A program made the position numbers and the translations under genes. The notes under the pieces are model-generated. The model searched no databases. It was given only the letters and a program-made list of their open reading frames with translations, and was not told where the DNA came from. 64,000 bases of DNA from Bacteroidia bacterium (GTDB lineage: Bacteria > Bacteroidota > Bacteroidia > SpSt-205), in assembly GCA_025059535.1 (NCBI GenBank), contig JANXCX010000011.1:186001-250000 (forward strand), given 5' to 3'. This document shows positions 1-64,000 of this stretch, in pieces. Within the stretch, counting starts at the first letter, position 1. Each line of letters opens with the position of its first letter.

Positions 1-276
1 CAGGGGCGCACTCAGCAGGCTGACGCCTACCACCCATAGGATTATCCGCACGGGATCTAAATACCCCAACCGACGCAAACGACCCAAAAACACCCCAAGC
101 ACGATTACGAGCCACACCGCACCCGCCAGAAGGAGAAACTGGCCAGCCATTACCTCATACGCCCATCCCACCTTCCAGGTGAAGTAGTCTATAATTAGCG
201 CGCCAGCTACATGAATAAGGGCCGCCGCTACCCCACTACCTATCCACGCTCGGAGAGGGAGTAAAGGACCCACCAT
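1..276 (-). CDS. N-terminal part of an unrecognised integral membrane protein (cut by window edge)
   Basis: Reading leftwards from ATG at 276 gives 92 codons with no stop before the window edge. The product is hydrophobic, with membrane segments near residues 14-32, 42-62 and 78-90, and short basic loops (R-L-R-R after segment 2), so it is an inner-membrane protein. Its start lies 41 nt inside the preceding DUF1599 gene, which suggests co-transcription. I do not recognise the family. DUF4199-like small membrane proteins are one possibility, but no signature motif is visible. Confidence 0.55.
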   Translation of the reverse strand, partial: MVGPLLPLRAWIGSGVAAALIHVAGALIIDYFTWKVGWAYEVMAGQFLLLAGAVWLVIVLGVFLGRLRRLGYLDPVRIILWVVGVSLLSAPL

Positions 277-769
277 AACCGGTAAGATAAAGCAGAGCAT
301 AGTTCATAATGTCCAGCAAATTGTCAATTATGGCGTCTTCGTTTTTATCGGGCTGGCTATCCATGTGGCGAATCCGCTCAAGTTTCATTAGGATGAATTC
401 TATAAAAGCTAGGGGGCGCATATGGCGCCAAGCCTCTCCGTAATCGGCATTCTTGCAAGCTAAAAGACGCCGGGCCTGCTCCAGAATGTCCTTCAGGGCC
501 TCCTCGGTGGGCGCATGGCTCGCGCGCAGCTTTAGTATAGCCAGCGCTGCATAATTCACTAGGCTCAGCCAGTCCTCCACGGGCGGCTCCCCTGTGGCCG
601 GTAAGGCGGCATTACGCAGTAGGGTATGTATCCGCTGGGCCTTAATGAGCAGGAGGTCTATAAGAGAAGGGAGGGAGAGATACCGCCAACTTTCGCCATA
701 CTGCGCCCGTTTGACAAGGAAGGTGCGGTGGGCCTTATCCTGCCATTCGGTATAGAGAGGGGGGAGCAA
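236..769 (-). CDS. DUF1599 (nucleotide modification associated domain 1) protein
   Basis: 177 aa with two copies of the same unit: Y-G-E-S-W-R followed by K-A-Q-R-I near residues 24-48, and D-Y-G-E-A-W-R followed by K-L-E-R-I near residues 108-134, then D-I-M-N-Y-A. This tandem pattern is that of DUF1599, a small protein found widely in Bacteroidota and linked only by domain name to nucleotide modification; its biochemistry is unknown. The start is a TTG at 769, 1 nt after the clpC stop; no ATG or GTG is available upstream before an in-frame stop. It is the third gene of a nuoH-clpC-DUF1599 run. Confidence 0.8.
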   Translation of the reverse strand: MLPPLYTEWQDKAHRTFLVKRAQYGESWRYLSLPSLIDLLLIKAQRIHTLLRNAALPATGEPPVEDWLSLVNYAALAILKLRASHAPTEEALKDILEQARRLLACKNADYGEAWRHMRPLAFIEFILMKLERIRHMDSQPDKNEDAIIDNLLDIMNYALLYLTGYGGSFTPSPSVDR

Positions 770-770
770 C

Positions 771-3281
771 TCAGGAAGCCGAAGGAATGGGCTGGATGAG
801 CTCTATCTCTATAGTAGTGCCATCGGCTGAGAGGTCGGCGCGAAAGCGCGCTAGACCCTCTACCCGATGGAAAATGACCGCATCGGCAATCTTATCTGCC
901 AGAAACCGCTGGATAGCTCGCTGGAGCGGTCGCGCCCCAAACTGCTCATCAAAGCCCCGATCGATAAGATATTCTTTGGCCTTCTCGCTCACTTCGAGTT
1001 CCCATCCATTTTCGCTAAGCTGCCGCGCAAGCTCCCCCAGCTGAAGCTCTAGAATCTGCCGAGCATGCTCACGTGTGAGTGGATTGAAGATAATGATGTC
1101 ATCCACCCGATTGAGGAACTCGGGGCGGAATATTTTCCGCAGGGCACCCTCTAATACCTGACGGGCTGCGTCGTAGCTGCGCTCTTTGCGCGCTGCCGTC
1201 ATGAAGCCTACTCCCGTGCCAAACTCCCGCAGCTCCTTAGCGCCCACATTAGAGGTCATGATAATGATTGTATTTCGGAAATCCACCCGCCGTCCTAACC
1301 CATCCGTAAGCGAGCCATCATCCAGAACTTGCAGGAGTATATTGAAAACATCCGGGTGAGCCTTTTCAATTTCATCTAAGAGCACGACGCTATAAGGTTT
1401 ACGACGCACCCTTTCCGTAAGTTGGCCACCTTCTTCATACCCTACATAGCCTGGCGGCGCGCCGATAAGGCGGGATACGGAAAATTTCTCCATGTATTCC
1501 GACATGTCTATGCGGATAAGAGCATTTGGCCCCTCAAAGAGGTACTCCGCTAACGCACGCGCAAGCTCCGTTTTGCCTACACCAGTCTGCCCGAGGAATA
1601 TGAAGGAGGCGATAGGGCGCCGGGGATTTTTGAGGCCGGCACGCGCTCGGCGAATAGCCTTCGTGACGCGCTGAATAGCCTCCTCCTGACCAATAATCCG
1701 CTGACGGAGGGCCTCTTCCATGTGAGCCAGCCGCTGCATGTCCCCCTCGCCAATTTTTTGAACAGGGATGCCCGTCATAGAAGCCACCACCGCCGCAATG
1801 TCGGCCTCTTCTACCCTGAAGCGCTTATGTTTGAGCTCTTCCTCCCAGCGCAGCTTTTCCGCTTCCAGGCGCTCTTGGAGGCGCTTCTCCGTATCCCGAA
1901 GCTGGGCCGCCTCTTCGTATCGTTGGCTGCGCACTACCTGCGCCTTCTTCTCACGAATCTCTTCTATTTTCGCCTCTAGCTCGGCGATCTGAGGCGGTAC
2001 TTGGATATTAGCCATATACACACGCGCCCCTGCCTCATCCAGCACATCTAAAGCCTTATCAGGAAATTGCCGGTCTGTGATGTAGCGCCCGCTCAACCGC
2101 ACGCACGCCCGTACCGCCTCCTCCGTATAAATAACATGGTGATGCTCCTCATAGCGATCCTTAAGCTGCATGAGAATCTGAAGGGTCTCCTCTTCCGTGG
2201 GAGGATCTACGAGGATTTTTTGAAAGCGCCGCTCCAAAGCCCCATCTTTTTCTATGTACTGACGATATTCATCTAAAGTCGTAGCGCCAATGCATTGGAT
2301 CTCACCCCGAGCCAACGCGGGTTTGAAGATATTTGAGGCATCTAAAGAGCCAGAAGCCCCCCCCGCCCCTACGATGGTATGCAGTTCATCAATGAAAAGG
2401 ATGACTTCGGGGGCTTTTTCCAGCTCCGCTAGGACGCTTTTCATGCGTTCTTCAAACTGTCCCCGGTATTTGGTACCAGCCACTAGAGCGGTGAGATCTA
2501 GCGCCACGATACGCTTGCCAAAAAGGACGCGACTTACCTTGCGTTGAACGATTCGTAGAGCCAGCCCTTCCACAATAGCAGTTTTACCTACACCGGGCTC
2601 ACCAATCAGCACGGGATTATTCTTCTTTCGACGGCTCAGCACTTGGGCTACCCGTTCAATCTCCCGATCGCGGCCGATGACGGGATCCAGCTTGCCTTCC
2701 TCCGCCAGCCGGGTAAGGTCGCGCCCAAAGTTATCCAAAATAGGGGTACGGGAACGGACAGAGGGAGCTTTACTCCCCGAAGAGCTGCTGCTGCGCCGCA
2801 TAGGCGGCTCCGGATCAGCTGGCTCAGAAGGAGAAGCCATGCCCACTATAGAGCTTTGCTCCAACTCTGCCTGAACCACCGCATAGGAGATGCTGTACTT
2901 CTCAAAAAGTTGGGCCACTGGCGAATCCACCTGACGCAAAATAGCTAAGAGAACATGTTCGGGGTGTACCTCAGAGGCCCGAAGGCGATGGGCTTCTATG
3001 GAAGCTTGACGCAGGATACGCTGGGCCTGCTGAGACATAGGGATGCGGCCCGTGCTTACACGCGCTTGAGGTGGACGTACCCACTCCTCCAGCGCCCGCC
3101 GCACCTCCCGCACCGGCAAGCCTAACCCCTGCAGTAGCCGATATACCGAGCTGTCCTCATCTTGACGCAATAAGGCCAGCGTCAAATGTTCCACGCCTAT
3201 ATAGTCATTCCCCAGCCGAATAGCCTCCTCCCGGCTCTGCGAAAGAAGGATGCGCGTTTGCGGCGAGAGTTCCGCCTCCAT
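771..3281 (-). CDS. clpC: ClpC-type AAA+ unfoldase of the Clp protease
   Basis: 836 aa Hsp100/ClpC ATPase that unfolds proteins for ClpP. In order: two Clp-N repeats (about 1-143), a Ser-rich linker (about 150-178), NBD1 with Walker A G-E-P-G-V-G-K-T at 227-234 and Walker B I-L-F-I-D-E-L, a UVR-type middle segment (E-K-K-A-Q...Y-E-E-A-A-Q-L-R-D), NBD2 with G-Q-T-G-V-G-K-T and V-V-L-L-D-E-I-E, and the D2-small domain with G-A-R-P-L-Q. Length is normal for ClpC. ATG at 3281 is 2 nt after the nuoH stop, so the gene is probably read from the nuoH promoter. I see no CtsR-type operator. Confidence 0.95.
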
Positions 3282-3283
3282 AG

Positions 3284-4297
3284 TTATAAAGTTAACATTA
3301 TTACCCCAGCCAGCACCGCCAGATTGATTATACCCAGCGGCAAAAGCACCTTCCAGCCAATCTGCATAAGATGGTCATACCGAAAGCGCGGCAGGGTCCA
3401 ACGCACCCAAATAAACACGAATATCCAGAAGATAGTTTTGAGCACGAGCCAGCCTATACCCCATACATTCTGCCAGGCTATTGGCCACTGCGCTACACCC
3501 AACTGGCTTTCAAATGGCCCCAAATAACCCCCAAAGAAGAAGGTAGAAATAAGCGCCGAAGCCGTAATCATATTCATGTATTCCGCTACAAAAAACGCGC
3601 CAAATCGTATAGCCGAGTATTCGGTGTGGTAGCCGCCTACAAGCTCTTGTTCGGCTTCTACTAAATCAAAGGGCGCTCTATTAGCCTCGGCAAAAGCAGC
3701 TACCACATAGACTAAAAACCCAATAGGATTGAGCAGAACGAACCAGCCGTGCCGCTGGGCCTCTACGATACTGCGAGGCAAGAGGGGGTTCGCCTCCGGT
3801 ACGAGAGCCGCCGTAAGAAGCAGCACACTTAGCAGGGCTGTACCTAAGGAAAGTTCATATGATATGGCTTGCGCCCCACTTCGCAGGCCACCTAAGAGGG
3901 AATACTTACTACCCGTAGCCCATCCAGCTAAGGAAAGGCCATAAACCCCTAACGAGAAGAGGCCCAAAAGATAAAGTAGGCCAACACTGCCTTCAAAAAT
4001 CTGAAGGTGAGGAGAGAGGGGAAGCATGGCTAAAGCCCCCACGGCTAAAGTAACCATGAGGATTGGGGCTAAGACTTGTAGGAAGCGATAGGAAGGAAGG
4101 GGCTGAAAAGTTTCTTTGAATACTAGCTTGAGCACATCGGCCAGGGGCTGGAGTAGCCCCCACGGCCCTACGCGATTAGGCCCCACTCTATCTTGGATAT
4201 AGGCCGCAAGCTTCCGTTCAAAAAGGGTAGCGTAGGCCGCAAAGGTGAAAAATACCAGTAGCATCCCTACCAGCGTAGTCCAAAAAGTAAGCTCCAC
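3284..4297 (-). CDS. nuoH: NADH-quinone oxidoreductase subunit H (NuoH)
   Basis: Membrane subunit of respiratory complex I that forms part of the quinone chamber. Eight or so membrane segments are visible, with the family blocks E-R-K-L-A-A-Y-I-Q-D-R-V-G-P-N-R-V-G-P, A-L-F-A-E-A-N-R-A-P-F-D-L-V-E-A-E-Q-E-L shifted slightly to A-A-F-A-E-A-N-R-A-P-F-D, and W-V-R-W-T-L-P-R-F-R-Y-D. The longest ORF begins at 4396 but would read through a terminator. The GTG at 4297 follows TATCTTTG by 4 nt and gives 337 aa, a normal NuoH length. It stands apart from other nuo genes, which is unusual. Confidence 0.93.
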   Translation of the reverse strand: MELTFWTTLVGMLLVFFTFAAYATLFERKLAAYIQDRVGPNRVGPWGLLQPLADVLKLVFKETFQPLPSYRFLQVLAPILMVTLAVGALAMLPLSPHLQIFEGSVGLLYLLGLFSLGVYGLSLAGWATGSKYSLLGGLRSGAQAISYELSLGTALLSVLLLTAALVPEANPLLPRSIVEAQRHGWFVLLNPIGFLVYVVAAFAEANRAPFDLVEAEQELVGGYHTEYSAIRFGAFFVAEYMNMITASALISTFFFGGYLGPFESQLGVAQWPIAWQNVWGIGWLVLKTIFWIFVFIWVRWTLPRFRYDHLMQIGWKVLLPLGIINLAVLAGVIMLTL

Positions 4298-4301
4298 GGG
4301 G

Positions 4302-4309
4302 CAAAGATA
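4302..4309 (-). promoter_or_regulatory. -7 box of nuoH
   Basis: On minus the sequence is TATCTTTG, matching the Bacteroidota TAnnTTTG element, 4 nt before the GTG of nuoH. It sits in the T-rich tail of the gldN terminator. Confidence 0.7.
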
Positions 4310-4316
4310 AAGAAAA

Positions 4317-4342
4317 GCCCCTCCTACTTGAGTAGGAGGGGC
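4317..4342 (-). terminator. Intrinsic terminator of the gldKLMN operon
   Basis: Perfect 11-bp inverted repeat GCCCCTCCTAC / GTAGGAGGGGC with a 4-nt loop, followed on minus by TTTTCTTT. It lies 22 bp after the gldN stop and directly in front of the nuoH promoter. Confidence 0.88.
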
Positions 4343-4364
4343 TAAGCAAACGACAGGGCTTAGG

Positions 4365-5288
4365 TTAGTAAGTCCAAAGGTGATGCTCGTACTCAATCAT
4401 CTGTTGGCGGCGCCGCTCCGCATCTAATACAGTAATAGATTCGTTCCCTGAAACATTCACTATCGTGCTGTAGAAGCGGCGCAGTTCCAAAATTTCACGC
4501 ATTGAGCGGTCCTCCGCATCATTATGAGGGTTGCGCCATTGCGTATCATCCAGCACATCCATTACCTCTTTGTACTTGAAGCATACAACAATCTCTTCTG
4601 GCATCTTACCGGCCGGATCCACGCGATAGAGGCATAGATATTGAACATCGTAATAAATATCAGAGCGATTCTTATCAAATATACGATCTTCTATGATAGC
4701 TATTTTGCTTCGGTAGAACCTGAGATATTTCGGCGCTCCCTTCGTTTCATCTATAACAGCGGTGGTATCAGTGGTAGCAGCCATATCTATAGTGCCGGCG
4801 CCAAAGTCATCGGCAATATCCTCCCCTCCCATCCCACCTGCACCGAATTCATCTTGGAATTCATCCGCTCCACTCAGCGTATCTGCCCCCCCTCCAGCAC
4901 TTTCCCCACCACTACTGCTAATTAGTTTTTTTGAGTAAGCCTCAAACTGGGAGAAATGCATTTCTTGGGCGAGATTCCTTGGGTTATAGCCTACATATTT
5001 ATTTTCCTGGAATCCCTTGACGAGGGCTGCTACGAGCCCCTCTCTATTAGAATAGGGGGATTGGTCGGTGGAAGGGTCGGTACTGTAGAGCTCGCGCAGC
5101 CCTGCTTCCTCCTGTCCCCACGCTAATGGAAAATTAACCTTCTCGCGCAGATCAATGATACGGAAAATTTTCCTTCTCATGAAATGGTCCTCACGACGAG
5201 GTGGGAACTGGGCATAGGCTACCGATATAGCAGCTACAACCGCCGCTAAACCCAACCGACTAAGCATACTACACGCAAATTGACGCAT
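4365..5288 (-). CDS. gldN: Gliding motility / T9SS protein GldN (PorN)
   Basis: 307 aa periplasmic ring component of the type IX secretion system, which pairs with the lipoprotein GldK at the outer membrane. A signal peptide (residues 1-26, cleavage after V-A-Y-A) precedes the family core, with R-I-I-D-L-R-E-K-V-N near 44 and I-Y-Y-D-V-Q-Y-L-C-L-Y and the C-terminal R-R-F-Y region. An acidic, Gly-rich insert at about 125-175 separates the two halves. Last gene of gldKLMN, 23 nt after gldM; no own promoter box was seen. Confidence 0.92.
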   Translation of the reverse strand: MRQFACSMLSRLGLAAVVAAISVAYAQFPPRREDHFMRRKIFRIIDLREKVNFPLAWGQEEAGLRELYSTDPSTDQSPYSNREGLVAALVKGFQENKYVGYNPRNLAQEMHFSQFEAYSKKLISSSGGESAGGGADTLSGADEFQDEFGAGGMGGEDIADDFGAGTIDMAATTDTTAVIDETKGAPKYLRFYRSKIAIIEDRIFDKNRSDIYYDVQYLCLYRVDPAGKMPEEIVVCFKYKEVMDVLDDTQWRNPHNDAEDRSMREILELRRFYSTIVNVSGNESITVLDAERRRQQMIEYEHHLWTY

Positions 5289-5311
5289 AAGTATGAGGGT
5301 TTAGGGAAATA

Positions 5312-7099
5312 TCATTGGCCAATGTTGAGAGGAATGATTAATTCAGTTAGGGAAAAGTCCTCTTTTATGTTCCTACCCACAGAGTTCTTCCTTATCACCT
5401 CCCCTAACTGTACATACAAAACATTTCCAGGTTGAATAGTTCGGCCATACTCGCTGAGGTCAATGGTTATAACTGGAGAAGTGGCTGTTCGGCTGGAGGG
5501 CAAGGTACCAATGCTTCGTGCACCCGCAAGCCCCTTAACTAGCTTAAGCTCGGGATTAAGGATTTGATAGTTAGCTTCGTGGGGGAGGGCTGTTGCGAAG
5601 TCTCCATCAGGTACTACCTTGATTTCAACCTTAGCGCTACGCGGTATGGGAGAGGTACCATTGTAGAGTTGACCGTTCACATAAACGCGTATATAAGGGC
5701 GTGGCGGCGGTATTACCTTATACTCCAGAGTACCTAAATCTACCAGCTGACCCGCTGTATTAGTTCGGACATTTAGTACGCACTTCTTGGATCCACCACG
5801 CGGAATTACTCGGAAAGTTTTTTTGCTCTTTTTAGATGGGAGTACTTGGGCATTGTCTGAGGTTACCCTTGGGTCATATAGCTCGCCCAGAGCAGGCACG
5901 TCTATGTTGAGGTCATTCCCGCATTCAGCGTAAAGGATCTGAACGGCGGCAGAAGTAACAACGATTTCAGGCTTTACTACCTCAAAGGTTTTATTTAGCC
6001 TAAACTCTTGGAAGGTGCCGTCGGCCTTGGGCACGCGAGCGGTAATGGTATAGCTTTGCTTACCCTTCCGCTGGCCGGGTGGAATAACAGCAGCACTGGC
6101 AGGTATAGAGAAGATAGCCGTATGCCCGCCGCCCTCTAACTTCATCTGTCCCGATCCACTGTAGATAGGCTTGGCTTCTGAAGACGAAGCTACCACAAAA
6201 GCGCGCGTTTCAAACTTCATGCCCGCCACCACAATCTCCGAACGCGGCGCATCTATAAGGATCAGAGAGTCAATTTTGAAGGTAACCTGCGATAATTTGC
6301 GGCGTAGAAGCTCCAAAAGCTCATTCTCAATCACATACACGTCATTCATGTACTTATAGATAATTGCCAAATTGGCTACGGCAGGTGTCATGTGAAAGGT
6401 GAAGTATTCCCAGGTTTTATCTTTAGATTCAGGCTCTATCACAAAAGGATTACCCGCCGGGTCTACTACTAACGTATCAAAGCCCTTATTGTTATTGGGT
6501 AGTCGGCCACCTGAATGAAAGGCATAGAACCTATTAGCCCAACTGATGAAGCTATCTAGCATCTTGTGCATTTCGTAGGCTTTTCCTTCGCCCCGGCCGC
6601 CATGGGCATGATCATTCTTACCCATCCAGAATTGATAGTTATTCTCCCGTTCATCCAGACGTTTGAGTCGCTTAGCCATTATGACACTTCCTCCCCCCCC
6701 TTTATCGCCCTCTGAGCCTTGTTTAGGGGCTTTAATCTCTTTTTGTTCGCATCCCTCTCCCATGCAACCGGCTATCCTTTCGCTAAATAGAGTATCCGCA
6801 TACTCCCGAAGGACAGTTATAACACTATCTACTTTGGCTCTTACACGGTCTACTTCAGTGAGGAGGATCTCATTCTTTTTATTGCCTTGCTCTAATTCTT
6901 TTCGGACGGCCTCTTTTATAGACTGGGCTAGCTCGGCATTGTTTTTGTTGAATTGTTCAGCAGTAATTTGGAGGGAGTCGGCTAAGTTTTGAAAGGCTTG
7001 AAGTACCTCCGCGCTTACATTGAGGGCCAGAAGGGCTGTAAGCACGAGGTACATAAGGTTAATCATTTTTTGCCGTGGCGTGAGCTTACCAGAAGCCAT
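5312..7099 (-). CDS. gldM: Gliding motility / T9SS motor protein GldM (PorM)
   Basis: 595 aa. One N-terminal membrane helix (about 12-32, M-I-N-L-M-Y-L-V-L-T-A-L-L-A-L) follows the family start K-L-T-P-R-Q-K-M-I-N-L-M-Y. The long periplasmic part begins with a helical stretch (about 35-100) and continues as beta-rich domains. GldM works with GldL as a proton-driven motor that spans the periplasm to reach the GldK/GldN ring. Starts 6 nt after the gldL stop. Length is slightly above the usual 510-530; a charged insert near 115-145 (K-Q-G-S-E-G-D-K-G-G-G-G) accounts for part of it. Confidence 0.95.
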   Translation of the reverse strand: MASGKLTPRQKMINLMYLVLTALLALNVSAEVLQAFQNLADSLQITAEQFNKNNAELAQSIKEAVRKELEQGNKKNEILLTEVDRVRAKVDSVITVLREYADTLFSERIAGCMGEGCEQKEIKAPKQGSEGDKGGGGSVIMAKRLKRLDERENNYQFWMGKNDHAHGGRGEGKAYEMHKMLDSFISWANRFYAFHSGGRLPNNNKGFDTLVVDPAGNPFVIEPESKDKTWEYFTFHMTPAVANLAIIYKYMNDVYVIENELLELLRRKLSQVTFKIDSLILIDAPRSEIVVAGMKFETRAFVVASSSEAKPIYSGSGQMKLEGGGHTAIFSIPASAAVIPPGQRKGKQSYTITARVPKADGTFQEFRLNKTFEVVKPEIVVTSAAVQILYAECGNDLNIDVPALGELYDPRVTSDNAQVLPSKKSKKTFRVIPRGGSKKCVLNVRTNTAGQLVDLGTLEYKVIPPPRPYIRVYVNGQLYNGTSPIPRSAKVEIKVVPDGDFATALPHEANYQILNPELKLVKGLAGARSIGTLPSSRTATSPVITIDLSEYGRTIQPGNVLYVQLGEVIRKNSVGRNIKEDFSLTELIIPLNIGQ

Positions 7100-7105
7100 A
7101 AGCCT

Positions 7106-7969
7106 TTAGCGTTGAAAAGCTGCAGAGATGCCAGAAAGCATACCGCCATACACGGCGTTAAGGCCCCGCAGGTTATTGTTGAGTCCCACGAGCTCTTGAC
7201 GGAGCTGATCAGCGTCCTGCGCCGTGGCTTCTATACTGGAAAGCACCCGTCCGATACCACTATAGAAGCGGCCAATTGCCGTGATATGTTTCTGCATCTC
7301 CTGAAGCTCATTTTCATACACGGCATTCAGCTGGGAAATAGTATGAGAGAGGGTCTTAATTTGGGTTTGATAATTCTGAATGTCGCCGAAAGACGCTGCT
7401 ATTTTTGACATAGCATCTGCCGTGACAGCATAACTTTGGGAAAGCCGCTCTACCTGAACCGAAGCGGCACGCACTTTCTCAGCAAACTCGTTAGTAGTTA
7501 GGGCTGCATCGGTAATATCGGAAAGGTTGGTTACACTAAGCCGCAAACCCTCTATGGACGAAGCCAGTTGCTCCAATAGATCAGGGGTTAGGCTACTTTC
7601 TTGGAGCGATTTGATGCCAGGTGCGAGCCCGGGTAAGACAGGGCCGCCTCCCATACCCAGTGCTGGCAGAACACCCTCGCCTTGCTCCTCTTCCTTGTCT
7701 TCCGCCAGCTGAGGGAAAACCTTAGACCAATCCCAGTGTTTTTCTTCCTCAGGTAGAGGCTCCAAACCCGAAACAAAGAAGACCGCGGCTTCTGTACCCA
7801 GCCCTACAATAAGCATATGGTTAGCCCCGGGTAAGTGAAGGATTTTGAAGAGGGCACCAATGATCACCACCGAAGCTCCCCAGGCATAAAGGTATTTCAT
7901 GGCAATTTTATAGCCCCTCGAACGAAGCAGGGCATCCAGAAAGTTCTGCTTTTGCTTTTTCTCAGCCAT
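7106..7969 (-). CDS. gldL: Gliding motility / T9SS motor protein GldL (PorL)
   Basis: 287 aa inner-membrane partner of GldM. Two membrane helices (about 22-44 and 51-68) carry the family signatures L-Y-A-W-G-A-S-V-V-I-I-G-A-L-F-K-I-L-H-L-P-G, written in two parts here, and G-T-E-A-A-V-F-F. Glu60 in the second helix matches the conserved intramembrane Glu thought to couple proton flow. The cytoplasmic tail is a long coiled coil (about 130-270). It follows gldK by 20 nt. Confidence 0.95.
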   Translation of the reverse strand: MAEKKQKQNFLDALLRSRGYKIAMKYLYAWGASVVIIGALFKILHLPGANHMLIVGLGTEAAVFFVSGLEPLPEEEKHWDWSKVFPQLAEDKEEEQGEGVLPALGMGGGPVLPGLAPGIKSLQESSLTPDLLEQLASSIEGLRLSVTNLSDITDAALTTNEFAEKVRAASVQVERLSQSYAVTADAMSKIAASFGDIQNYQTQIKTLSHTISQLNAVYENELQEMQKHITAIGRFYSGIGRVLSSIEATAQDADQLRQELVGLNNNLRGLNAVYGGMLSGISAAFQR

Positions 7970-7989
7970 ATGTTATATAGTTTTTAGTT

Positions 7990-9063
7990 TTAACGTCTTT
8001 CAGCACCTGATCTACCGATCACGGACAGGGCACAGCGGAAACCTATGTGGCACTTAGCGGTATCCGCGTACTCGTAATCGCGCGTACCCACGGAAATGAA
8101 ATAGGCTATATCATTCCAGCCTCCGCCGCGCACGACACGGCGACGGTTTCGGCGCGTAGGATCCCGATAAATCGGATTGATGTCGTGGGCGTAAGCGATA
8201 GGCCCTGTCTCCTCAAAGTCATCCTCACACCACTCCGCCACATTGCCTGCCATATTATAGAGGCCATAATCATTCGGGAAGTAAGACTTCACCGGCGAAG
8301 TGTACTCAAAGCCATCGGCTATGTAATCGCCCCGTCCGGGTTTGAAATTAGCCAGAGGACACCCTCGGCTATTACGGGTGTAAGGGCCAAGCCAAGGATA
8401 GATTTTATGCTCATACCCCCCACGCGCCGCGTACTCCCACTCAGCCTCCGTAGGCAAACGAATACGCGCTATCGGCGGCAGCTCTTGAGAAGCGCGGTAA
8501 GCGTTATAGAAGAGCGTACGCCAGTAAGAGAAGGCCTGAGCCGCATACCAATTTACCCCTACCACGGGATAATCGTCAAAAGCAGGGTGGTGATAGTAGT
8601 TCTCTACCAAAGGATCATTATACACAAAGTTACCAAAGTCCCTATTCCACGCCAGCGTATCCGGCGTAACCAGCTTCAAATACTCCTCTTGATTATTAAT
8701 CTTTTTGCCATAGTAGCGCTCCATGAAGGGGAAAATACTATCTACAAAGGCTCCTTCACCAGCTATAACTTCATTAAGAAACTGACGGTACTCATTGTTA
8801 GATATTTCAGTGTCATCCATATAGAAGTCGCTTATAGTAATTTGACGAATGCGGGCATTTTGGGAATAGTTTACATCCTGCTCGTTATTTCCCATGTGAA
8901 AGCTTCCAGCTGGTATGTAGGTCATGCCTAAGGGCACTGGGTTTACCCATTTAGGGCGACCCATTACCCCTGTAAGTTCACCGCGGGCCCCTGTACTACT
9001 ACCACACCCACCCAAGAATAATACTGCTAGGCTAAAGGCTCCGAGTAGCTGTCCCACACGCAT
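7990..9063 (-). CDS. gldK: T9SS lipoprotein GldK (PorK), formylglycine-generating-enzyme fold
   Basis: 357 aa outer-membrane lipoprotein of the T9SS ring. From ATG 9063 the protein opens with a lipoprotein signal (hydrophobic core, then L-G-G-C). The FGE-sulfatase fold follows: I-P-A-G-S-F-H-M-G, D-D-T-E-I-S-N-N-E-Y, P-V-V-G-V-N-W-Y-A-A, R-L-P-T-E-A-E-W-E-Y-A-A-R-G-G, N-M-A-G-N-V-A-E-W, R-G-G-G-W. The ORF runs open to 9126, but that adds 21 residues in front of the signal and overlaps porP; a TATATTTG box 21 nt before 9063 supports the shorter form. The close paralogue GldJ has the same fold, but the position next to gldL favours GldK. Confidence 0.9.
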   Translation of the reverse strand: MRVGQLLGAFSLAVLFLGGCGSSTGARGELTGVMGRPKWVNPVPLGMTYIPAGSFHMGNNEQDVNYSQNARIRQITISDFYMDDTEISNNEYRQFLNEVIAGEGAFVDSIFPFMERYYGKKINNQEEYLKLVTPDTLAWNRDFGNFVYNDPLVENYYHHPAFDDYPVVGVNWYAAQAFSYWRTLFYNAYRASQELPPIARIRLPTEAEWEYAARGGYEHKIYPWLGPYTRNSRGCPLANFKPGRGDYIADGFEYTSPVKSYFPNDYGLYNMAGNVAEWCEDDFEETGPIAYAHDINPIYRDPTRRNRRRVVRGGGWNDIAYFISVGTRDYEYADTAKCHIGFRCALSVIGRSGAERR

Positions 9064-9084
9064 AAGCAGAGAGAGTAGCTGAGG

Positions 9085-9092
9085 CAAATATA
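9085..9092 (-). promoter_or_regulatory. -7 box of gldK (gldKLMN operon promoter)
   Basis: On minus TATATTTG, 21 nt before the ATG at 9063, in the 59-bp gap after porP. Confidence 0.6.
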
Positions 9093-9122
9093 CGACGTCT
9101 CTCATATATGCAAGTAGTTTGG

Positions 9123-10046
9123 TCATCGGAATTCTTTCTTGTCACGCACGCCTAGGTCCGGTGGAATAAGGCGGTAGCTGATCGGGAGAGTATAAACTAA
9201 AACGAGTTCGTGAGAGCCTGTGGTTACGGCACCTAAGCGGGAGAGAGTGTAGTCGTAGGCATAGCCCACATACAGCCCCTCAGTGGCTTGGAGGCCTAAA
9301 AGGGCGCAGATAGCATCGCCGAGGCGATAAGAAGCGCCAAGCACGACGGGCTGCACCTGTAGGGCAAGATTAGCTTCTACACTAAATTGGGTTTGGGCCA
9401 ATTTGAGGAAAGCCGAGGGCATAAGACGCATGGTTTCTGAAAGCCGCACGGTGGAACCCGCCATAGCATAAAAGTGGCGCGGTACGCGACTGCGCCCCGT
9501 CGCCGTAAAGTCCTTAAGGCTAGGTTCGGTGAGATGCATGGCCGAGAAACCCAGATAGAGCTTATCTTCGGGTAGGTAGAAATATAACCCTGCCCCTACG
9601 TCGGGCATAAGGAGAGTGGTAGACCGATTGAAAAGGGTGGGGTCTGGAATTTGTTCGGGGCGCAGGGCGGCTCCATCTAAGGTCTTATTGATAATGCCAC
9701 CGGCTACGCCAAGCTGGAGGGCTGCACCGCGTGAGCCTACGGGGAGACGGAAGGCATAGGCAGCCTTGAGGTCAGCAGTGCGAAATGGCCCCACTTGGTC
9801 ACCCATGAGTTGTAGGCCTACCCCACCCCGCAAGAAGGTAACGGGCGTATGGGCATTTACGGCAAACGTACTGGGATGTCCTTCTATACCCAACCACTGA
9901 AGGCGCCCTATGCCAGTGAATTGCCAAGCGCCCGCTGCGCCCGCTACAGCAGGGTTAAGGCCAAAACGGTTATACATGTACTGAGTAAACTGGGGATCCT
10001 GCTGCGCCCACCCTATAGCCCCTAAAAGTAGCCCCCACCGCCGCAC
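9123..10046 (-). CDS. porP: T9SS membrane protein, PorP/SprF family
   Basis: 307 aa outer-membrane beta-barrel of the PorP/SprF family, associated with T9SS and surface attachment of cargo. A short signal peptide ends at about residue 14 (G-W-A-Q-Q), followed by the family opening D-P-Q-F-T-Q-Y-M-Y-N and N-P-A-V-A-G, then alternating barrel strands, G-A-S-Y-R-L-G-D-A near 240 and Y-A-Y-D-Y-T-L-S near 262. The start is a GTG, preceded by TATGTTTG with a 4-nt gap. Sits just upstream of gldK. Confidence 0.9.
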   Translation of the reverse strand: MRRWGLLLGAIGWAQQDPQFTQYMYNRFGLNPAVAGAAGAWQFTGIGRLQWLGIEGHPSTFAVNAHTPVTFLRGGVGLQLMGDQVGPFRTADLKAAYAFRLPVGSRGAALQLGVAGGIINKTLDGAALRPEQIPDPTLFNRSTTLLMPDVGAGLYFYLPEDKLYLGFSAMHLTEPSLKDFTATGRSRVPRHFYAMAGSTVRLSETMRLMPSAFLKLAQTQFSVEANLALQVQPVVLGASYRLGDAICALLGLQATEGLYVGYAYDYTLSRLGAVTTGSHELVLVYTLPISYRLIPPDLGVRDKKEFR

Positions 10047-10050
10047 AGGG

Positions 10051-10058
10051 CAAACATA
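10051..10058 (-). promoter_or_regulatory. -7 box of porP
   Basis: On minus TATGTTTG, 4 nt before the GTG of porP, in the 23-bp gap after hemD. Confidence 0.7.
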
Positions 10059-10069
10059 AGGGTTTTAGT

Positions 10070-10843
10070 TCATTCGTGGCTCTGGGGGCGCGCACGTTGC
10101 GCCTGCTGCTGAAGAAAATGGGAGATAAGACTCAGGAGGGAAGCTATATGCTCGCGCGGGGCATAGTCAAGAACCCTAATTCCGGCGTTTTCAGCCACCC
10201 GCAGGGTATCAGAGCCAAAAACCAACACGGCTGTATCGCCTTGCTTATAATTTGGATAAAGGGCTTTCCAGGCCAGTACACTAGCTACCGAAGGAAAACA
10301 GATAACCGAGAATTTTTTCCGTCTAAGCGCCTCGGGTAGGGGAAGGTATTTTACATTATATACGCGCACAGTAGCCACAGAAAGGTGGTAACGGGCCGCT
10401 TCCTCAAAAAACTGAAGGGGGGCTATCCCACCCCCCACATACAGGTAGCGGTATTGGGCGTGCTTACGCATGTAGGGTATAAGTTCAGTAAGGCTATGCG
10501 CTTGGGCATACGTGCGGCGCCGCAATACGCCAGGAATATAATTATAAAGATGCTGAGCTACGGCTTCACCGACACAGAGAAAACGAGATTCCTTAGGCAG
10601 CTCCAAACGCATTTCCTGCATAAGCCTGAAGAAATGATCAATAGCCTGCTTACCTGAAAAAATAAAAGCCTCATAATCCAATGGACTGATGTTTTGTTCC
10701 CGAAATTCGGCTAAAGTCATGCCTTGGATTTCTACTATGTTAGCGAAGTAAATTTGCACTTTCCAGACGCGCGCCAGCTCATAGTAAGGAGAATCAGAAG
10801 GCGGTGGAGGAAGGGTGATAAGTATATTACGCACGCGCCGCAT
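10070..10843 (-). CDS. hemD: Uroporphyrinogen-III synthase (HemD), Bacteroidota type
   Basis: 257 aa. HemD closes hydroxymethylbilane to uroporphyrinogen III in haem synthesis. The family is poorly conserved, but this matches the Bacteroidota form: I-L-I-T-L-P-P-P at the N-terminus, L-D-Y-E-A-F-I-F-S-G-K-Q-A-I-D-H-F-F near 57-74, C-V-G-E-A-V-A near 90, and C-F-P-S-V-A-S-V near 187. It starts directly after the DUF4271 stop (TGA then ATG with no gap). The DUF4271-HemD pair is a recurring neighbourhood in the phylum. Two HemD-like lobes are inferred, not shown. Confidence 0.85.
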   Translation of the reverse strand: MRRVRNILITLPPPPSDSPYYELARVWKVQIYFANIVEIQGMTLAEFREQNISPLDYEAFIFSGKQAIDHFFRLMQEMRLELPKESRFLCVGEAVAQHLYNYIPGVLRRRTYAQAHSLTELIPYMRKHAQYRYLYVGGGIAPLQFFEEAARYHLSVATVRVYNVKYLPLPEALRRKKFSVICFPSVASVLAWKALYPNYKQGDTAVLVFGSDTLRVAENAGIRVLDYAPREHIASLLSLISHFLQQQAQRARPQSHE

Positions 10844-11767
10844 TCAGATAAGGTAATATAAGAAAGCCTCGGCGGTGCAAAGGTAAGCAAAAGAGGGAAA
10901 CTGGCGCACAAGCAGTAGGCTGCGTCCGCTCCAAGCGGCATAAAGGGCTATCTGGCCCCAAATCGGCTTGCCTATACCCAGCAGGGCGGCAAGGAAAAGG
11001 GGAGCCAGCCATTTTTGCCAGCTCCAGTTTGGATTAGCGCCGTGCAAGGCTAGGATCAGTGCTTCGGCTCCTATAACACCAAAAACACCCAGCGCCAGGG
11101 GCCCTATCTTCAAGGCCAGCAATCCGCCAAATAGCCCTACAAACGCCAATCCTATCCATATCTCTATAGAGCTTAGAGAAAGGGGAAGTAGGAAACCCTG
11201 CCAAAGCACGGACCGCAGGAGAGGAAAAAGCTGAATAGCGCCGACCAAGAGCGCCGTAGCTAGCATCAGCAGGCCAGGGTATAAAAAAGGGAAGGCAGAG
11301 GCCGTAAGAGAGGGAGAAACCAGATCAGAGGACTTAGAAATAGGGGACAAAGGCAGAAGGGCCATGGAGCGAACCACGCTATCCGTAGGCTCAGGAGGAC
11401 GCATAACGTAAAGGCTTCCAGTTATCCCGCCCCCTGTAAGACCAATTAGGCAAAGCTTGGCTTTTGACATAGGAAGGAGAGGTAGAAGAAAAGCCGAGCG
11501 CTTTTCTAGGGCTAAGATGCGATTATTTTGGGATACCGCTAGCTCGCCTACTGCGCCTTGCACATACAAGAGAGTAGAGGGAGGAACTTGCAGGCAGTGG
11601 CAACGCTTCCAGGGGCGAGCCGCCTGAAAGGGTACCCGCCCATCCGCCCACGGTCCACTAAGGTCTGCCACCACCTTATACGCCGTGCCAAGGAGCGGAG
11701 CAGGACAGTAAGCCACAGGCGGAGGAATCGCATATATTTGAACCAGTAGGATGACGGCGCTGCGCAT
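10844..11767 (-). CDS. DUF4271 family membrane protein
   Basis: 307 aa from ATG 11767. The N-terminal third is soluble and Pro-rich; the last 200 residues carry 5-6 hydrophobic segments and end with L-C-T-A-E-A-F-L-Y-Y-L, a tail like the L-C-T-x-E ending of DUF4271. The function is unknown; genes of this family sit before hemD in many Bacteroidota. Starts further upstream (the ORF is open to 11971) would lie wholly inside ispF on the other strand and are rejected. Even so, the first 17 nt overlap the start of ispF head to head. Confidence 0.75.
   Translation of the reverse strand: MRSAVILLVQIYAIPPPVAYCPAPLLGTAYKVVADLSGPWADGRVPFQAARPWKRCHCLQVPPSTLLYVQGAVGELAVSQNNRILALEKRSAFLLPLLPMSKAKLCLIGLTGGGITGSLYVMRPPEPTDSVVRSMALLPLSPISKSSDLVSPSLTASAFPFLYPGLLMLATALLVGAIQLFPLLRSVLWQGFLLPLSLSSIEIWIGLAFVGLFGGLLALKIGPLALGVFGVIGAEALILALHGANPNWSWQKWLAPLFLAALLGIGKPIWGQIALYAAWSGRSLLLVRQFPSFAYLCTAEAFLYYLI
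11733..11740 (+). promoter_or_regulatory. -7 box of ispF
   Basis: TATATTTG, 10 nt before the ATG at 11751. It lies inside the 5' coding part of the minus-strand DUF4271 gene. Confidence 0.55.
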
Positions 11768-12230
11768 AGGCTTAGGGTATGATGCGCACAAATTTACCCC
11801 CCACCGGCCGCTACGGCTGGGCGGGATTACCATACCCCACTCCGAAGGGCTAGCTGGACACTCAGATGCGGATGTTTTGCTCCATGCGCTTTGCGATGCC
11901 TTGCTGGGGGCGGCTGGCCTAGGGGACATCGGGCAGCACTTCCCGCCCGAAGACCCCGCCTGGAAAGACAAGGATTCCCGCGAGCTGCTGCACTACGTGC
12001 TTGAGCGGGTACGAACCGAAGGCTGGAAGGTGATTAATGTGGATACGGTACTCATTGCCCAGAAGCCGCGCCTGAGCCCGTATTACCCGGCTATGCGCGC
12101 AAGTATTGCCGAACTGCTGGCGGTGCCTCTCACCTGTGTAGGGATTAAGGCGAGCACGCCCGAGCAGATGGGCGCGCTGGGACGCGGCGAAGGAATAGCG
12201 GCTTATGCGGTGGTACTCCTTTCAAGGTAG
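11751..12230 (+). CDS. ispF: 2-C-methyl-D-erythritol 2,4-cyclodiphosphate synthase
   Basis: 159 aa, normal length. IspF cyclises CDP-ME 2-phosphate in the MEP isoprenoid pathway. Metal-binding D-A-H (D9, H11) in G-L-G-Y-D-A-H, then G-H-S-D-A-D-V-L-L-H-A near 36-46 and G-D-I-G-Q-H-F-P-P near 58-66 are all present, as is the C-terminal G-R-G-E-G-I-A-A-Y-A. ATG 11751 is chosen from the G-L-G-Y-D-A-H distance. Its 3' end overlaps the kynA stop by 9 bp. Confidence 0.95.
   Translation: MTALRIGLGYDAHKFTPHRPLRLGGITIPHSEGLAGHSDADVLLHALCDALLGAAGLGDIGQHFPPEDPAWKDKDSRELLHYVLERVRTEGWKVINVDTVLIAQKPRLSPYYPAMRASIAELLAVPLTCVGIKASTPEQMGALGRGEGIAAYAVVLLSR
11789..11796 (-). promoter_or_regulatory. -7 box of the DUF4271-hemD unit
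   Basis: On minus TAAATTTG, 21 nt before ATG 11767. It lies inside the ispF coding region. Confidence 0.5.
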
Positions 12231-13160
12231 CGACTCGACCTGAGGGGCTATAACGCCCATTTTACCCCACTCGGCTTTTTCCTCGGGGGACCAAAGACGG
12301 GGGAAAAATTGGATTTTCTGGCGATAGGGCGGTAGGTAAGTGGGCCAATTCGTGCCGCCTGTAGAGGGAAGGCTGCTCCCACCTTGCCGCAAATAGTAGG
12401 CCGCCGCTTGCAGATGTACAAACCGCCAGCGGATATTTATCTCTACATCCATAGCCCGCAGCGCCTGAAAAAGTGTATCAGATATAGCCTCTTGTGCTAG
12501 CTTAGCTTCTAGGCGTGCATTGAGATTGCGGCCATCCCATTGACGCGCCAAATCCAAAAGATATGCATCATACTTCTGCTCAAATAGGCGGAGAGTCAGT
12601 GTTTTATCACCCGTTTTGCTGTCTAGGTTCCCAAACTTCCAATATATATTCTCATACATTTCCTCTAAGGTCTCCAGAGGTAGATGACGGCGATGAGGGG
12701 CTATAAGATTGCGTAAGCCCGTAGAAAAAAGCTCTATCTCCCGAAACTGGACGGATTGGAAGCCGCTGGCTGGGAGAAGCGCCGTGCGAAACCGCAGAAA
12801 ATTCTCAGAATCCATGCCCTTTATCATAATCTCAAAGCTGCCAACCAGATGCTTGAAGTAGGTAATAATTCTATGGACCCTTTTGAGGATGGGCCCCTCT
12901 TCCTGCCAGCTCTCTTGGGCTATAAGCTCAAGCTCCACTTTAACAAGCTTAAAATAGAGCTCGGTTATCTGATGATATACAATGAAGATGACTTCATCCG
13001 GAAAGTCTGTACGGGGTTTCTGGAGGCTAAGTAGCGTATCTAATTCTATGTAATCCCAGTAGGTGAGGGAGCGGCTGTACAGAAGTCCTTCCAGGTAGGT
13101 TTCTAAATCTTGGCCAAGGAGGCTATACTTACGGCGCAGGGCCTCTAGCTTATCTTCCAT
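12222..13160 (-). CDS. kynA: Tryptophan 2,3-dioxygenase
   Basis: 312 aa haem enzyme that opens the indole ring of tryptophan to N-formylkynurenine. F-I-V-Y-H-Q-I-T-E-L-Y-F-K near 59-71 holds the distal His; R-W-R-F-V-H-L-Q near 245-252 holds the proximal haem His; S-G-F-Q-S-V-Q-F-R-E near 133 is the usual substrate-site block. The family's G-T-G-G-x-S-G loop appears here as S-T-G-G-T-N. The start at 13160 is preceded by TATTTTTG with a 4-nt gap. No other kynurenine-pathway gene is adjacent. Confidence 0.93.
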   Translation of the reverse strand: MEDKLEALRRKYSLLGQDLETYLEGLLYSRSLTYWDYIELDTLLSLQKPRTDFPDEVIFIVYHQITELYFKLVKVELELIAQESWQEEGPILKRVHRIITYFKHLVGSFEIMIKGMDSENFLRFRTALLPASGFQSVQFREIELFSTGLRNLIAPHRRHLPLETLEEMYENIYWKFGNLDSKTGDKTLTLRLFEQKYDAYLLDLARQWDGRNLNARLEAKLAQEAISDTLFQALRAMDVEINIRWRFVHLQAAAYYLRQGGSSLPSTGGTNWPTYLPPYRQKIQFFPRLWSPEEKAEWGKMGVIAPQVESLP

Positions 13161-13164
13161 GGAA

Positions 13165-13172
13165 CAAAAATA
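13165..13172 (-). promoter_or_regulatory. -7 box of kynA
   Basis: On minus TATTTTTG, 4 nt before ATG 13160. It is 6 bp from the weak smpB box on the other strand. Confidence 0.7.
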
Positions 13173-13178
13173 GGGTTT

Positions 13179-13186
13179 TATATTAG
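13179..13186 (+). promoter_or_regulatory. Weak -7 box of smpB
   Basis: TATATTAG, one mismatch to TAnnTTTG, ending 4 nt before ATG 13191. Confidence 0.4.
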
Positions 13187-13190
13187 AGGG

Positions 13191-13640
13191 ATGCAGACGC
13201 CCCTTCTAGTCAATAGGAAAGCCTTTCACGATTATGAGATTTTGGAGCGGTATATGGCAGGGATAGCGCTTTTAGGGCCGGAGGTCAAGTCCCTGCGAGC
13301 GGGCGGCGGGCAGCTTCAGGACGCTTTTTGTGTGTTTAGAGAAGGCGAGCTCTATCTAGTGAATTTTTACATAGCGCCGTATAAGCAGGCGGGGTATGCG
13401 GAGGTCCCGCCGCGCCGGCCGCGCAAGCTCTTGCTGCGGCGAGAGGAACTGAATCGCCTTCAAGGGCGGCTTAGCCAGAAAGGCTATACCCTTATTCCCT
13501 TACGGCTCTTTTTCACGGACCGCGGCTGGGCCAAGGTAGAGCTGGGCCTAGCCCAGGGCCGCAAAAAGTACGATAAGCGCGTAGCCATCCAGCAACGCGA
13601 AACCCAGCGCCTACTTGAACGGCTGCGCAAAAGGCACTAA
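13191..13640 (+). CDS. smpB: tmRNA-binding protein SmpB
   Basis: 149 aa, normal length. SmpB delivers tmRNA to stalled ribosomes. Family blocks are intact: N-R-K-A-F-H-D-Y-E-I-L-E-R-Y near 8-21, G-I-A-L-L-G-P-E-V-K-S-L-R near 25-37, Y-I-A-P-Y near 60 and the basic C-terminal tail K-K-Y-D-K-R. Read away from kynA with a 30-bp gap. The tmRNA gene itself is not in this window. Confidence 0.95.
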   Translation: MQTPLLVNRKAFHDYEILERYMAGIALLGPEVKSLRAGGGQLQDAFCVFREGELYLVNFYIAPYKQAGYAEVPPRRPRKLLLRREELNRLQGRLSQKGYTLIPLRLFFTDRGWAKVELGLAQGRKKYDKRVAIQQRETQRLLERLRKRH

Positions 13641-13647
13641 CTCTCCT

Positions 13648-13655
13648 TACCTTTG
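13648..13655 (+). promoter_or_regulatory. -7 box of the pterin dehydratase gene
   Basis: TACCTTTG, 5 nt before ATG 13661. Confidence 0.7.
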
Positions 13656-13660
13656 CTCCC

Positions 13661-13966
13661 ATGACTCCCTATTCCTTGGAGGAGATACGTCAGCGGCTCG
13701 TATTCTTCCCAGAGTGGCAGTATAGCCAAAATAGCCTCGTGCGCGAGTATGATTTCGGGGACTTTTTAGAGGCCTGGGGCTTTCTTACGCAGGTAGCCTT
13801 AGTAGCCGAGCGCCACAACCACCACCCTGAGATATGGAACGTATATAATAAGGTACGCTTGCGTTGGAGCACCCATGAGGCTGGCGGTGTAACCGAGCGG
13901 GATTTTACGCTGATTGAGGAGGTTGATCGGATTTATGCGACGGCTGCGCGTGCGCGTACGAAATAG
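13661..13966 (+). CDS. phhB: 4a-hydroxytetrahydrobiopterin dehydratase (pterin-4a-carbinolamine dehydratase)
   Basis: 101 aa. It recycles the pterin cofactor after aromatic amino-acid hydroxylation. The active-site pattern E-R-H-N-H-H-P-E-I near 47-55, the W-x-x-x-Y-N-K-V that follows, and the later [12 protein letters not shown] are all visible. Length matches the single-domain family. The 3' end overlaps dut by 32 nt. With kynA next door it hints at aromatic amino-acid breakdown, but no phenylalanine hydroxylase gene is in the window. Confidence 0.92.
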
Positions 13967-14378
13967 CGGCGATCTCCCTCTGCCGGCCTATGCTACGCCC
14001 TACGCAGCGGGGATGGATTTGCGCGCTGCCCTCCCAGCCCCCCTTACCTTACAGCCTGGCGACCGTCAGCTTATTCCTACGGGTATTGCTATTGAACTTC
14101 CTGAGGGGTACGAAGCGCAAGTACGCCCACGCAGTGGGCTAGCGCTCCGCCACGGCATCACTGTCCTAAATACCCCAGGCACTATAGATGCCGATTACCG
14201 CGGAGAGATTCAGGTAATTCTTATCAACTTAGGGTCAGCGCCTTTTACGATTGAGCCGGGCATGCGAATCGCCCAGCTCGTCGTAGCTCCCGTAGTGCAG
14301 GTAGAGTGGGAAGTCGTAGAGGCACTTAATTCAACTGGCCGCGCAGAGGGTGGATTCGGCCATACGGGCACTACATGA
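13935..14378 (+). CDS. dut: dUTP diphosphatase
   Basis: 147 aa trimeric dUTPase that hydrolyses dUTP to dUMP. Five motifs are present in order: [30 protein letters not shown], and the C-terminal G-G-F-G-H-T-G. The ORF is open to 13914 but ATG 13935 gives the normal N-terminus. It starts inside phhB and ends by 4-nt overlap (ATGA) with the next gene, so the three are one unit. Confidence 0.95.
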
Positions 14379-16489
14379 AATTGGCCCTACTCGGCTCCCT
14401 CTTTCGCTTCTACCCGCTGCAGCTACCTTTCTTTCAACTGCGCCGGCATTTTTTCCTAATGCTTCTTTGGGCGGTTCTTTGGCTGATTGCCCTGGGGCAA
14501 ATCGGGACTTCTTTCGGCGTCCACCTTTTATTCTATAATCCGAGCAGCGGCCCAATCCCTACCTTCTGGGATACGTGCACCTGGGGGGTAGCGTACGCGC
14601 TTTTTACCTTAGCCTATCATTTCACCACTTATCTGCTGGATGGGCATCATGCGGGATTTCTCCTGCGGGAACCGCGCCCTTTTCTGCAATATACGCTCAA
14701 TAATAGCCTAATTCCTTTGATATTTTGGCTGTATTACCTTCACCGTTATACGCAGTATCATGCGCGCGAGGCCAATTTCTGGTGGCAGCTTTTAGGCCAT
14801 GCGGTGGGCTTTTTGGGGATGCTTCTGGGAATGCTTTTTCTAATGGATTCTTTGGCCAAGGATATATTTCGGCTGGGGAAGCTTGGCTTACTTTCCCCTC
14901 ACCAGATATACCACCAGATAGCGCATGCGCGGCCAGAATATACCCCCGTACGCTACTACTTGGCTATACCTGGGGGGATTCGGCCGACTTGGCTGGGGAA
15001 AGTACTACAGCGGCGCGCCCTTATGCTTTTGCTTCTGCGCTATCACCGAAACGCCTTCATACTGGAGGTAGGTCTTTTAGGACTTATTACATTATGGGGC
15101 TATATTCAGCAGATTGTTGAGGTTTATCTATCTGCTTCAGCGGCTTTTCTAGTTTTGTGGGCTATTCTTTGCATGCTGATAGGAGCGGTGGCGTTCTGGC
15201 TTAGGCAATGGGGGGGTTGGGCCATACTCCTCCTTGTGGGGGGCGGTGCGGCGGTGCTTTATCAACCTATTTTTCAGGCTTGGAGCCCAGCCTACGGCCT
15301 AAAGTATGAGGCTTCCGGGCTAAAGCCGAGCCCCCCTGCTCGAGAAAAAGACTCCTTAGGGCTAGTGGAATGTATCAGTCGGCGGGCGGCGCGGCAGGAG
15401 CGGCCCAAAGCGCCGCTGGTATGGATCCAAGTCTCCGGGGGCGGATGGCGTTCGGCTTTTTGGACCCTGCGCCACCTTCAGTATTTAGATAGCCTTAGCG
15501 GAGGCCGACTTTGGCGCCGCACTTTAGCCATTTCCGGCGCTTCCGGCGGACTAATCGGCGCCGCTCTATGGCGCGAATTAGGTCTCTTTTATCCCGAGCG
15601 CCGCTGGGACCCTTCAGAGCCTTTTTACCTTACCCAGGATGCGCTGAATCCTATTATTTCCACTGGCTTAGTCGGCTTACTAAGCCCTACGGCTTCTTTC
15701 TATGATTCCCTAGCGGGCGAATCTTACCTGCGTGGGCGGGGTTATGCCTTTGAGCAGGCTCTTATTCGCAACGCACGCGCCTTTTACCGGCGCCGCTTGG
15801 GCGATTATGCGCCCTTTGAACGCGCCGCTGAGTGTCCCCTTCTTTTCATCACCCCTACGCTTCTCCGAGAGGGCAAACCGCTCCTTATCAGTAGTCAGTC
15901 GTGCAGTATTCTCACGGCTGAGGGTGTGCTGGGCGAGCTGCGCCAGCTGGTGCCCGATGCCGACCACCTGCACTTTGTCACGGCACTGCGCATGAATGCC
16001 GCTTTTCCTTTTGTGCTACCTCCCGTATGCCTACCTACCCAACCTTTCCCACAAGAGGTAATTGACGCAGGGGCCATAGACAATTTTGGAGAGCTAATTG
16101 CCCTGCAGTTTCTTTGGAAAATGCGCCATGCCTTGGCCCAGCACGCTGAGCGGATTATTCTCATTCAGATACGCGATTTACCTCTCTCCCCCAAAGGAGC
16201 TACTGAGGAGCCTCGCACTCCCTTAGAGGAACTAGCCCAACGCTTGGGTGGTCTCTATTCCTCGGTTACAGCGGCGCGCCAACGCCTACTCTATTTGGCT
16301 TATGATTTTTTGCAGGCGGCTTACCCCATCCCCATAGAAAAGCATATACTAGCCTATTCCCCTTCAAGTGGGTATATTCCTCCTTTGGGGCTCACCCTCC
16401 ATGCGGATGATCGGGCCCAAATGCAGAAAGCCTTTGCCGAAATAGCGCACCAGCAGCGCCTGAGGCAAGTGCTAAAATCTCTAGAATGA
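14375..16489 (+). CDS. Membrane-anchored patatin-like phospholipase
   Basis: 704 aa. The first 330 residues carry about 7-8 hydrophobic helices with no recognisable family. After these comes a patatin-type acyl-hydrolase: the oxyanion-loop V-S-G-G-G-W-R-S-A near 351, the nucleophile elbow I-S-G-A-S-G-G near 384 (G-x-S-x-G), and the dyad Asp in D-A-G-A-I-D-N-F-G near 565. All catalytic elements are present, so it is likely active on membrane lipids or another ester; the substrate is unknown. Starts by ATGA overlap with dut. Orientation of the catalytic part relative to the membrane cannot be read with confidence. Confidence 0.78.
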
Positions 16490-16491
16490 TA

Positions 16492-16499
16492 TACCTTTG
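16492..16499 (+). promoter_or_regulatory. -7 box of the YHS lipoprotein gene
   Basis: TACCTTTG, 3 nt before ATG 16503, right after the stop of the patatin gene. Confidence 0.7.
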
Positions 16500-16502
16500 C
16501 CT

Positions 16503-16748
16503 ATGCGCCTACTGTGGGTAGCCTTCCTTTTTGGGGTGTGGCAATGTAAAAGCCCTTCGTCCCCTATGTCACCTCCAGCTAAACCCATAGAAGTACCTGT
16601 GGCTAAATTAGCCCTTCCTTATTGTCCGGTTTGTAAGATGGAGTTCGGGACCTACCCGATTGCCGATACGCTGCGCTATGAAGGCAAATTATATGGCTTC
16701 TGTAGTCTGGCGTGTAGGGATACATTTACTCAGCGTAGGGGTATGTAG
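16503..16748 (+). CDS. Small YHS-domain lipoprotein
   Basis: 81 aa. Signal peptide of about 14 residues ends at V-W-Q-C, a lipobox-like site, followed by a Pro-rich spacer. The C-terminal half is a YHS-type metal-binding domain: C-P-V-C-K-M, Y-E-G-K-L-Y-G-F-C-S-L-A-C-R-D-T-F. YHS domains bind heavy metals or copper in transporters and hydroxylases; here it is exported. An in-frame TTG at 16497 lies inside the promoter box and is rejected as the start. Its last 56 nt also encode the signal peptide of the next gene in another frame. Confidence 0.8.
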   Translation: MRLLWVAFLFGVWQCKSPSSPMSPPAKPIEVPVAKLALPYCPVCKMEFGTYPIADTLRYEGKLYGFCSLACRDTFTQRRGM

Positions 16749-17589
16749 TGGGCTAGTGGGGTCTGGCTGTGCGCCCGCTCCTTCAGAAGCGTCCTCTGAG
16801 GCCGTGGATTCGGCCTATGTAGTTCCCTGGGAAGAGGTAGAAGGGTATATGAAAGTGGCGCCCTCACCGGTGCAGGTGGCGGCTTGGCTTCGGCAGGAGC
16901 GAATGGGCTTTTATCGGGAGCCCCTTCATGATCCCACTTTAGCGGGGCGCTACAGCGGTCTCCAAGGGGCGGCTAACTTAGGCATTTACCTAACCGACAT
17001 GGCCTATGCCCACGCCACAGGCAATTACCAAGCGGCGTACGAGTACCTTTCGGCGGTTCAACGCCTAGCCAGCCGCTACGGACTAGAAGACATCTTTTCT
17101 GTAGAACGGCTCAAAACCTTAGATCGCCTGCAAGATAAGCCTGATAGCATTCAGCATCTTTTTGGCCAGTATTATGGGGAGGTTCAGGACCGGCTCGTGG
17201 AAACAGGCCAGCAGGCCTTGCTACGGCACATGATTTTAGGCGGCTGGTTAGAAAGTCTTCACATTGTGCTGGTGCTATTAGGCAAGGAGAATACCGATCG
17301 TAAGGCCCTCTCGGAGGTGATACTCCTTCAACCGCATCTTATGCCTCTCTTGATACGCCTATATGCGATAGATACGCTCCATTCGCCCGCTTCGCGACAA
17401 ATTTTAGCGCATCTGGACACCCTAAATCAAGCCCTCAGGGCCCTTCCTAAGGCATTGCCGACTAGTCCGCAAACCACGGTTTCAGGCCGAACGATTCGGA
17501 TGGTCACTACAGGTGGTATGGAGCTCAAGCCCGATCAGGTAAAAGAAGTACAAAAAGTCCTGGAGAAGCTTAGAGATTTTTTGACTTAG
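16693..17589 (+). CDS. Conserved lipoprotein of unknown function
   Basis: 298 aa. Starting at ATG 16693 gives a signal peptide with lipobox G-S-G-C at about residues 23-26. The body is all-helical, with N-L-G-I-Y-L-T-D-M-A-Y-A and Y-Q-A-A-Y-E-Y-L near 95-120, a pattern I associate with an uncharacterised Bacteroidota lipoprotein family. The first 56 nt lie inside the YHS gene in the +1 frame; no later start would leave a usable signal peptide, so the overlap seems real. Translational coupling with the YHS lipoprotein is likely. Confidence 0.7.
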   Translation: MASVVWRVGIHLLSVGVCSGLVGSGCAPAPSEASSEAVDSAYVVPWEEVEGYMKVAPSPVQVAAWLRQERMGFYREPLHDPTLAGRYSGLQGAANLGIYLTDMAYAHATGNYQAAYEYLSAVQRLASRYGLEDIFSVERLKTLDRLQDKPDSIQHLFGQYYGEVQDRLVETGQQALLRHMILGGWLESLHIVLVLLGKENTDRKALSEVILLQPHLMPLLIRLYAIDTLHSPASRQILAHLDTLNQALRALPKALPTSPQTTVSGRTIRMVTTGGMELKPDQVKEVQKVLEKLRDFLT

Positions 17590-17591
17590 CC

Positions 17592-18017
17592 ATGCGTCCG
17601 CTGTGCCTTGGACTTTTTCTAGGGGCTTTAGGAGCACAATCCCCCTGCAAACAGCTTATTCCTAGCTGCCGCGAGGCGTACATGGGGAATTTTAGTTGGG
17701 ACGGCCGCTATTGGCGCGCAGAGCTTTACAATAATGAGACTACAACTATATACTACACCTTTTTGCGTGGCCTGCGCTACCGGTTGATACCTTGCGGAAC
17801 CTCCTCTACGCAAAGCCGTCCCCATCTGCGCCTTTATAATGCGGATAATGTGCTTCTTTTAGACACGCGTCAGCAGTCTGATCAGCCTTACTGGGAGCTG
17901 GAACTCAGCAGCACGCAGCTACTTATGATAGAGCTATATTACCCGAGTGGGGAGGGGTGTATAGCGTTGCTTATAGGCTACCAGGGGCAGGAGGCGGCGG
18001 CTTCGCTGCGCCACTAA
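17592..18017 (+). CDS. Secreted protein of unknown function
   Basis: 141 aa. Signal peptide (residues 1-16, cleavage near L-G-A-Q-S) precedes a small, beta-rich domain with four Cys (C19, C26, C68 and one near 124) that could form disulfides. Starts 2 nt after the previous stop, so it belongs to the same transcript. I do not recognise the family. Confidence 0.6.
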   Translation: MRPLCLGLFLGALGAQSPCKQLIPSCREAYMGNFSWDGRYWRAELYNNETTTIYYTFLRGLRYRLIPCGTSSTQSRPHLRLYNADNVLLLDTRQQSDQPYWELELSSTQLLMIELYYPSGEGCIALLIGYQGQEAAASLRH

Positions 18018-18021
18018 GGTC

Positions 18022-18029
18022 TATCTTTG
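18022..18029 (+). promoter_or_regulatory. -7 box of nuoM
   Basis: TATCTTTG, 3 nt before ATG 18033. Confidence 0.7.
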
Positions 18030-18032
18030 CGC

Positions 18033-19553
18033 ATGCTGTTAGTGTGGATAGGTATTTCTTTCTTGGGGAGCGTTATAGGGGCTATTTGGCCGCGCCGGTG
18101 GGTGTGGCAGGCCGTTACGCTGGGGCAATTCGGGTTTGGGGGGATAGTGGGCTGGACCTACCTCCAGCGGGCCCCCTTAGAAGTTAGTACTACCCTTTCT
18201 ACGCTGGGGGTCTACCAGCCCTGGTGGGGCTTTCCTACGCCGCAAGGATGGAGCAGTCGCTACCTAATCGGGCTAAGCTTCGCTACGGACGGCTCAGCCC
18301 TTTTTCTGGGCCTAAGCATATGCTTAGTAGGGGTGATTTTGAGCTTTTGGCCCCACTGGTCCTTCACCCAGCCGCGCCTACAAATACCCGCTCTCCTTAT
18401 CCTGCAGAGCTTAGTCCTCTGGACTACCTTCTCCTATGACCTCCTGAGCTTTTATATCGGCTTTGAGGCCGCTTTATTTCCAATGTTCTACCTTATTCTG
18501 AGCCTGAGTACGGCTACGGCAGAGGTGCGCCGGATGGCGATAGAGTTTTTGCTCTACACGCTTTTAGGCTCACTTCCCATGCTGGCCGCCATACTGTATG
18601 GAGCCTCGGAAATAAGCCGCATTCACAGCGTACCTTTCAGCACAAACTTCTATGATTGGCTGAAGAATCCCCTACCGCCTAAGGTTCAGGAATGGGTATA
18701 TGCGGGATTTGCGCTGGCCTTCTGGGTGAAGCTGGGTCTTTTTCCGCTGCATGGCTGGATGCTCAGTCTGTACCAGCATGCCCCCCTGCCCGTGGTAGTA
18801 CTTTCTTCGGCTTGGCTAACTAAGCTTGGGGGAATAGGGTGGCTGCGCTGGGGCCTCCTCCTGCCCGAAGGCCATTTTGCCCTTGCCCCTTTGGTGGGGG
18901 GGGCGGCGGTGCTTTCTCTAACTGCCGCCGGTTTAGCCGCCTACTTCCAGAAAGGTCTGCGCCAATGGCTGGCTATGGGAAGCATAGCCCACCTTAGCCT
19001 CGTGCCGCTGGGCCTAGCGGCTACTTCGCCCGCAGGGGGTAGTGGCGCCGCTTGGATGCTGCCTATCCATACGCTGCTTGTAAGCGCCCACATACTCATC
19101 GTAGATACGCTACTTCGCCGCACCCAAACCGATCAGATTAGCGAAATGGGTGGCCTTGCCAGCCAAGCCCCCCAGCTTACAGCCCTCTGGACTCTGATAG
19201 CGCTGGCCTCTGTAGGCCTGCCTGGCTTGGCGCAGTTTCCCGCCGAATTTTTAGTCCTTCTGGGTATTTACCACTCTTATACCCTCAAGCGTGCCGTATT
19301 TATTCTGGCGCTTCTGAGCGTGCTACTCTCGGCGGCCTACACGCTGCCGGTGCTGCGACGGGTATTAGCCGGCCCCTCCAAGGCTTCGGATTTTTCTGAG
19401 CTTCGGCCCCAGGAGTTTATACCACTGTGGGTTTTAGGCGGCCTTCTTATTGGCTTAGGGTTTGCGGCGGGGCCATTTCTGAAAGAGATGGCACGGACCG
19501 TCTCGCCACTCATGCAGGCTATACTTTACCAGACGCTCGGGGTACGATTGTAA
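18033..19553 (+). CDS. nuoM: NADH-quinone oxidoreductase subunit M (NuoM)
   Basis: 506 aa antiporter-like proton-pumping subunit of complex I, with about 14 membrane helices. The key residues of the family are visible: Glu in F-Y-I-G-F-E-A-A-L-F-P-M near 145, Lys in F-W-V-K-L-G-L-F-P-L-H-G-W near 233, Lys in W-L-T-K-L-G-G near 263 and the S-A-H-I-L segment near 353. Start ATG 18033 is set by the promoter box; an in-frame TTG at 18027 is part of the box. It has its own promoter and no nuo neighbours. Confidence 0.92.
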   Translation: MLLVWIGISFLGSVIGAIWPRRWVWQAVTLGQFGFGGIVGWTYLQRAPLEVSTTLSTLGVYQPWWGFPTPQGWSSRYLIGLSFATDGSALFLGLSICLVGVILSFWPHWSFTQPRLQIPALLILQSLVLWTTFSYDLLSFYIGFEAALFPMFYLILSLSTATAEVRRMAIEFLLYTLLGSLPMLAAILYGASEISRIHSVPFSTNFYDWLKNPLPPKVQEWVYAGFALAFWVKLGLFPLHGWMLSLYQHAPLPVVVLSSAWLTKLGGIGWLRWGLLLPEGHFALAPLVGGAAVLSLTAAGLAAYFQKGLRQWLAMGSIAHLSLVPLGLAATSPAGGSGAAWMLPIHTLLVSAHILIVDTLLRRTQTDQISEMGGLASQAPQLTALWTLIALASVGLPGLAQFPAEFLVLLGIYHSYTLKRAVFILALLSVLLSAAYTLPVLRRVLAGPSKASDFSELRPQEFIPLWVLGGLLIGLGFAAGPFLKEMARTVSPLMQAILYQTLGVRL

Positions 19554-19638
19554 GAGGGCTTCCGCGCAAAAGTCCTCCTAAAATAGGCCCTCCCCAGCTC
19601 AAAAAGGTTTGTTTCTTTGCAGCAAAGCCGCTAAGGGT
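19554..19638 (+). promoter_or_regulatory. mgtE leader with a weak -7 box
   Basis: 85 bp between nuoM and mgtE. TTTCTTTG at 19612-19619 (one mismatch) lies 19 nt before ATG 19639. GAGGGC and GCCCTC form a loose inverted repeat in the first 50 bp. The space is too short for an M-box riboswitch. Confidence 0.35.
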
Positions 19639-20985
19639 ATGCGCACCATAGCCGAACTCAATGCCCTCAAAACCGAATTAGCCAAAATGTCCGTGGAAGA
19701 GGTGGTAACGCTCTTGAACCAGTTAGCCCCGACGGAGCGGGTTCTTACTTTTCGGCTTTTAGAGAAAAATAAGGCGCTTGAGGTCTTTGAGGCGATGGAT
19801 TCGTATGAGCAGACCCAGCTGGTACAGGCGATGGATGATCCGCAACTTTTGGAGCTTTTGCGTCAGATAGACCCTGAGAGTCAGGCGCGCCTTCTGGGGG
19901 AACTGCCGGCTATGGTGATTTCGCGCCTTTTGCAAGAGCTGCCAGAAGAGGCGCGCGAACGGGTAAGTTTAGTTTTAGGTTTTCCTGAGGGCAGTGCTGG
20001 CCGGCTCATGGACCCAGCCTATCTAGCCCTCCCCTCCACCTCTACCGTGAAAGACACCCTCTTAGCCGTGCGAAATTCCACTTTAGAACCCGAAGATTTA
20101 GAGGTGGTTTTTACTTTAGGGCCTGGGCGGCTTTATGAGGGGTATGTACGCCTACCGCGTCTGATTAAGGCCCCGCTCAATCAGCCTATTATACAGCTGG
20201 CTGAGGAGGAGGCGATTTGGGTCTCGGCCTATGCGTCGGAAGAGGAGGTAGTGGAGCGCTTCCTGGAGCGCCGGCTTAATCTGCTCCCTGTAGTGGATCG
20301 GGAGGGGCGGCTGCTGGGCGTCATTCACGCCAATCGCATTTTACCCCTTATGCAGGCGCGTGAGGCTGGCCGGATGGTGCGCTTCGGGGGGGCCGCTATC
20401 AACCTCACTGGCGGAGCCGACATAGACATGATTGAAGACCCACTCCCCCGCCTATACTTAGGGAGGGTCGTATGGCTTGTAATTCTTACCATATTCGGCG
20501 TCTTTACCTCTGCCTTTGTAGCGGCTCAGGAACAAATATTGGAAGCCGCTATTGTTTTAGCAGCCTTTATTGCACCTATTATAGACATGGGAGGAAATAC
20601 GGGTAGCCAAACCGCCACCCTTGTGATTCGGGCTATGGCCTTGGGTCAGGTGCACCCACGCCTGCGCGATTTTATGCGGCTGGTGGCCCGAGATTTCCCC
20701 GTAGCGCTTGGCCTTGGTATAAGCATAGGCCTCTTGGAAGCTATTCTAGCGGTATTTACCAAATCCGTTTCCCTTCAAATCCTCCTCGTGGTAGGCCTTA
20801 GCATGCTCATTGTTACGGTACTCGGAAGCCTTATAGGCATCTCTCTACCCTTCTTGGCAAAGCGGTTAGGCGCCGACCCCGCCGTACTTAGTGCCCCCTT
20901 CATCACTTCTATTATGGATTTCCTCGGGGTACTTGTGTATTTTGGCCTGGCTTACCTCTTCCTCCGAAATTTACTACCTTCCTAA
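19639..20985 (+). CDS. mgtE: Magnesium transporter MgtE
   Basis: 448 aa homodimeric Mg2+ channel. N domain of helical repeats (about 1-120), a CBS pair (about 125-250, second one with L-N-L-L-P-V-V-D-R-E-G-R-L-L-G-V-I) and five membrane helices at the C-terminus with the family block P-I-I-D-M-G-G-N-T-G-S-Q-T. The ORF is open to a TTG at 19609, but ATG 19639 gives the normal N-terminus. Two nt before the next gene, so probably co-transcribed with it. Confidence 0.93.
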   Translation: MRTIAELNALKTELAKMSVEEVVTLLNQLAPTERVLTFRLLEKNKALEVFEAMDSYEQTQLVQAMDDPQLLELLRQIDPESQARLLGELPAMVISRLLQELPEEARERVSLVLGFPEGSAGRLMDPAYLALPSTSTVKDTLLAVRNSTLEPEDLEVVFTLGPGRLYEGYVRLPRLIKAPLNQPIIQLAEEEAIWVSAYASEEEVVERFLERRLNLLPVVDREGRLLGVIHANRILPLMQAREAGRMVRFGGAAINLTGGADIDMIEDPLPRLYLGRVVWLVILTIFGVFTSAFVAAQEQILEAAIVLAAFIAPIIDMGGNTGSQTATLVIRAMALGQVHPRLRDFMRLVARDFPVALGLGISIGLLEAILAVFTKSVSLQILLVVGLSMLIVTVLGSLIGISLPFLAKRLGADPAVLSAPFITSIMDFLGVLVYFGLAYLFLRNLLPS

Positions 20986-20987
20986 CC

Positions 20988-21794
20988 ATGGAGGTGCTAA
21001 TTCTTGGGGCAGGCACGATGGGGCGGGGCCTTGCGCGCGCCCTTGCGGCAAAAGACTGTACGATCTACCTTTATGATCCTAATCCTGCGGCTCGTACGGC
21101 TGCCACCCAAGCCTTAGCCGGCGAATTTGAGGCCCAAAAGTGCCGGTGGCTAGAGAAACTGGCCGTGCCCCCAGACTGCGTAGCGGTAATTGAAGCGGTA
21201 CCGGAAAATCTAAGCCTTAAAAAGTCCGTCTTGGCTGAGCTTGCGGCCACGCTGCCAGAAGCCACCGTGGTAGCCACGAATACATCGGCCCTTTCGGTGC
21301 ATGCGCTGGCAGCTGAGCTGCCCTACCGCGCACGGTTTTTAGGCTGGCATTTCTTCAATCCGCCCACGCACTTACCCTTGGTGGAGGTTATTCCTACCTC
21401 CTTCACGGCGCCGGCCGTAGTAGAGTGGAGCGAACGCTTTCTCACCTCGGTCGGTAAAGTGCCCTTACGCGCGCCTGATCTGCCGGGGTTTATCGTCAAT
21501 AGAATTGCGCGCCCTTACTATGTAGAGGCGCTTCGCCTAGTAGAGAGCGGCCAAACTACCCCTGAAGTCGTAGATAAACTCATGGAGGGCTTAGGGTTTC
21601 GGATGGGGCCCTTTCGGCTTATGGACCTTATAGGGATAGACACGAATTATGCGGTTACGCAAGCCATATGGGAGGGCCTAGGCTATCCGCCGCGCTTTCG
21701 TCCGTCGTGGCTTCAGGCGCAGAAAATAGCCGCGGGACAGTTAGGCCGCAAGACTCGGCAGGGCTTCTATACCTATGGCTCACCAGACAGCTAA
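20988..21794 (+). CDS. 3-hydroxyacyl-CoA dehydrogenase (3-hydroxybutyryl-CoA type)
   Basis: 268 aa. NAD-dependent oxidation of 3-hydroxyacyl-CoA to 3-ketoacyl-CoA. Rossmann motif G-A-G-T-M-G-R-G at 7-14, N-T-S-A-L-S near 95, catalytic His in G-W-H-F-F-N-P near 118, P-G-F-I-V-N-R near 165 and the C-terminal domain with G-P-F-R-L-M-D-L-I-G. Length fits the single-domain, non-fused family. Follows mgtE by 2 nt; the 3' end overlaps the convergent gene by 15 bp. Confidence 0.9.
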   Translation: MEVLILGAGTMGRGLARALAAKDCTIYLYDPNPAARTAATQALAGEFEAQKCRWLEKLAVPPDCVAVIEAVPENLSLKKSVLAELAATLPEATVVATNTSALSVHALAAELPYRARFLGWHFFNPPTHLPLVEVIPTSFTAPAVVEWSERFLTSVGKVPLRAPDLPGFIVNRIARPYYVEALRLVESGQTTPEVVDKLMEGLGFRMGPFRLMDLIGIDTNYAVTQAIWEGLGYPPRFRPSWLQAQKIAAGQLGRKTRQGFYTYGSPDS

Positions 21795-22988
21795 GCGGTA
21801 CCAAGTACCCTGCTCCTCAAGGTGGAGGAGGTAGAGACCGCCGGGAAGGTAAAAGAGCTGCGGGGTGTGGGGTTCAAGGTAACCTTGCGCCCAGAGTCGC
21901 CCAGTAAGGTCCAGAAGGCGGAAATGGCAAGGTCTTTCGGCCCATAGCGTGAGGCCCTCAGAGGCTATACGCCAGTGAAGCCCTGGGGTAACAGCTGCCT
22001 CCTCTGGAAGCGAAGTAGTGTATGGGCGCACCGTCAGCGCAAAGTCAGCTATTACTGGGAGATGGTCTGACATGGCATAGAGCGCATTTACTACGGCGGT
22101 CGAGTAGCCAGCTGGCAGAGGGGCTTCGTTGAGGCCGCGGCGAAAGTGCTGGCCATCTTGCCCTATTACCCGAAAGCTGCCAGGTAGGTAGCGCGCCCGC
22201 GCCGAAGTCATCGTACAAGCCGGCGAGAAGAAGATAAAGTCAAACCGGTCATTGAGGCCGCCACCTACCCCACCGTCAGACAAAGCCTGCGCGCGCGTGG
22301 ACTGCGTGTGATAGAAGGCAAATGCCGAATTACCGCTCCACTCCCCCGCGGGGCCAGGATCTACCAGAAGGCTGACAAGTTCCATATAAGCCCGCTCGGA
22401 AGCCCCATACAGGTTATGGTCGCCCATCTGGATTACGAAGCGCTGGCGATTAGGGGGAAGGCTCTGGATGTACTGGCGAATAGCCGTAGCCGCCTGGGCG
22501 CGCAGCTGGGCATCGCCAGCGGTATTACCTGCCTTCAAATGCGCTACAATCGCCACAAGAAAGAGGGTATCCGAGCCGCTGGTGAGGTCTGGCTCACGGT
22601 AATACAGGTGATAGGCATATACATCCCGCAGTCCGCCTTGCGTCGTTATAAGGTCCTGCCGAAGCCAGCCGAAACGCCGGCTGTCGTAGAAAAGAGCACT
22701 CACAATATTGCTATTAGTACTATTAGCATAAGGGCTGCTACGCCAGTAAGTTATACCGCCGATATTGAGCACGGAGTCCAAAAGCCTTCGTAAAAGGGCG
22801 GGAGAAGGGCCTACTTCATTCACGCCGATAAGGTGAGGACGAACGAAGCTCACAATCGTGCGCAGTTGCTGATCCTTGCAGCGCGTGTCGCAGTAGCCGG
22901 GCGTCGCGCCGTAGGTAAGGAGGTTATAGGCCATGACCCGAATCGTATCTTGGGCCCACACGAGCGCACCTAAGAGGGCATACCGCAT
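21780..22988 (-). CDS. Secreted endonuclease/exonuclease/phosphatase-fold protein with T9SS-like tail
   Basis: 402 aa. Signal peptide of about 12 residues (cleavage near V-W-A-Q-D), then an EEP fold: V-M-A-Y-N-L-L-T-Y, G-V-N-E-V (metal Glu), Q-M-G-D-H-N-L-Y (G-D-x-N block), F-D-F-I-F-F-S, M-S-D-H-L-P-V (catalytic D-H). The C-terminal ~70 residues are beta-rich and end with L-P-G-G-L-Y-L-L-H-L, like a type A T9SS sorting domain. A secreted nuclease or phosphatase is likely; the substrate is unknown. Start has TACTTTTG 5 nt upstream. Confidence 0.85.
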   Translation of the reverse strand: MRYALLGALVWAQDTIRVMAYNLLTYGATPGYCDTRCKDQQLRTIVSFVRPHLIGVNEVGPSPALLRRLLDSVLNIGGITYWRSSPYANSTNSNIVSALFYDSRRFGWLRQDLITTQGGLRDVYAYHLYYREPDLTSGSDTLFLVAIVAHLKAGNTAGDAQLRAQAATAIRQYIQSLPPNRQRFVIQMGDHNLYGASERAYMELVSLLVDPGPAGEWSGNSAFAFYHTQSTRAQALSDGGVGGGLNDRFDFIFFSPACTMTSARARYLPGSFRVIGQDGQHFRRGLNEAPLPAGYSTAVVNALYAMSDHLPVIADFALTVRPYTTSLPEEAAVTPGLHWRIASEGLTLWAERPCHFRLLDLTGRLWAQGYLEPHTPQLFYLPGGLYLLHLEEQGTWYRLAVW

Positions 22989-22993
22989 CCCTG

Positions 22994-23001
22994 CAAAAGT
23001 A
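22994..23001 (-). promoter_or_regulatory. -7 box of the EEP-fold gene
   Basis: On minus TACTTTTG, 5 nt before ATG 22988. Confidence 0.68.
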
Positions 23002-23025
23002 AAAGCCCTTCGTTAGGAAAAAATG

Positions 23026-23033
23026 TATCTTTG
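23026..23033 (+). promoter_or_regulatory. -7 box of the acyl-CoA dehydrogenase gene
   Basis: TATCTTTG, 4 nt before ATG 23038; 24 bp from the box of the divergent gene. Confidence 0.72.
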
Positions 23034-23037
23034 TTGT

Positions 23038-24222
23038 ATGGCCGTAGCGCTGCGCATGATCAATACGGATTATTATCTGATAGAGGAGTATTTCTCCCCG
23101 GAGCAGCGGGCTATTCGGGATGCGGTGCGGCAGTGGGTAGAGACGCGCGTGAAGCCGATTATTGACGACTATGCCCAGCGGGCTGAATGTCCCTTGCACC
23201 TTATTCCGGAAATGGCCCAACTGGGTGTGTTCGGACCTTTCATTCCCGAAGAGTACGGGGGGGCGGGATTAGATTACATTACCTATGGGCTTATTATGCA
23301 GGAGATTGAGGCGGGGGATTCGGGCATTCGCTCTATCGCTTCGGTGCAGAGCTCCCTCGTGATGTATCCTATATGGAAGTTTGGTTCGGAGGCGCAGCGC
23401 CAGAAGTACCTTCCGCGCTTAGCGCGGGGGGAGCTGATGGGGTGCTTCGGCCTGACGGAGCCTAACCACGGTTCCAACCCCGCCGGCATGGAAAGTTACT
23501 TCTACGAAGAGGGCGATTATTATGTGGTTACAGGCCGCAAAATGTGGATTTCCAATGCGCCCTTTGCGGATATAGCTATAGTATGGGCCAAAGACCCCAG
23601 CGGGCAGATCCGCGGGCTCATTTTAGAGCGGGGCATGGAAGGCTTTGCCACGCCGGAAATTCCCCGCAAGTGGTCTTTACGGGCTTCTGCCACCGGGGAG
23701 CTTGTTATGGATAGAGTACGCGTGCCTAAAGAAAATCTCCTACCGAATGTGGTGGGCCTCAAAGGGCCGCTCTCCTGCCTCAATAGCGCGCGCTATGGCA
23801 TTGCTTGGGGGGCGATAGGCGCCGCGATAGACTGCTACAAAACGGCCGTACAGTATAGTTTAGAGCGCACCCAATTTGGGAAACCTATAGCGGCTTTCCA
23901 GCTTACCCAGAAAAAGCTGGCCGAGATGCTTACCGAAATCACGAAAGCCCAGCTTTTAGCGCTGCGGCTGGGCCAACTTATGAACGAAGGCCGTGCCACG
24001 CCGCAGCAAATCTCCCTCGCCAAGCGTAATAACGTCGCCATGGCCTTAGAGGTAGCCCGTACCGCCCGACAAATCCTGGGCGGCATGGGCATCACGGGAG
24101 ATTATCCTATTATGCGCCACATGATGAATCTGGAGTCGGTCCTTACCTATGAGGGCACGCACGAGATTCACCTGCTTATAACCGGTCAGGATATCACGGG
24201 CATTTCGGCCTTTGTTGGGTGA
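23038..24222 (+). CDS. Acyl-CoA dehydrogenase, probably glutaryl-CoA dehydrogenase
   Basis: 394 aa flavoenzyme. FAD/substrate blocks: G-C-F-G-L-T-E-P-N-H-G-S-N-P-A-G-M near 145, W-I-S-N-A near 182, R-T-Q-F-G-K-P-I near 283, and the catalytic Glu in Y-E-G-T-H-E-I-H near 372. The start of the mature core and the E-P-N-H-G-S-N motif resemble the glutaryl-CoA dehydrogenase branch (lysine and tryptophan breakdown). Substrate is therefore inferred. An ATG at 23023 lies before and across the promoter box and is rejected. Ends with GTGA overlap into scpB. Confidence 0.85.
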   Translation: MAVALRMINTDYYLIEEYFSPEQRAIRDAVRQWVETRVKPIIDDYAQRAECPLHLIPEMAQLGVFGPFIPEEYGGAGLDYITYGLIMQEIEAGDSGIRSIASVQSSLVMYPIWKFGSEAQRQKYLPRLARGELMGCFGLTEPNHGSNPAGMESYFYEEGDYYVVTGRKMWISNAPFADIAIVWAKDPSGQIRGLILERGMEGFATPEIPRKWSLRASATGELVMDRVRVPKENLLPNVVGLKGPLSCLNSARYGIAWGAIGAAIDCYKTAVQYSLERTQFGKPIAAFQLTQKKLAEMLTEITKAQLLALRLGQLMNEGRATPQQISLAKRNNVAMALEVARTARQILGGMGITGDYPIMRHMMNLESVLTYEGTHEIHLLITGQDITGISAFVG

Positions 24223-24785
24223 ACCTGCCACCTGAAAATCTCATAGAGGCGCTTCTTTTTAGCCAGAGTGAGCTGGTGCCGGCGGCAGAGCTGCGCCGTT
24301 TGGTGGCCGAGGCTATAGGGCGCCTGCCTACGGAAGCCGAGTGGACCACATGGCTAGAAGCCTTGCGGCGCCGCTACGCCGAAAGCAGCCTAGAGCTAGT
24401 AGAAGCGGCGGGCGGCTATGGCCTGCGCACCCGGCCGGCCTACGGCGCCTGGCTGTACCAAGTCCAAAATAGGCCTCAGCCTACGCCCCTTTCTAAGCCG
24501 CTCTTAGAAACTTTAGCCCTTGTGGCCTACCACCAGCCAGTTACACGCAGCTACATCCAGCACCTGCGTGGGGCACCCAGCGATTATGCGATAGAACGGC
24601 TTCTGGAGCTTGAGCTTATAGAGCCGGCGGGACGCGCCAATCTGCCGGGTAGACCTATGCTCTACCGGACAACGGCAAAATTTCTAGAGCTTCTCGGGCT
24701 GCGCAGTTTAGCCGACCTCCCACAGCCGGAAACGCTTCTACCGCAACCAGCGCACATAGACCCACCCCAAGACCAGCCCGCATAA
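24219..24785 (+). CDS. scpB: Segregation and condensation protein ScpB
   Basis: 188 aa. ScpB forms the MukBEF-like SMC-ScpA-ScpB condensin. Two winged-helix units are visible, with E-A-L-L-F-S-Q-S-E near 9, T-L-A-L-V-A-Y-H-Q-P-V-T-R near 100 and L-L-E-L-E-L-I-E-P-A-G-R near 128. GTG start overlaps the previous stop by 4 nt. The Pro/Gln-rich tail overlaps the 3' end of the rhomboid gene by 48 bp. Confidence 0.92.
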   Translation: MNLPPENLIEALLFSQSELVPAAELRRLVAEAIGRLPTEAEWTTWLEALRRRYAESSLELVEAAGGYGLRTRPAYGAWLYQVQNRPQPTPLSKPLLETLALVAYHQPVTRSYIQHLRGAPSDYAIERLLELELIEPAGRANLPGRPMLYRTTAKFLELLGLRSLADLPQPETLLPQPAHIDPPQDQPA

Positions 24786-25289
24786 ATGGCCAAAGTGCGA
24801 AATTCCACCCCAGGCTGGCGCCCATAGAAGAAACCCCAAAGATATAAGCCCAAAACCAAGAGCTAGCCACTTCGCCGAAATAGGAATCGGCACAGGAAAA
24901 ATTACGAGGTGGGAGGAAGGGAAAAAATAGGCATACGCCGCCAGAATACCACTTATACTGGTGGAGGCGCCTACCACCGCGACCGGCGAAGGATCCAGAA
25001 AAGCCAGGCATAGGCCCGAAGCAATCCCCACGAAAAAATAAAGGCGCAGAAATTGGCGCTTGCCCAAGACCGCTTCTACTTCAAGGCCCAAGCTCCATAG
25101 AACTATCATATTTACCAGAATATGCCACCAGCTGGCGTGCATGAAGAAGTAGCTGAGGGGTTGCCACCACTTGAAGCCGTAGCCATATTTATAGAGAGGG
25201 AGGAGCTCTCTAAGCCAAGGAAAGCGCAGGCCAGCCAGCCAGACAAGGGCATTGATAATAATGAGATGGAGAAGGACAGTATTGCGCAT
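24738..25289 (-). CDS. Rhomboid-family intramembrane serine protease
   Basis: 183 aa with six membrane helices. H-A-S-W-W-H-I-L-V-N-M near 51-61 gives the H-x-x-x-N loop, V-G-A-S-T-S-I-S-G near 107 holds the catalytic Ser (normally G-A-S-G or G-x-S-x), and G-H-L-C-G-L near 168 holds the catalytic His. The catalytic pair is intact; the Ser loop G-A-S-T deviates slightly. It follows the next minus gene by 20 nt. Substrates unknown. Confidence 0.88.
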   Translation of the reverse strand: MRNTVLLHLIIINALVWLAGLRFPWLRELLPLYKYGYGFKWWQPLSYFFMHASWWHILVNMIVLWSLGLEVEAVLGKRQFLRLYFFVGIASGLCLAFLDPSPVAVVGASTSISGILAAYAYFFPSSHLVIFPVPIPISAKWLALGFGLISLGFLLWAPAWGGISHFGHLCGLVLGWVYVRWLR

Positions 25290-25309
25290 GGCTTCAAAAC
25301 TACGCTGGC

Positions 25310-26146
25310 TTAGGGTTTTCGACGCCTTTTGGGGGAAGATTGGGACGGGTGGTACTGCGGTAGGGCGTAAGGCGCCGAATATACGGAATAGGTAAGAGCT
25401 CGATTGAAAGGAAAGCCTAAAAAGAAGCTCACTAGGTGGTGCGGGGTGCGCTTAGCCCGCCGAAATTCCTTGTAAAGCCCATAGTGGGCTTCAGCGTACG
25501 TGAGAGAGTCTTCTACCCTTTTCCGAAGGAGTAGGAGTTGATCCCGCTCTACCTCGGCTTCTGGTAGGGGAAGGGCGGACAGGCTGTCCAAGCACTTCTG
25601 GAGGCGTGCTTTCTCTTTTTTGAAGTACGCCACTATTGTATCGCCATAATCTACGATTCCCTTTAGCATAAGGGCATTAGATTCCACCGTCGCGGGCAGC
25701 TCTTGCAAGGAAGCCGCCTTACTAATTAGGAGCGTATAAATGGGAAGCCCATTGGCTCGCAATGGTTTATCTTCTACCCGGATCTCCTGTACTCTTACCA
25801 CATATAGATACCAAGTGTCAAAGCCGTGCACCAAGGGGTAGCCGCGGCTATTTTGGAGCATAGGCCGCACCAGCCGTACCTTAAAAGGTCGCAGGGTAGA
25901 TATGCGCGCATTTATGCGCGGGTCTGTAGTGAGCCGATTGTTCAGAGGAGAGTCAATAAGACGCAAAGGAGGCGGCTTTGGCACAGGAAAAAGGGAAGCC
26001 AGCGCGTCTTCCTCTAAAGGCCTTGAGGATATGGCGCTTTGGGTGGTACCAGCCAAAGAGTCGGGTTTCAATAAGTCGTCGGCTGTTTCTTCTATTTCCG
26101 ACGATTGAGCCAGCAGCCAACCTAGGCCGAGCAGTAGCCGCCGCAC
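25310..26146 (-). CDS. Secreted protein of unknown function
   Basis: 278 aa. GTG 26146 begins a short signal peptide ([13 protein letters not shown]). The middle carries a beta domain ([10 protein letters not shown] near 105), a helical segment (K-K-E-K-A-R-L near 170-230) and a basic tail K-R-R-R-K-P. I do not recognise the family. The longest ORF begins with a TTG at 26155, inside the promoter box. TATATTTG lies 6 nt before the GTG. Forms a unit with the rhomboid gene, so it might be its partner, but nothing else shows that. Confidence 0.6.
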
Positions 26147-26152
26147 CTTTCC

Positions 26153-26160
26153 CAAATATA
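26153..26160 (-). promoter_or_regulatory. -7 box of the secreted protein / rhomboid unit
   Basis: On minus TATATTTG, 6 nt before GTG 26146; only 9 bp from the gyrA box. Confidence 0.65.
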
Positions 26161-26169
26161 CAAACCTAT

Positions 26170-26177
26170 TAGCTTTG
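26170..26177 (+). promoter_or_regulatory. -7 box of gyrA
   Basis: TAGCTTTG, 5 nt before ATG 26183. Confidence 0.7.
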
Positions 26178-26182
26178 CCCGC

Positions 26183-28624
26183 ATGGGTACTATTCTGCCA
26201 CGCCCCATAGTGGAGGAGATGCGGAGCGCCTACATAGACTATGCGATGAGTGTGATTGTGGCGCGCGCGCTACCGGATGTACGAGACGGCCTCAAACCGG
26301 TGCAACGCCGCGTACTCTACGGAATGCTAGAATTAGGGCTTACGCCGGATAAGCCCTTCAAAAAATCGGCGCGTATTGTAGGGGAAGTTTTGGGTAAATA
26401 TCATCCGCATGGCGATGCAGCGGTTTATGAGGCGATGGTGCGTTTAGCCCAGCCCTGGACCTTACGCTATACCCTTGTAGAAGGGCAGGGCAACTTTGGC
26501 TCTATGGACAACGATGCGCCAGCCGCTATGCGCTACACCGAAGCCCGCCTGGCTCCCATCGCCCTTACCCTACTGAATGATTTAGAGAAGGATACCGTAG
26601 ATTTTACCCCAAATTTTGACGAATCGCTCAAAGAGCCTACTGTCCTGCCTGCCCTCCTGCCGAATCTCATTCTGAATGGGGCTAGCGGCATAGCCGTGGG
26701 TATGGCCACAGAGATTCCTCCGCACAATCTCAGCGATACCCTTCGAGCGCTTTTCCTTTTGCTGGATAATCCCGAGGTAGACCCCGAAGCCCTGGCGGAA
26801 GCTATTCAGGGGCCCGACTTCCCCACAGGAGGGATTATTATTGGTCAGTCAGGGATTCGGCAGATGTATTTGACGGGCCGAGGGCGCCTCCGCCTGCGTG
26901 GCAAAGCCTACATAGATACCCTACCCTCTGGCCGAAATGCCATCATCATTACCGAGATACCCTACCGTATCAGCAAAGCGGCCTTAGTGGAGCAAATCGC
27001 CCATTTAGCCGAAAGCAAAAAGATAGAAGGGATAGCGGAAGTGCGCGACGAATCCGACCGCGAAGGCGTACGAATCGTCGTAGAACTCAAGCGCGAGGCT
27101 GTACCGCGCAAGATCCTCAATCAGCTTTACTTACACACCTCTTTGGAAATCGCCTATCATGGCTATTGGGTAGCCTTGCATAAGGGGCGGCCGCGCACCC
27201 TTACGCTCAAAGAAGTACTTGGGGCCTATTTGGAGCATCGGACTCAAGTTATCCTCCGCCGTACAGCCTATGAGCTGGCCCAGGCCGAAAAGCGCGCCCA
27301 TGTGCTAGAGGGCCTCCTTATAGCTTTGGCCCACCTAGACGCTATAATCGCCCTTATTCGAAGCGCTCAAACGCCCGAGGAAGCCCGCACAGGCCTTATT
27401 CAACAGTTTGCCCTCTCCCCTACCCAAGCCCAAGCTATTTTAGACCTACGCCTTCAGCGTCTCACTGCCTTAGAGCGCGAGAAAATTCAAGCCGAGCACC
27501 GCGAGCTTCAGGAAAAAATAGCCTATTACAAAAAAGTCTTAGCGAATCCAGAGGAACAAAAAAACATTATCCGTCAGGAATTGAAAGCCTTGGAGGCGGA
27601 GTATGCCGATGCGCGGCGCACGCAAATCGTACCCGAAGAGGAGGAGATGGCCCCCGAAGAGGCTATTCCGAATACGCCCATGGCAGTGCTTATCTCCCAT
27701 CAGGGCTACATAAAGCGTACGCCTCTCAGCGCCTACAAGAAGCAGGGACGCGGGGGTACAGGCGTACGCACTATGGAACTGGGAGAGAAGGACTTTATTC
27801 AGGATATTCTCACGGCACGCCCGCACGATCACCTTCTCCTTTTCACGCGTAAGGGCTTTTGCCACTGGCTGAAGGTATATGATATTCCTGAGGTTCAGCG
27901 GAATCAGAAAGGCCGCCACATTCATAACCTTTTGGAGCTTCATCCGGAGGATTGCGTAGTAGCCTACCTAAACGTAGCCTCTTTAGAAGCCGAGTGGGTA
28001 CAGCGCCACAGTATCCTTTTTGTCACGCGCCAAGGTCTAGTCAAGCGTACGCCCCTGACCGAATACAGCCGACCGCGTAGCCGTGGGATCATAGCCCTGG
28101 GCATACGGTCTGAAGACGCTCTAGTAAGTGCGCTTCTCCTGGAGGACAAAGCCGTGCAGGAAATAATTCTTATCAGTGCGCAGGGCCAGGCCATTCGGTT
28201 TGCCTTGGAAGAGGTGCGGCCTATGGGCCGGGAAGCTATGGGGGTGATCGGTATGCGGCTGGATCCCTCCGACGAAGTAGTGTGTGGCCTGCCAGTAGTT
28301 TCGGAAAAGGCCCTGCTAGTTATCCTTTCGGCATATGGTTATGGTAAGGCTACCCCTATTGAGGCGTACCGCACAACGCATCGCGGCGGTCAGGGCGTTC
28401 GAGCCCTGCGCACTACCTCCAGAACGGGACCTATCGTTGCCGCCCTGCCTTTGCTGGATTCGTCTGCCGATCTCCTCTTAGTAACCCAGCAGGGCCAGAG
28501 CATTCGGCTACCTGCACGGGAAATCCCCCTACAGGGCCGTGAGGCCCAAGGGGTGCGCCTCATACGCCTCAAGGAAAACGACCAGGTCGTAGCGCTCTCC
28601 CTCATCCCATCTGAGGCGGCCTAA
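26183..28624 (+). CDS. gyrA: DNA gyrase subunit A
   Basis: 813 aa type II topoisomerase subunit. The N-terminal breakage domain has the R-Y-T pair with catalytic Tyr118 (A-A-M-R-Y-T-E) and the quinolone region [10 protein letters not shown] at 74-83. A coiled tower follows (about 330-470) and then the beta-pinwheel with six blades. The blade 1 element Q-G-R-G-G-T-G is a GyrA box, which favours GyrA over ParC. At E. coli positions Ser83 and Asp87 it has Ala79 and Glu83. Confidence 0.9.
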
Positions 28625-28638
28625 TCGGCGATTTTTGT

Positions 28639-28670
28639 TACCTTTACCTGCACTGACCTTCAGGGTCAGT
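28639..28670 (+). promoter_or_regulatory. rho leader: weak -7 box and 5' hairpin
   Basis: TACCTTTA at 28639-28646 (one mismatch) would start transcription near 28650. Directly after it, ACTGACC (28652-28658) and GGTCAGT (28664-28670) form a 7-bp hairpin with a TTCAG loop, 21 nt before ATG 28692. There is no T-run after the stem, so it is not a terminator. A 5' protective or control hairpin is possible. Confidence 0.45.
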
Positions 28671-28691
28671 CGTACATTCTGTCATACCGCT

Positions 28692-30230
28692 ATGACAAAC
28701 GCGTCTGAGGGTTTTCCAGCCAGCGTGTCGGAGCTCCAGGCCTATACGTACCCGGAGTTGCGCCGTCTGGCTCAGCAGGCGGGGATTCCTGACTATGCCC
28801 GCAAAAAGAAGACCGAGCTGATACGCCTGCTAGTAGAGGCCTATCAGGTTAAGGCTCAAGCCCCTACTTCAGAGAGTGAAGGGGAAGCACCAGCTGAACC
28901 CCCTGAAAAGCCGCTGCGCCAGCGCTTCAAACGCAAAGACCTGCCTGAGTTGGTCGGCTCTCCCTCTGTGGCCCTGCAAGAGGCCGAGCCGGCCAAAACG
29001 GCCGTCCCCGAAACGAATGGGCAATCCACTCAAGACCTGGCCCCTCCACCTAAGGCCACCCCTTCCACACCCCTCCGCGAGCCCGCTATAGGAGAAATCC
29101 TAGACAAACTTACTATCTCTGCCAGCGGCGTCTTGTGGATTGATAAGAAAACCTCCCATGCTTTTCTTCGCTCGCCTTTCTACAGCTACAAGCCCTCCCC
29201 AGATGATATATATGTGCCCTCAGCCTTAGTGCGTCGGTATGGGTTGCGCCCAGGCGACACGGTAGAGGGACTTATACGGCTTCCGCGGGAGGGCGAGCGC
29301 TATTACAGCCTAGTGGAAATTCAGCTCGTAAATGGCCAACCCCTGGCCTATCTCCACACCCGCAGTAGCCTAGAACACCTTACCCCGCTTTTTCCCACTG
29401 AACGCTTCCGGCTCTCGGAAGGTACGAATGACCTCTCGCTACGCGTAGTAGATCTCTTTGCCCCCATTGGTAAGGGGCAACGGGCCCTTATCGTAGCCCA
29501 GCCTAAGACCGGGAAGACTATCCTCCTCCAAAAAATCGCTAATGCTATTCTACGCAATCATCCAGAAGCGTATGTGATTGTGCTGCTTATTGACGAGCGG
29601 CCAGAGGAGGTTACCGACTTTGCGCGCAATGTGCCCGCTGAAGTAGTGGCCTCTACTTTTGATGAAGCAGCTGAGAAGCAGGTAGAAGTGGCTGAAATTG
29701 TGATAGAAAAAGCCAAGCGTCTAGCGGAGAGCAAAATAGATGTAGTAGTGCTTTTGGACTCTATTACCCGCTTAGCTCGGGCCTATAATGCGGCTACGCC
29801 TGTCTCAGGCCGCATCCTAACTGGCGGTATGGATTCCGCGGCCCTCCACAAACCTAAGCGGTTTTTCGGCGCCGCACGCAAAATAGAAGAAGGGGGGTCC
29901 CTCACCATCATCGCTACGGCCTTGATTGACACTGGCAGCCGCATGGACGAGGTCGTATTTGAAGAATTCAAAGGCACAGGTAACATGGAGCTTCAGCTTG
30001 ACCGCCAGCTGGCCAATAAGCGCATTTTCCCAGCCATCAATGTACTGGAGTCCGGCACGCGCCACGAGGAGCTGCTCCTTACTGATTGGGAGCTTTCTCG
30101 CCTATGGCTGCTGCGCCGATTCCTAGCCGAGATGAAGCCCATAGAAGCCACCGAGTTTCTGCTAGAGCGGATGAAACATACCCGCACGAATGAAGAATTT
30201 TTAGACCTTATGAACAAATGGTCGGAGTGA
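28692..30230 (+). CDS. rho: Transcription termination factor Rho
   Basis: 512 aa RNA-dependent hexameric helicase. N-terminal Rho-N helices (about 15-55), a Pro/Glu-rich linker (about 60-130) of the kind seen in Bacteroidota Rho, the cold-shock RNA-binding fold ([10 protein letters not shown] near 175), then the ATPase with P-K-T-G-K-T-I-L-L near 277 and [11 protein letters not shown] near 350. ATG 28692 is preferred to the TTG at 28635, which lies in the leader. Its last 13 nt overlap rlmN. Confidence 0.93.
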
Positions 30231-31243
30231 AGCCAGTATTCTGGACGGCTTCGCTAGAAGAGCTAAAACGCGAGTTTGACTCGGCAGGCCTTCCGGCTTA
30301 TCGCGCCCAGCAGGTATGGCAGTGGGTCTGGCAAAAAGGTATAGCTCAGCCCACCCAGATGACCGATCTTCCTCAGTCCCTGCGCCAGAAGCTGGAAGCC
30401 GAGTGGCGCTTTCCCCTGCCGCGGCTTCTCCACCGCCGGTCAAGCCAAGACGGCACCCAAAAGCTCCTCTGGGAACTGCCTGAAGGCGGTAGTGTAGAGA
30501 GTGTTTGGATTCCGCAAAGGCAACGCTTCACCCTCTGTGTCTCCTCTCAGATGGGCTGCAGTTTCAACTGCCGCTTCTGCGCCACCGGCCAGATGGGTCT
30601 AGAACGTCAGCTCAAAGGCTACGAAATCCTCCTTCAAGTCTATGGGGCTAAATTCCTCCTCGGTCTTCCCATAACTCATATCGTTTTCATGGGTATGGGG
30701 GAACCGCTTCTCAATTACTCGGCGGTGATGGAAGCCCTTACGGGGCTGACTCAGCGAATGGGCTTTAGTGCCCGCCGAATAACTATCTCTACCGTAGGCA
30801 TACCTAAAGGGATTGAGCGGCTGGCGGAGCGGCCTGAGCGCTTTGAGCTGGCTTTCTCCCTGCACAGCGCTATCCCTGAGAAACGCCAGGCGCTTATCCC
30901 CACCGCGGCCCATATAAGCTTAGAGAGTCTGCGCGCCGCCCTGGCTTACTACTGCCAGAAGCGGCGCGACTGGATTACGCTGGAATACGTTCTCCTTGCG
31001 AATATCAACGACGGCCCAGAAGATGTAGCGGCGCTTCGGGATTTTGTAGCTCCACCTTTAGCCGCTAAGGTAAACCTCATTGAGTATAACCCTACGCCGG
31101 GCTTACCTTTTCGGCCTTCGCCCCGCCTGAAGGAATTTCAGCGTGCGCTTTTGCGTCGGGGTCTTATCGCCACGATTCGCTACAGCCGTGGACGGGATAT
31201 TGCGGCAGGCTGCGGCCAACTGGCCCGCCAACTTGTATCTTAA
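30218..31243 (+). CDS. rlmN: 23S rRNA (A2503)-C2 / tRNA A37 methyltransferase RlmN
   Basis: 341 aa radical SAM enzyme that methylates C2 of A2503 in 23S rRNA and A37 of some tRNAs. Cluster motif C-S-F-N-C-R-F-C near 113-120, [10 protein letters not shown] near 154, S-T-V-G-I near 190, and the C-terminal Cys in A-G-C-G-Q near 334. The second catalytic Cys thus is present. ATG 30218 overlaps rho; a GTG at 30227 is an alternative. Confidence 0.93.
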
Positions 31244-31270
31244 ATCGCCTTTGCCTAAAGAATTTCTGCG

Positions 31271-31278
31271 TACCTTTG
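31271..31278 (+). promoter_or_regulatory. -7 box of the Fic-like gene
   Basis: TACCTTTG, 22 nt before ATG 31301. It is the longest leader in the set. Confidence 0.55.
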
Positions 31279-31300
31279 CGCAGCCTCATCCTTACCGCCT

Positions 31301-32749
31301 ATGAGTCAAATTCTATCTGCCCAGGGGTTAGGTTTTCGCACAGCGTGGCTTGATCTCCCCCTGACTCGGTGGGACCTTCTCCTGCCTTCGTGGAAAGGGC
31401 GCGCCCAATATCTAGAAGCGCAAAACCAGTTTCTTGCCTATCAGAGGGATGCTTTCTTGCATTGGGCGCGGGACTTTTTAGTGCTACAGGGGGTAGTGGG
31501 CTTTTCGCCTGAGGCCTGGTTGGCCTATGAGCGCAGTGGGCATGCCCTATGGAGCCTCCCCGCTAGCGGGGTTTTTCCTTCACCAGAAGCGGCTCATCAA
31601 GCGGTCCAAGGGCTCGCGACGGCGATGGCCCTCCTTCACAAGCAGGCCCAAGCCAGCCAACCGCTGGAAAGTGAAGGATTTATAGATCTTCTCCAGAAAG
31701 GGCTCGGCGCTAAAGTTGCGCTCCGCCAAGAGCCCCATAACGGCCCTTTACCCCTGCGCGCCATAAGCCCAGCTGAGGTAGAGAAAGCCTTTTCAGCCCT
31801 CCTGAGCGAAGTGGAAAATCAGCTGAAAGCTGGCGTTTCCCCCATAGCGGTAGCGGCTTGGGCGCACCATGCGCTCAGCCAAATTCGCCCCTTCGCCGAT
31901 GGGAATGCGCGCGCGGCTTTCCTCCTTACGCAGTATATCCTTTGGCGCGGTGAAATCCCCGGATGGTACCTCAAGCCTACCCAAAGGGTGGCGTACTACC
32001 AAGCCCTCCACGAAGCCGATAAAGGCGCCTTACAGCTCTGGGGCGACCTCTTCCTCACCGGCATCCAGCAAGCCCTCCTCACGGCGCTAAGCTGGGAACA
32101 TCCCCCCTTGGGTAACTTGGAGGAGAATATACAGGTCTTCAATCAACGCTTTTCGGACTGGCGCAGCCGCCATAGCCGAGAAAGGTCTCAAAGAATCATG
32201 AATCATCGCTACATGGTCTTTGACTATGTGGAAGAAATTCTTCGCAAAATAGCCAACGAGCTGGACGAAAAGCTCAAAGTAGAAGAAGGCCGGGGTACGC
32301 GCGCCCTCGTGGCTAAAGCCTACCCCGACTCCCCCTACTACTACCAGTTTACGACCGACATTATAGAATATGCCCGCCGCCATGGCTACTATTTCAATCG
32401 GGGCCTGCCACGCGGCTGGTTCAAGCTCAAATTCTCTCTCTCGGCTAATAAAAAATACCAGCTTGTATTCTCCCTTCACCATGCGGGCCATGACGACTCT
32501 ACGCTAGTGATTGGGGCGTTCCTTCATTTCTTAGAGCCCCTCAAGTATCAGCAGAAACGCGCGCGACGTCGCCGCAGTCCGCGCCGACGCGAAAAGGCCA
32601 TTTACCTTTTTGCCCCTCTTCCTTTCCCTTCTACACCCCTGGCCTTCTCCATAGAAAAAGATCCTCAGCCTGCCTGGAACCTCCTTGATGCCTATATCCA
32701 GCAGCATGTGGTACAAGCGATAGGCTTACTGGCGAATGAAATCTACTAA
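31301..32749 (+). CDS. Fic-fold protein with degenerate active site and unknown C-terminal half
   Basis: 482 aa. The helical Fic core spans about 90-260. The Fic motif H-P-F-x-D-G-N-G-R reads R196-P-F-A-D-G-N-A-R here, so the catalytic His is Arg196 and the second Gly is Ala203. The rest of the loop, including D200, G201, N202 and R204, is kept. Residues 275-482 form a second part: a helical segment, then an alpha/beta region (Y-Y-Y-Q-F-T-T-D near 347, F-K-L-K-F-S-L near 372), and a very basic stretch R-A-R-R-R-R-S-P-R-R-R near 422-432. I do not recognise this second half. AMP transfer by the canonical mechanism is unlikely; a nucleotide-binding or regulatory role is possible. DUF3822 follows by 2 nt. 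Confidence 0.65.
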   Translation: MSQILSAQGLGFRTAWLDLPLTRWDLLLPSWKGRAQYLEAQNQFLAYQRDAFLHWARDFLVLQGVVGFSPEAWLAYERSGHALWSLPASGVFPSPEAAHQAVQGLATAMALLHKQAQASQPLESEGFIDLLQKGLGAKVALRQEPHNGPLPLRAISPAEVEKAFSALLSEVENQLKAGVSPIAVAAWAHHALSQIRPFADGNARAAFLLTQYILWRGEIPGWYLKPTQRVAYYQALHEADKGALQLWGDLFLTGIQQALLTALSWEHPPLGNLEENIQVFNQRFSDWRSRHSRERSQRIMNHRYMVFDYVEEILRKIANELDEKLKVEEGRGTRALVAKAYPDSPYYYQFTTDIIEYARRHGYYFNRGLPRGWFKLKFSLSANKKYQLVFSLHHAGHDDSTLVIGAFLHFLEPLKYQQKRARRRRSPRRREKAIYLFAPLPFPSTPLAFSIEKDPQPAWNLLDAYIQQHVVQAIGLLANEIY

Positions 32750-32751
32750 GA

Positions 32752-33636
32752 ATGAGTGCGCCTAGGCCGCTTACACCGCAGGACATCTACACCTCTTCAG
32801 CTTTCAACCCCACCTCGCTAAGCATTTATCATTTAGGGGTTTATACCGAAGCCGACCACCTGCTCTATGCCATCTCCAACATGCAGCACGAACTTCTCTT
32901 CCTCCGGCTGTACAAGAATCGGGATGGTCTAGAACTTAGTCAGTTTGTGGAGCAGGTCTGGCAGCAAGATGAATTCCTGCGCAAGCGTCATGGGAATGTG
33001 CTCTGGCTGACCGATAGCGATAAATGGATGGTAGTACCCGCCGAATTCGTACCCGATGGCCAGGAAGTGGAATATATTCACGCCTATTACGAATATACCC
33101 CATCAAACCTGCAAAAGTTCTACCATATTCGCAAGGAAATCTGGAAGCCCTCTAGCGCAGCTTTTTTATACTTACTACCCCTTCCGCTTCATGAATATCT
33201 CCAGGTACGCGGCTGGGCGCCTCACCACATTGCCTTTCGGTACGTGCAATTGAGCCAGCATCTGCTGCAGCAATATAGCCAGCTGCCTTATGGGGGAATT
33301 GTGTGGCTCTTTTTGGGTAGCTTCTACTACGTACTTTTCGCAGGAGAGATGTTGGCTTTTGTGAACAAATTCCAGGCGGCGACGGCAGAAGATGTACTCT
33401 ATTACGTGCAGGGCCTCCATAACCTTTTAGGCATAGATAAAACTCGCGTGCATATCTCTGTGGCCGGCTATTCGGGCCTCAAGCCGTATGTGGCTACAGT
33501 TTTTTACAGGTTTTTCACAAATGGCTATAAGGATTTATCCAAGCTTTATCCGGCTCCTCCTACTTTGCGCGAGGTAGGCATAGGCATGGAGGATGTTCTT
33601 CCCTTCACCTTTGTAGGTGCGGATTCTACAGGGTAA
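32752..33636 (+). CDS. DUF3822 family protein
   Basis: 294 aa. Conserved Bacteroidota protein of unknown function; the family is thought to have an ASKHA-like fold. Here the two halves are seen as L-S-I-Y-H-L-G-V-Y near 25 and H-I-S-V-A-G-Y-S-G near 238, the latter a phosphate-loop-like region. It overlaps rsmD by 20 nt, the usual neighbour in this phylum, so a role beside 16S rRNA modification is often guessed but not shown. Confidence 0.8.
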   Translation: MSAPRPLTPQDIYTSSAFNPTSLSIYHLGVYTEADHLLYAISNMQHELLFLRLYKNRDGLELSQFVEQVWQQDEFLRKRHGNVLWLTDSDKWMVVPAEFVPDGQEVEYIHAYYEYTPSNLQKFYHIRKEIWKPSSAAFLYLLPLPLHEYLQVRGWAPHHIAFRYVQLSQHLLQQYSQLPYGGIVWLFLGSFYYVLFAGEMLAFVNKFQAATAEDVLYYVQGLHNLLGIDKTRVHISVAGYSGLKPYVATVFYRFFTNGYKDLSKLYPAPPTLREVGIGMEDVLPFTFVGADSTG

Positions 33637-34153
33637 GTGGCGCGGGCGCGCTATCCCTTTTCCGGCGGGTACCCCGACGCGCCCGCTTACGGGAAAGGCG
33701 CGCGAAGCCCTTTTTCAAATCCTTGCCCACCACTGGCGCCTGACCGATAGCTGCGTACTAGATCTTTTTGCAGGCTCGGGAAGTGTGGGCCTAGAATTTC
33801 TCTCTCGCGGCGCCGCTCAGGTGGTATTTGTAGAGGTTCATCCAATAGCAGCCTCCCACCTGCGTCGGGTGGTGGAAGCCTGGGCCGTGGCTGACCGCGC
33901 GCACGTTTACGAGGAGGATGTACTGGCTTTCTTGCGGCGGAGCAGCACGCCTATGGACTTTATTTTTGCGGGGCCGCCCTTCCGCTACTGGCCTAAGCGC
34001 ACCGTAGCCGAACTCATCCTCACCCGGAATTGGCTCAAGCCCGGCGGCTGCTTCATCCTTGAGCACCCGCCGTATGAGGATTATAGCGACCTGGCGGGCT
34101 TCTGGCAAAAGCGCCGCTATGTCACCAGCTGCCTGAGTTTTTTTGTGGCATGA
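33617..34153 (+). CDS. rsmD: 16S rRNA (guanine966-N2)-methyltransferase RsmD
   Basis: 178 aa SAM methyltransferase. N-terminal R-I-L-Q-G-K-W-R-G-R, R-P-L-T-G-K-A-R-E-A-L-F near 22-33, SAM loop D-L-F-A-G-S-G-S-V-G-L-E near 49, and E-V-H-P near 73. The catalytic D-P-P-Y motif reads G119-P-P-F, so the first acidic residue is missing. GTG start at 33617 overlaps DUF3822; ATGA overlap with the next gene. Length is normal. Confidence 0.88.
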   Translation: MRILQGKWRGRAIPFPAGTPTRPLTGKAREALFQILAHHWRLTDSCVLDLFAGSGSVGLEFLSRGAAQVVFVEVHPIAASHLRRVVEAWAVADRAHVYEEDVLAFLRRSSTPMDFIFAGPPFRYWPKRTVAELILTRNWLKPGGCFILEHPPYEDYSDLAGFWQKRRYVTSCLSFFVA

Positions 34154-35178
34154 CGGTACGCTGGGGGTGGGGTGGAGTTTTAGCGACTTGGCGCATGCTG
34201 CGCTGGTCTCGGGTGCGTCAAGGCCTTCAGTCGCTCCTCTCTTATTATCGGGCCCGCTGGGGCCTCGGATGGCATCCACCTGCCTACCCGCTTTTCCTCA
34301 GCATAGAACCAACTACCGCCTGTAATCTGCGATGCCCGCTCTGTCTATCGGGCACGCGGGGCTTCACGCGTCCTAAGGGCACCCTTGACCCCGAGCTTTT
34401 GGCCCAGCTTCTTCAAGAACTGCACCCCTACCTATGGGGCGTGCTTTTCTACTTCCAAGGGGAACCGCTGCTTCATCCAGCCCTTCCCCAGCTTATCTCC
34501 TACGCCAGCCGTTATCGCCTCCTTACCTCCCTCAGCACTAACGGCCACCTCCTTACCGAAGAACGCTGCTACCAGCTTATCCTGGCAGGACTAACCCATA
34601 TTCGCATCTCCTTAGATGGCATGACACCCACCTCCTACGCTCAGTACCGAAGGGGTGGACATCTGGAAGAGGTGCTGGTAGGTATAGCTCGCCTGCTTTC
34701 CCTGCGGCAAGCCTTACGCAGCCTTTTCCCACTTGTGGAGGTCCAATTCATTGTTTTCCGTCATAACCTAGCCGAGATTGAAGCCTTTCGGCGGTGGGCT
34801 AAATCCCATCCCATAGATCGTATCCGCCTCAAAACGGCCCATTTGCCTGAGCTTACCCCCGCTGCCTATGCGGAATGGATACCACCTGAGTTTTCCCGTT
34901 ATGCCCCTGATGCCACCGGGCATCCTCGCCTTAGGAAGCCTCCGCCTAATCGCTGCTGGCGCCTATGGCGGGCCACGGAAATCACCTGGGACGGTCGGGT
35001 CGTACCCTGCTGCTTTGATAAGGACGCGCGCTATATGTTTGGCCAGCTCGGCAAAAGGGGGTTCACCTCCATATGGCGCGGGCCCCAAGCAGAAGCTTTC
35101 CGCCGCCAAGTATTCCAAAACCGAGAAAGTATAGACATTTGCCAAAACTGCACGGAGGGCATCCGACCATGGGCATAA
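34150..35178 (+). CDS. Radical SAM / SPASM protein of unknown substrate
   Basis: 342 aa. The radical SAM cluster C-N-L-R-C-P-L-C lies near 58-65, followed by G-E-P-L-L-H near 102 and S-L-D-G near 155. A C-terminal SPASM-like domain has C-W-R-L-W near 279, W-D-G-R-V-V-P-C-C-F-D near 289-299 and C-Q-N-C near 335, enough for one auxiliary cluster. Such proteins modify peptides or build cofactors; here no peptide gene is adjacent. It sits between rsmD and psd, so a role with membrane lipid or envelope is possible but not shown. Confidence 0.75.
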   Translation: MTVRWGWGGVLATWRMLRWSRVRQGLQSLLSYYRARWGLGWHPPAYPLFLSIEPTTACNLRCPLCLSGTRGFTRPKGTLDPELLAQLLQELHPYLWGVLFYFQGEPLLHPALPQLISYASRYRLLTSLSTNGHLLTEERCYQLILAGLTHIRISLDGMTPTSYAQYRRGGHLEEVLVGIARLLSLRQALRSLFPLVEVQFIVFRHNLAEIEAFRRWAKSHPIDRIRLKTAHLPELTPAAYAEWIPPEFSRYAPDATGHPRLRKPPPNRCWRLWRATEITWDGRVVPCCFDKDARYMFGQLGKRGFTSIWRGPQAEAFRRQVFQNRESIDICQNCTEGIRPWA

Positions 35179-35831
35179 TCGGCCTACACCGAGAAGGGCG
35201 CAGCTGGTTTTACGCTTCCCTGGGGATAGGTCTGCTGGTAGCCCTTCTCTTAGCTACCCTTAGGGCACCGGCATGGGTATGGGTAGGCACTAGCCTGCTG
35301 TGGCTGGGCTGGATGGGCTTTCTCCTACTTTTCTTCCGCGCCCCACACCGATTATGCCCTAATCAAACCCACCACATCTACGCCCCCTGTGATGGGAAAG
35401 TAGTAGAAGTCAAGCGCACCTTTGAGCCTAAGTACTTTCATGCCGAGATGCTTCAAATTAGCATTTTTATGGCGCCTTGGGATGTGCATATAAATTGGGC
35501 CCCCGCCGCAGGTAAAGTATGCTTTTACCATCACAGTCCTGGCACTTACCTAGTAGCCTGGCATCCCAAAGCCTCTCTCCTAAATGAACAGAGCTTCTTA
35601 GCCGTAAGGGACTCAGCCGAGCGGTATTATGCGGTGCGGCAAATAGCTGGGATTTTCGCCCGGCGCATAGCCACCTACCCCACCGAAGGTACTAAGCTGC
35701 AAGCGGGAGAGGAGATAGGGTTTATTCGCTTTGGCTCCCGAGTAGACCTCCTGCTTCCCTTGTCGGCTCGGATTCTGGTGGTACCCGGCCAAAAGGTACG
35801 CGGCTGTATCACCGTTATAGCCGAGTGGTAG
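35169..35831 (+). CDS. psd: Phosphatidylserine decarboxylase (short pyruvoyl type)
   Basis: 220 aa. Converts phosphatidylserine to phosphatidylethanolamine. Two N-terminal membrane helices (about 12-50), then the pyruvoyl enzyme with A-P-C-D-G-K-V near 72, H-I-N-W near 106 and the self-cleavage G-S in F-G-S-R-V-D-L near 186. The ORF is open to 35073, but ATG 35169 gives the usual N-terminus; it overlaps the radical SAM gene by 10 nt. Confidence 0.9.
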   Translation: MGIIGLHREGRSWFYASLGIGLLVALLLATLRAPAWVWVGTSLLWLGWMGFLLLFFRAPHRLCPNQTHHIYAPCDGKVVEVKRTFEPKYFHAEMLQISIFMAPWDVHINWAPAAGKVCFYHHSPGTYLVAWHPKASLLNEQSFLAVRDSAERYYAVRQIAGIFARRIATYPTEGTKLQAGEEIGFIRFGSRVDLLLPLSARILVVPGQKVRGCITVIAEW

Positions 35832-35835
35832 GGTT

Positions 35836-36444
35836 ATGCACATAGCCTTAGCCGGAAATATCGGCGCGGGTAAGACGTATGCTACCTATCTACTGAGTAA
35901 GGCCTTAGGGTACGAAGCGGCCTACGAAGATGACCAAACGAACCCCTTTCTGATGGACTTTTATGACGATATGGTGCGCTGGGCCTTCCCCATGCAGATC
36001 TACCTGCTCAACAAGCGATTAGAGACCACCTTAGCTATTCAGCGTAGCGGCCGAGATTATGTGCAGGACCGTACGCTTTATGAGGATGCCGAGGTCTTTG
36101 CCCCTGTGCTGCGGGATATGGATATCCTCCCAGCACGCGAGTACGAGGTGTATCGCGCCCTCTTTGAGAAGATAGCCTCGCTCGTACGGCCCCCAGACTT
36201 ACTTGTTTATCTGCGGGCTTCTGTACCTACATTAGTGGAACAAATCCTGGCCCGCGGCCGCCCGTACGAGGAAAATATCAGCCTGGAATACCTGCGACGC
36301 CTCAATAAGGCCTATGAGTGCTGGTATGAAAACTATGCACGCGGCCCCAAGATGGCTATCCCTATGGATGAACTCCATGGCCGCGAGGACGGACCAGCCC
36401 TCCTTGTAGATTATGTCGTTCGGCGCGTGGTAACGCTTTTCTAA
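35836..36444 (+). CDS. Deoxynucleoside kinase
   Basis: 202 aa. Phosphorylates deoxynucleosides (dAdo/dGuo-type family) for salvage. P-loop G-N-I-G-A-G-K-T at 7-14, Q-D-R-T-L-Y-E-D near 76 (family D-R-S/T), L-V-Y-L-R near 121 and the lid R-G-R-P-Y-E near 139. Starts 4 nt after psd. Confidence 0.88.
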   Translation: MHIALAGNIGAGKTYATYLLSKALGYEAAYEDDQTNPFLMDFYDDMVRWAFPMQIYLLNKRLETTLAIQRSGRDYVQDRTLYEDAEVFAPVLRDMDILPAREYEVYRALFEKIASLVRPPDLLVYLRASVPTLVEQILARGRPYEENISLEYLRRLNKAYECWYENYARGPKMAIPMDELHGREDGPALLVDYVVRRVVTLF

Positions 36445-36451
36445 GAGGGAA

Positions 36452-37420
36452 ATGGACTTTTCTTCGCTCCGCTTCTTGGTAGTAGGCGATGTGATGCTGG
36501 ACCGTTATCTTTATGGGAAGGTTCGGCGGATCTCCCCAGAGGCTCCCGTGCCTATTTTGGAGTTAGAAACGGAAGAGAACCGGCTGGGCGGCGCGGCTAA
36601 TGTGGCCCTCAACTTACGCGCCCTAGGGGCCCAAGTAGCCTTAGTAGGGGTGGTTGGAGAAGATGAGCCAGGGGGCCTCCTGCGCGCCGAGGCAAGTAAG
36701 CAGCAAATAGATACGAGCGGCTTAGTTACTGCGCCTGACCGCCCCACTACCCTCAAGATTCGGCTAATAGCCCAGAAGCATCACCTGCTGCGCGTGGATC
36801 GAGAAACCACCGAACCGCCACCACCCCCTGCGCAGGAAGCCTTGAGCCATAAGTTTCGCTTACTCCTTGATACCCCGCTTCATGGGATTATTCTAGAGGA
36901 CTATGACAAAGGCACCTTGACCCCGTCCTTTATCCAGCTGATCCTTCAGGAGGCGGCGCGGCGTAGCATACCTACCTTCGTAGACCCTAAAAAGGCTCAT
37001 TTCTGGTGCTATGCTGGCGCCACGCTCTTCAAGCCTAATCTGCGCGAGCTCAGCGAAGCGCTCGGTACCGACCTTCTTCAAGCCTCTCTAGCCGAACTTG
37101 AAGAAGCCATTCAACAGCTGCGGGCGCGCATGCCCCACCGCTACTCCGTAGTAACGCTTGGCGACCGCGGCATAATAGCCTTCAGCGAAGAAGAAGGGCT
37201 GATCTACAAACCGGCCCATTATCGCAATATCGTGGATGTCTCAGGGGCTGGCGATACGGTAATCAGCGTACTAGCGGCTACCATAGCTAAGGGGGGGTCT
37301 TTAGCCCAAGCGGTAGCCCTGGCTAACCTCGCTGGAGGCCTCGTGTGTGAATATGTCGGTGTGGTGCCGCTACCCCAAGCGGAGTGGTTCAGGCAAGCCC
37401 AAGAGCTCGGCCTGTTATAG
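36452..37420 (+). CDS. D-glycero-beta-D-manno-heptose-7-phosphate kinase (HldE N-domain type)
   Basis: 322 aa PfkB/ribokinase fold, without the C-terminal nucleotidyltransferase of fused HldE. V-V-G-D-V-M-L-D-R-Y near 10, G-G-A-A-N-V-A-L-N near 46, F-V-D-P-K-K near 175, and the catalytic D-V-S-G-A-G-D-T near 263 are present. It makes a heptose-1,7-bisphosphate for LPS core. The next steps of that pathway are not in the window. Confidence 0.88.
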   Translation: MDFSSLRFLVVGDVMLDRYLYGKVRRISPEAPVPILELETEENRLGGAANVALNLRALGAQVALVGVVGEDEPGGLLRAEASKQQIDTSGLVTAPDRPTTLKIRLIAQKHHLLRVDRETTEPPPPPAQEALSHKFRLLLDTPLHGIILEDYDKGTLTPSFIQLILQEAARRSIPTFVDPKKAHFWCYAGATLFKPNLRELSEALGTDLLQASLAELEEAIQQLRARMPHRYSVVTLGDRGIIAFSEEEGLIYKPAHYRNIVDVSGAGDTVISVLAATIAKGGSLAQAVALANLAGGLVCEYVGVVPLPQAEWFRQAQELGLL

Positions 37421-37517
37421 CCTACTCTGAGAGAGGTCGTCGGCTCTTGAAGGCGCCAATACCCTCTCAGACTAGCTGAACCTACCTTTTAGGAAATTAT
37501 CACCCCTTAGAAGTAAC

Positions 37518-37993
37518 CTACCTCACTTTTCTGCGCGCAGGAGATAGAGGCCAGACGGCAACTCTACCAGGCCATGTAACTGAGGTATTCCCTTCTGTCG
37601 CATACTCCTTAGGAAGTCGGCCAGCCAAATCATACCCTTCTACCCTCTGCAAGAGCCCTCGGGCTAATTGCTGTCCTTTGCCGAAAAAGTGCAAGGTATC
37701 CCCTGGGGCTAGCCGAAGGGTATCATACATAGGAGGAAGAGCTTATGATTTGGCGGGATGCTGCCATAGTTAATTGGGCCGACAGGCGCTTCTAGGCTAT
37801 CTAGAAAGTAGGGAAGAACCAAACGCCATAACCCCTCAGGTCCTGTACCCAAGAAGTGGCTATTTGTACGCGGATGGGTAGAGTTGTGAGTATGCCGCTG
37901 TTATTTTCTCAATACCGGCCTAAAGTGGAGAACATGCGTTGTAATTCCCAGGTAGTTGCGCCAAAGTACCCTGCGACCTTCTATTTTTGGGAA
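37518..37993 (-). pseudogene. Decayed minus-strand gene, frameshifted and interrupted
   Basis: On minus, a frame reads from about 37993 to 37735 with one internal stop (TAA near 37901), then continues in another frame from 37730 to a stop at 37518. The two parts join without a clear break: the first ends ...I-P-P-N-H-K-L-F-L-L and the second opens P-P-M-Y-D-T-L-R-L-A-P-G-D-T-L. Faint likeness to FKBP-type sequences (W-R-L-V-L-P-Y, I-P-P-N, A-P-G-D-T-L) is noted, but is too weak to name it. The intact stretch alone would be a 70-aa ORF. A sequencing error at 37735 is another explanation for the shift. Confidence 0.35.
37982..37989 (+). promoter_or_regulatory. -7 box of khtT
   Basis: TATTTTTG, 4 nt before ATG 37994. 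Confidence 0.72.
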
Positions 37994-38500
37994 ATGGAGC
38001 TACGCGAGGCTCATCTACCCGGCGTGGGTCGTAAATACACCCTCATCCTCCAACAAGGAGGCCAGCTCATCCTACTTATCTACAATTCCGGGCAGCGAGA
38101 GATTTTTTGGGTAGAGGCTGGAGAGGAGGATCCCTGCTTAAGCATACGGCTCACGGAGGAGGAAGCCAAGGAAGCCGCCTTTATCCTTGGTGGGGTACGC
38201 TATCAGCCCCTGCCACCAGACAAGGTAAGCTTCCTCTTACGGGAAGTAGTGATGGAATGGCTGCCAGTAGCCAAAGGCTGCTTCATGGAAGGTAAAACCT
38301 TAGCGGATCTAGCGCTACGCCGGCGCACGGGCGTCTCCGTAATCGCTATTCTGCGCGGCACACGCACTATTCCTAGCCCTGACCCCTACACGGAAACGAT
38401 TGAGGCCGGCGATACTCTAGTAGTGGTAGGCACGCGCACCCAGATAGAAAAGGTCCTGCCCCTCACTAAGCCTTCTTCGGAGCACAGCCACCATGACTGA
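37994..38500 (+). CDS. khtT: Cation/proton antiporter regulatory subunit (KhtT-like, TrkA-C domain)
   Basis: 168 aa cytoplasmic regulator. N-terminal R-E-A-H-L-P-G-V-G-R-K-Y is the family opening; a middle part ends at A-A-F-I-L-G-G; the C-terminal TrkA-C nucleotide-binding domain (about 88-160) has V-S-V-I-A-I-L-R near 114 and A-G-D-T-L-V-V-V-G-T near 138. The ORF is open to 37856, but the extra residues match nothing and the box selects ATG 37994. Overlaps the antiporter by 8 nt. Confidence 0.85.
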   Translation: MELREAHLPGVGRKYTLILQQGGQLILLIYNSGQREIFWVEAGEEDPCLSIRLTEEEAKEAAFILGGVRYQPLPPDKVSFLLREVVMEWLPVAKGCFMEGKTLADLALRRRTGVSVIAILRGTRTIPSPDPYTETIEAGDTLVVVGTRTQIEKVLPLTKPSSEHSHHD

Positions 38501-39674
38501 CCTGGGCATTCTGGGCGCGCTCTTTTTGGGCCTTTTCTCAGTAGGATGGCTTTTTCAGCGCTGGCGATTACCCGAACTTTTAGGTTTCCTGCTGCTCGGC
38601 CTTTTACTCCCCCGCTCACTACTTTCGCCTGATTTCCTCCAGCACCTAACGCACATAGGGGAGTTAGCCATATGGTTGCTTTTCTTCTTCGTAGGCCTAG
38701 AATATTCGCCTGAGCACCTCACTCGCCTCAGCCGCAATATATTAGGTCCAGCCGCTTTAGATTTTGCATTAAATTTTGGTGGGGTAGCCCTCCTCGCCTT
38801 ACTTTTCGCCTCACCCCTAGAGGCGCTGCTTTTAGGCAGTGCGCTCTATCCCAGTAGCACCGCTGTAGTAGTGCGCCTTCTTATGAGCTATGGCCGCCTT
38901 GCGAACCCCGAAACCGAACTGCTTATCGGTATTCTGATTGTGGAGGACCTCGTAGGGATAACCCTTTTAGGGCTGCTCTCGCCTTGGGGCCATGGCGGCG
39001 CAAACTCCCCCAATCTCTTACACAGCTTTTTAGCCTTAGGAAGCGTCCTAATCGTATTCTGGAGCCTACACCATTGGCTTATCCCGCGCCTGAGCCGGTG
39101 GGAGTGGCGCATGGAAAATGAAACGCTTACGGCCTTTCTTACGTTTGGGTTAGTCCTTTCCGTAGGCTACCTAGGCCAGGCGATAGGCCTTTCGGGCGCG
39201 CTGCTGACCTTTCTCTTGGGAGTACTCCTTCCCGGAGATAGTGCGCTGGGACGCGCCGCCGAAAAAACCCTACCCCCTTTCCGCGAACTTAGCGTAGGGA
39301 TTTTCTTCTTTACGCTCAGCTATGCGACAGATAGCCAAAGGCTATCCTTCACTGCTGGTATGGGTTGGCTTCTGTATGCGATTATGCTTAAGGGCTTTTC
39401 TACATTTTGGGCGGCTCGATGGTGGGGCCTCTCGCCGCGCGCGGCTCTGCGCGCCGCTTTGAGCTTCCTACCTCGCGGCGAATTCTCCCTCCTCTTTGGC
39501 AGCCTAAGCAGCTTATGGAAGGAGACGATCTCCCTCGTTATTGTGGGGAGTGTGGCGGTAGGCACGCCACTACTCGCTAAAGCGGCTAGCTTAGCCGAGC
39601 GCTTGTATCCGCGTAGGGTTTTACCTAAGACTAAGCTATCGCTCGCGCCTGATCTTTCCGCCATGCAGACGTAG
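38493..39674 (+). CDS. khtU: Potassium/proton antiporter, CPA2 family (KhtU/KefB-like)
   Basis: 393 aa with about 12 membrane helices and no C-terminal TrkA-N domain. W-L-L-F-F-F-V-G-L-E-Y near 63, P-S-S-T-A-V-V-V near 116, and I-V-E-D-L-V-G near 149 (family acidic site) are visible. Pairs with KhtT for K+ efflux in exchange for protons. Its 3' end overlaps the ABC gene by 39 bp. Confidence 0.88.
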   Translation: MTDLGILGALFLGLFSVGWLFQRWRLPELLGFLLLGLLLPRSLLSPDFLQHLTHIGELAIWLLFFFVGLEYSPEHLTRLSRNILGPAALDFALNFGGVALLALLFASPLEALLLGSALYPSSTAVVVRLLMSYGRLANPETELLIGILIVEDLVGITLLGLLSPWGHGGANSPNLLHSFLALGSVLIVFWSLHHWLIPRLSRWEWRMENETLTAFLTFGLVLSVGYLGQAIGLSGALLTFLLGVLLPGDSALGRAAEKTLPPFRELSVGIFFFTLSYATDSQRLSFTAGMGWLLYAIMLKGFSTFWAARWWGLSPRAALRAALSFLPRGEFSLLFGSLSSLWKETISLVIVGSVAVGTPLLAKAASLAERLYPRRVLPKTKLSLAPDLSAMQT

Positions 39675-40307
39675 GCAGATATCGGCCTGTTCGGCGAGAA
39701 AGGGGTTATGCGTAGCTACAAGCACGCAGCGGGCGGGATGACGGGCCACTTCTAAAAAGAGCCGCCAAACCTGCTCAGCCTGCCCCACATCTAGGTTACC
39801 GGTAGGCTCATCCGCTAGGATAAGTGGGGGCTCTAAGAAAAGCGCCCGGGCGATAGCTACGCGCTGCTGCTCACCTCCTGAGAGGCGTACAGGCCAGGCC
39901 TCCGCCCGATGGGCCATTCCTACCCGCTCAAGCCACTCTAAGGCCCGGCGCCGCTCCGCCCGAAACGAACTGCCCCCAAAAACGGCGGGTAGAGCTACGT
40001 TTTCCCACACACGCAGCTCGCTGATAAGATGGAAGAACTGAAAAACGAAGCCTACATTTCGGTTGCGCCAGTAGGCTTGGGCGGTGGCGGAAAGGGTGTG
40101 GAGGGGCTGCCCCCGCCAGTAAATCGCCCCTTCATCCGCCCGCTCCAAAAGCGCCAGTAGGTAAAGGAGCGTCGTTTTACCCGAGCCCGAATGGCCTACC
40201 AGCGCATAAAATTTCCCCGGGTACAGCTGGAGGTCTATCCCGTCCAAAATAGGTCTTCCTTCGTAGGCTTTGCGTAGCTTTGTGGCGTGGATGAGAGGTT
40301 CTTCCAC
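39636..40307 (-). CDS. ABC transporter ATPase of the LolD/MacB type
   Basis: 223 aa. Walker A G-H-S-G-S-G-K-T near 37, Q-loop F-Q-F-F near 89, signature L-S-G-G-E-Q-Q-R near 135, Walker B L-I-L-A-D-E-P-T near 156 and H-loop A-T-H-N near 192. A LolD-like role in lipoprotein release, or a MacB-type exporter, is likely, but no permease is adjacent. GTG 40307 is set by TACCTTTG 7 nt upstream; the longest ORF begins with TTG at 40325, across the box. The first 21 nt overlap GtrA head to head. Confidence 0.8.
40275..40282 (+). promoter_or_regulatory. -7 box of the GtrA gene
   Basis: TAGCTTTG, 4 nt before GTG 40287. It lies within codons 9-11 of the divergent ABC gene. Confidence 0.65.
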
Positions 40308-40688
40308 TGGTTTCCAAAGGTACAATTCTGGCGGTACGTAGTCGTAGGCGGGGGAGGCACGCTATGGGATATTGGCTGGTATGGTTTCCTGCGTTATACA
40401 GGGCTGGCGCATTGGCCTGCGCTGGCCCTTAGTTTTGGCAGCGGTGTGCTTCTCGGCTTTCTCTTTAGTAGATGGTGGGTCTTTCAGCAGTCCAACAATC
40501 TGATTGCCCAATTTCTGCGCTTCTTAGCTGTTATAGCGTTTATGTACCTACTGAATGGCCTTATCATGGCAGGTTTGTACAAAGTAACCAGCAGCTGGAG
40601 GCTTCAAGGATGGATAGTGCGCGGCTTCTCAGCCGCCTTGACCTTTCCTCTAAGCTACCTTCTCCATCGGCGTATTTCTTTTGCCTAA
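40287..40688 (+). CDS. GtrA-family membrane protein
   Basis: 133 aa with four membrane helices (about 14-34, 38-60, 74-95, 108-128). Family features: F-W-R-Y-V-V-V-G-G-G-G-T-L near 14-26 and F-S-R-W-W-V-F near 60. GtrA proteins help move undecaprenyl-linked sugars or donate them to surface polysaccharide. No glycosyltransferase is adjacent. GTG start fits the promoter box. Confidence 0.8.
   Translation: MDERFFHWFPKVQFWRYVVVGGGGTLWDIGWYGFLRYTGLAHWPALALSFGSGVLLGFLFSRWWVFQQSNNLIAQFLRFLAVIAFMYLLNGLIMAGLYKVTSSWRLQGWIVRGFSAALTFPLSYLLHRRISFA
40315..40322 (-). promoter_or_regulatory. -7 box of the ABC ATPase gene
   Basis: On minus TACCTTTG, 7 nt before GTG 40307. It lies inside the GtrA coding region. 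Confidence 0.65.
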
Positions 40689-40693
40689 ATTTG
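40686..40693 (+). promoter_or_regulatory. -7 box of accD
   Basis: TAAATTTG, 7 nt before ATG 40701; it overlaps the last codon of the GtrA gene. Confidence 0.65.
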
Positions 40694-40700
40694 ACCGAGA

Positions 40701-41540
40701 ATGACCTGGTACCTACGCAAAGAAGAAGGCATACGCACCCCTGCCAGTGAAAAGATAGGCGCGCCAGATGGCCTGTGGGTCAAATGCCCCTCTTGCAATA
40801 AACCCCTCCATATCAAAGAGCTGATGCAGTCCGCCTACGTATGCCCGCACTGCACCTATCACTTTCCCATTGGTAGCAAAGAGTATTTCCGCCTCCTTTT
40901 TGAAGAGGAGCCGCAGGTGCTTTTTGAGGAGATTCAGCCCGTGGATGCCTTAGGGTTTGTGGATACCCGGCCTTATACGCAAAGGCTCCAAGAAGCCCAG
41001 AAAAAGACTGGGGTAAGTGAAGCCGTACGCTGCGCCGTAGGCCAAATCGGCCCTTACCGCGTAGCGGCGGCGGTGATGGATTTTGGATTTATCGGCGGAA
41101 GTATGGGCAGCGTAGTCGGTGAGCGTATAGCGCGTACCATTCGGTATGCCATCCAGCATAAGCTCCCCCTCCTCACTATTGCCCGCAGCGGGGGGGCCCG
41201 CATGATGGAAGGCTCTCTTAGTTTGGTACAAATGGCCAAAACTGCGGCCTGGCTGGCCCAATATAGCCGCGTAGGCCTACCTTATATATCTATCCTCACT
41301 GATCCCACGATGGGCGGGGTAACCGCTAGCTTCGCCATGTTGGGGGACATCAATATAGCCGAGCCCAAGGCCCTCATCGGCTTCGCTGGCCCTCGGGTTA
41401 TCCGTGAAGCTACAGGCCGCGACCTACCTCCCGGCTTCCAGGAATCGGAATTCCAGCTTGAACACGGCTTTATAGACCTTATCGTAGACCGGCGCGAATT
41501 GCGCTCTACCCTTCTGCGCCTCTGGCAAATGCTTCTCTAG
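40701..41540 (+). CDS. accD: Acetyl-CoA carboxylase carboxyltransferase subunit beta
   Basis: 279 aa, normal length. Transfers the carboxyl group from biotin carrier to acetyl-CoA with AccA. Zinc finger C-P-S-C near 29 and C-P-H-C near 48, the oxyanion loop G-G-S-M-G near 131, S-G-G-A-R-M-M-E-G near 160, P-T-M-G-G-V near 199 and G-P-R-V-I near 229. accA is not nearby. Ends on a shared CTAG stop with the convergent gene. Confidence 0.94.
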   Translation: MTWYLRKEEGIRTPASEKIGAPDGLWVKCPSCNKPLHIKELMQSAYVCPHCTYHFPIGSKEYFRLLFEEEPQVLFEEIQPVDALGFVDTRPYTQRLQEAQKKTGVSEAVRCAVGQIGPYRVAAAVMDFGFIGGSMGSVVGERIARTIRYAIQHKLPLLTIARSGGARMMEGSLSLVQMAKTAAWLAQYSRVGLPYISILTDPTMGGVTASFAMLGDINIAEPKALIGFAGPRVIREATGRDLPPGFQESEFQLEHGFIDLIVDRRELRSTLLRLWQMLL

Positions 41541-42340
41541 CGCAGCTTAGCGGTAAGGGGATACTTGAGATTCTCGTAATGCTTCAGCGTAGCGGCGACG
41601 CTTCCCACAATTATCGGCGAAGTAATCCGGACTGGGATCAGGTTTTCATCATCGGTAACCCACATCAGCATGCCTTCCCGACCCCGAAACACCCGCTCGG
41701 CTACCACCAGCGGCGTAATTTTGATACAGCGAAAGGTGCCGAGATCCGTCTTGATAGTTTCGCGCCCAAGCACCTTCATTCCAAGGTCATATATCTGATC
41801 GTCTAAGAAGACGGGTATGCTTACCACGGTTCCCTCGGGCATACTTCGGATATCCAGTCGGCGTGCGTAGTAAAAGGCCCCCAGCATATCCATGATGAGC
41901 GAATCCATGGGGAAGACACCTTTGCGGCCGCGTATCGCCCGCTGCTCGTAATCAAAATACACCGTATCCGTAAAGTGGTAATTGCCCTCATTTACATAGC
42001 GGTAGTACCGCAGCGAGCGCAGCTCAGCCGTATCTATGTAGGTATCCATGTAATCGCGCACCTTATAGAACCATTCAAAGGCAGCGGCGGTTTTGCCAGC
42101 ACCTCGCAAAAGGTAAGCCGGCTGACCCTCAATAGAGAAGATGCGGGGATACACTTCAAAGGTAGCTTCCCCCGCCGTAAGCCAGCCATAATGTACCCGA
42201 AAGACCAGCTTTTCTCCCGGCTGAAAGGGCGATGGCTTATTGAAGTGTCGGACTGGCAGGGGCCTTTTGCCGCGTGAGGTATCAGTCTCTACCCCCATTA
42301 GGTAGCTTCCTAGCCCTATCACCAGCCACCCCAACCCCAT
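41537..42340 (-). CDS. DUF3108 family protein
   Basis: 267 aa. A short N-terminal hydrophobic segment (about 3-15) precedes a beta-rich body. P-G-E-K-L-V-F-R-V-H-Y-G-W near 41-53 is the family opening, followed by the A-G-E-A-T pattern and V-F-L-D-D near 177. Function unknown; DUF3108 proteins are periplasmic or outer-membrane-linked. A degenerate box GATATTTG lies 17 nt upstream. Next to pheT with 32 nt between. Confidence 0.8.
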   Translation of the reverse strand: MGLGWLVIGLGSYLMGVETDTSRGKRPLPVRHFNKPSPFQPGEKLVFRVHYGWLTAGEATFEVYPRIFSIEGQPAYLLRGAGKTAAAFEWFYKVRDYMDTYIDTAELRSLRYYRYVNEGNYHFTDTVYFDYEQRAIRGRKGVFPMDSLIMDMLGAFYYARRLDIRSMPEGTVVSIPVFLDDQIYDLGMKVLGRETIKTDLGTFRCIKITPLVVAERVFRGREGMLMWVTDDENLIPVRITSPIIVGSVAATLKHYENLKYPLTAKLR

Positions 42341-42372
42341 ACCCTACTACGTTTCTGCAAATATCGCGCCTA

Positions 42373-44754
42373 CTAAGCTTTACGCACAGTTGCCCCTAGC
42401 TTTTCCAACTGGGCAATAGCCTCATTGAGAAAGGCATGGATCTCCTTGTCGGAAAGCGTATGATCCCCCTGAAGGTAAAGGCGAATACCATAGCTCACGC
42501 GGCCTTCCCCATCTTGATACCAGTCAAAACTCTCCACCTGAAGCAGATAAGGATTTTGCAGGCGCCATAGCGCCGCCTCAATCTCCGCATAAGTAAGCCC
42601 AGGGGCCACATACAGGCTTAGGTCTTTTACGACTACGGGCGCATAGGAGAGCGGCTTGTAAGTGGGAAGGGAATTTAGGCTAGCCTGCAATAAACTTGGG
42701 AGAAATTCGGCCGCCATGACCAGCTGATCCTTGAGGCCGAAGCGATGGAGGTAGGAAGGCTCTATAAGACCCGCTATACCTAAACGCTGACCTTGTAGGT
42801 GGAATTCTGAGACTTGCTGCCAGGGGGATTCCGCACTAATAGGTCGCTCAGTGTAGGGAATACCTAAACGCCGAAGTAAGGCGCGCAGCGCAGCTAAGAA
42901 GTAGGCTTTAGGTTCCACTGAGGCGGCGGGGCCCGCAAGTGGCGGCCGCCCCCATCCCCACAATCCCAACCGAAGCTCCTCACCCACAGTGCTATACACA
43001 CGTCCCCATTCAAAAGCCCAGAAGCCCAGAGCCCCGTGATTGCGATTATGGGCCACCACAGCTAAGCCGCTACCAATCAGCATAGGCCGCAGATACGCCA
43101 AGTCTTCGTGCAGAGGATTATGCAGCCGTACAGCGGTATCCGAGACCCCATTGGGAAAATGTCCGGCTCCCACAAGCGAATTCGTGCGAATCTCCTGAAA
43201 GCCTAAACCATTGAGAAATTCGGCCACCTTTTCACACAGGGCATATTTCCTGTCTGTCTCAGTCAGCTTAGGCAGTGGTGCTGCGGGAAGCTTAGCGGGC
43301 AGCGGCAGGTTCGCCCAGCCCAGAAATCTAAGCACCTCCTCCGCAATATCGGCTGGCCGCGTGACGTCTAAGCGGTAGCGCGGCACATCTAAGCGCCATT
43401 CCGTAGGCGAGAGGGGCTCCACGCGTATATCCAGTCGCTCCAAGTAGCGGGCTATTTGGTCCGAAGCCAGCGAAGTGCCTAAAAGCTTTTCCAGCTTAGG
43501 CAGACTAATAAGCACTTGGCGAGAGGCGGTATGAGTAGGCTCATGGACCTCGTGATAAAGGGAGCAGCGCGCCTGCGGGTAGAGACGCCGCAAAAGGTCC
43601 GCCGCCATCTCAGCGGCCCAAGGCACTTGCCGCGGATCCGTGCCGCGCATAAAGCGATAGCCACTTTCGGTCTGCAGGCCTAAGCGCCGACCCGTCCGCC
43701 GAATATAAGAAGGAGCAAAGTAGGCTGACTCTATGAATACGCGCGTAGTGCTGGGAGAAATAGCGGTGCGCTTTCCGCCTAAAAGGCCAGCTAGGCAGGC
43801 CGGGCCTTCGGCATCCGCAATCACGATATCCCCCGCCGCCAGCGCTAGGGTCTCCCCATGGAGCCCTTCCATAACAGCAGGAGCGGTAAGGGGGTAAATG
43901 CGCAGCTGGGTACCCTGCAGGGATCCCGCATCAAACGCATGAAGCGGCTGCCCATACCCTAGCAGGAGGTAGTTCGTAACATCCACTATAGGATGAATTA
44001 GGCGCACCCCCAAAGCCTCTAAGCGATACTGCCAAAGGGCTGGCAGATGGGCCGGGCCTTCCAGGCCCTCTAAGTAAATCCCGCCGTAACGCGGACAGGC
44101 CTCGGCTGATTCTACCACCAGCTGGTAAGGAAAAGGAAGCCGCTGGGTGGGTAGATTGGGCTGAGGTAGGTGAAGTGGTGCCCCTGTGAGGGCGTGATAT
44201 TCGCGCGCAATGCCCCAGTGACTAAGGGCATCCCCCCGGTTCGGTGTAGGGCTAATCTCAAGAATCCAGTCCTCATAATCGGGCAAAACTTCTGTCAGGG
44301 CAGCCCCTAAAGGCGCTGTAGGAGGGGGGATGAAGAGGGTATCTTCGGATTCACCCAGCCCCAGCTCCTTGGGCGAGCACAGGAGCCCCTCGGAGAGGAT
44401 ACCCCGAAAGCGGCGTGGCTCAAGTCGGCGCCATTCCCCTTCCAGCTGTACCAAAGCCCCCGCTGGTGCCACCGCCACGCGCTGGGAGATCCGCAAATTA
44501 GGAAAGCGTGTAACTACGGTAATCGCCCGGCCATCCCCTAGCCCCACTTCAGCTACCCAAAGGTGGTCAGCCCCAGGATGCCGCTCAACTCGCCGCACTT
44601 CCCCTACCAGAATATGCCGCAGATTATCGGAGAGGCGCCGATAGGAGCTAATTCCTTCTACCTCCAAGCCCGCCTGAGTAAGGAGGTCCGCCAGCTCTTC
44701 AGGAGAAACAGCCAGCTCGACCAGCTCGCTCAGCCAGCTCCACAGAATGCGCAT
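42373..44754 (-). CDS. pheT: Phenylalanyl-tRNA synthetase subunit beta
   Basis: 793 aa. Partner of PheS in charging tRNA-Phe. In order: R-I-L-W-S-W-L-S-E-L-V at the N-terminus, tRNA-binding OB domain (about 40-150; H-P-G-A-D-H-L-W near 57), B3/B4 editing core (I-S-P-T-P-N-R-G-D-A near 165), B5 (about 400-470), a catalytic-like core and the FDX-ACB fold (C-terminal ~90). ATG 44754 has TATTTTTG 4 nt upstream; the ORF start at 44844 lies in rnhB. pheS is not in the window. Confidence 0.93.
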   Translation of the reverse strand: MRILWSWLSELVELAVSPEELADLLTQAGLEVEGISSYRRLSDNLRHILVGEVRRVERHPGADHLWVAEVGLGDGRAITVVTRFPNLRISQRVAVAPAGALVQLEGEWRRLEPRRFRGILSEGLLCSPKELGLGESEDTLFIPPPTAPLGAALTEVLPDYEDWILEISPTPNRGDALSHWGIAREYHALTGAPLHLPQPNLPTQRLPFPYQLVVESAEACPRYGGIYLEGLEGPAHLPALWQYRLEALGVRLIHPIVDVTNYLLLGYGQPLHAFDAGSLQGTQLRIYPLTAPAVMEGLHGETLALAAGDIVIADAEGPACLAGLLGGKRTAISPSTTRVFIESAYFAPSYIRRTGRRLGLQTESGYRFMRGTDPRQVPWAAEMAADLLRRLYPQARCSLYHEVHEPTHTASRQVLISLPKLEKLLGTSLASDQIARYLERLDIRVEPLSPTEWRLDVPRYRLDVTRPADIAEEVLRFLGWANLPLPAKLPAAPLPKLTETDRKYALCEKVAEFLNGLGFQEIRTNSLVGAGHFPNGVSDTAVRLHNPLHEDLAYLRPMLIGSGLAVVAHNRNHGALGFWAFEWGRVYSTVGEELRLGLWGWGRPPLAGPAASVEPKAYFLAALRALLRRLGIPYTERPISAESPWQQVSEFHLQGQRLGIAGLIEPSYLHRFGLKDQLVMAAEFLPSLLQASLNSLPTYKPLSYAPVVVKDLSLYVAPGLTYAEIEAALWRLQNPYLLQVESFDWYQDGEGRVSYGIRLYLQGDHTLSDKEIHAFLNEAIAQLEKLGATVRKA

Positions 44755-44758
44755 AGCA

Positions 44759-44766
44759 CAAAAATA
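44759..44766 (-). promoter_or_regulatory. -7 box of pheT
   Basis: On minus TATTTTTG, 4 nt before ATG 44754, in the 17-bp gap after rnhB. Confidence 0.72.
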
Positions 44767-44771
44767 GAACC

Positions 44772-45326
44772 CTAGGGCGCCTTCTGCCGCAGGAAACTCT
44801 GACGATGATGAACGCAGGGCCCGTAGCGCGCGAGGGCCTCCCAATGCTGGCGTGTAGGGTAGCCCTTATTCCTCTTCCAGCCATACATAGGAAAGTCCCC
44901 GTCTATAACTCTCATCAGCCCATCTCGCACTACCTTAGCTACGATAGAGGCAGCGGCAATCTCAGGAAAGCGACTATCTCCACGAATATGGGTCTCCATG
45001 GACCTACACACCTTAGGGGCATGCGGGCCATCTATACGAATCCGAGCCGGTGTCAAAGGGAGCGTATCTAAGGCTTCCTCCATAGCCCAGAGCGTGGCGC
45101 GCAAAATCCCTACCTGGTCTATGGTAGCGGCGCTCTGCATGCCTATGCCAATTGCTTCCGCCCGTTGAAGAATCCAGGCAAAGGCCCGTGTGCGCTGGAC
45201 TGGGGTGAGGGCCTTACTGTCGCGGATAATGGGCGGAAGGGCAATTGGGGGGAGAATCACAGCCGCAGCCACCACAGGGCCAGCTAGCGAGCCGCGCCCA
45301 GCCTCATCTACCCCTGCTACCCACAC
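44772..45326 (-). CDS. rnhB: Ribonuclease HII
   Basis: 184 aa. Cuts RNA in RNA-DNA hybrids and at single ribonucleotides. G-V-D-E-A-G-R-G at the N-terminus (catalytic Asp-Glu pair), R-I-D-G-P near 100 (third Asp) and S-I-V-A-K-V near 128 (K, family A-S-I-x-A-K). Two adjacent GTG codons (45329 and 45326) can start; the second leaves 4 nt to the TAGTTTTG box and is preferred. Confidence 0.92.
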   Translation of the reverse strand: MWVAGVDEAGRGSLAGPVVAAAVILPPIALPPIIRDSKALTPVQRTRAFAWILQRAEAIGIGMQSAATIDQVGILRATLWAMEEALDTLPLTPARIRIDGPHAPKVCRSMETHIRGDSRFPEIAAASIVAKVVRDGLMRVIDGDFPMYGWKRNKGYPTRQHWEALARYGPCVHHRQSFLRQKAP

Positions 45327-45330
45327 CACC

Positions 45331-45338
45331 CAAAACTA
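45331..45338 (-). promoter_or_regulatory. -7 box of rnhB
   Basis: On minus TAGTTTTG, 4 nt before GTG 45326 or 1 nt before GTG 45329. Confidence 0.65.
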
Positions 45339-45385
45339 CGATGAAGAGAACGCTAATAACCCCCCCTGAAGCGGGCTTACATACA

Positions 45386-45424
45386 GAAAAGAAAACCGGC
45401 TGCACCCATAGATGGGTGCAGCCG
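45386..45424 (-). terminator. Intrinsic terminator of the first OmpA-TPR gene
   Basis: CGGCTGCACCCAT (45397-45409) pairs with ATGGGTGCAGCCG (45412-45424), a 12-13 bp stem with a tight loop. On minus it is followed by GGTTTTCTTTTC. Lies 20 bp after the OmpA-TPR stop. Confidence 0.88.
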
Positions 45425-45444
45425 CTTGGAAAATAAGGGCAGGT

Positions 45445-47202
45445 TCAAGGATTGAGCGCCGCTTTGAATTCGTTATTCTGGAAGTACTTGCGAAACTCTA
45501 AATCTTTTTGGGCTTTTTGGGCGAGGCTGCGGTCATTTTGCACCGCACGTCGGAGGTTAGTATAGAGGAGGTTATTATCAGCTGAACGAGCTCCTAAAAT
45601 AGCCAGTACATAATAGGCCAGGGCGTCGTTAGGGTTTTGTTGGGTAGCTTTTTCTAAGGCTACTTTAGCGCCGGAGAAGTCCTGCATGAGGAGGCGGGAA
45701 AGGCCGGCGTTATAGCGGGCGCCGGGCAAATCGCCAGCTTTGTCAAAGGCTTCCGCGGCCGCTGCATACTGCGCGGTTTTTTCATAAACTACCCCTAAGT
45801 TAAAGGCCGCTTCAGGCGTGGAACGAGAGGCATACGAGGACTGGAAGTATTGGGCCGCTTGGGCATACTCCCGACGGGCCAAATGAATCAGACCCAGATT
45901 ATTCAGAATAGAGGGATTACTGGCGCTGAGCCGGTTAGCCGTATTAAGGTAGTCTGCGGCTTCATCCAGACGGCCACCTAGGATAGCTAAGGCCCCTAAG
46001 TCATTAAAGGCGCGCGCATCTTGGCTATAGCGACTGGCGTAAGCCTTAAGCAGACGCTCACGCTGCGCCGCATCAGCCTGCCGTGTAGTGGCAAAGTAAA
46101 GCTCCTCTTGCACTAAAGCATTCAGAAGACCTTCTTGAGTCAGCGCCCCACGCAGGAAGGCATTCGCAATGCTGTCTATCTGCTCATCGGTCAAACGCCC
46201 CGAAAAGCCCTCAAGCCGCACATAAGTGCGACGGAGAGGCGCCAGAATAAACTCTACTTCCTTTGGCCCACCCACTAAGGCCATCACCTTCGCCTCCTTT
46301 TGGTCAAGGGGCAGATTTGAGGCAATTATGGCTTTGATCTGCTGCTTGACATTATCGGGGAAAGAAGTCTGCGCTAAATTCTGCTCAAAGCCTTTCCAGT
46401 CCTCCGTCTCGTTCCTCACCTTAAAGAAGCTGCTATCCAGGTAGGCTGTGTATCCCTCCTTACGCATCTGCTCAATAAGCCACTTTTGCACCTCTTTATA
46501 GCGATTGATAGAGAGGAACTCGTTTCGCCGGACCGTGCCCTCGGGTGAAGCGTAGCCTTCCAGGGATATGGAAGTAGCAGGGTACTTCTTTTGCAAAAAG
46601 GCTACAATATCCCGCACCGCCTGACGCTCATACTCCGTAGGCTGAATGAGATAGACGTTTTGGGGAAATTGAAAGAGGGCCTCCAGTGTAACAGGCCGAC
46701 GCGAGACATAATTGTGCTGCTCAAAAAGCACCTTAGGACGGCTGTCCACTAAGCGCGAGGTTGTAATGCAGCAGGGCGCAAGTTCGTAGTCGGGTAGATC
46801 AAAGGTTTTCCCTTTCCGCTCATAGGAGTTTTCGGCGAGCATGGTGCCGCCATCCATATTATCCTGGAAGGCAAATATGCCTTGCAGATTCACTACTACC
46901 CCCTCATTTTTGAGCTGACTTTTCGGGTAATCATCGGCCGAAATCGTAACGGTGCGCAGCTCGTAGCGATTGGCGCCGCTTCTAAGAACAAGCTTGCCTT
47001 GGTAGGTAGATTTGCGCCGGAAGCCGGATTTAGGTGGTACGGTCACGCGAATAGTGTATTTGACGGATTCGGCATGTACCTCCAGAGGATTAGGAGAGAC
47101 GTTAGCTACGACACCTTTGAATTTGCCGCAGTAGGTAAGTAGGATACTACCGGCAGCCAGCCCTAACAGGCTGAGTTTTCGTACATCTTTCTTAGCTCGC
47201 AT
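45445..47202 (-). CDS. OmpA-TPR lipoprotein (paralogue 1)
   Basis: 585 aa. ATG 47202 opens a lipoprotein signal with L-L-T-Y-C as lipobox. A beta domain follows, with the pair P-C-C near 143, then an OmpA-like peptidoglycan-binding part (S-L-E-G-Y-A-S-P-E-G-T near 230, R-R-N-E-F-L-S near 242), and at least four TPRs from about 400 (D-A-R-A-F-N-D-L-G-A-L-A; N-N-L-G-L-I; A-A-F-N-L-G-V-V-Y). Likely anchors the envelope to peptidoglycan or scaffolds surface complexes. Shares layout with 51331-53271. The ORF is open to 47304, but that runs into tsaD. Confidence 0.8.
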   Translation of the reverse strand: MRAKKDVRKLSLLGLAAGSILLTYCGKFKGVVANVSPNPLEVHAESVKYTIRVTVPPKSGFRRKSTYQGKLVLRSGANRYELRTVTISADDYPKSQLKNEGVVVNLQGIFAFQDNMDGGTMLAENSYERKGKTFDLPDYELAPCCITTSRLVDSRPKVLFEQHNYVSRRPVTLEALFQFPQNVYLIQPTEYERQAVRDIVAFLQKKYPATSISLEGYASPEGTVRRNEFLSINRYKEVQKWLIEQMRKEGYTAYLDSSFFKVRNETEDWKGFEQNLAQTSFPDNVKQQIKAIIASNLPLDQKEAKVMALVGGPKEVEFILAPLRRTYVRLEGFSGRLTDEQIDSIANAFLRGALTQEGLLNALVQEELYFATTRQADAAQRERLLKAYASRYSQDARAFNDLGALAILGGRLDEAADYLNTANRLSASNPSILNNLGLIHLARREYAQAAQYFQSSYASRSTPEAAFNLGVVYEKTAQYAAAAEAFDKAGDLPGARYNAGLSRLLMQDFSGAKVALEKATQQNPNDALAYYVLAILGARSADNNLLYTNLRRAVQNDRSLAQKAQKDLEFRKYFQNNEFKAALNP

Positions 47203-47220
47203 AGTGAGTTGTTTTGGGCG

Positions 47221-47228
47221 CAAAGGTA
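47221..47228 (-). promoter_or_regulatory. -7 box of the first OmpA-TPR gene
   Basis: On minus TACCTTTG, 18 nt before ATG 47202, in the 43-bp gap after tsaD. Confidence 0.6.
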
Positions 47229-47245
47229 GGAGTTTTTCCAAAAAG

Positions 47246-48211
47246 TTAGCTACGCGCGAAAGGGGATTCAGTGAGAGAAGTGTAGCGGCCCGTGAGGAGG
47301 GCATGCCAGCCCGCCACGGCTATCATGGCGGCATTGTCCATACAGTAGGCTAAAGGGGCAAGCCATACCTCTACGTTAGTGGCTTGGGCCTGGGTGAGGA
47401 GGTAGTTTCGGAAGTACTGATTGGCCGCTACGCCGCCTACCAGCCCTACGCGGCGCAGACCTAAAGCCCGCGCGGCCTCCAGCAGTTTCTGCGTGAGATA
47501 GGCAAAGACGCTATGCTGCCAGCTGGCACAAAGGTCAGGTAGGGCATGGCCCTGCTCCCGCGCGCGTAAAAAGGCCGTTTTTAAGCCGCTAAAACTAAAG
47601 TCGTAAGGCTGGTCGGTACGAGGAAAAGGAAAACTTAAGCGCCGCGGATCGCCCTGGCGCGCCAGCGCCTCTATGTGGGGTCCGCCTGGGTAAGGCAAAC
47701 CCAGGGCGGCCGCCACCTTATCAAATGCTTCCCCTACCGCATCATCGCGCGTGCGCCCCACCAGCTCTAGCCCCAAAGGATGCGTGACCCGAAATAAATG
47801 GGTATGTCCGCCTGTGGCTACTAAGACCAAAAGGGGGTAGGCCACAGGCTGCTCTCCCAGCTCCAACGAAGCTACGTGGGCTTCTAAGTGATTGACCCCA
47901 ATGAAAGGGAGACGCCAGGCCGCCGCTAAAGCCCGAGCGAAGGTAGAACCTATAAGTAGGGAACCCAGCAGGCCTGGTCCTTGGGCGGCGGCTACGGCGC
48001 GCAAGTCCCTCCAGGTGAGCCCCGCCTGGGAGAGTACTTCCTGAACCGCTATAGGTAAGCGTCCCTCATGCTCGCGCGAGGCCCACTCGGGAATAACCCC
48101 GCCATACTCGGCATGAAGGGCTTGCCTATAGACTACATGGGCATAAATTTGGCCTTGCCAGTACAAGCAGGCAGCGGTATCATCACAAGAGGTTTCAATC
48201 GCCAGGAGCAT
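47246..48211 (-). CDS. tsaD: tRNA N6-threonylcarbamoyladenosine transferase TsaD
   Basis: 321 aa. Moves threonylcarbamoyl to A37 of tRNAs that read ANN codons. I-E-T-S-C-D-D-T near 5, H-A-E-Y-G-G-V-I-P near 34 and the metal site S-R-E-H near 45-48, V-A-T-G-G-H-T near 129 and G-G-V-A-A-N near 253. ATG lies 17 nt inside asnB, so it is translated from the same message. tsaB, tsaC and tsaE are absent here. Confidence 0.95.
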   Translation of the reverse strand: MLLAIETSCDDTAACLYWQGQIYAHVVYRQALHAEYGGVIPEWASREHEGRLPIAVQEVLSQAGLTWRDLRAVAAAQGPGLLGSLLIGSTFARALAAAWRLPFIGVNHLEAHVASLELGEQPVAYPLLVLVATGGHTHLFRVTHPLGLELVGRTRDDAVGEAFDKVAAALGLPYPGGPHIEALARQGDPRRLSFPFPRTDQPYDFSFSGLKTAFLRAREQGHALPDLCASWQHSVFAYLTQKLLEAARALGLRRVGLVGGVAANQYFRNYLLTQAQATNVEVWLAPLAYCMDNAAMIAVAGWHALLTGRYTSLTESPFARS

Positions 48212-50021
48212 ACGCTGTAAATTGGCCTAGCTGCGCTAAAAGCCACAGACGAGTAGCCAGATAGGCTTCGCCGCGTTCAAATCGGTGCCAAAGCTGGGCT
48301 ATTTCGCGGCCCCGTAGCCCGTAGGCTGATTCCAAAAGGGTAGGTTGGGTATAGGTGCGGGCCCATTCAGCCAGCGGCCCCCTTAGCCACTGGGCCAGCG
48401 GTAAGGTAAAACCCCATTTTCGCCGTTTTACAAGAGCCAGCGGCAGGTAGTCTAAAAGAATAGCCCGCAAAAGCGGCTTATACTGCACGGGAAAATAGCC
48501 TTTTGGGCGCTTCAAGGCCGAGGCCACCTGCCACGAAAGGGTCACAAAGCGCTTATCCAAGAGGGGCACCCGCACCTCCAAGCTATGCTGCATAGAGGCC
48601 CGATCCACCTTCGTCAGAAGATCATCAGGCAGGTAAAAAAGAAAATCCAGCGCTACCTGGCGAAGGCGCGCCTCTGAGGGGAGAGCAAATTCAGCCCGCC
48701 AAGGAGGGGAACATTCAGGCAAAAGTCGCTGCACCTCCGCCCAGCTGAAGGTATTTTGCTCCTGGGAAAAGATATGTTCGGTAGGAGCGGCAGGCGGAAG
48801 GCGTAAGAGATGCGCTATGCGACGCAAACGCGCCGAGGGCATCTGCCCTAAAAGGCCGCTACTCCAGCGCCACCAGTCTCTCAGCCGAGCCAAACGAGCC
48901 GCCCATCGGTAGCGGCCATAGCCCCAATATAGCTCATCGCCTCCATCCCCAGCCAATACAACTTTCACAAAACGCGCCGCCAAGCGAGAGACCAGATAGG
49001 TAGGAATAGCCGAAACATCTCCAAACGGTTCATCATACCACTGGGGTAGCTCAGTAAGCCAACGGGCTGCTTCTGCCGCCGAAAGCACCTCCCAGAAGTG
49101 TCGCAGCCCCAGGTGCCGGGCGACCGCTTGGGCGTAGGGCAATTCGTTATACTTAGCCTCTGCAAAGCCTATAGTAAAAGCGGTCAGCTCGCCCCCTACC
49201 TCGCGCGCTAAGGCAGCCACTAAGGAGGAATCTGTACCCCCGCTCAGAAAAACTCCTACGGGTACATCGCTTACGAGATGGTCCTTCACGGCGCGACGCA
49301 GCTCTGCTTTCACAAGGACTTTAGCTTTAGATGGAGTAGTAAGGGAGATTGGCTGATGCCAAAGCTGGGTACGGTCGTAATACAGCTGCTGGGTTACGCC
49401 TTCAGCGGAGACGCGCCACACCTCCCCTGGTTGCACTTTTGAGATACCCTTATACCAGCTATGCGGCGCAGGAATAAAGCCTAAGTGCAAAAACTCTGCT
49501 ACGGCTTCAGGCCGCCGGGCCAGTGGCCTAAGCCAAGCGCGAAGGACCTTGAGCTCAGAGGCGAAATAAAGGCCTTCAGGCCGCTGCGCTACCCAGAGTG
49601 GCTTTATGCCAAACGGATCACGGGCCAAAAGTAAGCGGTGCGCGCGACTGTCGTAGAGCGCAAACGCAAACATCCCTTCCAGCCGCTCTAGAAAAGCCTC
49701 CTTCCACTCTAAGTAGGCATACACAATTACCTCGGTATCGCTGCGTGTGCGTAAAGGCCAACTTCTTTGCTGGGCTAGCTGACGAAAGTTGTAGATTTCA
49801 CCATTATATACGAGCCACACCCCTTGAGCCTCAAAGGGCTGATGGGCATTTTCGGAAAGGTCCAATATGCTGAGGCGGGTATGAGCCAAGCCTACCTTGC
49901 CATGGGGGGCACGCCAGAGACGCTGCGCATCAGGGCCACGATGACGCAAAAGCCTCAGGGCCTCTTCCAAAGGGGGTACGGCTACTTCCTCCCAGAGAAA
50001 ATAGCCGGCTAGGCCGCACAT
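48195..50021 (-). CDS. asnB: Asparagine synthetase (glutamine-hydrolysing)
   Basis: 608 aa. Makes asparagine from aspartate with glutamine nitrogen. The N-terminal class II glutaminase has Cys2 (M-C-G-L-A), H-R-G-P-D near 27, and N-G-E-I-Y-N near 73. The synthetase part has S-G-G-T-D-S-S near 258 (PP-loop) and G-D-G-G-D-E near 346. Starts 3 nt after the nuoD stop. A sugar-modifying AsnB homologue is conceivable, but motifs are typical. Confidence 0.92.
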   Translation of the reverse strand: MCGLAGYFLWEEVAVPPLEEALRLLRHRGPDAQRLWRAPHGKVGLAHTRLSILDLSENAHQPFEAQGVWLVYNGEIYNFRQLAQQRSWPLRTRSDTEVIVYAYLEWKEAFLERLEGMFAFALYDSRAHRLLLARDPFGIKPLWVAQRPEGLYFASELKVLRAWLRPLARRPEAVAEFLHLGFIPAPHSWYKGISKVQPGEVWRVSAEGVTQQLYYDRTQLWHQPISLTTPSKAKVLVKAELRRAVKDHLVSDVPVGVFLSGGTDSSLVAALAREVGGELTAFTIGFAEAKYNELPYAQAVARHLGLRHFWEVLSAAEAARWLTELPQWYDEPFGDVSAIPTYLVSRLAARFVKVVLAGDGGDELYWGYGRYRWAARLARLRDWWRWSSGLLGQMPSARLRRIAHLLRLPPAAPTEHIFSQEQNTFSWAEVQRLLPECSPPWRAEFALPSEARLRQVALDFLFYLPDDLLTKVDRASMQHSLEVRVPLLDKRFVTLSWQVASALKRPKGYFPVQYKPLLRAILLDYLPLALVKRRKWGFTLPLAQWLRGPLAEWARTYTQPTLLESAYGLRGREIAQLWHRFERGEAYLATRLWLLAQLGQFTAYAPGD

Positions 50022-50024
50022 CTC

Positions 50025-51314
50025 TTACTTGTCCGCCTCACCTAAGACCGGATCCACCGAGCCAATCAGGAGCACCGCATCAGATACCATAGCCCCCTCC
50101 AGAAGCCGTTCCAGTACTTGCAGATTAGCGAAAGAAGGGGACTTAATTTTCACCCGCCAAGGAATTCCTGTCCCATCACTATAGAGGTAAAAGCCTAATT
50201 CCCCTTTAGGGGCCTCAATAGCGTGATAGACTTCCGTACCCGCTGGGGCCAAGGGACCCACATCCGTCATCATAAAGTCATGAATCATCCCCTCCATGGA
50301 AAAGTAGACCTCATGCTTAGAGGGATAGGCGTACTTGGCGTTGTCCAAACGTATTTCGCCCTTCGGCAGCTTTTGGAGGCATTGCTCTATGAGGCGGGCA
50401 CTTTGAAACATTTCATCCATTCGCACATGATAGCGCGCAAGTACATCCCCTTCGGTACGGATAGGCACCTCAAAGTCCAATTCGGAATAGACTAGATAAG
50501 GCTCAAATACCCGAATATCGTAGGGCACGCCGCAGGCCCGCAGGTTGGGCCCCGTGAAGCCGTAGGCTATAGCTTCTTCTTTACTGATAGCCCCTATCCC
50601 CTCTACGCGCCGAAGGAAAATAGGGTTCTTATCTAGTAAGCCGCGCCAGTCGCGCAGTTCCTTATAGAAATTCTTGATAAAGTTCCGAATCATCTGGATG
50701 GTCTCGTCTGTGATATCGTATTGCACGCCTCCGATCCGGCAGTGGCTTACGGTAAAGCGCACCCCCGCCAGCTTATCAAAGATAGAGTAGATTTTTTCCC
50801 GTTCTCGGAAGGTCCAGAGGAACATGGACACGGCGCCTGCATCCATTATCATAGTGCCCAACCACAAAAGGTGAGAGGATATACGGGCCAGCTCACAAGC
50901 AATAGTGCGAATGTACTGGGCACGTGGCGGCGCCTCTATCCCCAGGAGCTTCTCCACCGCTAGGCAAAAGGCTACATTATTGGAATAGGGCGAAAGGTAA
51001 TCCATCCGGTCGGTGTAGGGCATAAACTCCTGAGGGGTCTTATACTCGGCGATTTTCTCAATGCCGCGATGAAGGTAGCCGATATCCAGTACCGCTTTTA
51101 TGATGCGTTCGCCATCCAGCATGAGCACAGCGCGCAGTACCCCATGGGTGGCTGGGTGCTGGGGCCCCATGTTGAGAATAATGCGCGTACGAAGCGGATC
51201 CGCCGTATCTATCTCAACAGTAGTATGCTTATCCTCCAGCCGCTTATATAAGGCCCATTGATGCTGCGGAAAAAAGGTAGGCTGAAGGACTAAGGAGGGC
51301 GACGACTCCTGCAT
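50025..51314 (-). CDS. nuoD: NADH-quinone oxidoreductase subunit D (NuoD)
   Basis: 429 aa 49-kDa-type subunit of complex I that helps form the quinone site. N-M-G-P-Q-H-P-A-T-H-G-V near 46, the Y-L-H-R-G-I-E-K block near 80, Y-L-S-P-Y-S-N-N near 105, and the C-terminal P-V-L-G-E-A-D-K, close to the family D-P-V-x-G-E-x-D-R. ATG 51314 is preferred to the TTG at 51329. It has 16 nt to the upstream OmpA-TPR stop, so may share its transcript. Isolated from nuoC and nuoE-type neighbours. Confidence 0.93.
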   Translation of the reverse strand: MQESSPSLVLQPTFFPQHQWALYKRLEDKHTTVEIDTADPLRTRIILNMGPQHPATHGVLRAVLMLDGERIIKAVLDIGYLHRGIEKIAEYKTPQEFMPYTDRMDYLSPYSNNVAFCLAVEKLLGIEAPPRAQYIRTIACELARISSHLLWLGTMIMDAGAVSMFLWTFREREKIYSIFDKLAGVRFTVSHCRIGGVQYDITDETIQMIRNFIKNFYKELRDWRGLLDKNPIFLRRVEGIGAISKEEAIAYGFTGPNLRACGVPYDIRVFEPYLVYSELDFEVPIRTEGDVLARYHVRMDEMFQSARLIEQCLQKLPKGEIRLDNAKYAYPSKHEVYFSMEGMIHDFMMTDVGPLAPAGTEVYHAIEAPKGELGFYLYSDGTGIPWRVKIKSPSFANLQVLERLLEGAMVSDAVLLIGSVDPVLGEADK

Positions 51315-51330
51315 GGCTAAGCTTAACAAC

Positions 51331-53271
51331 CTAACTGCCCCCCGCTATGCGCGCAAAGCGTGGATTATCCTTCACTATCCGAAAGACGGGGTTTGTATTG
51401 AGCTCTTCGCGAAAGGCAGGCTGAAGGGCTACAGCCCGCTCAAAGGCCTGGGCGGCCTTGTCCGGATAACCCTTATACGCATACAAAAGGGCTAGGTTGA
51501 AGTGGGCCTCCGCCAGCTTTTCATCTATAGAGATAGCTTGGAGAAAATCCGCCTCGGCTTCTAAGAGGCGGAAGACCTTCATGAGCGAGACGCCGCGGTT
51601 ATTATAGGCTACAGCCAGGCGCCCCTCCTCGGAAATTACCTTCGTATTATCGGCGATAGCCCCTGAAAGCCAGCCTATATAATCCATTATGATAGCCCGA
51701 TTGATGTAAAGCGAACGGTCGTTAGGCGCGCGCGCAATAAGGTCATTATACCGCTCCAGCATCTGCATGGCCTCCTCGCGCGAAAGCTCCTGCACGCCCT
51801 GCGTCCGATAGGCTAGAGCAGCTATACTATAAACGGGATTGTTTTGCGCCAAGGCAGCCGCTGCCTCAATATCCCGAATCGCACTCTTGAGGTCATTTAG
51901 GGCAAAATAATAAGTAGAACGCATGGCTAAAAGATTAGGAGTCCGATTCCCGCGTGTATCTATAAGGATATTGAGAATGTTTAGATTTTGGCTGGCATTC
52001 ATACCTGGCCTAAATCGGCTTACTATAAAAGTCTTCGTAGCCACATTGTAAAGCTCTGGGGCAAGTAGGGGCAAGGGCGCGTTGTACCGTTCTATATACA
52101 TCTTGTCGGGCTGGTAGCTAAAGCTAAAGCTCACCATAGCGTGACGGCAGAAAGGCAGAACTTTCTCGCGGATTTTCGGCCAGAAAGGCAGCTTACGGAG
52201 ATCTTTTTCGCGTTCATCTTCGTGTTTAGGCTGCGCCGCAATCTGTAGAATCTGCTGGCGCTCCTCCTCAGTGAAATCCGCCGTCTTGACAAGAATTCCA
52301 AAGCGTTCCCAATCCTCCCCCCGCCCTATCCCCTCCATCGGAATATCCCGCCCGCTTTTTTTCACAAACTGCTCGCGCAGATCCTTCACCACGGCTTCCA
52401 TACGCCCTTGGGAAAGGTTTTGATTGAGTGAAATGCGGCCATCTGGGGACGCATACCCTTCTACCTTAATCCCTTGAACCATGTACCCCATCTGCTCGTA
52501 TTTGGCTACATACTTTAGGATCGCATCAGCCAATTCTTTCTTATCAAACCGAGTGGACATGATAGGGAAAATCAGATCTAAGGTCCCCGTAAAGCCTTCG
52601 TAGCGGTACTGCTCGTCGCGAATGGGCAAATCGGGTAGCATAGCCCTCAGGCCAGTACGCACTTTCGCCCAAGGTTGCGACGTACAGCAGGGGGGATCCG
52701 CCGGACCAAACGGCTTCTGACGAGAATCGCAATATACCTTAGCGATATTACCCTTCTTATCCAGCTTTACTACGGAAAAATACAGCGACACTTGCTTGCC
52801 ATCCAGTTTTTTACCGCCCAGAGGAATTTTATACACGAAAAAAGGCTGCGAATTCTGCTTATAGTAGCTCTCGGTTATGATAAGTTCGCCCACTGACCCC
52901 TGCGGGTCCTTCTCCATGTTGGCTAGGCTTGGAGGGACCGAATAATCAACCCGTACAATTATAGCGACGTTTTGCTGGAGGTACTTACCATACTCTAAGT
53001 CATTGGCTAAGCGGAAATAAAGCGTATCATTGGCTTGTATGAACTGGCCCGGCTCCACAAAGGTAGGGTGGAATTGACTGTTATCATATTCGCTTACGCG
53101 CAGTGTAGCCGGGTCATTATTAGCGTCTAAGGTAGCTTGTACATCCTTTTTGAAGGAAGCACAGGTATTTACGTATTTCTTCCCGCCGTAACGGGTTTTA
53201 TTGATGAGGTCTGCGCGGCCGCAGGCTGCTACCCAAAGGACTAGAGGGACCCACCCATAGCGTACAAGCAT
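51331..53271 (-). CDS. OmpA-TPR lipoprotein (paralogue 2)
   Basis: 646 aa. ATG 53271 opens a lipoprotein signal with W-V-A-A-C as lipobox. Beta domain with the pair P-C-C near 195, an OmpA-like part (V-E-G-Y-A-S-P-D-G-R near 268 and N-L-S-Q-G-R-M near 282) and C-terminal TPRs from about 430 (A-Y-N-N-R-G-V-S-L; A-E-A-H-F-N-L-A-L-L-Y). Same order of parts as 45445-47202. TACCTTTG lies 6 nt before the start. The ORF is open to 53295, but that adds residues before the signal. Confidence 0.8.
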   Translation of the reverse strand: MLVRYGWVPLVLWVAACGRADLINKTRYGGKKYVNTCASFKKDVQATLDANNDPATLRVSEYDNSQFHPTFVEPGQFIQANDTLYFRLANDLEYGKYLQQNVAIIVRVDYSVPPSLANMEKDPQGSVGELIITESYYKQNSQPFFVYKIPLGGKKLDGKQVSLYFSVVKLDKKGNIAKVYCDSRQKPFGPADPPCCTSQPWAKVRTGLRAMLPDLPIRDEQYRYEGFTGTLDLIFPIMSTRFDKKELADAILKYVAKYEQMGYMVQGIKVEGYASPDGRISLNQNLSQGRMEAVVKDLREQFVKKSGRDIPMEGIGRGEDWERFGILVKTADFTEEERQQILQIAAQPKHEDEREKDLRKLPFWPKIREKVLPFCRHAMVSFSFSYQPDKMYIERYNAPLPLLAPELYNVATKTFIVSRFRPGMNASQNLNILNILIDTRGNRTPNLLAMRSTYYFALNDLKSAIRDIEAAAALAQNNPVYSIAALAYRTQGVQELSREEAMQMLERYNDLIARAPNDRSLYINRAIIMDYIGWLSGAIADNTKVISEEGRLAVAYNNRGVSLMKVFRLLEAEADFLQAISIDEKLAEAHFNLALLYAYKGYPDKAAQAFERAVALQPAFREELNTNPVFRIVKDNPRFARIAGGS

Positions 53272-53277
53272 ACGAGG

Positions 53278-53285
53278 CAAAGGTA
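53278..53285 (-). promoter_or_regulatory. -7 box of the second OmpA-TPR gene
   Basis: On minus TACCTTTG, 6 nt before ATG 53271. Confidence 0.7.
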
Positions 53286-53297
53286 GTACTTTCATGG

Positions 53298-53305
53298 TAT
53301 CTTTG
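53298..53305 (+). promoter_or_regulatory. -7 box of the EGF-like lipoprotein gene
   Basis: TATCTTTG, 13 nt before ATG 53319; 12 bp from the divergent OmpA-TPR box. Confidence 0.6.
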
Positions 53306-53318
53306 TAAGTAAGTAGGT

Positions 53319-53825
53319 ATGGTGCAGTCGCGCGTCCTTATAGGGCTAATTTATGTAGCAGGCCTTTCAGGTTGCCGAGAATCTAACTGCCAAGAAGGTG
53401 ACTGTCTCAACGGCGGCACCTGTACTTGGGGCGGCTGCCAATGTCCGCCAGGCTTTGGCGGCACGCGCTGCGAAATCAAATGGAGCGATGCCTGGATAGG
53501 GAGCTACACGGTAGATGAACGCTGCCGCGAAGTAGGGCTCATACCCCAATTTGACGCCCAAATCAAAGCCTCTCCCCTCTACCCAGACGTAATCTACTTT
53601 GAGGGATTTGGGGATATTGCCTGTGAGGGCCAAAAGATTCGGGTAGAAGCGCGCCTTACCAACGCCAACGAAGCCACAATAACCCGTCAAAGCTCCTGCA
53701 ACCGACGCTACATAGTGGAAGGGCGAGCCTCCCTCAATAACCGCATGGTAGTGGTAGAATATTCCTTCCAAGACTTCTCCACACAGCTGCGTGACTCCTG
53801 CCGAGCAGAGTGGCGCAAGTACTAG
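53319..53825 (+). CDS. Lipoprotein with an EGF-like domain
   Basis: 168 aa. Lipoprotein signal with lipobox L-S-G-C near 16-19. Residues 24-52 hold six Cys in the EGF pattern C...C-L-N-G-G-T-C...C-Q-C-P-P-G-F-G-G-T-R-C. A beta-rich domain of unknown type follows, with three or four more Cys. Probably a surface lipoprotein; similar EGF lipoproteins occur in Bacteroidota. Ends on a shared CTAG stop with the convergent gene. Confidence 0.82.
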   Translation: MVQSRVLIGLIYVAGLSGCRESNCQEGDCLNGGTCTWGGCQCPPGFGGTRCEIKWSDAWIGSYTVDERCREVGLIPQFDAQIKASPLYPDVIYFEGFGDIACEGQKIRVEARLTNANEATITRQSSCNRRYIVEGRASLNNRMVVVEYSFQDFSTQLRDSCRAEWRKY

Positions 53826-54727
53826 GAGCTTTTTCTCTCTCGCTCAAGAAGATCAGCAATAGCCTGATCGGCTTTTGGAAACCGAAACTCAAACCCTTCC
53901 GCCAGAAGACGCTTGGGATAAGCGTAAATGCCGCGTGTAAGGAGGATAGCCTGTTCGCCTAATCCCCAGCGAAGCAGCGTCTCGGGAATACGGAAAATGA
54001 GCTTATGGCCTGTATGAGCGCCGAGAGCTTCAACAAAGGCGCGCACGCTCAGCGGCTGTGGTGCCGTAAGGTTATAAGCCCCGCTTGCGTCGGCTTTTTC
54101 TAAAGCCCATAAGAAAGCCCGTACTACATCTTCTTGGTGCACCCAAGAGAAGCCTTGCCGCCCTGGGGCGGGATAAGCCCCAAATCCGACGCGGAAAGAC
54201 GTACGCAAGCCCTGCCAGGCCTTAGCCTGGGGTGCCAAAACCACCCCAATCCGAAATAGCACGGGCGGTTTGGGCGCCGTCTGGGCCGCCGCCTCCCAAG
54301 CCAGCGCCAAGCGCGCCAAAAAATCCTCTCCCGGTGGGCTTTCTTCAGTATAGACCGTCAGGCTTAGGCCACTGCCATAGTACCCTATGGCGGAAGCCGA
54401 GATAAGCCGCGCCATAGGGGCCTCGCGCTTTAGCCACGCCGCCACCTCTTTCGTAACTTCTACCCGGCTCTGCCAGAGTTCTTCCTTGTAATTGGAGCTC
54501 CATCGGCGAGCCGCTACGTTAGCCCCCGCTAAGTTTATCACCGCTACTACGCCGTCGCTTGTGAGGCTGGCGGGGATCTTACGGCCATCCCACCGTACTA
54601 CCGTAGCCCCATTCAGATTTACCGCTCGTCGGCTAAGCACCACTGGCTCATACCCAGCCGCCTGTAGCGCTGGGACCAACCCCGAACCAATAAGACCTGT
54701 ACCTCCTGTAAGAAGCACTCTCGCCAT
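53822..54727 (-). CDS. NAD(P)-binding SDR of the TIGR01777 (YfcH) family
   Basis: 301 aa. Rossmann motif T-G-G-T-G-L-I-G at 7-14, N-L-A-G-A-N-V near 66, S-A-S-A-I-G-Y-Y-G near 109-117 (catalytic Ser and Tyr-type site), and the C-terminal DUF1731 with P-L-S-V-R-A-F near 214. Physiological substrate of the family is not established. No clear promoter box was seen. Confidence 0.88.
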   Translation of the reverse strand: MARVLLTGGTGLIGSGLVPALQAAGYEPVVLSRRAVNLNGATVVRWDGRKIPASLTSDGVVAVINLAGANVAARRWSSNYKEELWQSRVEVTKEVAAWLKREAPMARLISASAIGYYGSGLSLTVYTEESPPGEDFLARLALAWEAAAQTAPKPPVLFRIGVVLAPQAKAWQGLRTSFRVGFGAYPAPGRQGFSWVHQEDVVRAFLWALEKADASGAYNLTAPQPLSVRAFVEALGAHTGHKLIFRIPETLLRWGLGEQAILLTRGIYAYPKRLLAEGFEFRFPKADQAIADLLERERKSS

Positions 54728-54834
54728 ACCTTAGGACCAAAACAAATACCGGCACCCTCCATCTCCTAAAGGTACTTTCTAAAACACCCTAGACGGCTGA
54801 GCCTTAACGGAGGCTAAAATTGTTTAAGCCACCC
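54728..54834. other. Divergent gap with no strong signal
   Basis: 107 bp between the SDR and the CxxCH protein. TAAAATTG at 54815-54822 is a weak -7-like match on plus. Nothing else was seen. Confidence 0.4.
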
Positions 54835-55602
54835 GTGCGGTATCCGCTAGCTTTGGTATGGCTTGCGGTGCTGGGCCTATCTCTTTTGGGGTTTCGGGAG
54901 GCTAATTCAAGTCAGCCCCCTGTAGGCCATTCAGGTGCGCCGGGCGAGCCTACCTGTGCGCGCTGTCATGGTGGTGCCTCGCCAGCGCCTACTATTACGC
55001 TCCTTCAAGACGGCAGAGCGGTCAGTACCTACGTGCCGGGTGGGTCTGAGGTGCAGCTTACCCTACGCGTGGAGCATCCCAACCTGCGTCGGTATGGGTT
55101 CCAGCTCACGGTCCTGAGCGGACAAAGCGGCGCCGAGAATGTCCCTAATCAGACCCTTCGCAGCCTACCAGGCCAAGGCACTACCGAGCAATCGGGTAGC
55201 GGCCGCAAATACATTGCGCATTTCTCCCCTTCCTCAACTGGTGTATGGACCTTTGCCTGGACACCGCCTACCACTAATCTGGGTACGCTTCGGTGGTATG
55301 TCGCCGCAAATGCGGTGAATGGCACGGCTGGCTCGGACGGCGATGCCCCTGGCCAAGCGGTATTTGAAATGGCCCCCGAAGGCACCTCGGCCCTCAGCCC
55401 CTCTTTTACGCTCCAGGGCCGCACGCTCTGGCTGAGCGAAGAAGTAACCGAGGTCCGTCTTTTTACCTTAGAAGGCCGAGAGGTGGGCCGGTACGCTCAA
55501 GTGCGGCAGCTGGAGATTCCGCAACCGGGCCTTTACCTTGTGGCCCTTTATAGCGCCGACGGCAGCGTGCACCTTCAGCGTTTAGCGGTGCTGGGCCAGT
55601 AA
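54835..55602 (+). CDS. Secreted CxxCH protein with a T9SS-type C-terminal tail
   Basis: 255 aa from GTG 54835. Signal peptide with core L-A-L-V-W-L-A-V-L-G-L-S-L-L-G. Directly after it, P-T-C-A-R-C-H-G-G gives one C-x-x-C-H haem-type site near 43-47. A beta-sandwich of about 120 residues follows, like the choice-of-anchor V / Reeler-like domains of Bacteroidota, and a C-terminal block with F-T-L-E-G-R-E-V and P-G-L-Y-L-V-A-L that fits type A T9SS sorting. TTG 54820 is an alternative start. Electron transfer is possible but there is no distal axial ligand I can name. Confidence 0.72.
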   Translation: MRYPLALVWLAVLGLSLLGFREANSSQPPVGHSGAPGEPTCARCHGGASPAPTITLLQDGRAVSTYVPGGSEVQLTLRVEHPNLRRYGFQLTVLSGQSGAENVPNQTLRSLPGQGTTEQSGSGRKYIAHFSPSSTGVWTFAWTPPTTNLGTLRWYVAANAVNGTAGSDGDAPGQAVFEMAPEGTSALSPSFTLQGRTLWLSEEVTEVRLFTLEGREVGRYAQVRQLEIPQPGLYLVALYSADGSVHLQRLAVLGQ

Positions 55603-55606
55603 AGCT

Positions 55607-56584
55607 CTACTGCAGGTTAGGGGCCTCTAAACCCACTAGAGCCTGAGCCAAACTGAGAAGGAGCTGCTCTTCCGGCTGCTTAGAGGGAATCAGACCTTTC
55701 TGCCGAGCCTCTACCTGACGAAGTAAGCTAAGGGCCTTGTTGCATGCGTGCAAGGTATAGCGCGTCAGCGCCATTTCATAAGGCTTTGTCTGGAAAGCAA
55801 ACCGCAATTGAAGCCGCTGCCGAATAGCCTCACTGCGCGGCGGCGTCCGAGTAAGGAGGAGAACAGCCAAATTTTGATAGAAGGTGCGCAGACGTCCTAT
55901 TATCTCCGCTAAGGGATAGCTCTTAGGGGCCTGCGCAAAAAAGGCCATGAGGCGCAGCACTTCAGACCTATTCCCTTCGGCTAAAGCATCTAAAAGCCGG
56001 AAAACCGAATACTGCGGATGAAGGCCTAAAGCTTCGCCTACTTCTTCGGCTGAAAGCGGTGTGGGGGAAGGGGCTGAAAGCCAGTAAACCCGAAGGGTTT
56101 CGAGCATTTGATCCAGCTGGCGCAGGTCGGTGCCCAGGGCTTCTACCATACTGGCTGCCGCCTCGGGCTGGAGGGAAAGCCCAAGGTACTGCGCCCGATC
56201 AAGAAGCCAGTCTTCTACTTCATGCAGCCGCATGGGGGCATACGCCTCCCGAAAAGCCCCCTCGGGCCAGGGCCAATCCGGTAGCCGCTCCGTAGGAAGA
56301 TCTATAATCAGCCGCACATGGGCTGCTGGCCGCTGAAAGTACTGCGCCAGGAGTTTAGCGGCCTTTTTGTCGGAGTCGGTCCCCTCCAGCAGAAGCACCA
56401 CTACCTTATACGGCACGCCGAAGGGCACATCGTACCACTCTAAAAGGGTTGTCTCCCCTACCTCTCGGCTGCGGTAGGTTTGTAAGGCAAAATCAGCTGG
56501 TAACCCCTGAAGCTGCTCAGTTACAAGAGCCTGCCGGCGTAAAGTGCGCCGGTACTCATCCAGGCCATACAGTACCCAAATCAC
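55607..56584 (-). CDS. holA: DNA polymerase III subunit delta
   Basis: 325 aa. Clamp-loader subunit that opens the sliding clamp. L-Y-G-L-D-E-Y near 5 (degenerate P-loop region), F-G-V-P-Y-K-V-V-V-L near 55, the E-A-L-G-T-D-L-R-Q-L-D block near 150 and the C-terminal helical domain (R-T-F-Y-Q-N-L near 237). GTG start overlaps the mfd stop by 4 nt. Three-prime end is 4 bp from the convergent gene. Confidence 0.9.
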   Translation of the reverse strand: MIWVLYGLDEYRRTLRRQALVTEQLQGLPADFALQTYRSREVGETTLLEWYDVPFGVPYKVVVLLLEGTDSDKKAAKLLAQYFQRPAAHVRLIIDLPTERLPDWPWPEGAFREAYAPMRLHEVEDWLLDRAQYLGLSLQPEAAASMVEALGTDLRQLDQMLETLRVYWLSAPSPTPLSAEEVGEALGLHPQYSVFRLLDALAEGNRSEVLRLMAFFAQAPKSYPLAEIIGRLRTFYQNLAVLLLTRTPPRSEAIRQRLQLRFAFQTKPYEMALTRYTLHACNKALSLLRQVEARQKGLIPSKQPEEQLLLSLAQALVGLEAPNLQ

Positions 56585-59500
56585 GGCGCAAGGGACGGGT
56601 GGCGAAGCACCTCTCGGAGGCTTTCTAAAAACCCCACTAGGCTAGCCGAATCCAAAATCCGCTCTACCTCCAAAAGGAGATGCGGCTCTTGGGGTACGAA
56701 CCGAAAGGTAAGCTTAGGGCGGTAGCTATCTAAAAAGGCCAGCAAAGCGGCCGAAGGCGCCTCAGGAGGTAGGGGGAGGCGCACTCGGCCCCGATACACC
56801 TGAATATAAGGCAGCCCTAAGCTATCCCCCAGCCAGCGCAGCCGCAGAATATCCGCTAGCGTAAGTACGGCGGGTGGCAAACTTCCAAAACGATCCAGTA
56901 GCTCGCGTAAAAGCGCCTGAAGCTCCGCTTCCTGACGCACGGCACTCAGCCGCCGATACACCTCTAAACGGGTAGCTGGATAAGGGATCCATTCAGAAGG
57001 CAAGCGCGCCTCCCAATCGCATTCCACTACGCACTGCGCCAGCGGCGCCTCAGGCGGTGCAAAGCCTTCTAAATTCTCTTCTTCCTTGATACGAGCAATT
57101 GCTTCCTCTAAGTAGCGCTGGTAAAGCTCATAGCCGATATCGGCGATAAATCCGCTCTGCTCGCGCCCTAAAAGATCCCCTGCCCCCCGAATCTCCAAGT
57201 CCCGCATGGCTATTTGAAAGCCACTCCCTAGGTCGCTAAACTCCTCCAAGGCGCGCAGTCGCCGCAGCGCATCCGGACTGAGGCAATGTAGCCCTGGAAC
57301 CAGCAAATAGCAGTAAGCCTGCCGGGCCCCACGGCCTACGCGACCGCGCAGCTGATGGAGATCACTAAGACCAAACCGATGCGCTTCCTGCACGATAATT
57401 GTATTGGCATTCGGGATATCTAAGCCTGATTCCACCAGGTTCGTGGTTACTAAAATATCCACCTGCTGGTAGATAAAAGCCAGTAAAATGTCCTCCACCT
57501 GACGAGCCGGCATTTGGGCATGGATAAAGGCTACTTGGGCTTCGGGAAAAAGGCTCTGAAGCTTACGGGTGATAGCCGGCAGGTCGGGAATCCGATTATG
57601 CACATAAAATACCTGACCTCCTCGCGCCAGCTCGTACTGAATGGCTTCCTGCACTATTTCCCAGGAAAAAGCCTGCACCTTCGTTTCCACGGGCAAGCGG
57701 TTCTTAGGCGGGGTAGTGATAAGGCTTATATCCCTAATCCCGCTGAGGGCCATTTGAAGGGTGCGCGGGATAGGCGTAGCACTCATGGAAAGGGTATCTA
57801 CAGTAGGGTAAGCCACGCGCAACTTTTCTTTTGCCATGACGCCAAACTTGTGCTCCTCGTCTATAATGAGGAGACCCAAATCTTTGAAACGTACATCGGG
57901 CGAAAGGAGGCGATGCGTGCCAATGATAATATCTATTTCGCCCGCAGCCAGCCGTTCTAAAATGGCTTTTTGTTGGCGAGGGGACTGGAGTCGGCTCAGA
58001 GCTGCTAGGCGTACGGGGAAGCCCTCTAAACGCGCCTCAAAAGTGCGCAGATGCTGCATAACAAGCACCGTAGTAGGAGCTAAAAGGGCTACCTGTTTGC
58101 CATCTTGGACGGCTTTGAAGGCGGCGCGCAGCGCTACCTCCGTTTTGCCAAATCCCACATCCCCACAAAGCAGGCGGTCCATAGGATACGGCTGCTCCAT
58201 GTCCCTTTTTACCTCTAAAGTAGCCTGAAGCTGATCCGGCGTCTCCTCATACGGGAAACGCGACTCCATCTCTACCTGCAGGAGCGAGTCTGGACTGAAG
58301 GCATAGCCAGGGAGGATGCGGCGCTTAGCGTAGAGGCGCACAAGGTCTATGGCCAATTCTTGGAGACGCCGACGCACCCGCTCTTTGGTACGCTGCCATT
58401 CAGAGGAACCCAGCTTACTCAGTTTAGGCGGCGCGTCCGAAAGGGAGCGGTAGCGCGCTATTTCAGCCAGCTGAGGGATGGGTACATACACTACCGCTTC
58501 ATCGGCAAAAATGAGCTTGACCCCTTCCTGCGGCGGGTCGGTGCGCGGGATCGTTACAAGACCGCCAAAGAGCGCAATCCCGTACCGCTCATGCACGACA
58601 TAATCACCTATTTGAAGCTCCTCTAAATCGCGCAGGGCCAGGGCCTCGCTGCGCCGGAAGCCGCGATGTACGGGGGGGGTATAAACGCGACGAAAAATCT
58701 GATGATCCGTGTAAAACGCTATTTCGGCCTGTGGATCGTAGAAACCCTCTGAAAGCGTACCCAGGTGGTATTCTATGGGGTAGGGCAGCTCCGCCTGCCG
58801 AAAAAGGCGCTCCAATCGGCTTTTCTGGCGCTCATTCTCTACATACACATGAAGCGTACGCAGAGGGAGGCCACGAAGATGCTCATAGAGAAGATTGAGG
58901 TTGTGGGGAAAGCTGGGCTGAGCCTGAGTAGGATAGGCGAAGGTGGCTACAGGGGGTACGGCCGGTTCATGCCCTAATTCTATAGCGCGTTGGGCCAGGC
59001 GCTGCAGGACCGTTATGTCTTCCTTCATGCGGGTCAGATACGCCAGCGCCGCCTGGCCTGATATGAGGAAAATCTGGGTACCTTCTGGCGCAAAGGCCTC
59101 TAGCGAAGCCGAAGGCGCCTCCTCCATAGCGAAAAGAGGCGGAAGTAGCCAAGCCTCTGGCAGCTCCCCCTTAGAAAGCTGGGTCTCAGGGTCAAAATAG
59201 TGGATACGCCTCAGCCCCTCGGCATCTAAGCGAAGCCGAAGCGGATAGGGATAGGCGAAACTGAATACATCTACGACAGCGCCACGCCAGGCAAACTCAC
59301 CCGGATTTTCCACCTGCTCCCGCTCAACGAAGTGATAGAGCCGCAAAATCTCTAAAAGGAAGTCTTTATCCAGCGCCATCCCTGGCTGTAGCTTGAAGAG
59401 GTGCTGGCGCCAAATGGCTGGCGTAGGCCAGCGCAGCCTCAGCAGGTGAACAGGTGTAATAAGGCAGAGTGCTTCGCCGCTCAGCCAACGGGTCAAATAG

Positions 59501-59763
59501 TAGGTGTGTTCCAGCTGGCGGGCAAGTTGAACCGCAGGAGGCCCTTCGGGAGGAAGGAGCAGAGCTAAGCGATTGGAATTAGGCGCTACTAAACTAAGGT
59601 CGCTGTGCCAGCGGCGAGCCGCCTCCGGATCGGGTACAATTACCCATAGGGGCTTAGTACCTATCTCTCCAGCTATCCAGAAGGCAGGGGCTGCGCCCCG
59701 CAGACCTACTACTTGTAAAGGCCGATCAGGGGGTAGCCTGTCCTGAAGCCTCCCATACACCAT
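56581..59763 (-). CDS. mfd: Transcription-repair coupling factor Mfd
   Basis: 1060 aa. Removes stalled RNA polymerase and recruits UvrA. UvrB-like N-domains (about 1-370), RNAP-interaction CarD-like domain with D-Y-V-V-H-E-R-Y-G-I-A near 400, helicase motif I G-D-V-G-F-G-K-T near 557, D-E-E-H near 663, motif III S-A-T-P-I-P-R-T near 692, TRG region and the C-terminal D7. ATG 59763 has TACCTTTG 6 nt upstream; the ORF start at 59832 would overlap the divergent gene. First gene of an mfd-holA unit. Confidence 0.95.
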   Translation of the reverse strand: MVYGRLQDRLPPDRPLQVVGLRGAAPAFWIAGEIGTKPLWVIVPDPEAARRWHSDLSLVAPNSNRLALLLPPEGPPAVQLARQLEHTYYLTRWLSGEALCLITPVHLLRLRWPTPAIWRQHLFKLQPGMALDKDFLLEILRLYHFVEREQVENPGEFAWRGAVVDVFSFAYPYPLRLRLDAEGLRRIHYFDPETQLSKGELPEAWLLPPLFAMEEAPSASLEAFAPEGTQIFLISGQAALAYLTRMKEDITVLQRLAQRAIELGHEPAVPPVATFAYPTQAQPSFPHNLNLLYEHLRGLPLRTLHVYVENERQKSRLERLFRQAELPYPIEYHLGTLSEGFYDPQAEIAFYTDHQIFRRVYTPPVHRGFRRSEALALRDLEELQIGDYVVHERYGIALFGGLVTIPRTDPPQEGVKLIFADEAVVYVPIPQLAEIARYRSLSDAPPKLSKLGSSEWQRTKERVRRRLQELAIDLVRLYAKRRILPGYAFSPDSLLQVEMESRFPYEETPDQLQATLEVKRDMEQPYPMDRLLCGDVGFGKTEVALRAAFKAVQDGKQVALLAPTTVLVMQHLRTFEARLEGFPVRLAALSRLQSPRQQKAILERLAAGEIDIIIGTHRLLSPDVRFKDLGLLIIDEEHKFGVMAKEKLRVAYPTVDTLSMSATPIPRTLQMALSGIRDISLITTPPKNRLPVETKVQAFSWEIVQEAIQYELARGGQVFYVHNRIPDLPAITRKLQSLFPEAQVAFIHAQMPARQVEDILLAFIYQQVDILVTTNLVESGLDIPNANTIIVQEAHRFGLSDLHQLRGRVGRGARQAYCYLLVPGLHCLSPDALRRLRALEEFSDLGSGFQIAMRDLEIRGAGDLLGREQSGFIADIGYELYQRYLEEAIARIKEEENLEGFAPPEAPLAQCVVECDWEARLPSEWIPYPATRLEVYRRLSAVRQEAELQALLRELLDRFGSLPPAVLTLADILRLRWLGDSLGLPYIQVYRGRVRLPLPPEAPSAALLAFLDSYRPKLTFRFVPQEPHLLLEVERILDSASLVGFLESLREVLRHPSLAP

Positions 59764-59769
59764 CCCCGT

Positions 59770-59777
59770 CAAAGGTA
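59770..59777 (-). promoter_or_regulatory. -7 box of mfd
   Basis: On minus TACCTTTG, 6 nt before ATG 59763. Confidence 0.7.
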
Positions 59778-59792
59778 TAACACCTCTCCGCG

Positions 59793-59800
59793 TAGATTTG
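59793..59800 (+). promoter_or_regulatory. -7 box of the ceramidase-like gene
   Basis: TAGATTTG, 6 nt before GTG 59807; 15 bp from the mfd box. Confidence 0.65.
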
Positions 59801-59806
59801 TCTCCT

Positions 59807-61420
59807 GTGTGGCACGTAGGGGCCGCTCGCACCGAAATTACCTACTTTGAGCCTGGGATAGGCCTTATGGGCTGGGGCGACTCACGCCACGTAGCGGTGG
59901 CCATAGAGTCGCCCCTTTACGCGCGCGCCTTTTGCCTGCAAGTAGCCGAAGGGCCTCCCTTCTTCTGGATTGAGGCCGACTTGTGCTTCATTTCTATAGC
60001 GCTGTGGCAGGAGGTCTTCCACCGCCTGCGCGCGCATTTTCCTAACCTTACCCCTGCTCAGCTCATGCTTACGGCCAATCACACGCATGCGGCTCCAGGC
60101 GGCTATTCCCATTACCTCCTCTACCACATCAATACCCCAGGATTTCATCCGAAAGTCTTTGAGCGATATGTCGGGGGCTTTGTGGAAGCGGCCCTGCAGG
60201 CCTATCAACTGCGCCAGCCCTCTACCCCCTACTTCAACCAGGCGCCTTTCCCCGTGGAAGTACCACTGGCTTTCAATCGGGCTATGGAGGCCTTCCAGAA
60301 AAATCCCCAAGCTTGGACGGATGAGCCAGCCCTGGCTGTGGACCGTACCGCCTACCAACTCACCTTCCAACCTCAGGGCCACCTCATCAACTGGTTTGGT
60401 ACGCACACCACCACGATCCAGCGAGACACTAAGTGCATCTCTTCAGACCATAAAGGTTTCGCCGCCCAGCTGATTGAAGAAGAGCAGAATGTGGTAGCGG
60501 CTTTTGCTCAGACGACGGCGGGAGACGTCACGCCAAACTTCCGTACCTTTCCTGATGTACCCTTCCAGCGGGGCCCTACCCCTAATCCTTTTGAGAACCG
60601 CCGGCTAGTGGGACGCTACCAGGCGGAAATGGCTAAAAACCTGGCTCGGACCAAGGGAATTCCATTGCCAGCGGAATTGCGTGGCTGGTGGGGATGGGTG
60701 GATTTCGCCCGCGTGCCCGTTGAAGAGCCTTTTACCCGCGGTAAGGGGAAGGGTACTACAGGCCCCCCCGCCTTAGGGCCCGCTTTTCTCGGCGGCACCG
60801 CCGAAGGCCCTGGCATCCCTAAAGAATGGGTACGCCTCCTTTCTGTAATAGCTCGCCTGCGTGGCCTCACAGACCCCGCCGTCCAGGGTAACAAGCCCCT
60901 CCTCATAGAAGGGCTTTCTAAGCACATTTTAGGCACCCGCCGCTGGGAAACCCTCCCTATCCCATTTTTAGATCCAGCTATACGGCGTCTCCAGTGGCTA
61001 GCCCGTCAAAGGGGACGTTACGTCCCCTTGCCGCTCCTACCCCATATACTCCCTGTGCAGTTTTGGCAAGTAGGGACGGTAGGCATCCTGGCCTTACCTA
61101 TGGAGCCTACCACTATGGCTGGCGTGCTCCTGCGTGAGCGCCTGGCGCCCGTAGTAGCTCCTCTGGGCATACAGCACCTCATCATCCAGGGCTACAGTAA
61201 CGGTTACGCCGGCTACCTAACTACCTACTGGGAGTATCAGTATCAGCGCTATGAAGGGGCTCATACGCTTTTTGGCAAATTCACCTTAGCGGCGGTAGAG
61301 AAAGTGGCCACGCAACTGCTGAAGGGCGAGCTAGAAATGGCCGAACCGCCGCCTTACCTGTCCCCCGAGCAAGCCGCACGCGTGCTTTTCACCTATGAAG
61401 TGGCCCCTCAGCTGGCTTAG
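59807..61420 (+). CDS. Neutral/alkaline ceramidase-like hydrolase
   Basis: 537 aa. Zn-amidase family that cuts ceramides to fatty acid and sphingoid base. N-H-T-H-A-A-P-G-G-Y-S near 92-102 has zinc His residues and the Gly-rich turn; N-W-F-G-T-H-T-T near 197 holds another zinc His; A-G-D-V-T-P-N near 242 follows. Only the N-terminal catalytic domain is clear. No signal peptide was seen, so it may be cytoplasmic. The GTG start replaces an in-frame TTG at 59798 that lies in the box. The 3' end overlaps the next gene by 26 nt. Sphingolipids occur in this phylum, so substrate is plausible. Confidence 0.82.
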   Translation: MWHVGAARTEITYFEPGIGLMGWGDSRHVAVAIESPLYARAFCLQVAEGPPFFWIEADLCFISIALWQEVFHRLRAHFPNLTPAQLMLTANHTHAAPGGYSHYLLYHINTPGFHPKVFERYVGGFVEAALQAYQLRQPSTPYFNQAPFPVEVPLAFNRAMEAFQKNPQAWTDEPALAVDRTAYQLTFQPQGHLINWFGTHTTTIQRDTKCISSDHKGFAAQLIEEEQNVVAAFAQTTAGDVTPNFRTFPDVPFQRGPTPNPFENRRLVGRYQAEMAKNLARTKGIPLPAELRGWWGWVDFARVPVEEPFTRGKGKGTTGPPALGPAFLGGTAEGPGIPKEWVRLLSVIARLRGLTDPAVQGNKPLLIEGLSKHILGTRRWETLPIPFLDPAIRRLQWLARQRGRYVPLPLLPHILPVQFWQVGTVGILALPMEPTTMAGVLLRERLAPVVAPLGIQHLIIQGYSNGYAGYLTTYWEYQYQRYEGAHTLFGKFTLAAVEKVATQLLKGELEMAEPPPYLSPEQAARVLFTYEVAPQLA

Positions 61421-63284
61421 CTTAGGGGTAGGGCTAGTGGCCGGCCAACGCATTTTGCAGCAGCGGGTCTATGGAGGGAGCGGAACCGATGTAATGGTGC
61501 GGGCGTTTCAGGATACAAGCGGATATTGGCTTCTGGGGCATACGCGCTCACGCGATGGGCTCCTTGAACGGAAGGGTTACGACGCCGATCTATGGATCAT
61601 TCGCACCGATCGGCGAGGTGAGGTACTCTGGCACCGCACCTACGGGGCAGAAGGTAATGAAGAACTCACGGATGCCTTGCGTCTCCCAGATGGCGGTCTG
61701 CTGCTTATTGGCTGGACCGACTCTCCTTCGCTGTCGCACGGCAAGCGAGATGCCTACCTAGTGCGTTTAGACCCTCTAGGCAAGGTAATTTGGAGCAAAG
61801 CTCTAGGCGGTACCGGTAACGACCTAGCCCAGGGAGGAGCCCTGCTCGGCGACTCCGTTATATGGATAGTGGGGCAGATTGGTTCGCGGGATGCTACCTA
61901 TCATCCCTACCCCTACGGAGGCATGGACGGCTGGCTGCTCCGCCTCTCCCTCACGGGTGAAGTGCAGGGCCACGCCACCTTCGGCGGAAGTGAAAATGAC
62001 TTTCTGAACTTGATTATTCCCCTCTCTCCTGACACTATCTGGCTTATTGGGGCTTCCGAATCGCAAGATGGCCACATTCAGAACCCTCTGGGCAAAACCG
62101 ACATATGGCTGGTAGAAGTGGATAGAGAGGGCCGCCTTAGGCGCAGTTGGAATTTTGGCGGAAGGGATTTAGAGGAGCCTTATAGCTGGACGCGCAGTCC
62201 TGAAGGGGAAATTTGGCTGGCGGGTACGAGCTTTTCGGTGAGTGAGGGCACAGGTAGGCGCGCCGAAGGCGCCATCTGGCGGCTTCTACCTGAAGGTTCC
62301 GCTATCCTCGCCTGGAGCGGCGGCGGCAGCGGCGACGAAGGCCTCAACTACCTTCATTATACCTCCACGGGAACCTGGCTCATCGCAGGGATGACAAGCT
62401 CGCGCGACCATCTTATACCGTCCCTCGCTGGCCTCTACGACGCATGGGCCTTAGAATGGGACCCGCGCCGAGATTCCCTGCATTTCTGCTATACTTTCGG
62501 CGGCAAAGACGTAGAAAGCTGGGTAGCGCTTTTCCCCGAAGGAAATGGCGTCTTTGTAGGCTGTGGCACGACGGCTTCCCCTGGCCTCCAGCTTGGGATT
62601 CGCCCCTACGGAAGTGCCGACTTCTGGCTGGTCTGGTGGCATCCGGATACTACTTTTACCACCCTACCTCCGCCAAATGCTCCTACTACCCTAGCGGGCT
62701 ACCTCACTACCGAAGGCCAGGTGCCGGCTTGGCTTTTTTTCCGAACTGCCGCCGGTCAAACCCTTGATAGCCTCCTTGTCCCTCCCACTACCCCCTTTCA
62801 TTGGCAGGTACCTGACTCTCTGGAAGGGGAACTGCGGGTAGTAGCCTATGCCCCCAACCACCTGTGGAAGGAAGTAACGCTGCGCCTGCGCAAAGGCCGG
62901 GAAAATCGCGCCGACTTCTACCTTGAAAAAATTCGGCCCGGTTTGCGCGCCCCTCTCTTTCATATTACGTTTGACAAAGGCAGTGCCCAGCTCAAGCCTG
63001 AATCTTACCCCCAGCTGGAGATACTCTTACGGTTTCTGCGCGACCATCCGCGCATGCGTATAGAGCTCGGCGGCCACACGGATGGAACGAGCCTGCCCGA
63101 AAATGAGCTTGTGCTATCTCGGGCGCGCGCCGAGGCCGTGAAGGCCTTCCTTGTGGCGCGCGGTATCTCCAAAGAGCGCCTCCATACCGTCGGCTTCGGT
63201 AAATCCCGCCCCATAGCCGATAACGCCACCGCAGAAGGGCAGCGCCGCAACCGCCGCGTGGAATACCGGATCCTCGCCCCTTAG
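61395..63284 (+). CDS. Exported beta-propeller protein with C-terminal OmpA domain
   Basis: 629 aa. Signal peptide (about 1-17, cleavage near L-V-A-G-Q). About six blade-like repeats with the pattern W-x-x-x-x-G-G-x-x-x-D follow (Y-G-G-S-G-T-D, Y-G-A-E-G-N-E-E, L-G-G-T-G-N-D, F-G-G-S-E-N-D, F-G-G-R-D-L-E, G-G-G-S-G-D-E, F-G-G-K-D-V-E). A short beta domain (about 440-510) leads to an OmpA domain (about 520-629) with F-D-K-G-S-A-Q-L-K-P, G-G-H-T-D-G near 557 and R-A-E-A-V near 572. Binds peptidoglycan; the propeller may bind a partner. Confidence 0.85.
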   Translation: MKWPLSWLSLGVGLVAGQRILQQRVYGGSGTDVMVRAFQDTSGYWLLGHTRSRDGLLERKGYDADLWIIRTDRRGEVLWHRTYGAEGNEELTDALRLPDGGLLLIGWTDSPSLSHGKRDAYLVRLDPLGKVIWSKALGGTGNDLAQGGALLGDSVIWIVGQIGSRDATYHPYPYGGMDGWLLRLSLTGEVQGHATFGGSENDFLNLIIPLSPDTIWLIGASESQDGHIQNPLGKTDIWLVEVDREGRLRRSWNFGGRDLEEPYSWTRSPEGEIWLAGTSFSVSEGTGRRAEGAIWRLLPEGSAILAWSGGGSGDEGLNYLHYTSTGTWLIAGMTSSRDHLIPSLAGLYDAWALEWDPRRDSLHFCYTFGGKDVESWVALFPEGNGVFVGCGTTASPGLQLGIRPYGSADFWLVWWHPDTTFTTLPPPNAPTTLAGYLTTEGQVPAWLFFRTAAGQTLDSLLVPPTTPFHWQVPDSLEGELRVVAYAPNHLWKEVTLRLRKGRENRADFYLEKIRPGLRAPLFHITFDKGSAQLKPESYPQLEILLRFLRDHPRMRIELGGHTDGTSLPENELVLSRARAEAVKAFLVARGISKERLHTVGFGKSRPIADNATAEGQRRNRRVEYRILAP

Positions 63285-63304
63285 CAAAAAGGCCGCAATT
63301 TTTG

Positions 63305-63312
63305 TTTCTTTG
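63305..63312 (+). promoter_or_regulatory. Weak -7 box of the bacilliredoxin gene
   Basis: TTTCTTTG, one mismatch to TAnnTTTG, 4 nt before ATG 63317. Confidence 0.5.
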
Positions 63313-63316
63313 TCCC

Positions 63317-63739
63317 ATGTACCCTGCCTACGTAGTAGAACCTATTCGGAAGGAAACGGTGGAGATGGGCCTGCGCGAACTGCGCACGCCCGAAGAAGTA
63401 GAGGCAGCTTTAGAGGCGCTAAAATCTGAAGGGACTACCGCTCTTTTTCTTATCAATTCAGTATGTGGCTGCTCAGCGGCTTCGGCTCGGCCTGCCATAG
63501 CCTTCGCTATGCGCCACAGCCGCCGGCCTAATTACTTTTATAGTGTTTTTGCCGGCGTGGATAAGGAAGCCACGGCTCGGCTTCGGGAGTACCTTGCCCC
63601 GCATCCGCCCTCATCCCCCAGCATGGCCTTGTGGAAAGGTGCCCAGCTTGTCCATTTTATCCCGCGCCACGAAATAGAAGGCCGCAGCCCCCAAAGTATC
63701 GCCGAAGTCCTCAAGCAGCTCTTTGATGCCCACTGCTAA
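63317..63739 (+). CDS. BrxA/BrxB-type bacilliredoxin (DUF1094)
   Basis: 140 aa. Thioredoxin-fold protein that removes bacillithiol from mixed disulfides in Firmicutes; the family also occurs in Bacteroidota. S-V-C-G-C-S-A-A-S-A-R-P near 49-60 is the C-G-C active site with the following A-R-P. Opens Y-P-A-Y-V-V-E-P-I-R. The ORF is open to 63302; ATG 63317 fits the box and family N-terminus. Overlaps the next gene by 14 nt. Confidence 0.9.
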   Translation: MYPAYVVEPIRKETVEMGLRELRTPEEVEAALEALKSEGTTALFLINSVCGCSAASARPAIAFAMRHSRRPNYFYSVFAGVDKEATARLREYLAPHPPSSPSMALWKGAQLVHFIPRHEIEGRSPQSIAEVLKQLFDAHC

Positions 63740-64000
63740 GCGCCTTTGCATCAGCTTAGGGCTAGCGGGGTTAGGGTTTGCGCAGGCTACGCCCGATATC
63801 TGGGCTAAACTCAACCCCTTCTTCGGAGGGGAGCTATGCTTCATAGATATCCGCTTTCTAAACACGCCGCTTTTTTCCTACCCTACTAACTACTGGGGCA
63901 TCAGCCTAGGTAGCAACTATACCTACTTTCGCACGGAGAATGAAGTCTTTGCGGCGGGGCCAGGGGCTCAGATTACGGGCGCCTTTCAATTCTTAGGACG
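63726..64000 (+). CDS. N-terminal part of a secreted / outer-membrane protein (cut by window edge)
   Basis: From ATG 63726, 91 codons run open to the edge. The signal peptide (R-L-C-I-S-L-G-L-A-G-L-G-F-A-Q-A) is followed by a beta-rich stretch with N-P-F-F-G-G-E and Y-W-G-I-S-L-G-S-N-Y-T, which could be outer-membrane barrel strands. Starts inside the bacilliredoxin gene in another frame. No family recognised. Confidence 0.5.
   Translation, partial: MPTAKRLCISLGLAGLGFAQATPDIWAKLNPFFGGELCFIDIRFLNTPLFSYPTNYWGISLGSNYTYFRTENEVFAAGPGAQITGAFQFLG

What the first reader, a model, noticed from the sequence alone, without database searches (positions are those of the whole stretch)
31301..32749. Fic-fold protein with Arg in place of the catalytic His, fused to an unknown domain
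The motif reads R-P-F-A-D-G-N-A-R: the phosphate-binding part (D, G, N, R) is kept but the general-base His is Arg196 and a loop Gly is Ala203. About 200 C-terminal residues with a very basic stretch (about 422-432) match nothing I recognise. A kept nucleotide loop with a changed base suggests altered chemistry or a binding-only role. It sits right before DUF3822 and rsmD, so ribosome or rRNA work is possible.
Basis: partly seen in the sequence, partly recalled or inferred. Interest (0 to 1): 0.6.

Follow-up and report, generated by a model that had tools for sequence, protein, structure and literature searches.

The report
Disarmed Fic protein with unknown tail
In a genus of Bacteroidia known here from metagenome bins, a protein descended from a mobile protein-modifying (Fic) enzyme has lost its catalytic machinery in every genome seen, yet is always kept at the same place because an unidentified tail domain, rather than the enzyme, now appears to be the working part.

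Summary
The 482-aa ORF at 31301-32749 has a Fic domain (Pfam E 6e-9) with R-P-F-A-D-G-N-A-R and a C-terminal domain unknown to Pfam, NCBIfam, PHROGs or the PDB. It is not a sequencing error: all 11 genomes of the genus carry an orthologue (56-63% identity) in the order rho-rlmN-Fic-DUF3822-rsmD. Arg replaces His in 10 of 11; the eleventh has His but lost the motif Asp and Asn. Fourteen proteins from other genera with the same N-Fic-C architecture have the intact motif, Glu and flap. Constraint has switched: in intact relatives the Fic domain is better conserved than the tail; here the tail is better conserved (72% against 59%, core 86%). The nearest relatives of this tail are free-standing proteins with no Fic domain (99/97 support). 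Best reading: a mobile, presumably active Fic enzyme domesticated into a core-gene pseudoenzyme whose tail does the work. The tail carries a conserved basic loop (net +6 to +9); binding to RNA or the ribosome is only a guess. New variant of a known kind.

The parts
31301..32749 (+). Degenerate Fic protein with C-terminal domain, 482 aa
   Evidence: orthologues in 11/11 genomes of the genus
31271..31278 (+). TACCTTTG, matching the Bacteroidota -7 promoter element TAnnTTTG, 30 nt before the ATG
   Evidence: TAC(C/T)TTTG 26-34 nt upstream of the ATG in 11/11 orthologues; expected 0.03 per 60 nt. Promoter function is inferred
31301..31762 (+). N-terminal helical part, residues 1-154; inhibitory-helix equivalent (LQG) included, flap deleted
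   Evidence: alignment to canonical relatives
31487..31489 (+). Gln63 codon, where 14/14 intact relatives have the inhibitory Glu (AIETGxxE)
31763..32086 (+). Fic domain proper, residues 155-262
   Evidence: Pfam PF02661 E 6e-9; phmmer to FICD E 1e-8; top Foldseek hits of the weak full-length model are Fic proteins
31886..31912 (+). Fic motif R196-P-F-A-D-G-N-A203-R204 (His to Arg, second Gly to Ala)
31919..31921 (+). Phe207 codon, where 14/14 intact relatives have the second motif Arg
32123..32746 (+). C-terminal domain (CTD), residues 275-482: two helices, five-stranded antiparallel sheet, C-terminal helix (predicted)
   Evidence: AlphaFold2 pLDDT 78.8, pTM 0.73; no match by sequence or fold
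32537..32602 (+). Basic loop, residues 413-434, net charge about +9
   Evidence: +6 to +9 in 11/11 orthologues; absent in most intact relatives, partly present in the free-standing CTDs
30218..31243 (+). rlmN, constant upstream neighbour
   Evidence: TIGR00048 over cut-off; synteny
32752..33636 (+). DUF3822 gene, constant downstream neighbour (2 bp gap)
   Evidence: Pfam PF12864; synteny
33617..34153 (+). rsmD, overlaps DUF3822
   Evidence: TIGR00095 E 1e-33, just under its cut-off; Pfam PF03602

Best explanation
This is a domesticated Fic pseudoenzyme. Its ancestor was a class II (self-inhibited) Fic protein of N-Fic-CTD architecture, of a kind that occurs sporadically in Bacteroidota and on phage contigs and is probably an AMPylating toxin, defence or regulatory enzyme. 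In the ancestor of this genus the gene settled between rlmN and the old DUF3822-rsmD pair, gained or kept its own promoter-like element, and lost catalysis (His to Arg, second Gly to Ala, second Arg to Phe), its inhibitory Glu and its target-docking flap. The Fic fold is kept as a scaffold. The CTD, with an added basic loop, became the selected part and works by binding a partner, possibly RNA, the ribosome or another acidic partner. Shown by sequence: homology, losses, synteny, switch of constraint, relationship to Fic-less CTD proteins. Inferred: no AMPylation, binding function. Guess: the identity of the partner.
For: (1) Key positions, 11 orthologues against 14 intact relatives: His site R10/H1 vs H14; second Gly A11 vs G14; second Arg F10/L1 vs R14; inhibitory Glu Q11 vs E14; flap deleted in all vs present in all. 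(2) Strict synteny in 11/11 genomes, against a sporadic presence of intact N-Fic-CTD in Bacteroidia (5 of 395 genomes). (3) Switch of constraint: mean pairwise identity Fic 0.59 / CTD 0.72 (core 0.86) in the genus; 0.56 / 0.29 in intact relatives, 0.66 / 0.42 in the closer nine. CTD core identity approaches that of the C-terminal part of Rho, mostly 85-91% in pairwise tblastn to the window. (4) CTD tree: orthologues plus Fic-less CTD proteins of G059 and G240 form one clade (99/97) nested in intact proteins; leaving the Fic-less ones out is rejected at AU p 0.019. (5) Only one Fic match per genome in 10 of 11 genomes. (6) Basic loop conserved. (7) Promoter element conserved.
Against: The motif segment is still the best-conserved part of the Fic domain in the genus (0.74), so the pocket may be kept for a ligand. 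Asp/Glu, Asn and first Arg persist in 10 of 11. Published work argues that His loss need not abolish all activity (PMC4454073). Synonymous changes are saturated, so dN/dS could not be used. No experiment bears on a binding partner. The free-standing CTD proteins sit on a long branch (1.92) and lack the His-His-x-Gly of the CTD. Activity of the intact relatives is inferred from motif only.
Confidence: 0.7

Rival explanations
1. Ligand-binding pseudo-Fic: the pocket still binds a nucleotide or other phosphate ligand, with Arg196 and Arg204 holding phosphates, and acts as a sensor that switches the CTD.
For: RP[FY]x[DE]GNAR kept in 10 of 11; R204, G201 and A203 in 11 of 11; the motif segment is the best-conserved part of the Fic domain.
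Against: The second Arg, which in Fic enzymes binds the gamma-phosphate, and the flap are lost in all 11; one orthologue has HPYAIGSAR. Beps with Glu at the second Gly are thought unable to bind triphosphate (PMC8401265).
Confidence: 0.17
2. Enzyme with altered chemistry: Arg196 takes part in a different transfer, as Doc phosphorylates and AnkX transfers phosphocholine.
For: Fido proteins do other chemistry; a Doc clade with His to Gln is known (PMC4454073).
Against: Arg is a poor general base (general knowledge); D and N are not invariant; flap and second Arg are lost.
Confidence: 0.06
3. In-trans regulator (antitoxin-like) of an intact Fic enzyme in the same cell.
For: Fic1 antagonises the degenerate Fic2 in Campylobacter fetus (PMC5651007).
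Against: 10 of 11 genomes of the genus, including a single-contig one at 99% completeness, hold no other Fic; the inhibitory Glu is lost.
Confidence: 0.03
4. Decaying toxin gene: a remnant drifting towards loss.
For: Several catalytic positions lost; N-terminal part poorly conserved.
Against: Open in 11 of 11 genomes at 56-63% identity with identical synteny, conserved promoter element and a CTD core 86% identical.
Confidence: 0.02

Closest known systems
Class II Fic adenylyltransferases (FICD/HYPE, SoFic, Bacteroides-type Fic 3cuc)
   Same: Fic fold and motif region; phmmer/hmmsearch matches; PADLOC SoFic E 5e-10
   Different: Catalytic His, second Gly, second Arg, inhibitory Glu and flap all lost; different C-terminal domain
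Degenerate-motif Fic/Doc proteins: C. fetus Fic2, Khater and Mohanty F3 and D2 clades, Bartonella BepC and Bep8-type Beps (PMC5651007, PMC4454073, PMC8401265)
   Same: Non-canonical motif; F3 and Fic2 also lose the second Gly and second Arg, F3 with a modified inhibitory helix; BepC works as a binder without known catalysis
   Different: Fic2 and F3 keep His, D2 has Gln; the characterised ones are toxins or effectors. Here His is Arg, the gene is a fixed core gene, and the tail is conserved more than Fic
Intact N-Fic-CTD proteins of Bacteroidota (for example L054, L056) and phage contigs (L089, L090)
   Same: Full-length architecture and the same CTD
   Different: 14/14 intact motif, Glu and flap; sporadic; most lack the basic loop; Fic conserved more than CTD
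Free-standing CTD proteins of G059 and G240 (L051 6634-7272, L052 8394-9032)
   Same: Sister CTDs (99/97); share KYQxKR; no active Fic
   Different: No Fic domain at all; located near a phosphoglycerate-mutase-like gene and an outer-membrane-type gene

Membership tests
Fic/DOC family (PF02661) | Profile match over the curated cut-off | tested here: met
   37 bits against 24
Fic adenylyltransferase (enzyme) | Catalytic His in HxFx[DE]GN[GK]R | tested here: not met
   Arg in 10/11; the one with His lacks Asp and Asn
Fic adenylyltransferase (enzyme) | Second motif Arg (GNGRxxR) for gamma-phosphate | tested here: not met
   Phe in 10, Leu in 1
Fic adenylyltransferase (enzyme) | Beta-hairpin flap for target docking | tested here: not met
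   GxFKxxxNNPxRxDG deleted in all 11
Fic adenylyltransferase (enzyme) | AMP transfer in vitro | not testable with these tools
   needs an assay
Class II Fic (self-inhibited) | N-terminal inhibitory Glu | tested here: not met
   Gln63 in 11/11 where 14/14 relatives have Glu
Fic toxin-antitoxin or SoFic defence system | Active toxin motif, mobile distribution | tested here: not met
   Motif lost; fixed locus in 11/11 genomes
N-Fic-CTD architecture family described here | Collinear N-terminal helices, Fic, CTD over full length | tested here: met
Any known domain for residues 275-482 | Significant sequence or fold match | tested here: not met
   Pfam, NCBIfam, PHROGs, PADLOC and PDB sequence search give no significant match; Foldseek best E 5.7e-3 with TM 0.29

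The most novel reading that the evidence does not exclude
A post-translational-modification enzyme of mobile or toxin origin has been exapted into an essential, non-catalytic housekeeping protein, whose previously unrecognised tail domain binds RNA, the ribosome or another core complex, and whose Fic pocket may serve as a ligand sensor.
Probability: 0.2. Interest if true: 0.75.

Novelty: new variant of a known kind. Interest (0 to 1): 0.45.

Why it matters
Most Fic proteins studied are toxins, effectors or regulators whose identity rests on the HPF motif. This clade shows Fic catalysis, self-inhibition and target docking dismantled together while the protein becomes a fixed core gene, with selection moving to an unknown tail domain that also exists alone. 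That defines a new domain worth a structure, and gives a natural test of what the tail does in active Fic proteins. Family searches name this protein 'Fic', which would wrongly imply AMPylation.

Tried and rejected
Sequencing error: rejected, 10 of 11 genomes. Chance motif: rejected; note that SusD proteins carry a look-alike RPYxDGNG. AlphaFold2 of the full protein on 3 sequences was poor (pLDDT 43); its Foldseek hits only confirm a Fic core. Foldseek of the better CTD model gave Med17 C-terminus, CapZ and RNA-phage coat proteins, query-normalised TM 0.3 or less: shared sheet-plus-helix topology, not homology. Viral scans with the genus-plus-relatives CTD alignment and with an intact Bacteroidia protein found no relative; one with the L089 protein found only itself; plasmid search with an intact CTD found none. 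dN/dS failed from saturation. Intermediates in the order of G059: only one further Fic-length match, not studied further. The same family and order as the window: no homologue, but both genomes are incomplete (66 and 77%). Papers: no description of a His-to-Arg Fic clade found in the open library; absence there is weak evidence.

Full report
The observation. The ORF at 31301-32749 (+) encodes 482 aa. Pfam finds one domain, Fic (PF02661), at 155-214 with 37 bits against a cut-off of 24, and nothing in the C-terminal half. phmmer aligns 157-245 to human FICD at E 1e-8, with Arg196 opposite the catalytic His.

Not an error. All ten other genomes of the genus hold a full-length orthologue at 56-63% identity. 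Two are recorded as Bacteroidia metagenome bins. Arg stands at the His position in 10 of 11. The eleventh, L013, reads HPYAIGSAR: His present, Asp and Asn gone, and the codons differ by several bases, so it is not a single miscall. The order rho-rlmN-Fic-DUF3822 is kept in all 11 and continues to rsmD wherever the contig reaches that far. TAC(C/T)TTTG, matching the Bacteroidota -7 promoter element (known to me from the literature, function not tested), lies 26-34 nt before the start codon in 11 of 11. DUF3822 next to rsmD is older than this arrangement, being found in other Bacteroidia where this Fic protein was not found.

More is lost than the His. Searches with the C-terminal domain found 14 further full-length proteins of the same N-Fic-CTD architecture in Bacteroidia and other classes of the phylum. 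All 14 have HP[FY]xDGNGRxxR, the inhibitory Glu in AIETGxxE and the flap GxFKxxxNNPxRxDG. In the 11 orthologues the second Gly is Ala (11), the second Arg is Phe or Leu (11), the Glu is Gln (11) and the flap is deleted (11). The roles of these parts are from the literature: the second Arg binds the gamma-phosphate and pairs with the inhibitory Glu, and the flap docks the target (PMC8401265, PMC5651007). The joint loss of second Gly and second Arg with a modified inhibitory helix has a precedent in Khater and Mohanty's F3 clade (PMC4454073).

Selection moved to the tail. In intact relatives the Fic domain is better conserved than the CTD (0.56 against 0.29; for the nine closer ones 0.66 against 0.42). 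In this genus it is the reverse (0.59 against 0.72, CTD core 338-412 0.86). The C-terminal part of Rho, a core gene, mostly runs at 85-91% in pairwise tblastn to the window. Synonymous sites are saturated, so this rests on protein conservation alone.

The tail exists without Fic. Two genomes of another family (G059, G240) encode the CTD alone, as a 213-aa protein, and hold no Fic match anywhere. In the CTD tree these and the 11 orthologues form one clade (99/97), nested among intact proteins; a tree that unites the orthologues with L053/L054 and leaves the free-standing ones out is rejected at p 0.019. The free-standing pair is on a long branch, so this is good but not final. Both share a basic KYQxKR segment; in the genus the loop carries +6 to +9 net charge.

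What the tail is. AlphaFold2 on five sequences gives pLDDT 78.8 and pTM 0.73: two helices, a five-stranded antiparallel sheet and a C-terminal helix. No convincing relative in the PDB or among viral proteins, and none by sequence.

Origin and function. Intact proteins of this architecture are rare and scattered in Bacteroidia (5 of 395 genomes) and two sit on phage contigs, near a major capsid gene (L089) and near a terminase gene (L090). Their Fic part matches SoFic and candidate defence models. This fits a mobile, presumably active Fic protein turned into a fixed, inactive core protein. Ten of 11 genomes have no other Fic, so a role as partner of an active Fic is unlikely. I therefore favour a pseudoenzyme scaffold carrying a binding domain. 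The partner is unknown; the basic loop and the rRNA-methylation neighbours make RNA or the ribosome a reasonable first guess, about one in four.

Novelty. Fic and Doc proteins with degenerate motifs are known, including loss of His to Gln in a Doc clade. A His-to-Arg Fic clade with fixed synteny and a reversed pattern of constraint was not found in the papers I could search. I rate it a new variant of a known kind.

Noticed in passing
L028 1087-2073 (+): An unrelated Fic protein of another Bacteroidia genome has R-P-F-S-A-G-N-G-R: a second, independent His-to-Arg change, with Asp to Ala as well.
   Followed up: partly
L089 3935-5401; L090 3084-4562: Intact Fic-CTD proteins on IMG/VR contigs, one near a phage major capsid E gene, one near a terminase gpA gene with a possible AbiEi-type antitoxin gene (E 3e-6, below cut-off) close by: possible phage-borne cargo.
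   Followed up: partly
L055 2378-4120 (+): An intact Fic-CTD protein with an extra N-terminal segment of about 90 residues that looks like a DNA-binding or addiction-type domain; no Pfam match.
   Followed up: no
L084 3388-4864; L087 4515-5919: Two Fic-CTD genes in other genomes of the phylum are split over two reading frames, suggesting that intact members are readily lost (or assembly errors).
   Followed up: no
L172-L175, L177, L178, L194, L195, L197: Proteins that look like SusD carry R-P-[FY]-x-D-G-N-G, a look-alike of the changed Fic motif that can mislead motif searches.
   Followed up: partly
L051 6634-7272; L052 8394-9032: The free-standing CTD protein lies between a phosphoglycerate-mutase-like gene plus a small gene and an outer-membrane-type gene in both genomes.
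   Followed up: partly
window 34150-35178: A radical SAM/SPASM protein of no assigned subfamily follows rsmD in the same direction; it matches putative metalloenzyme maturase models well below their cut-offs.
   Followed up: no
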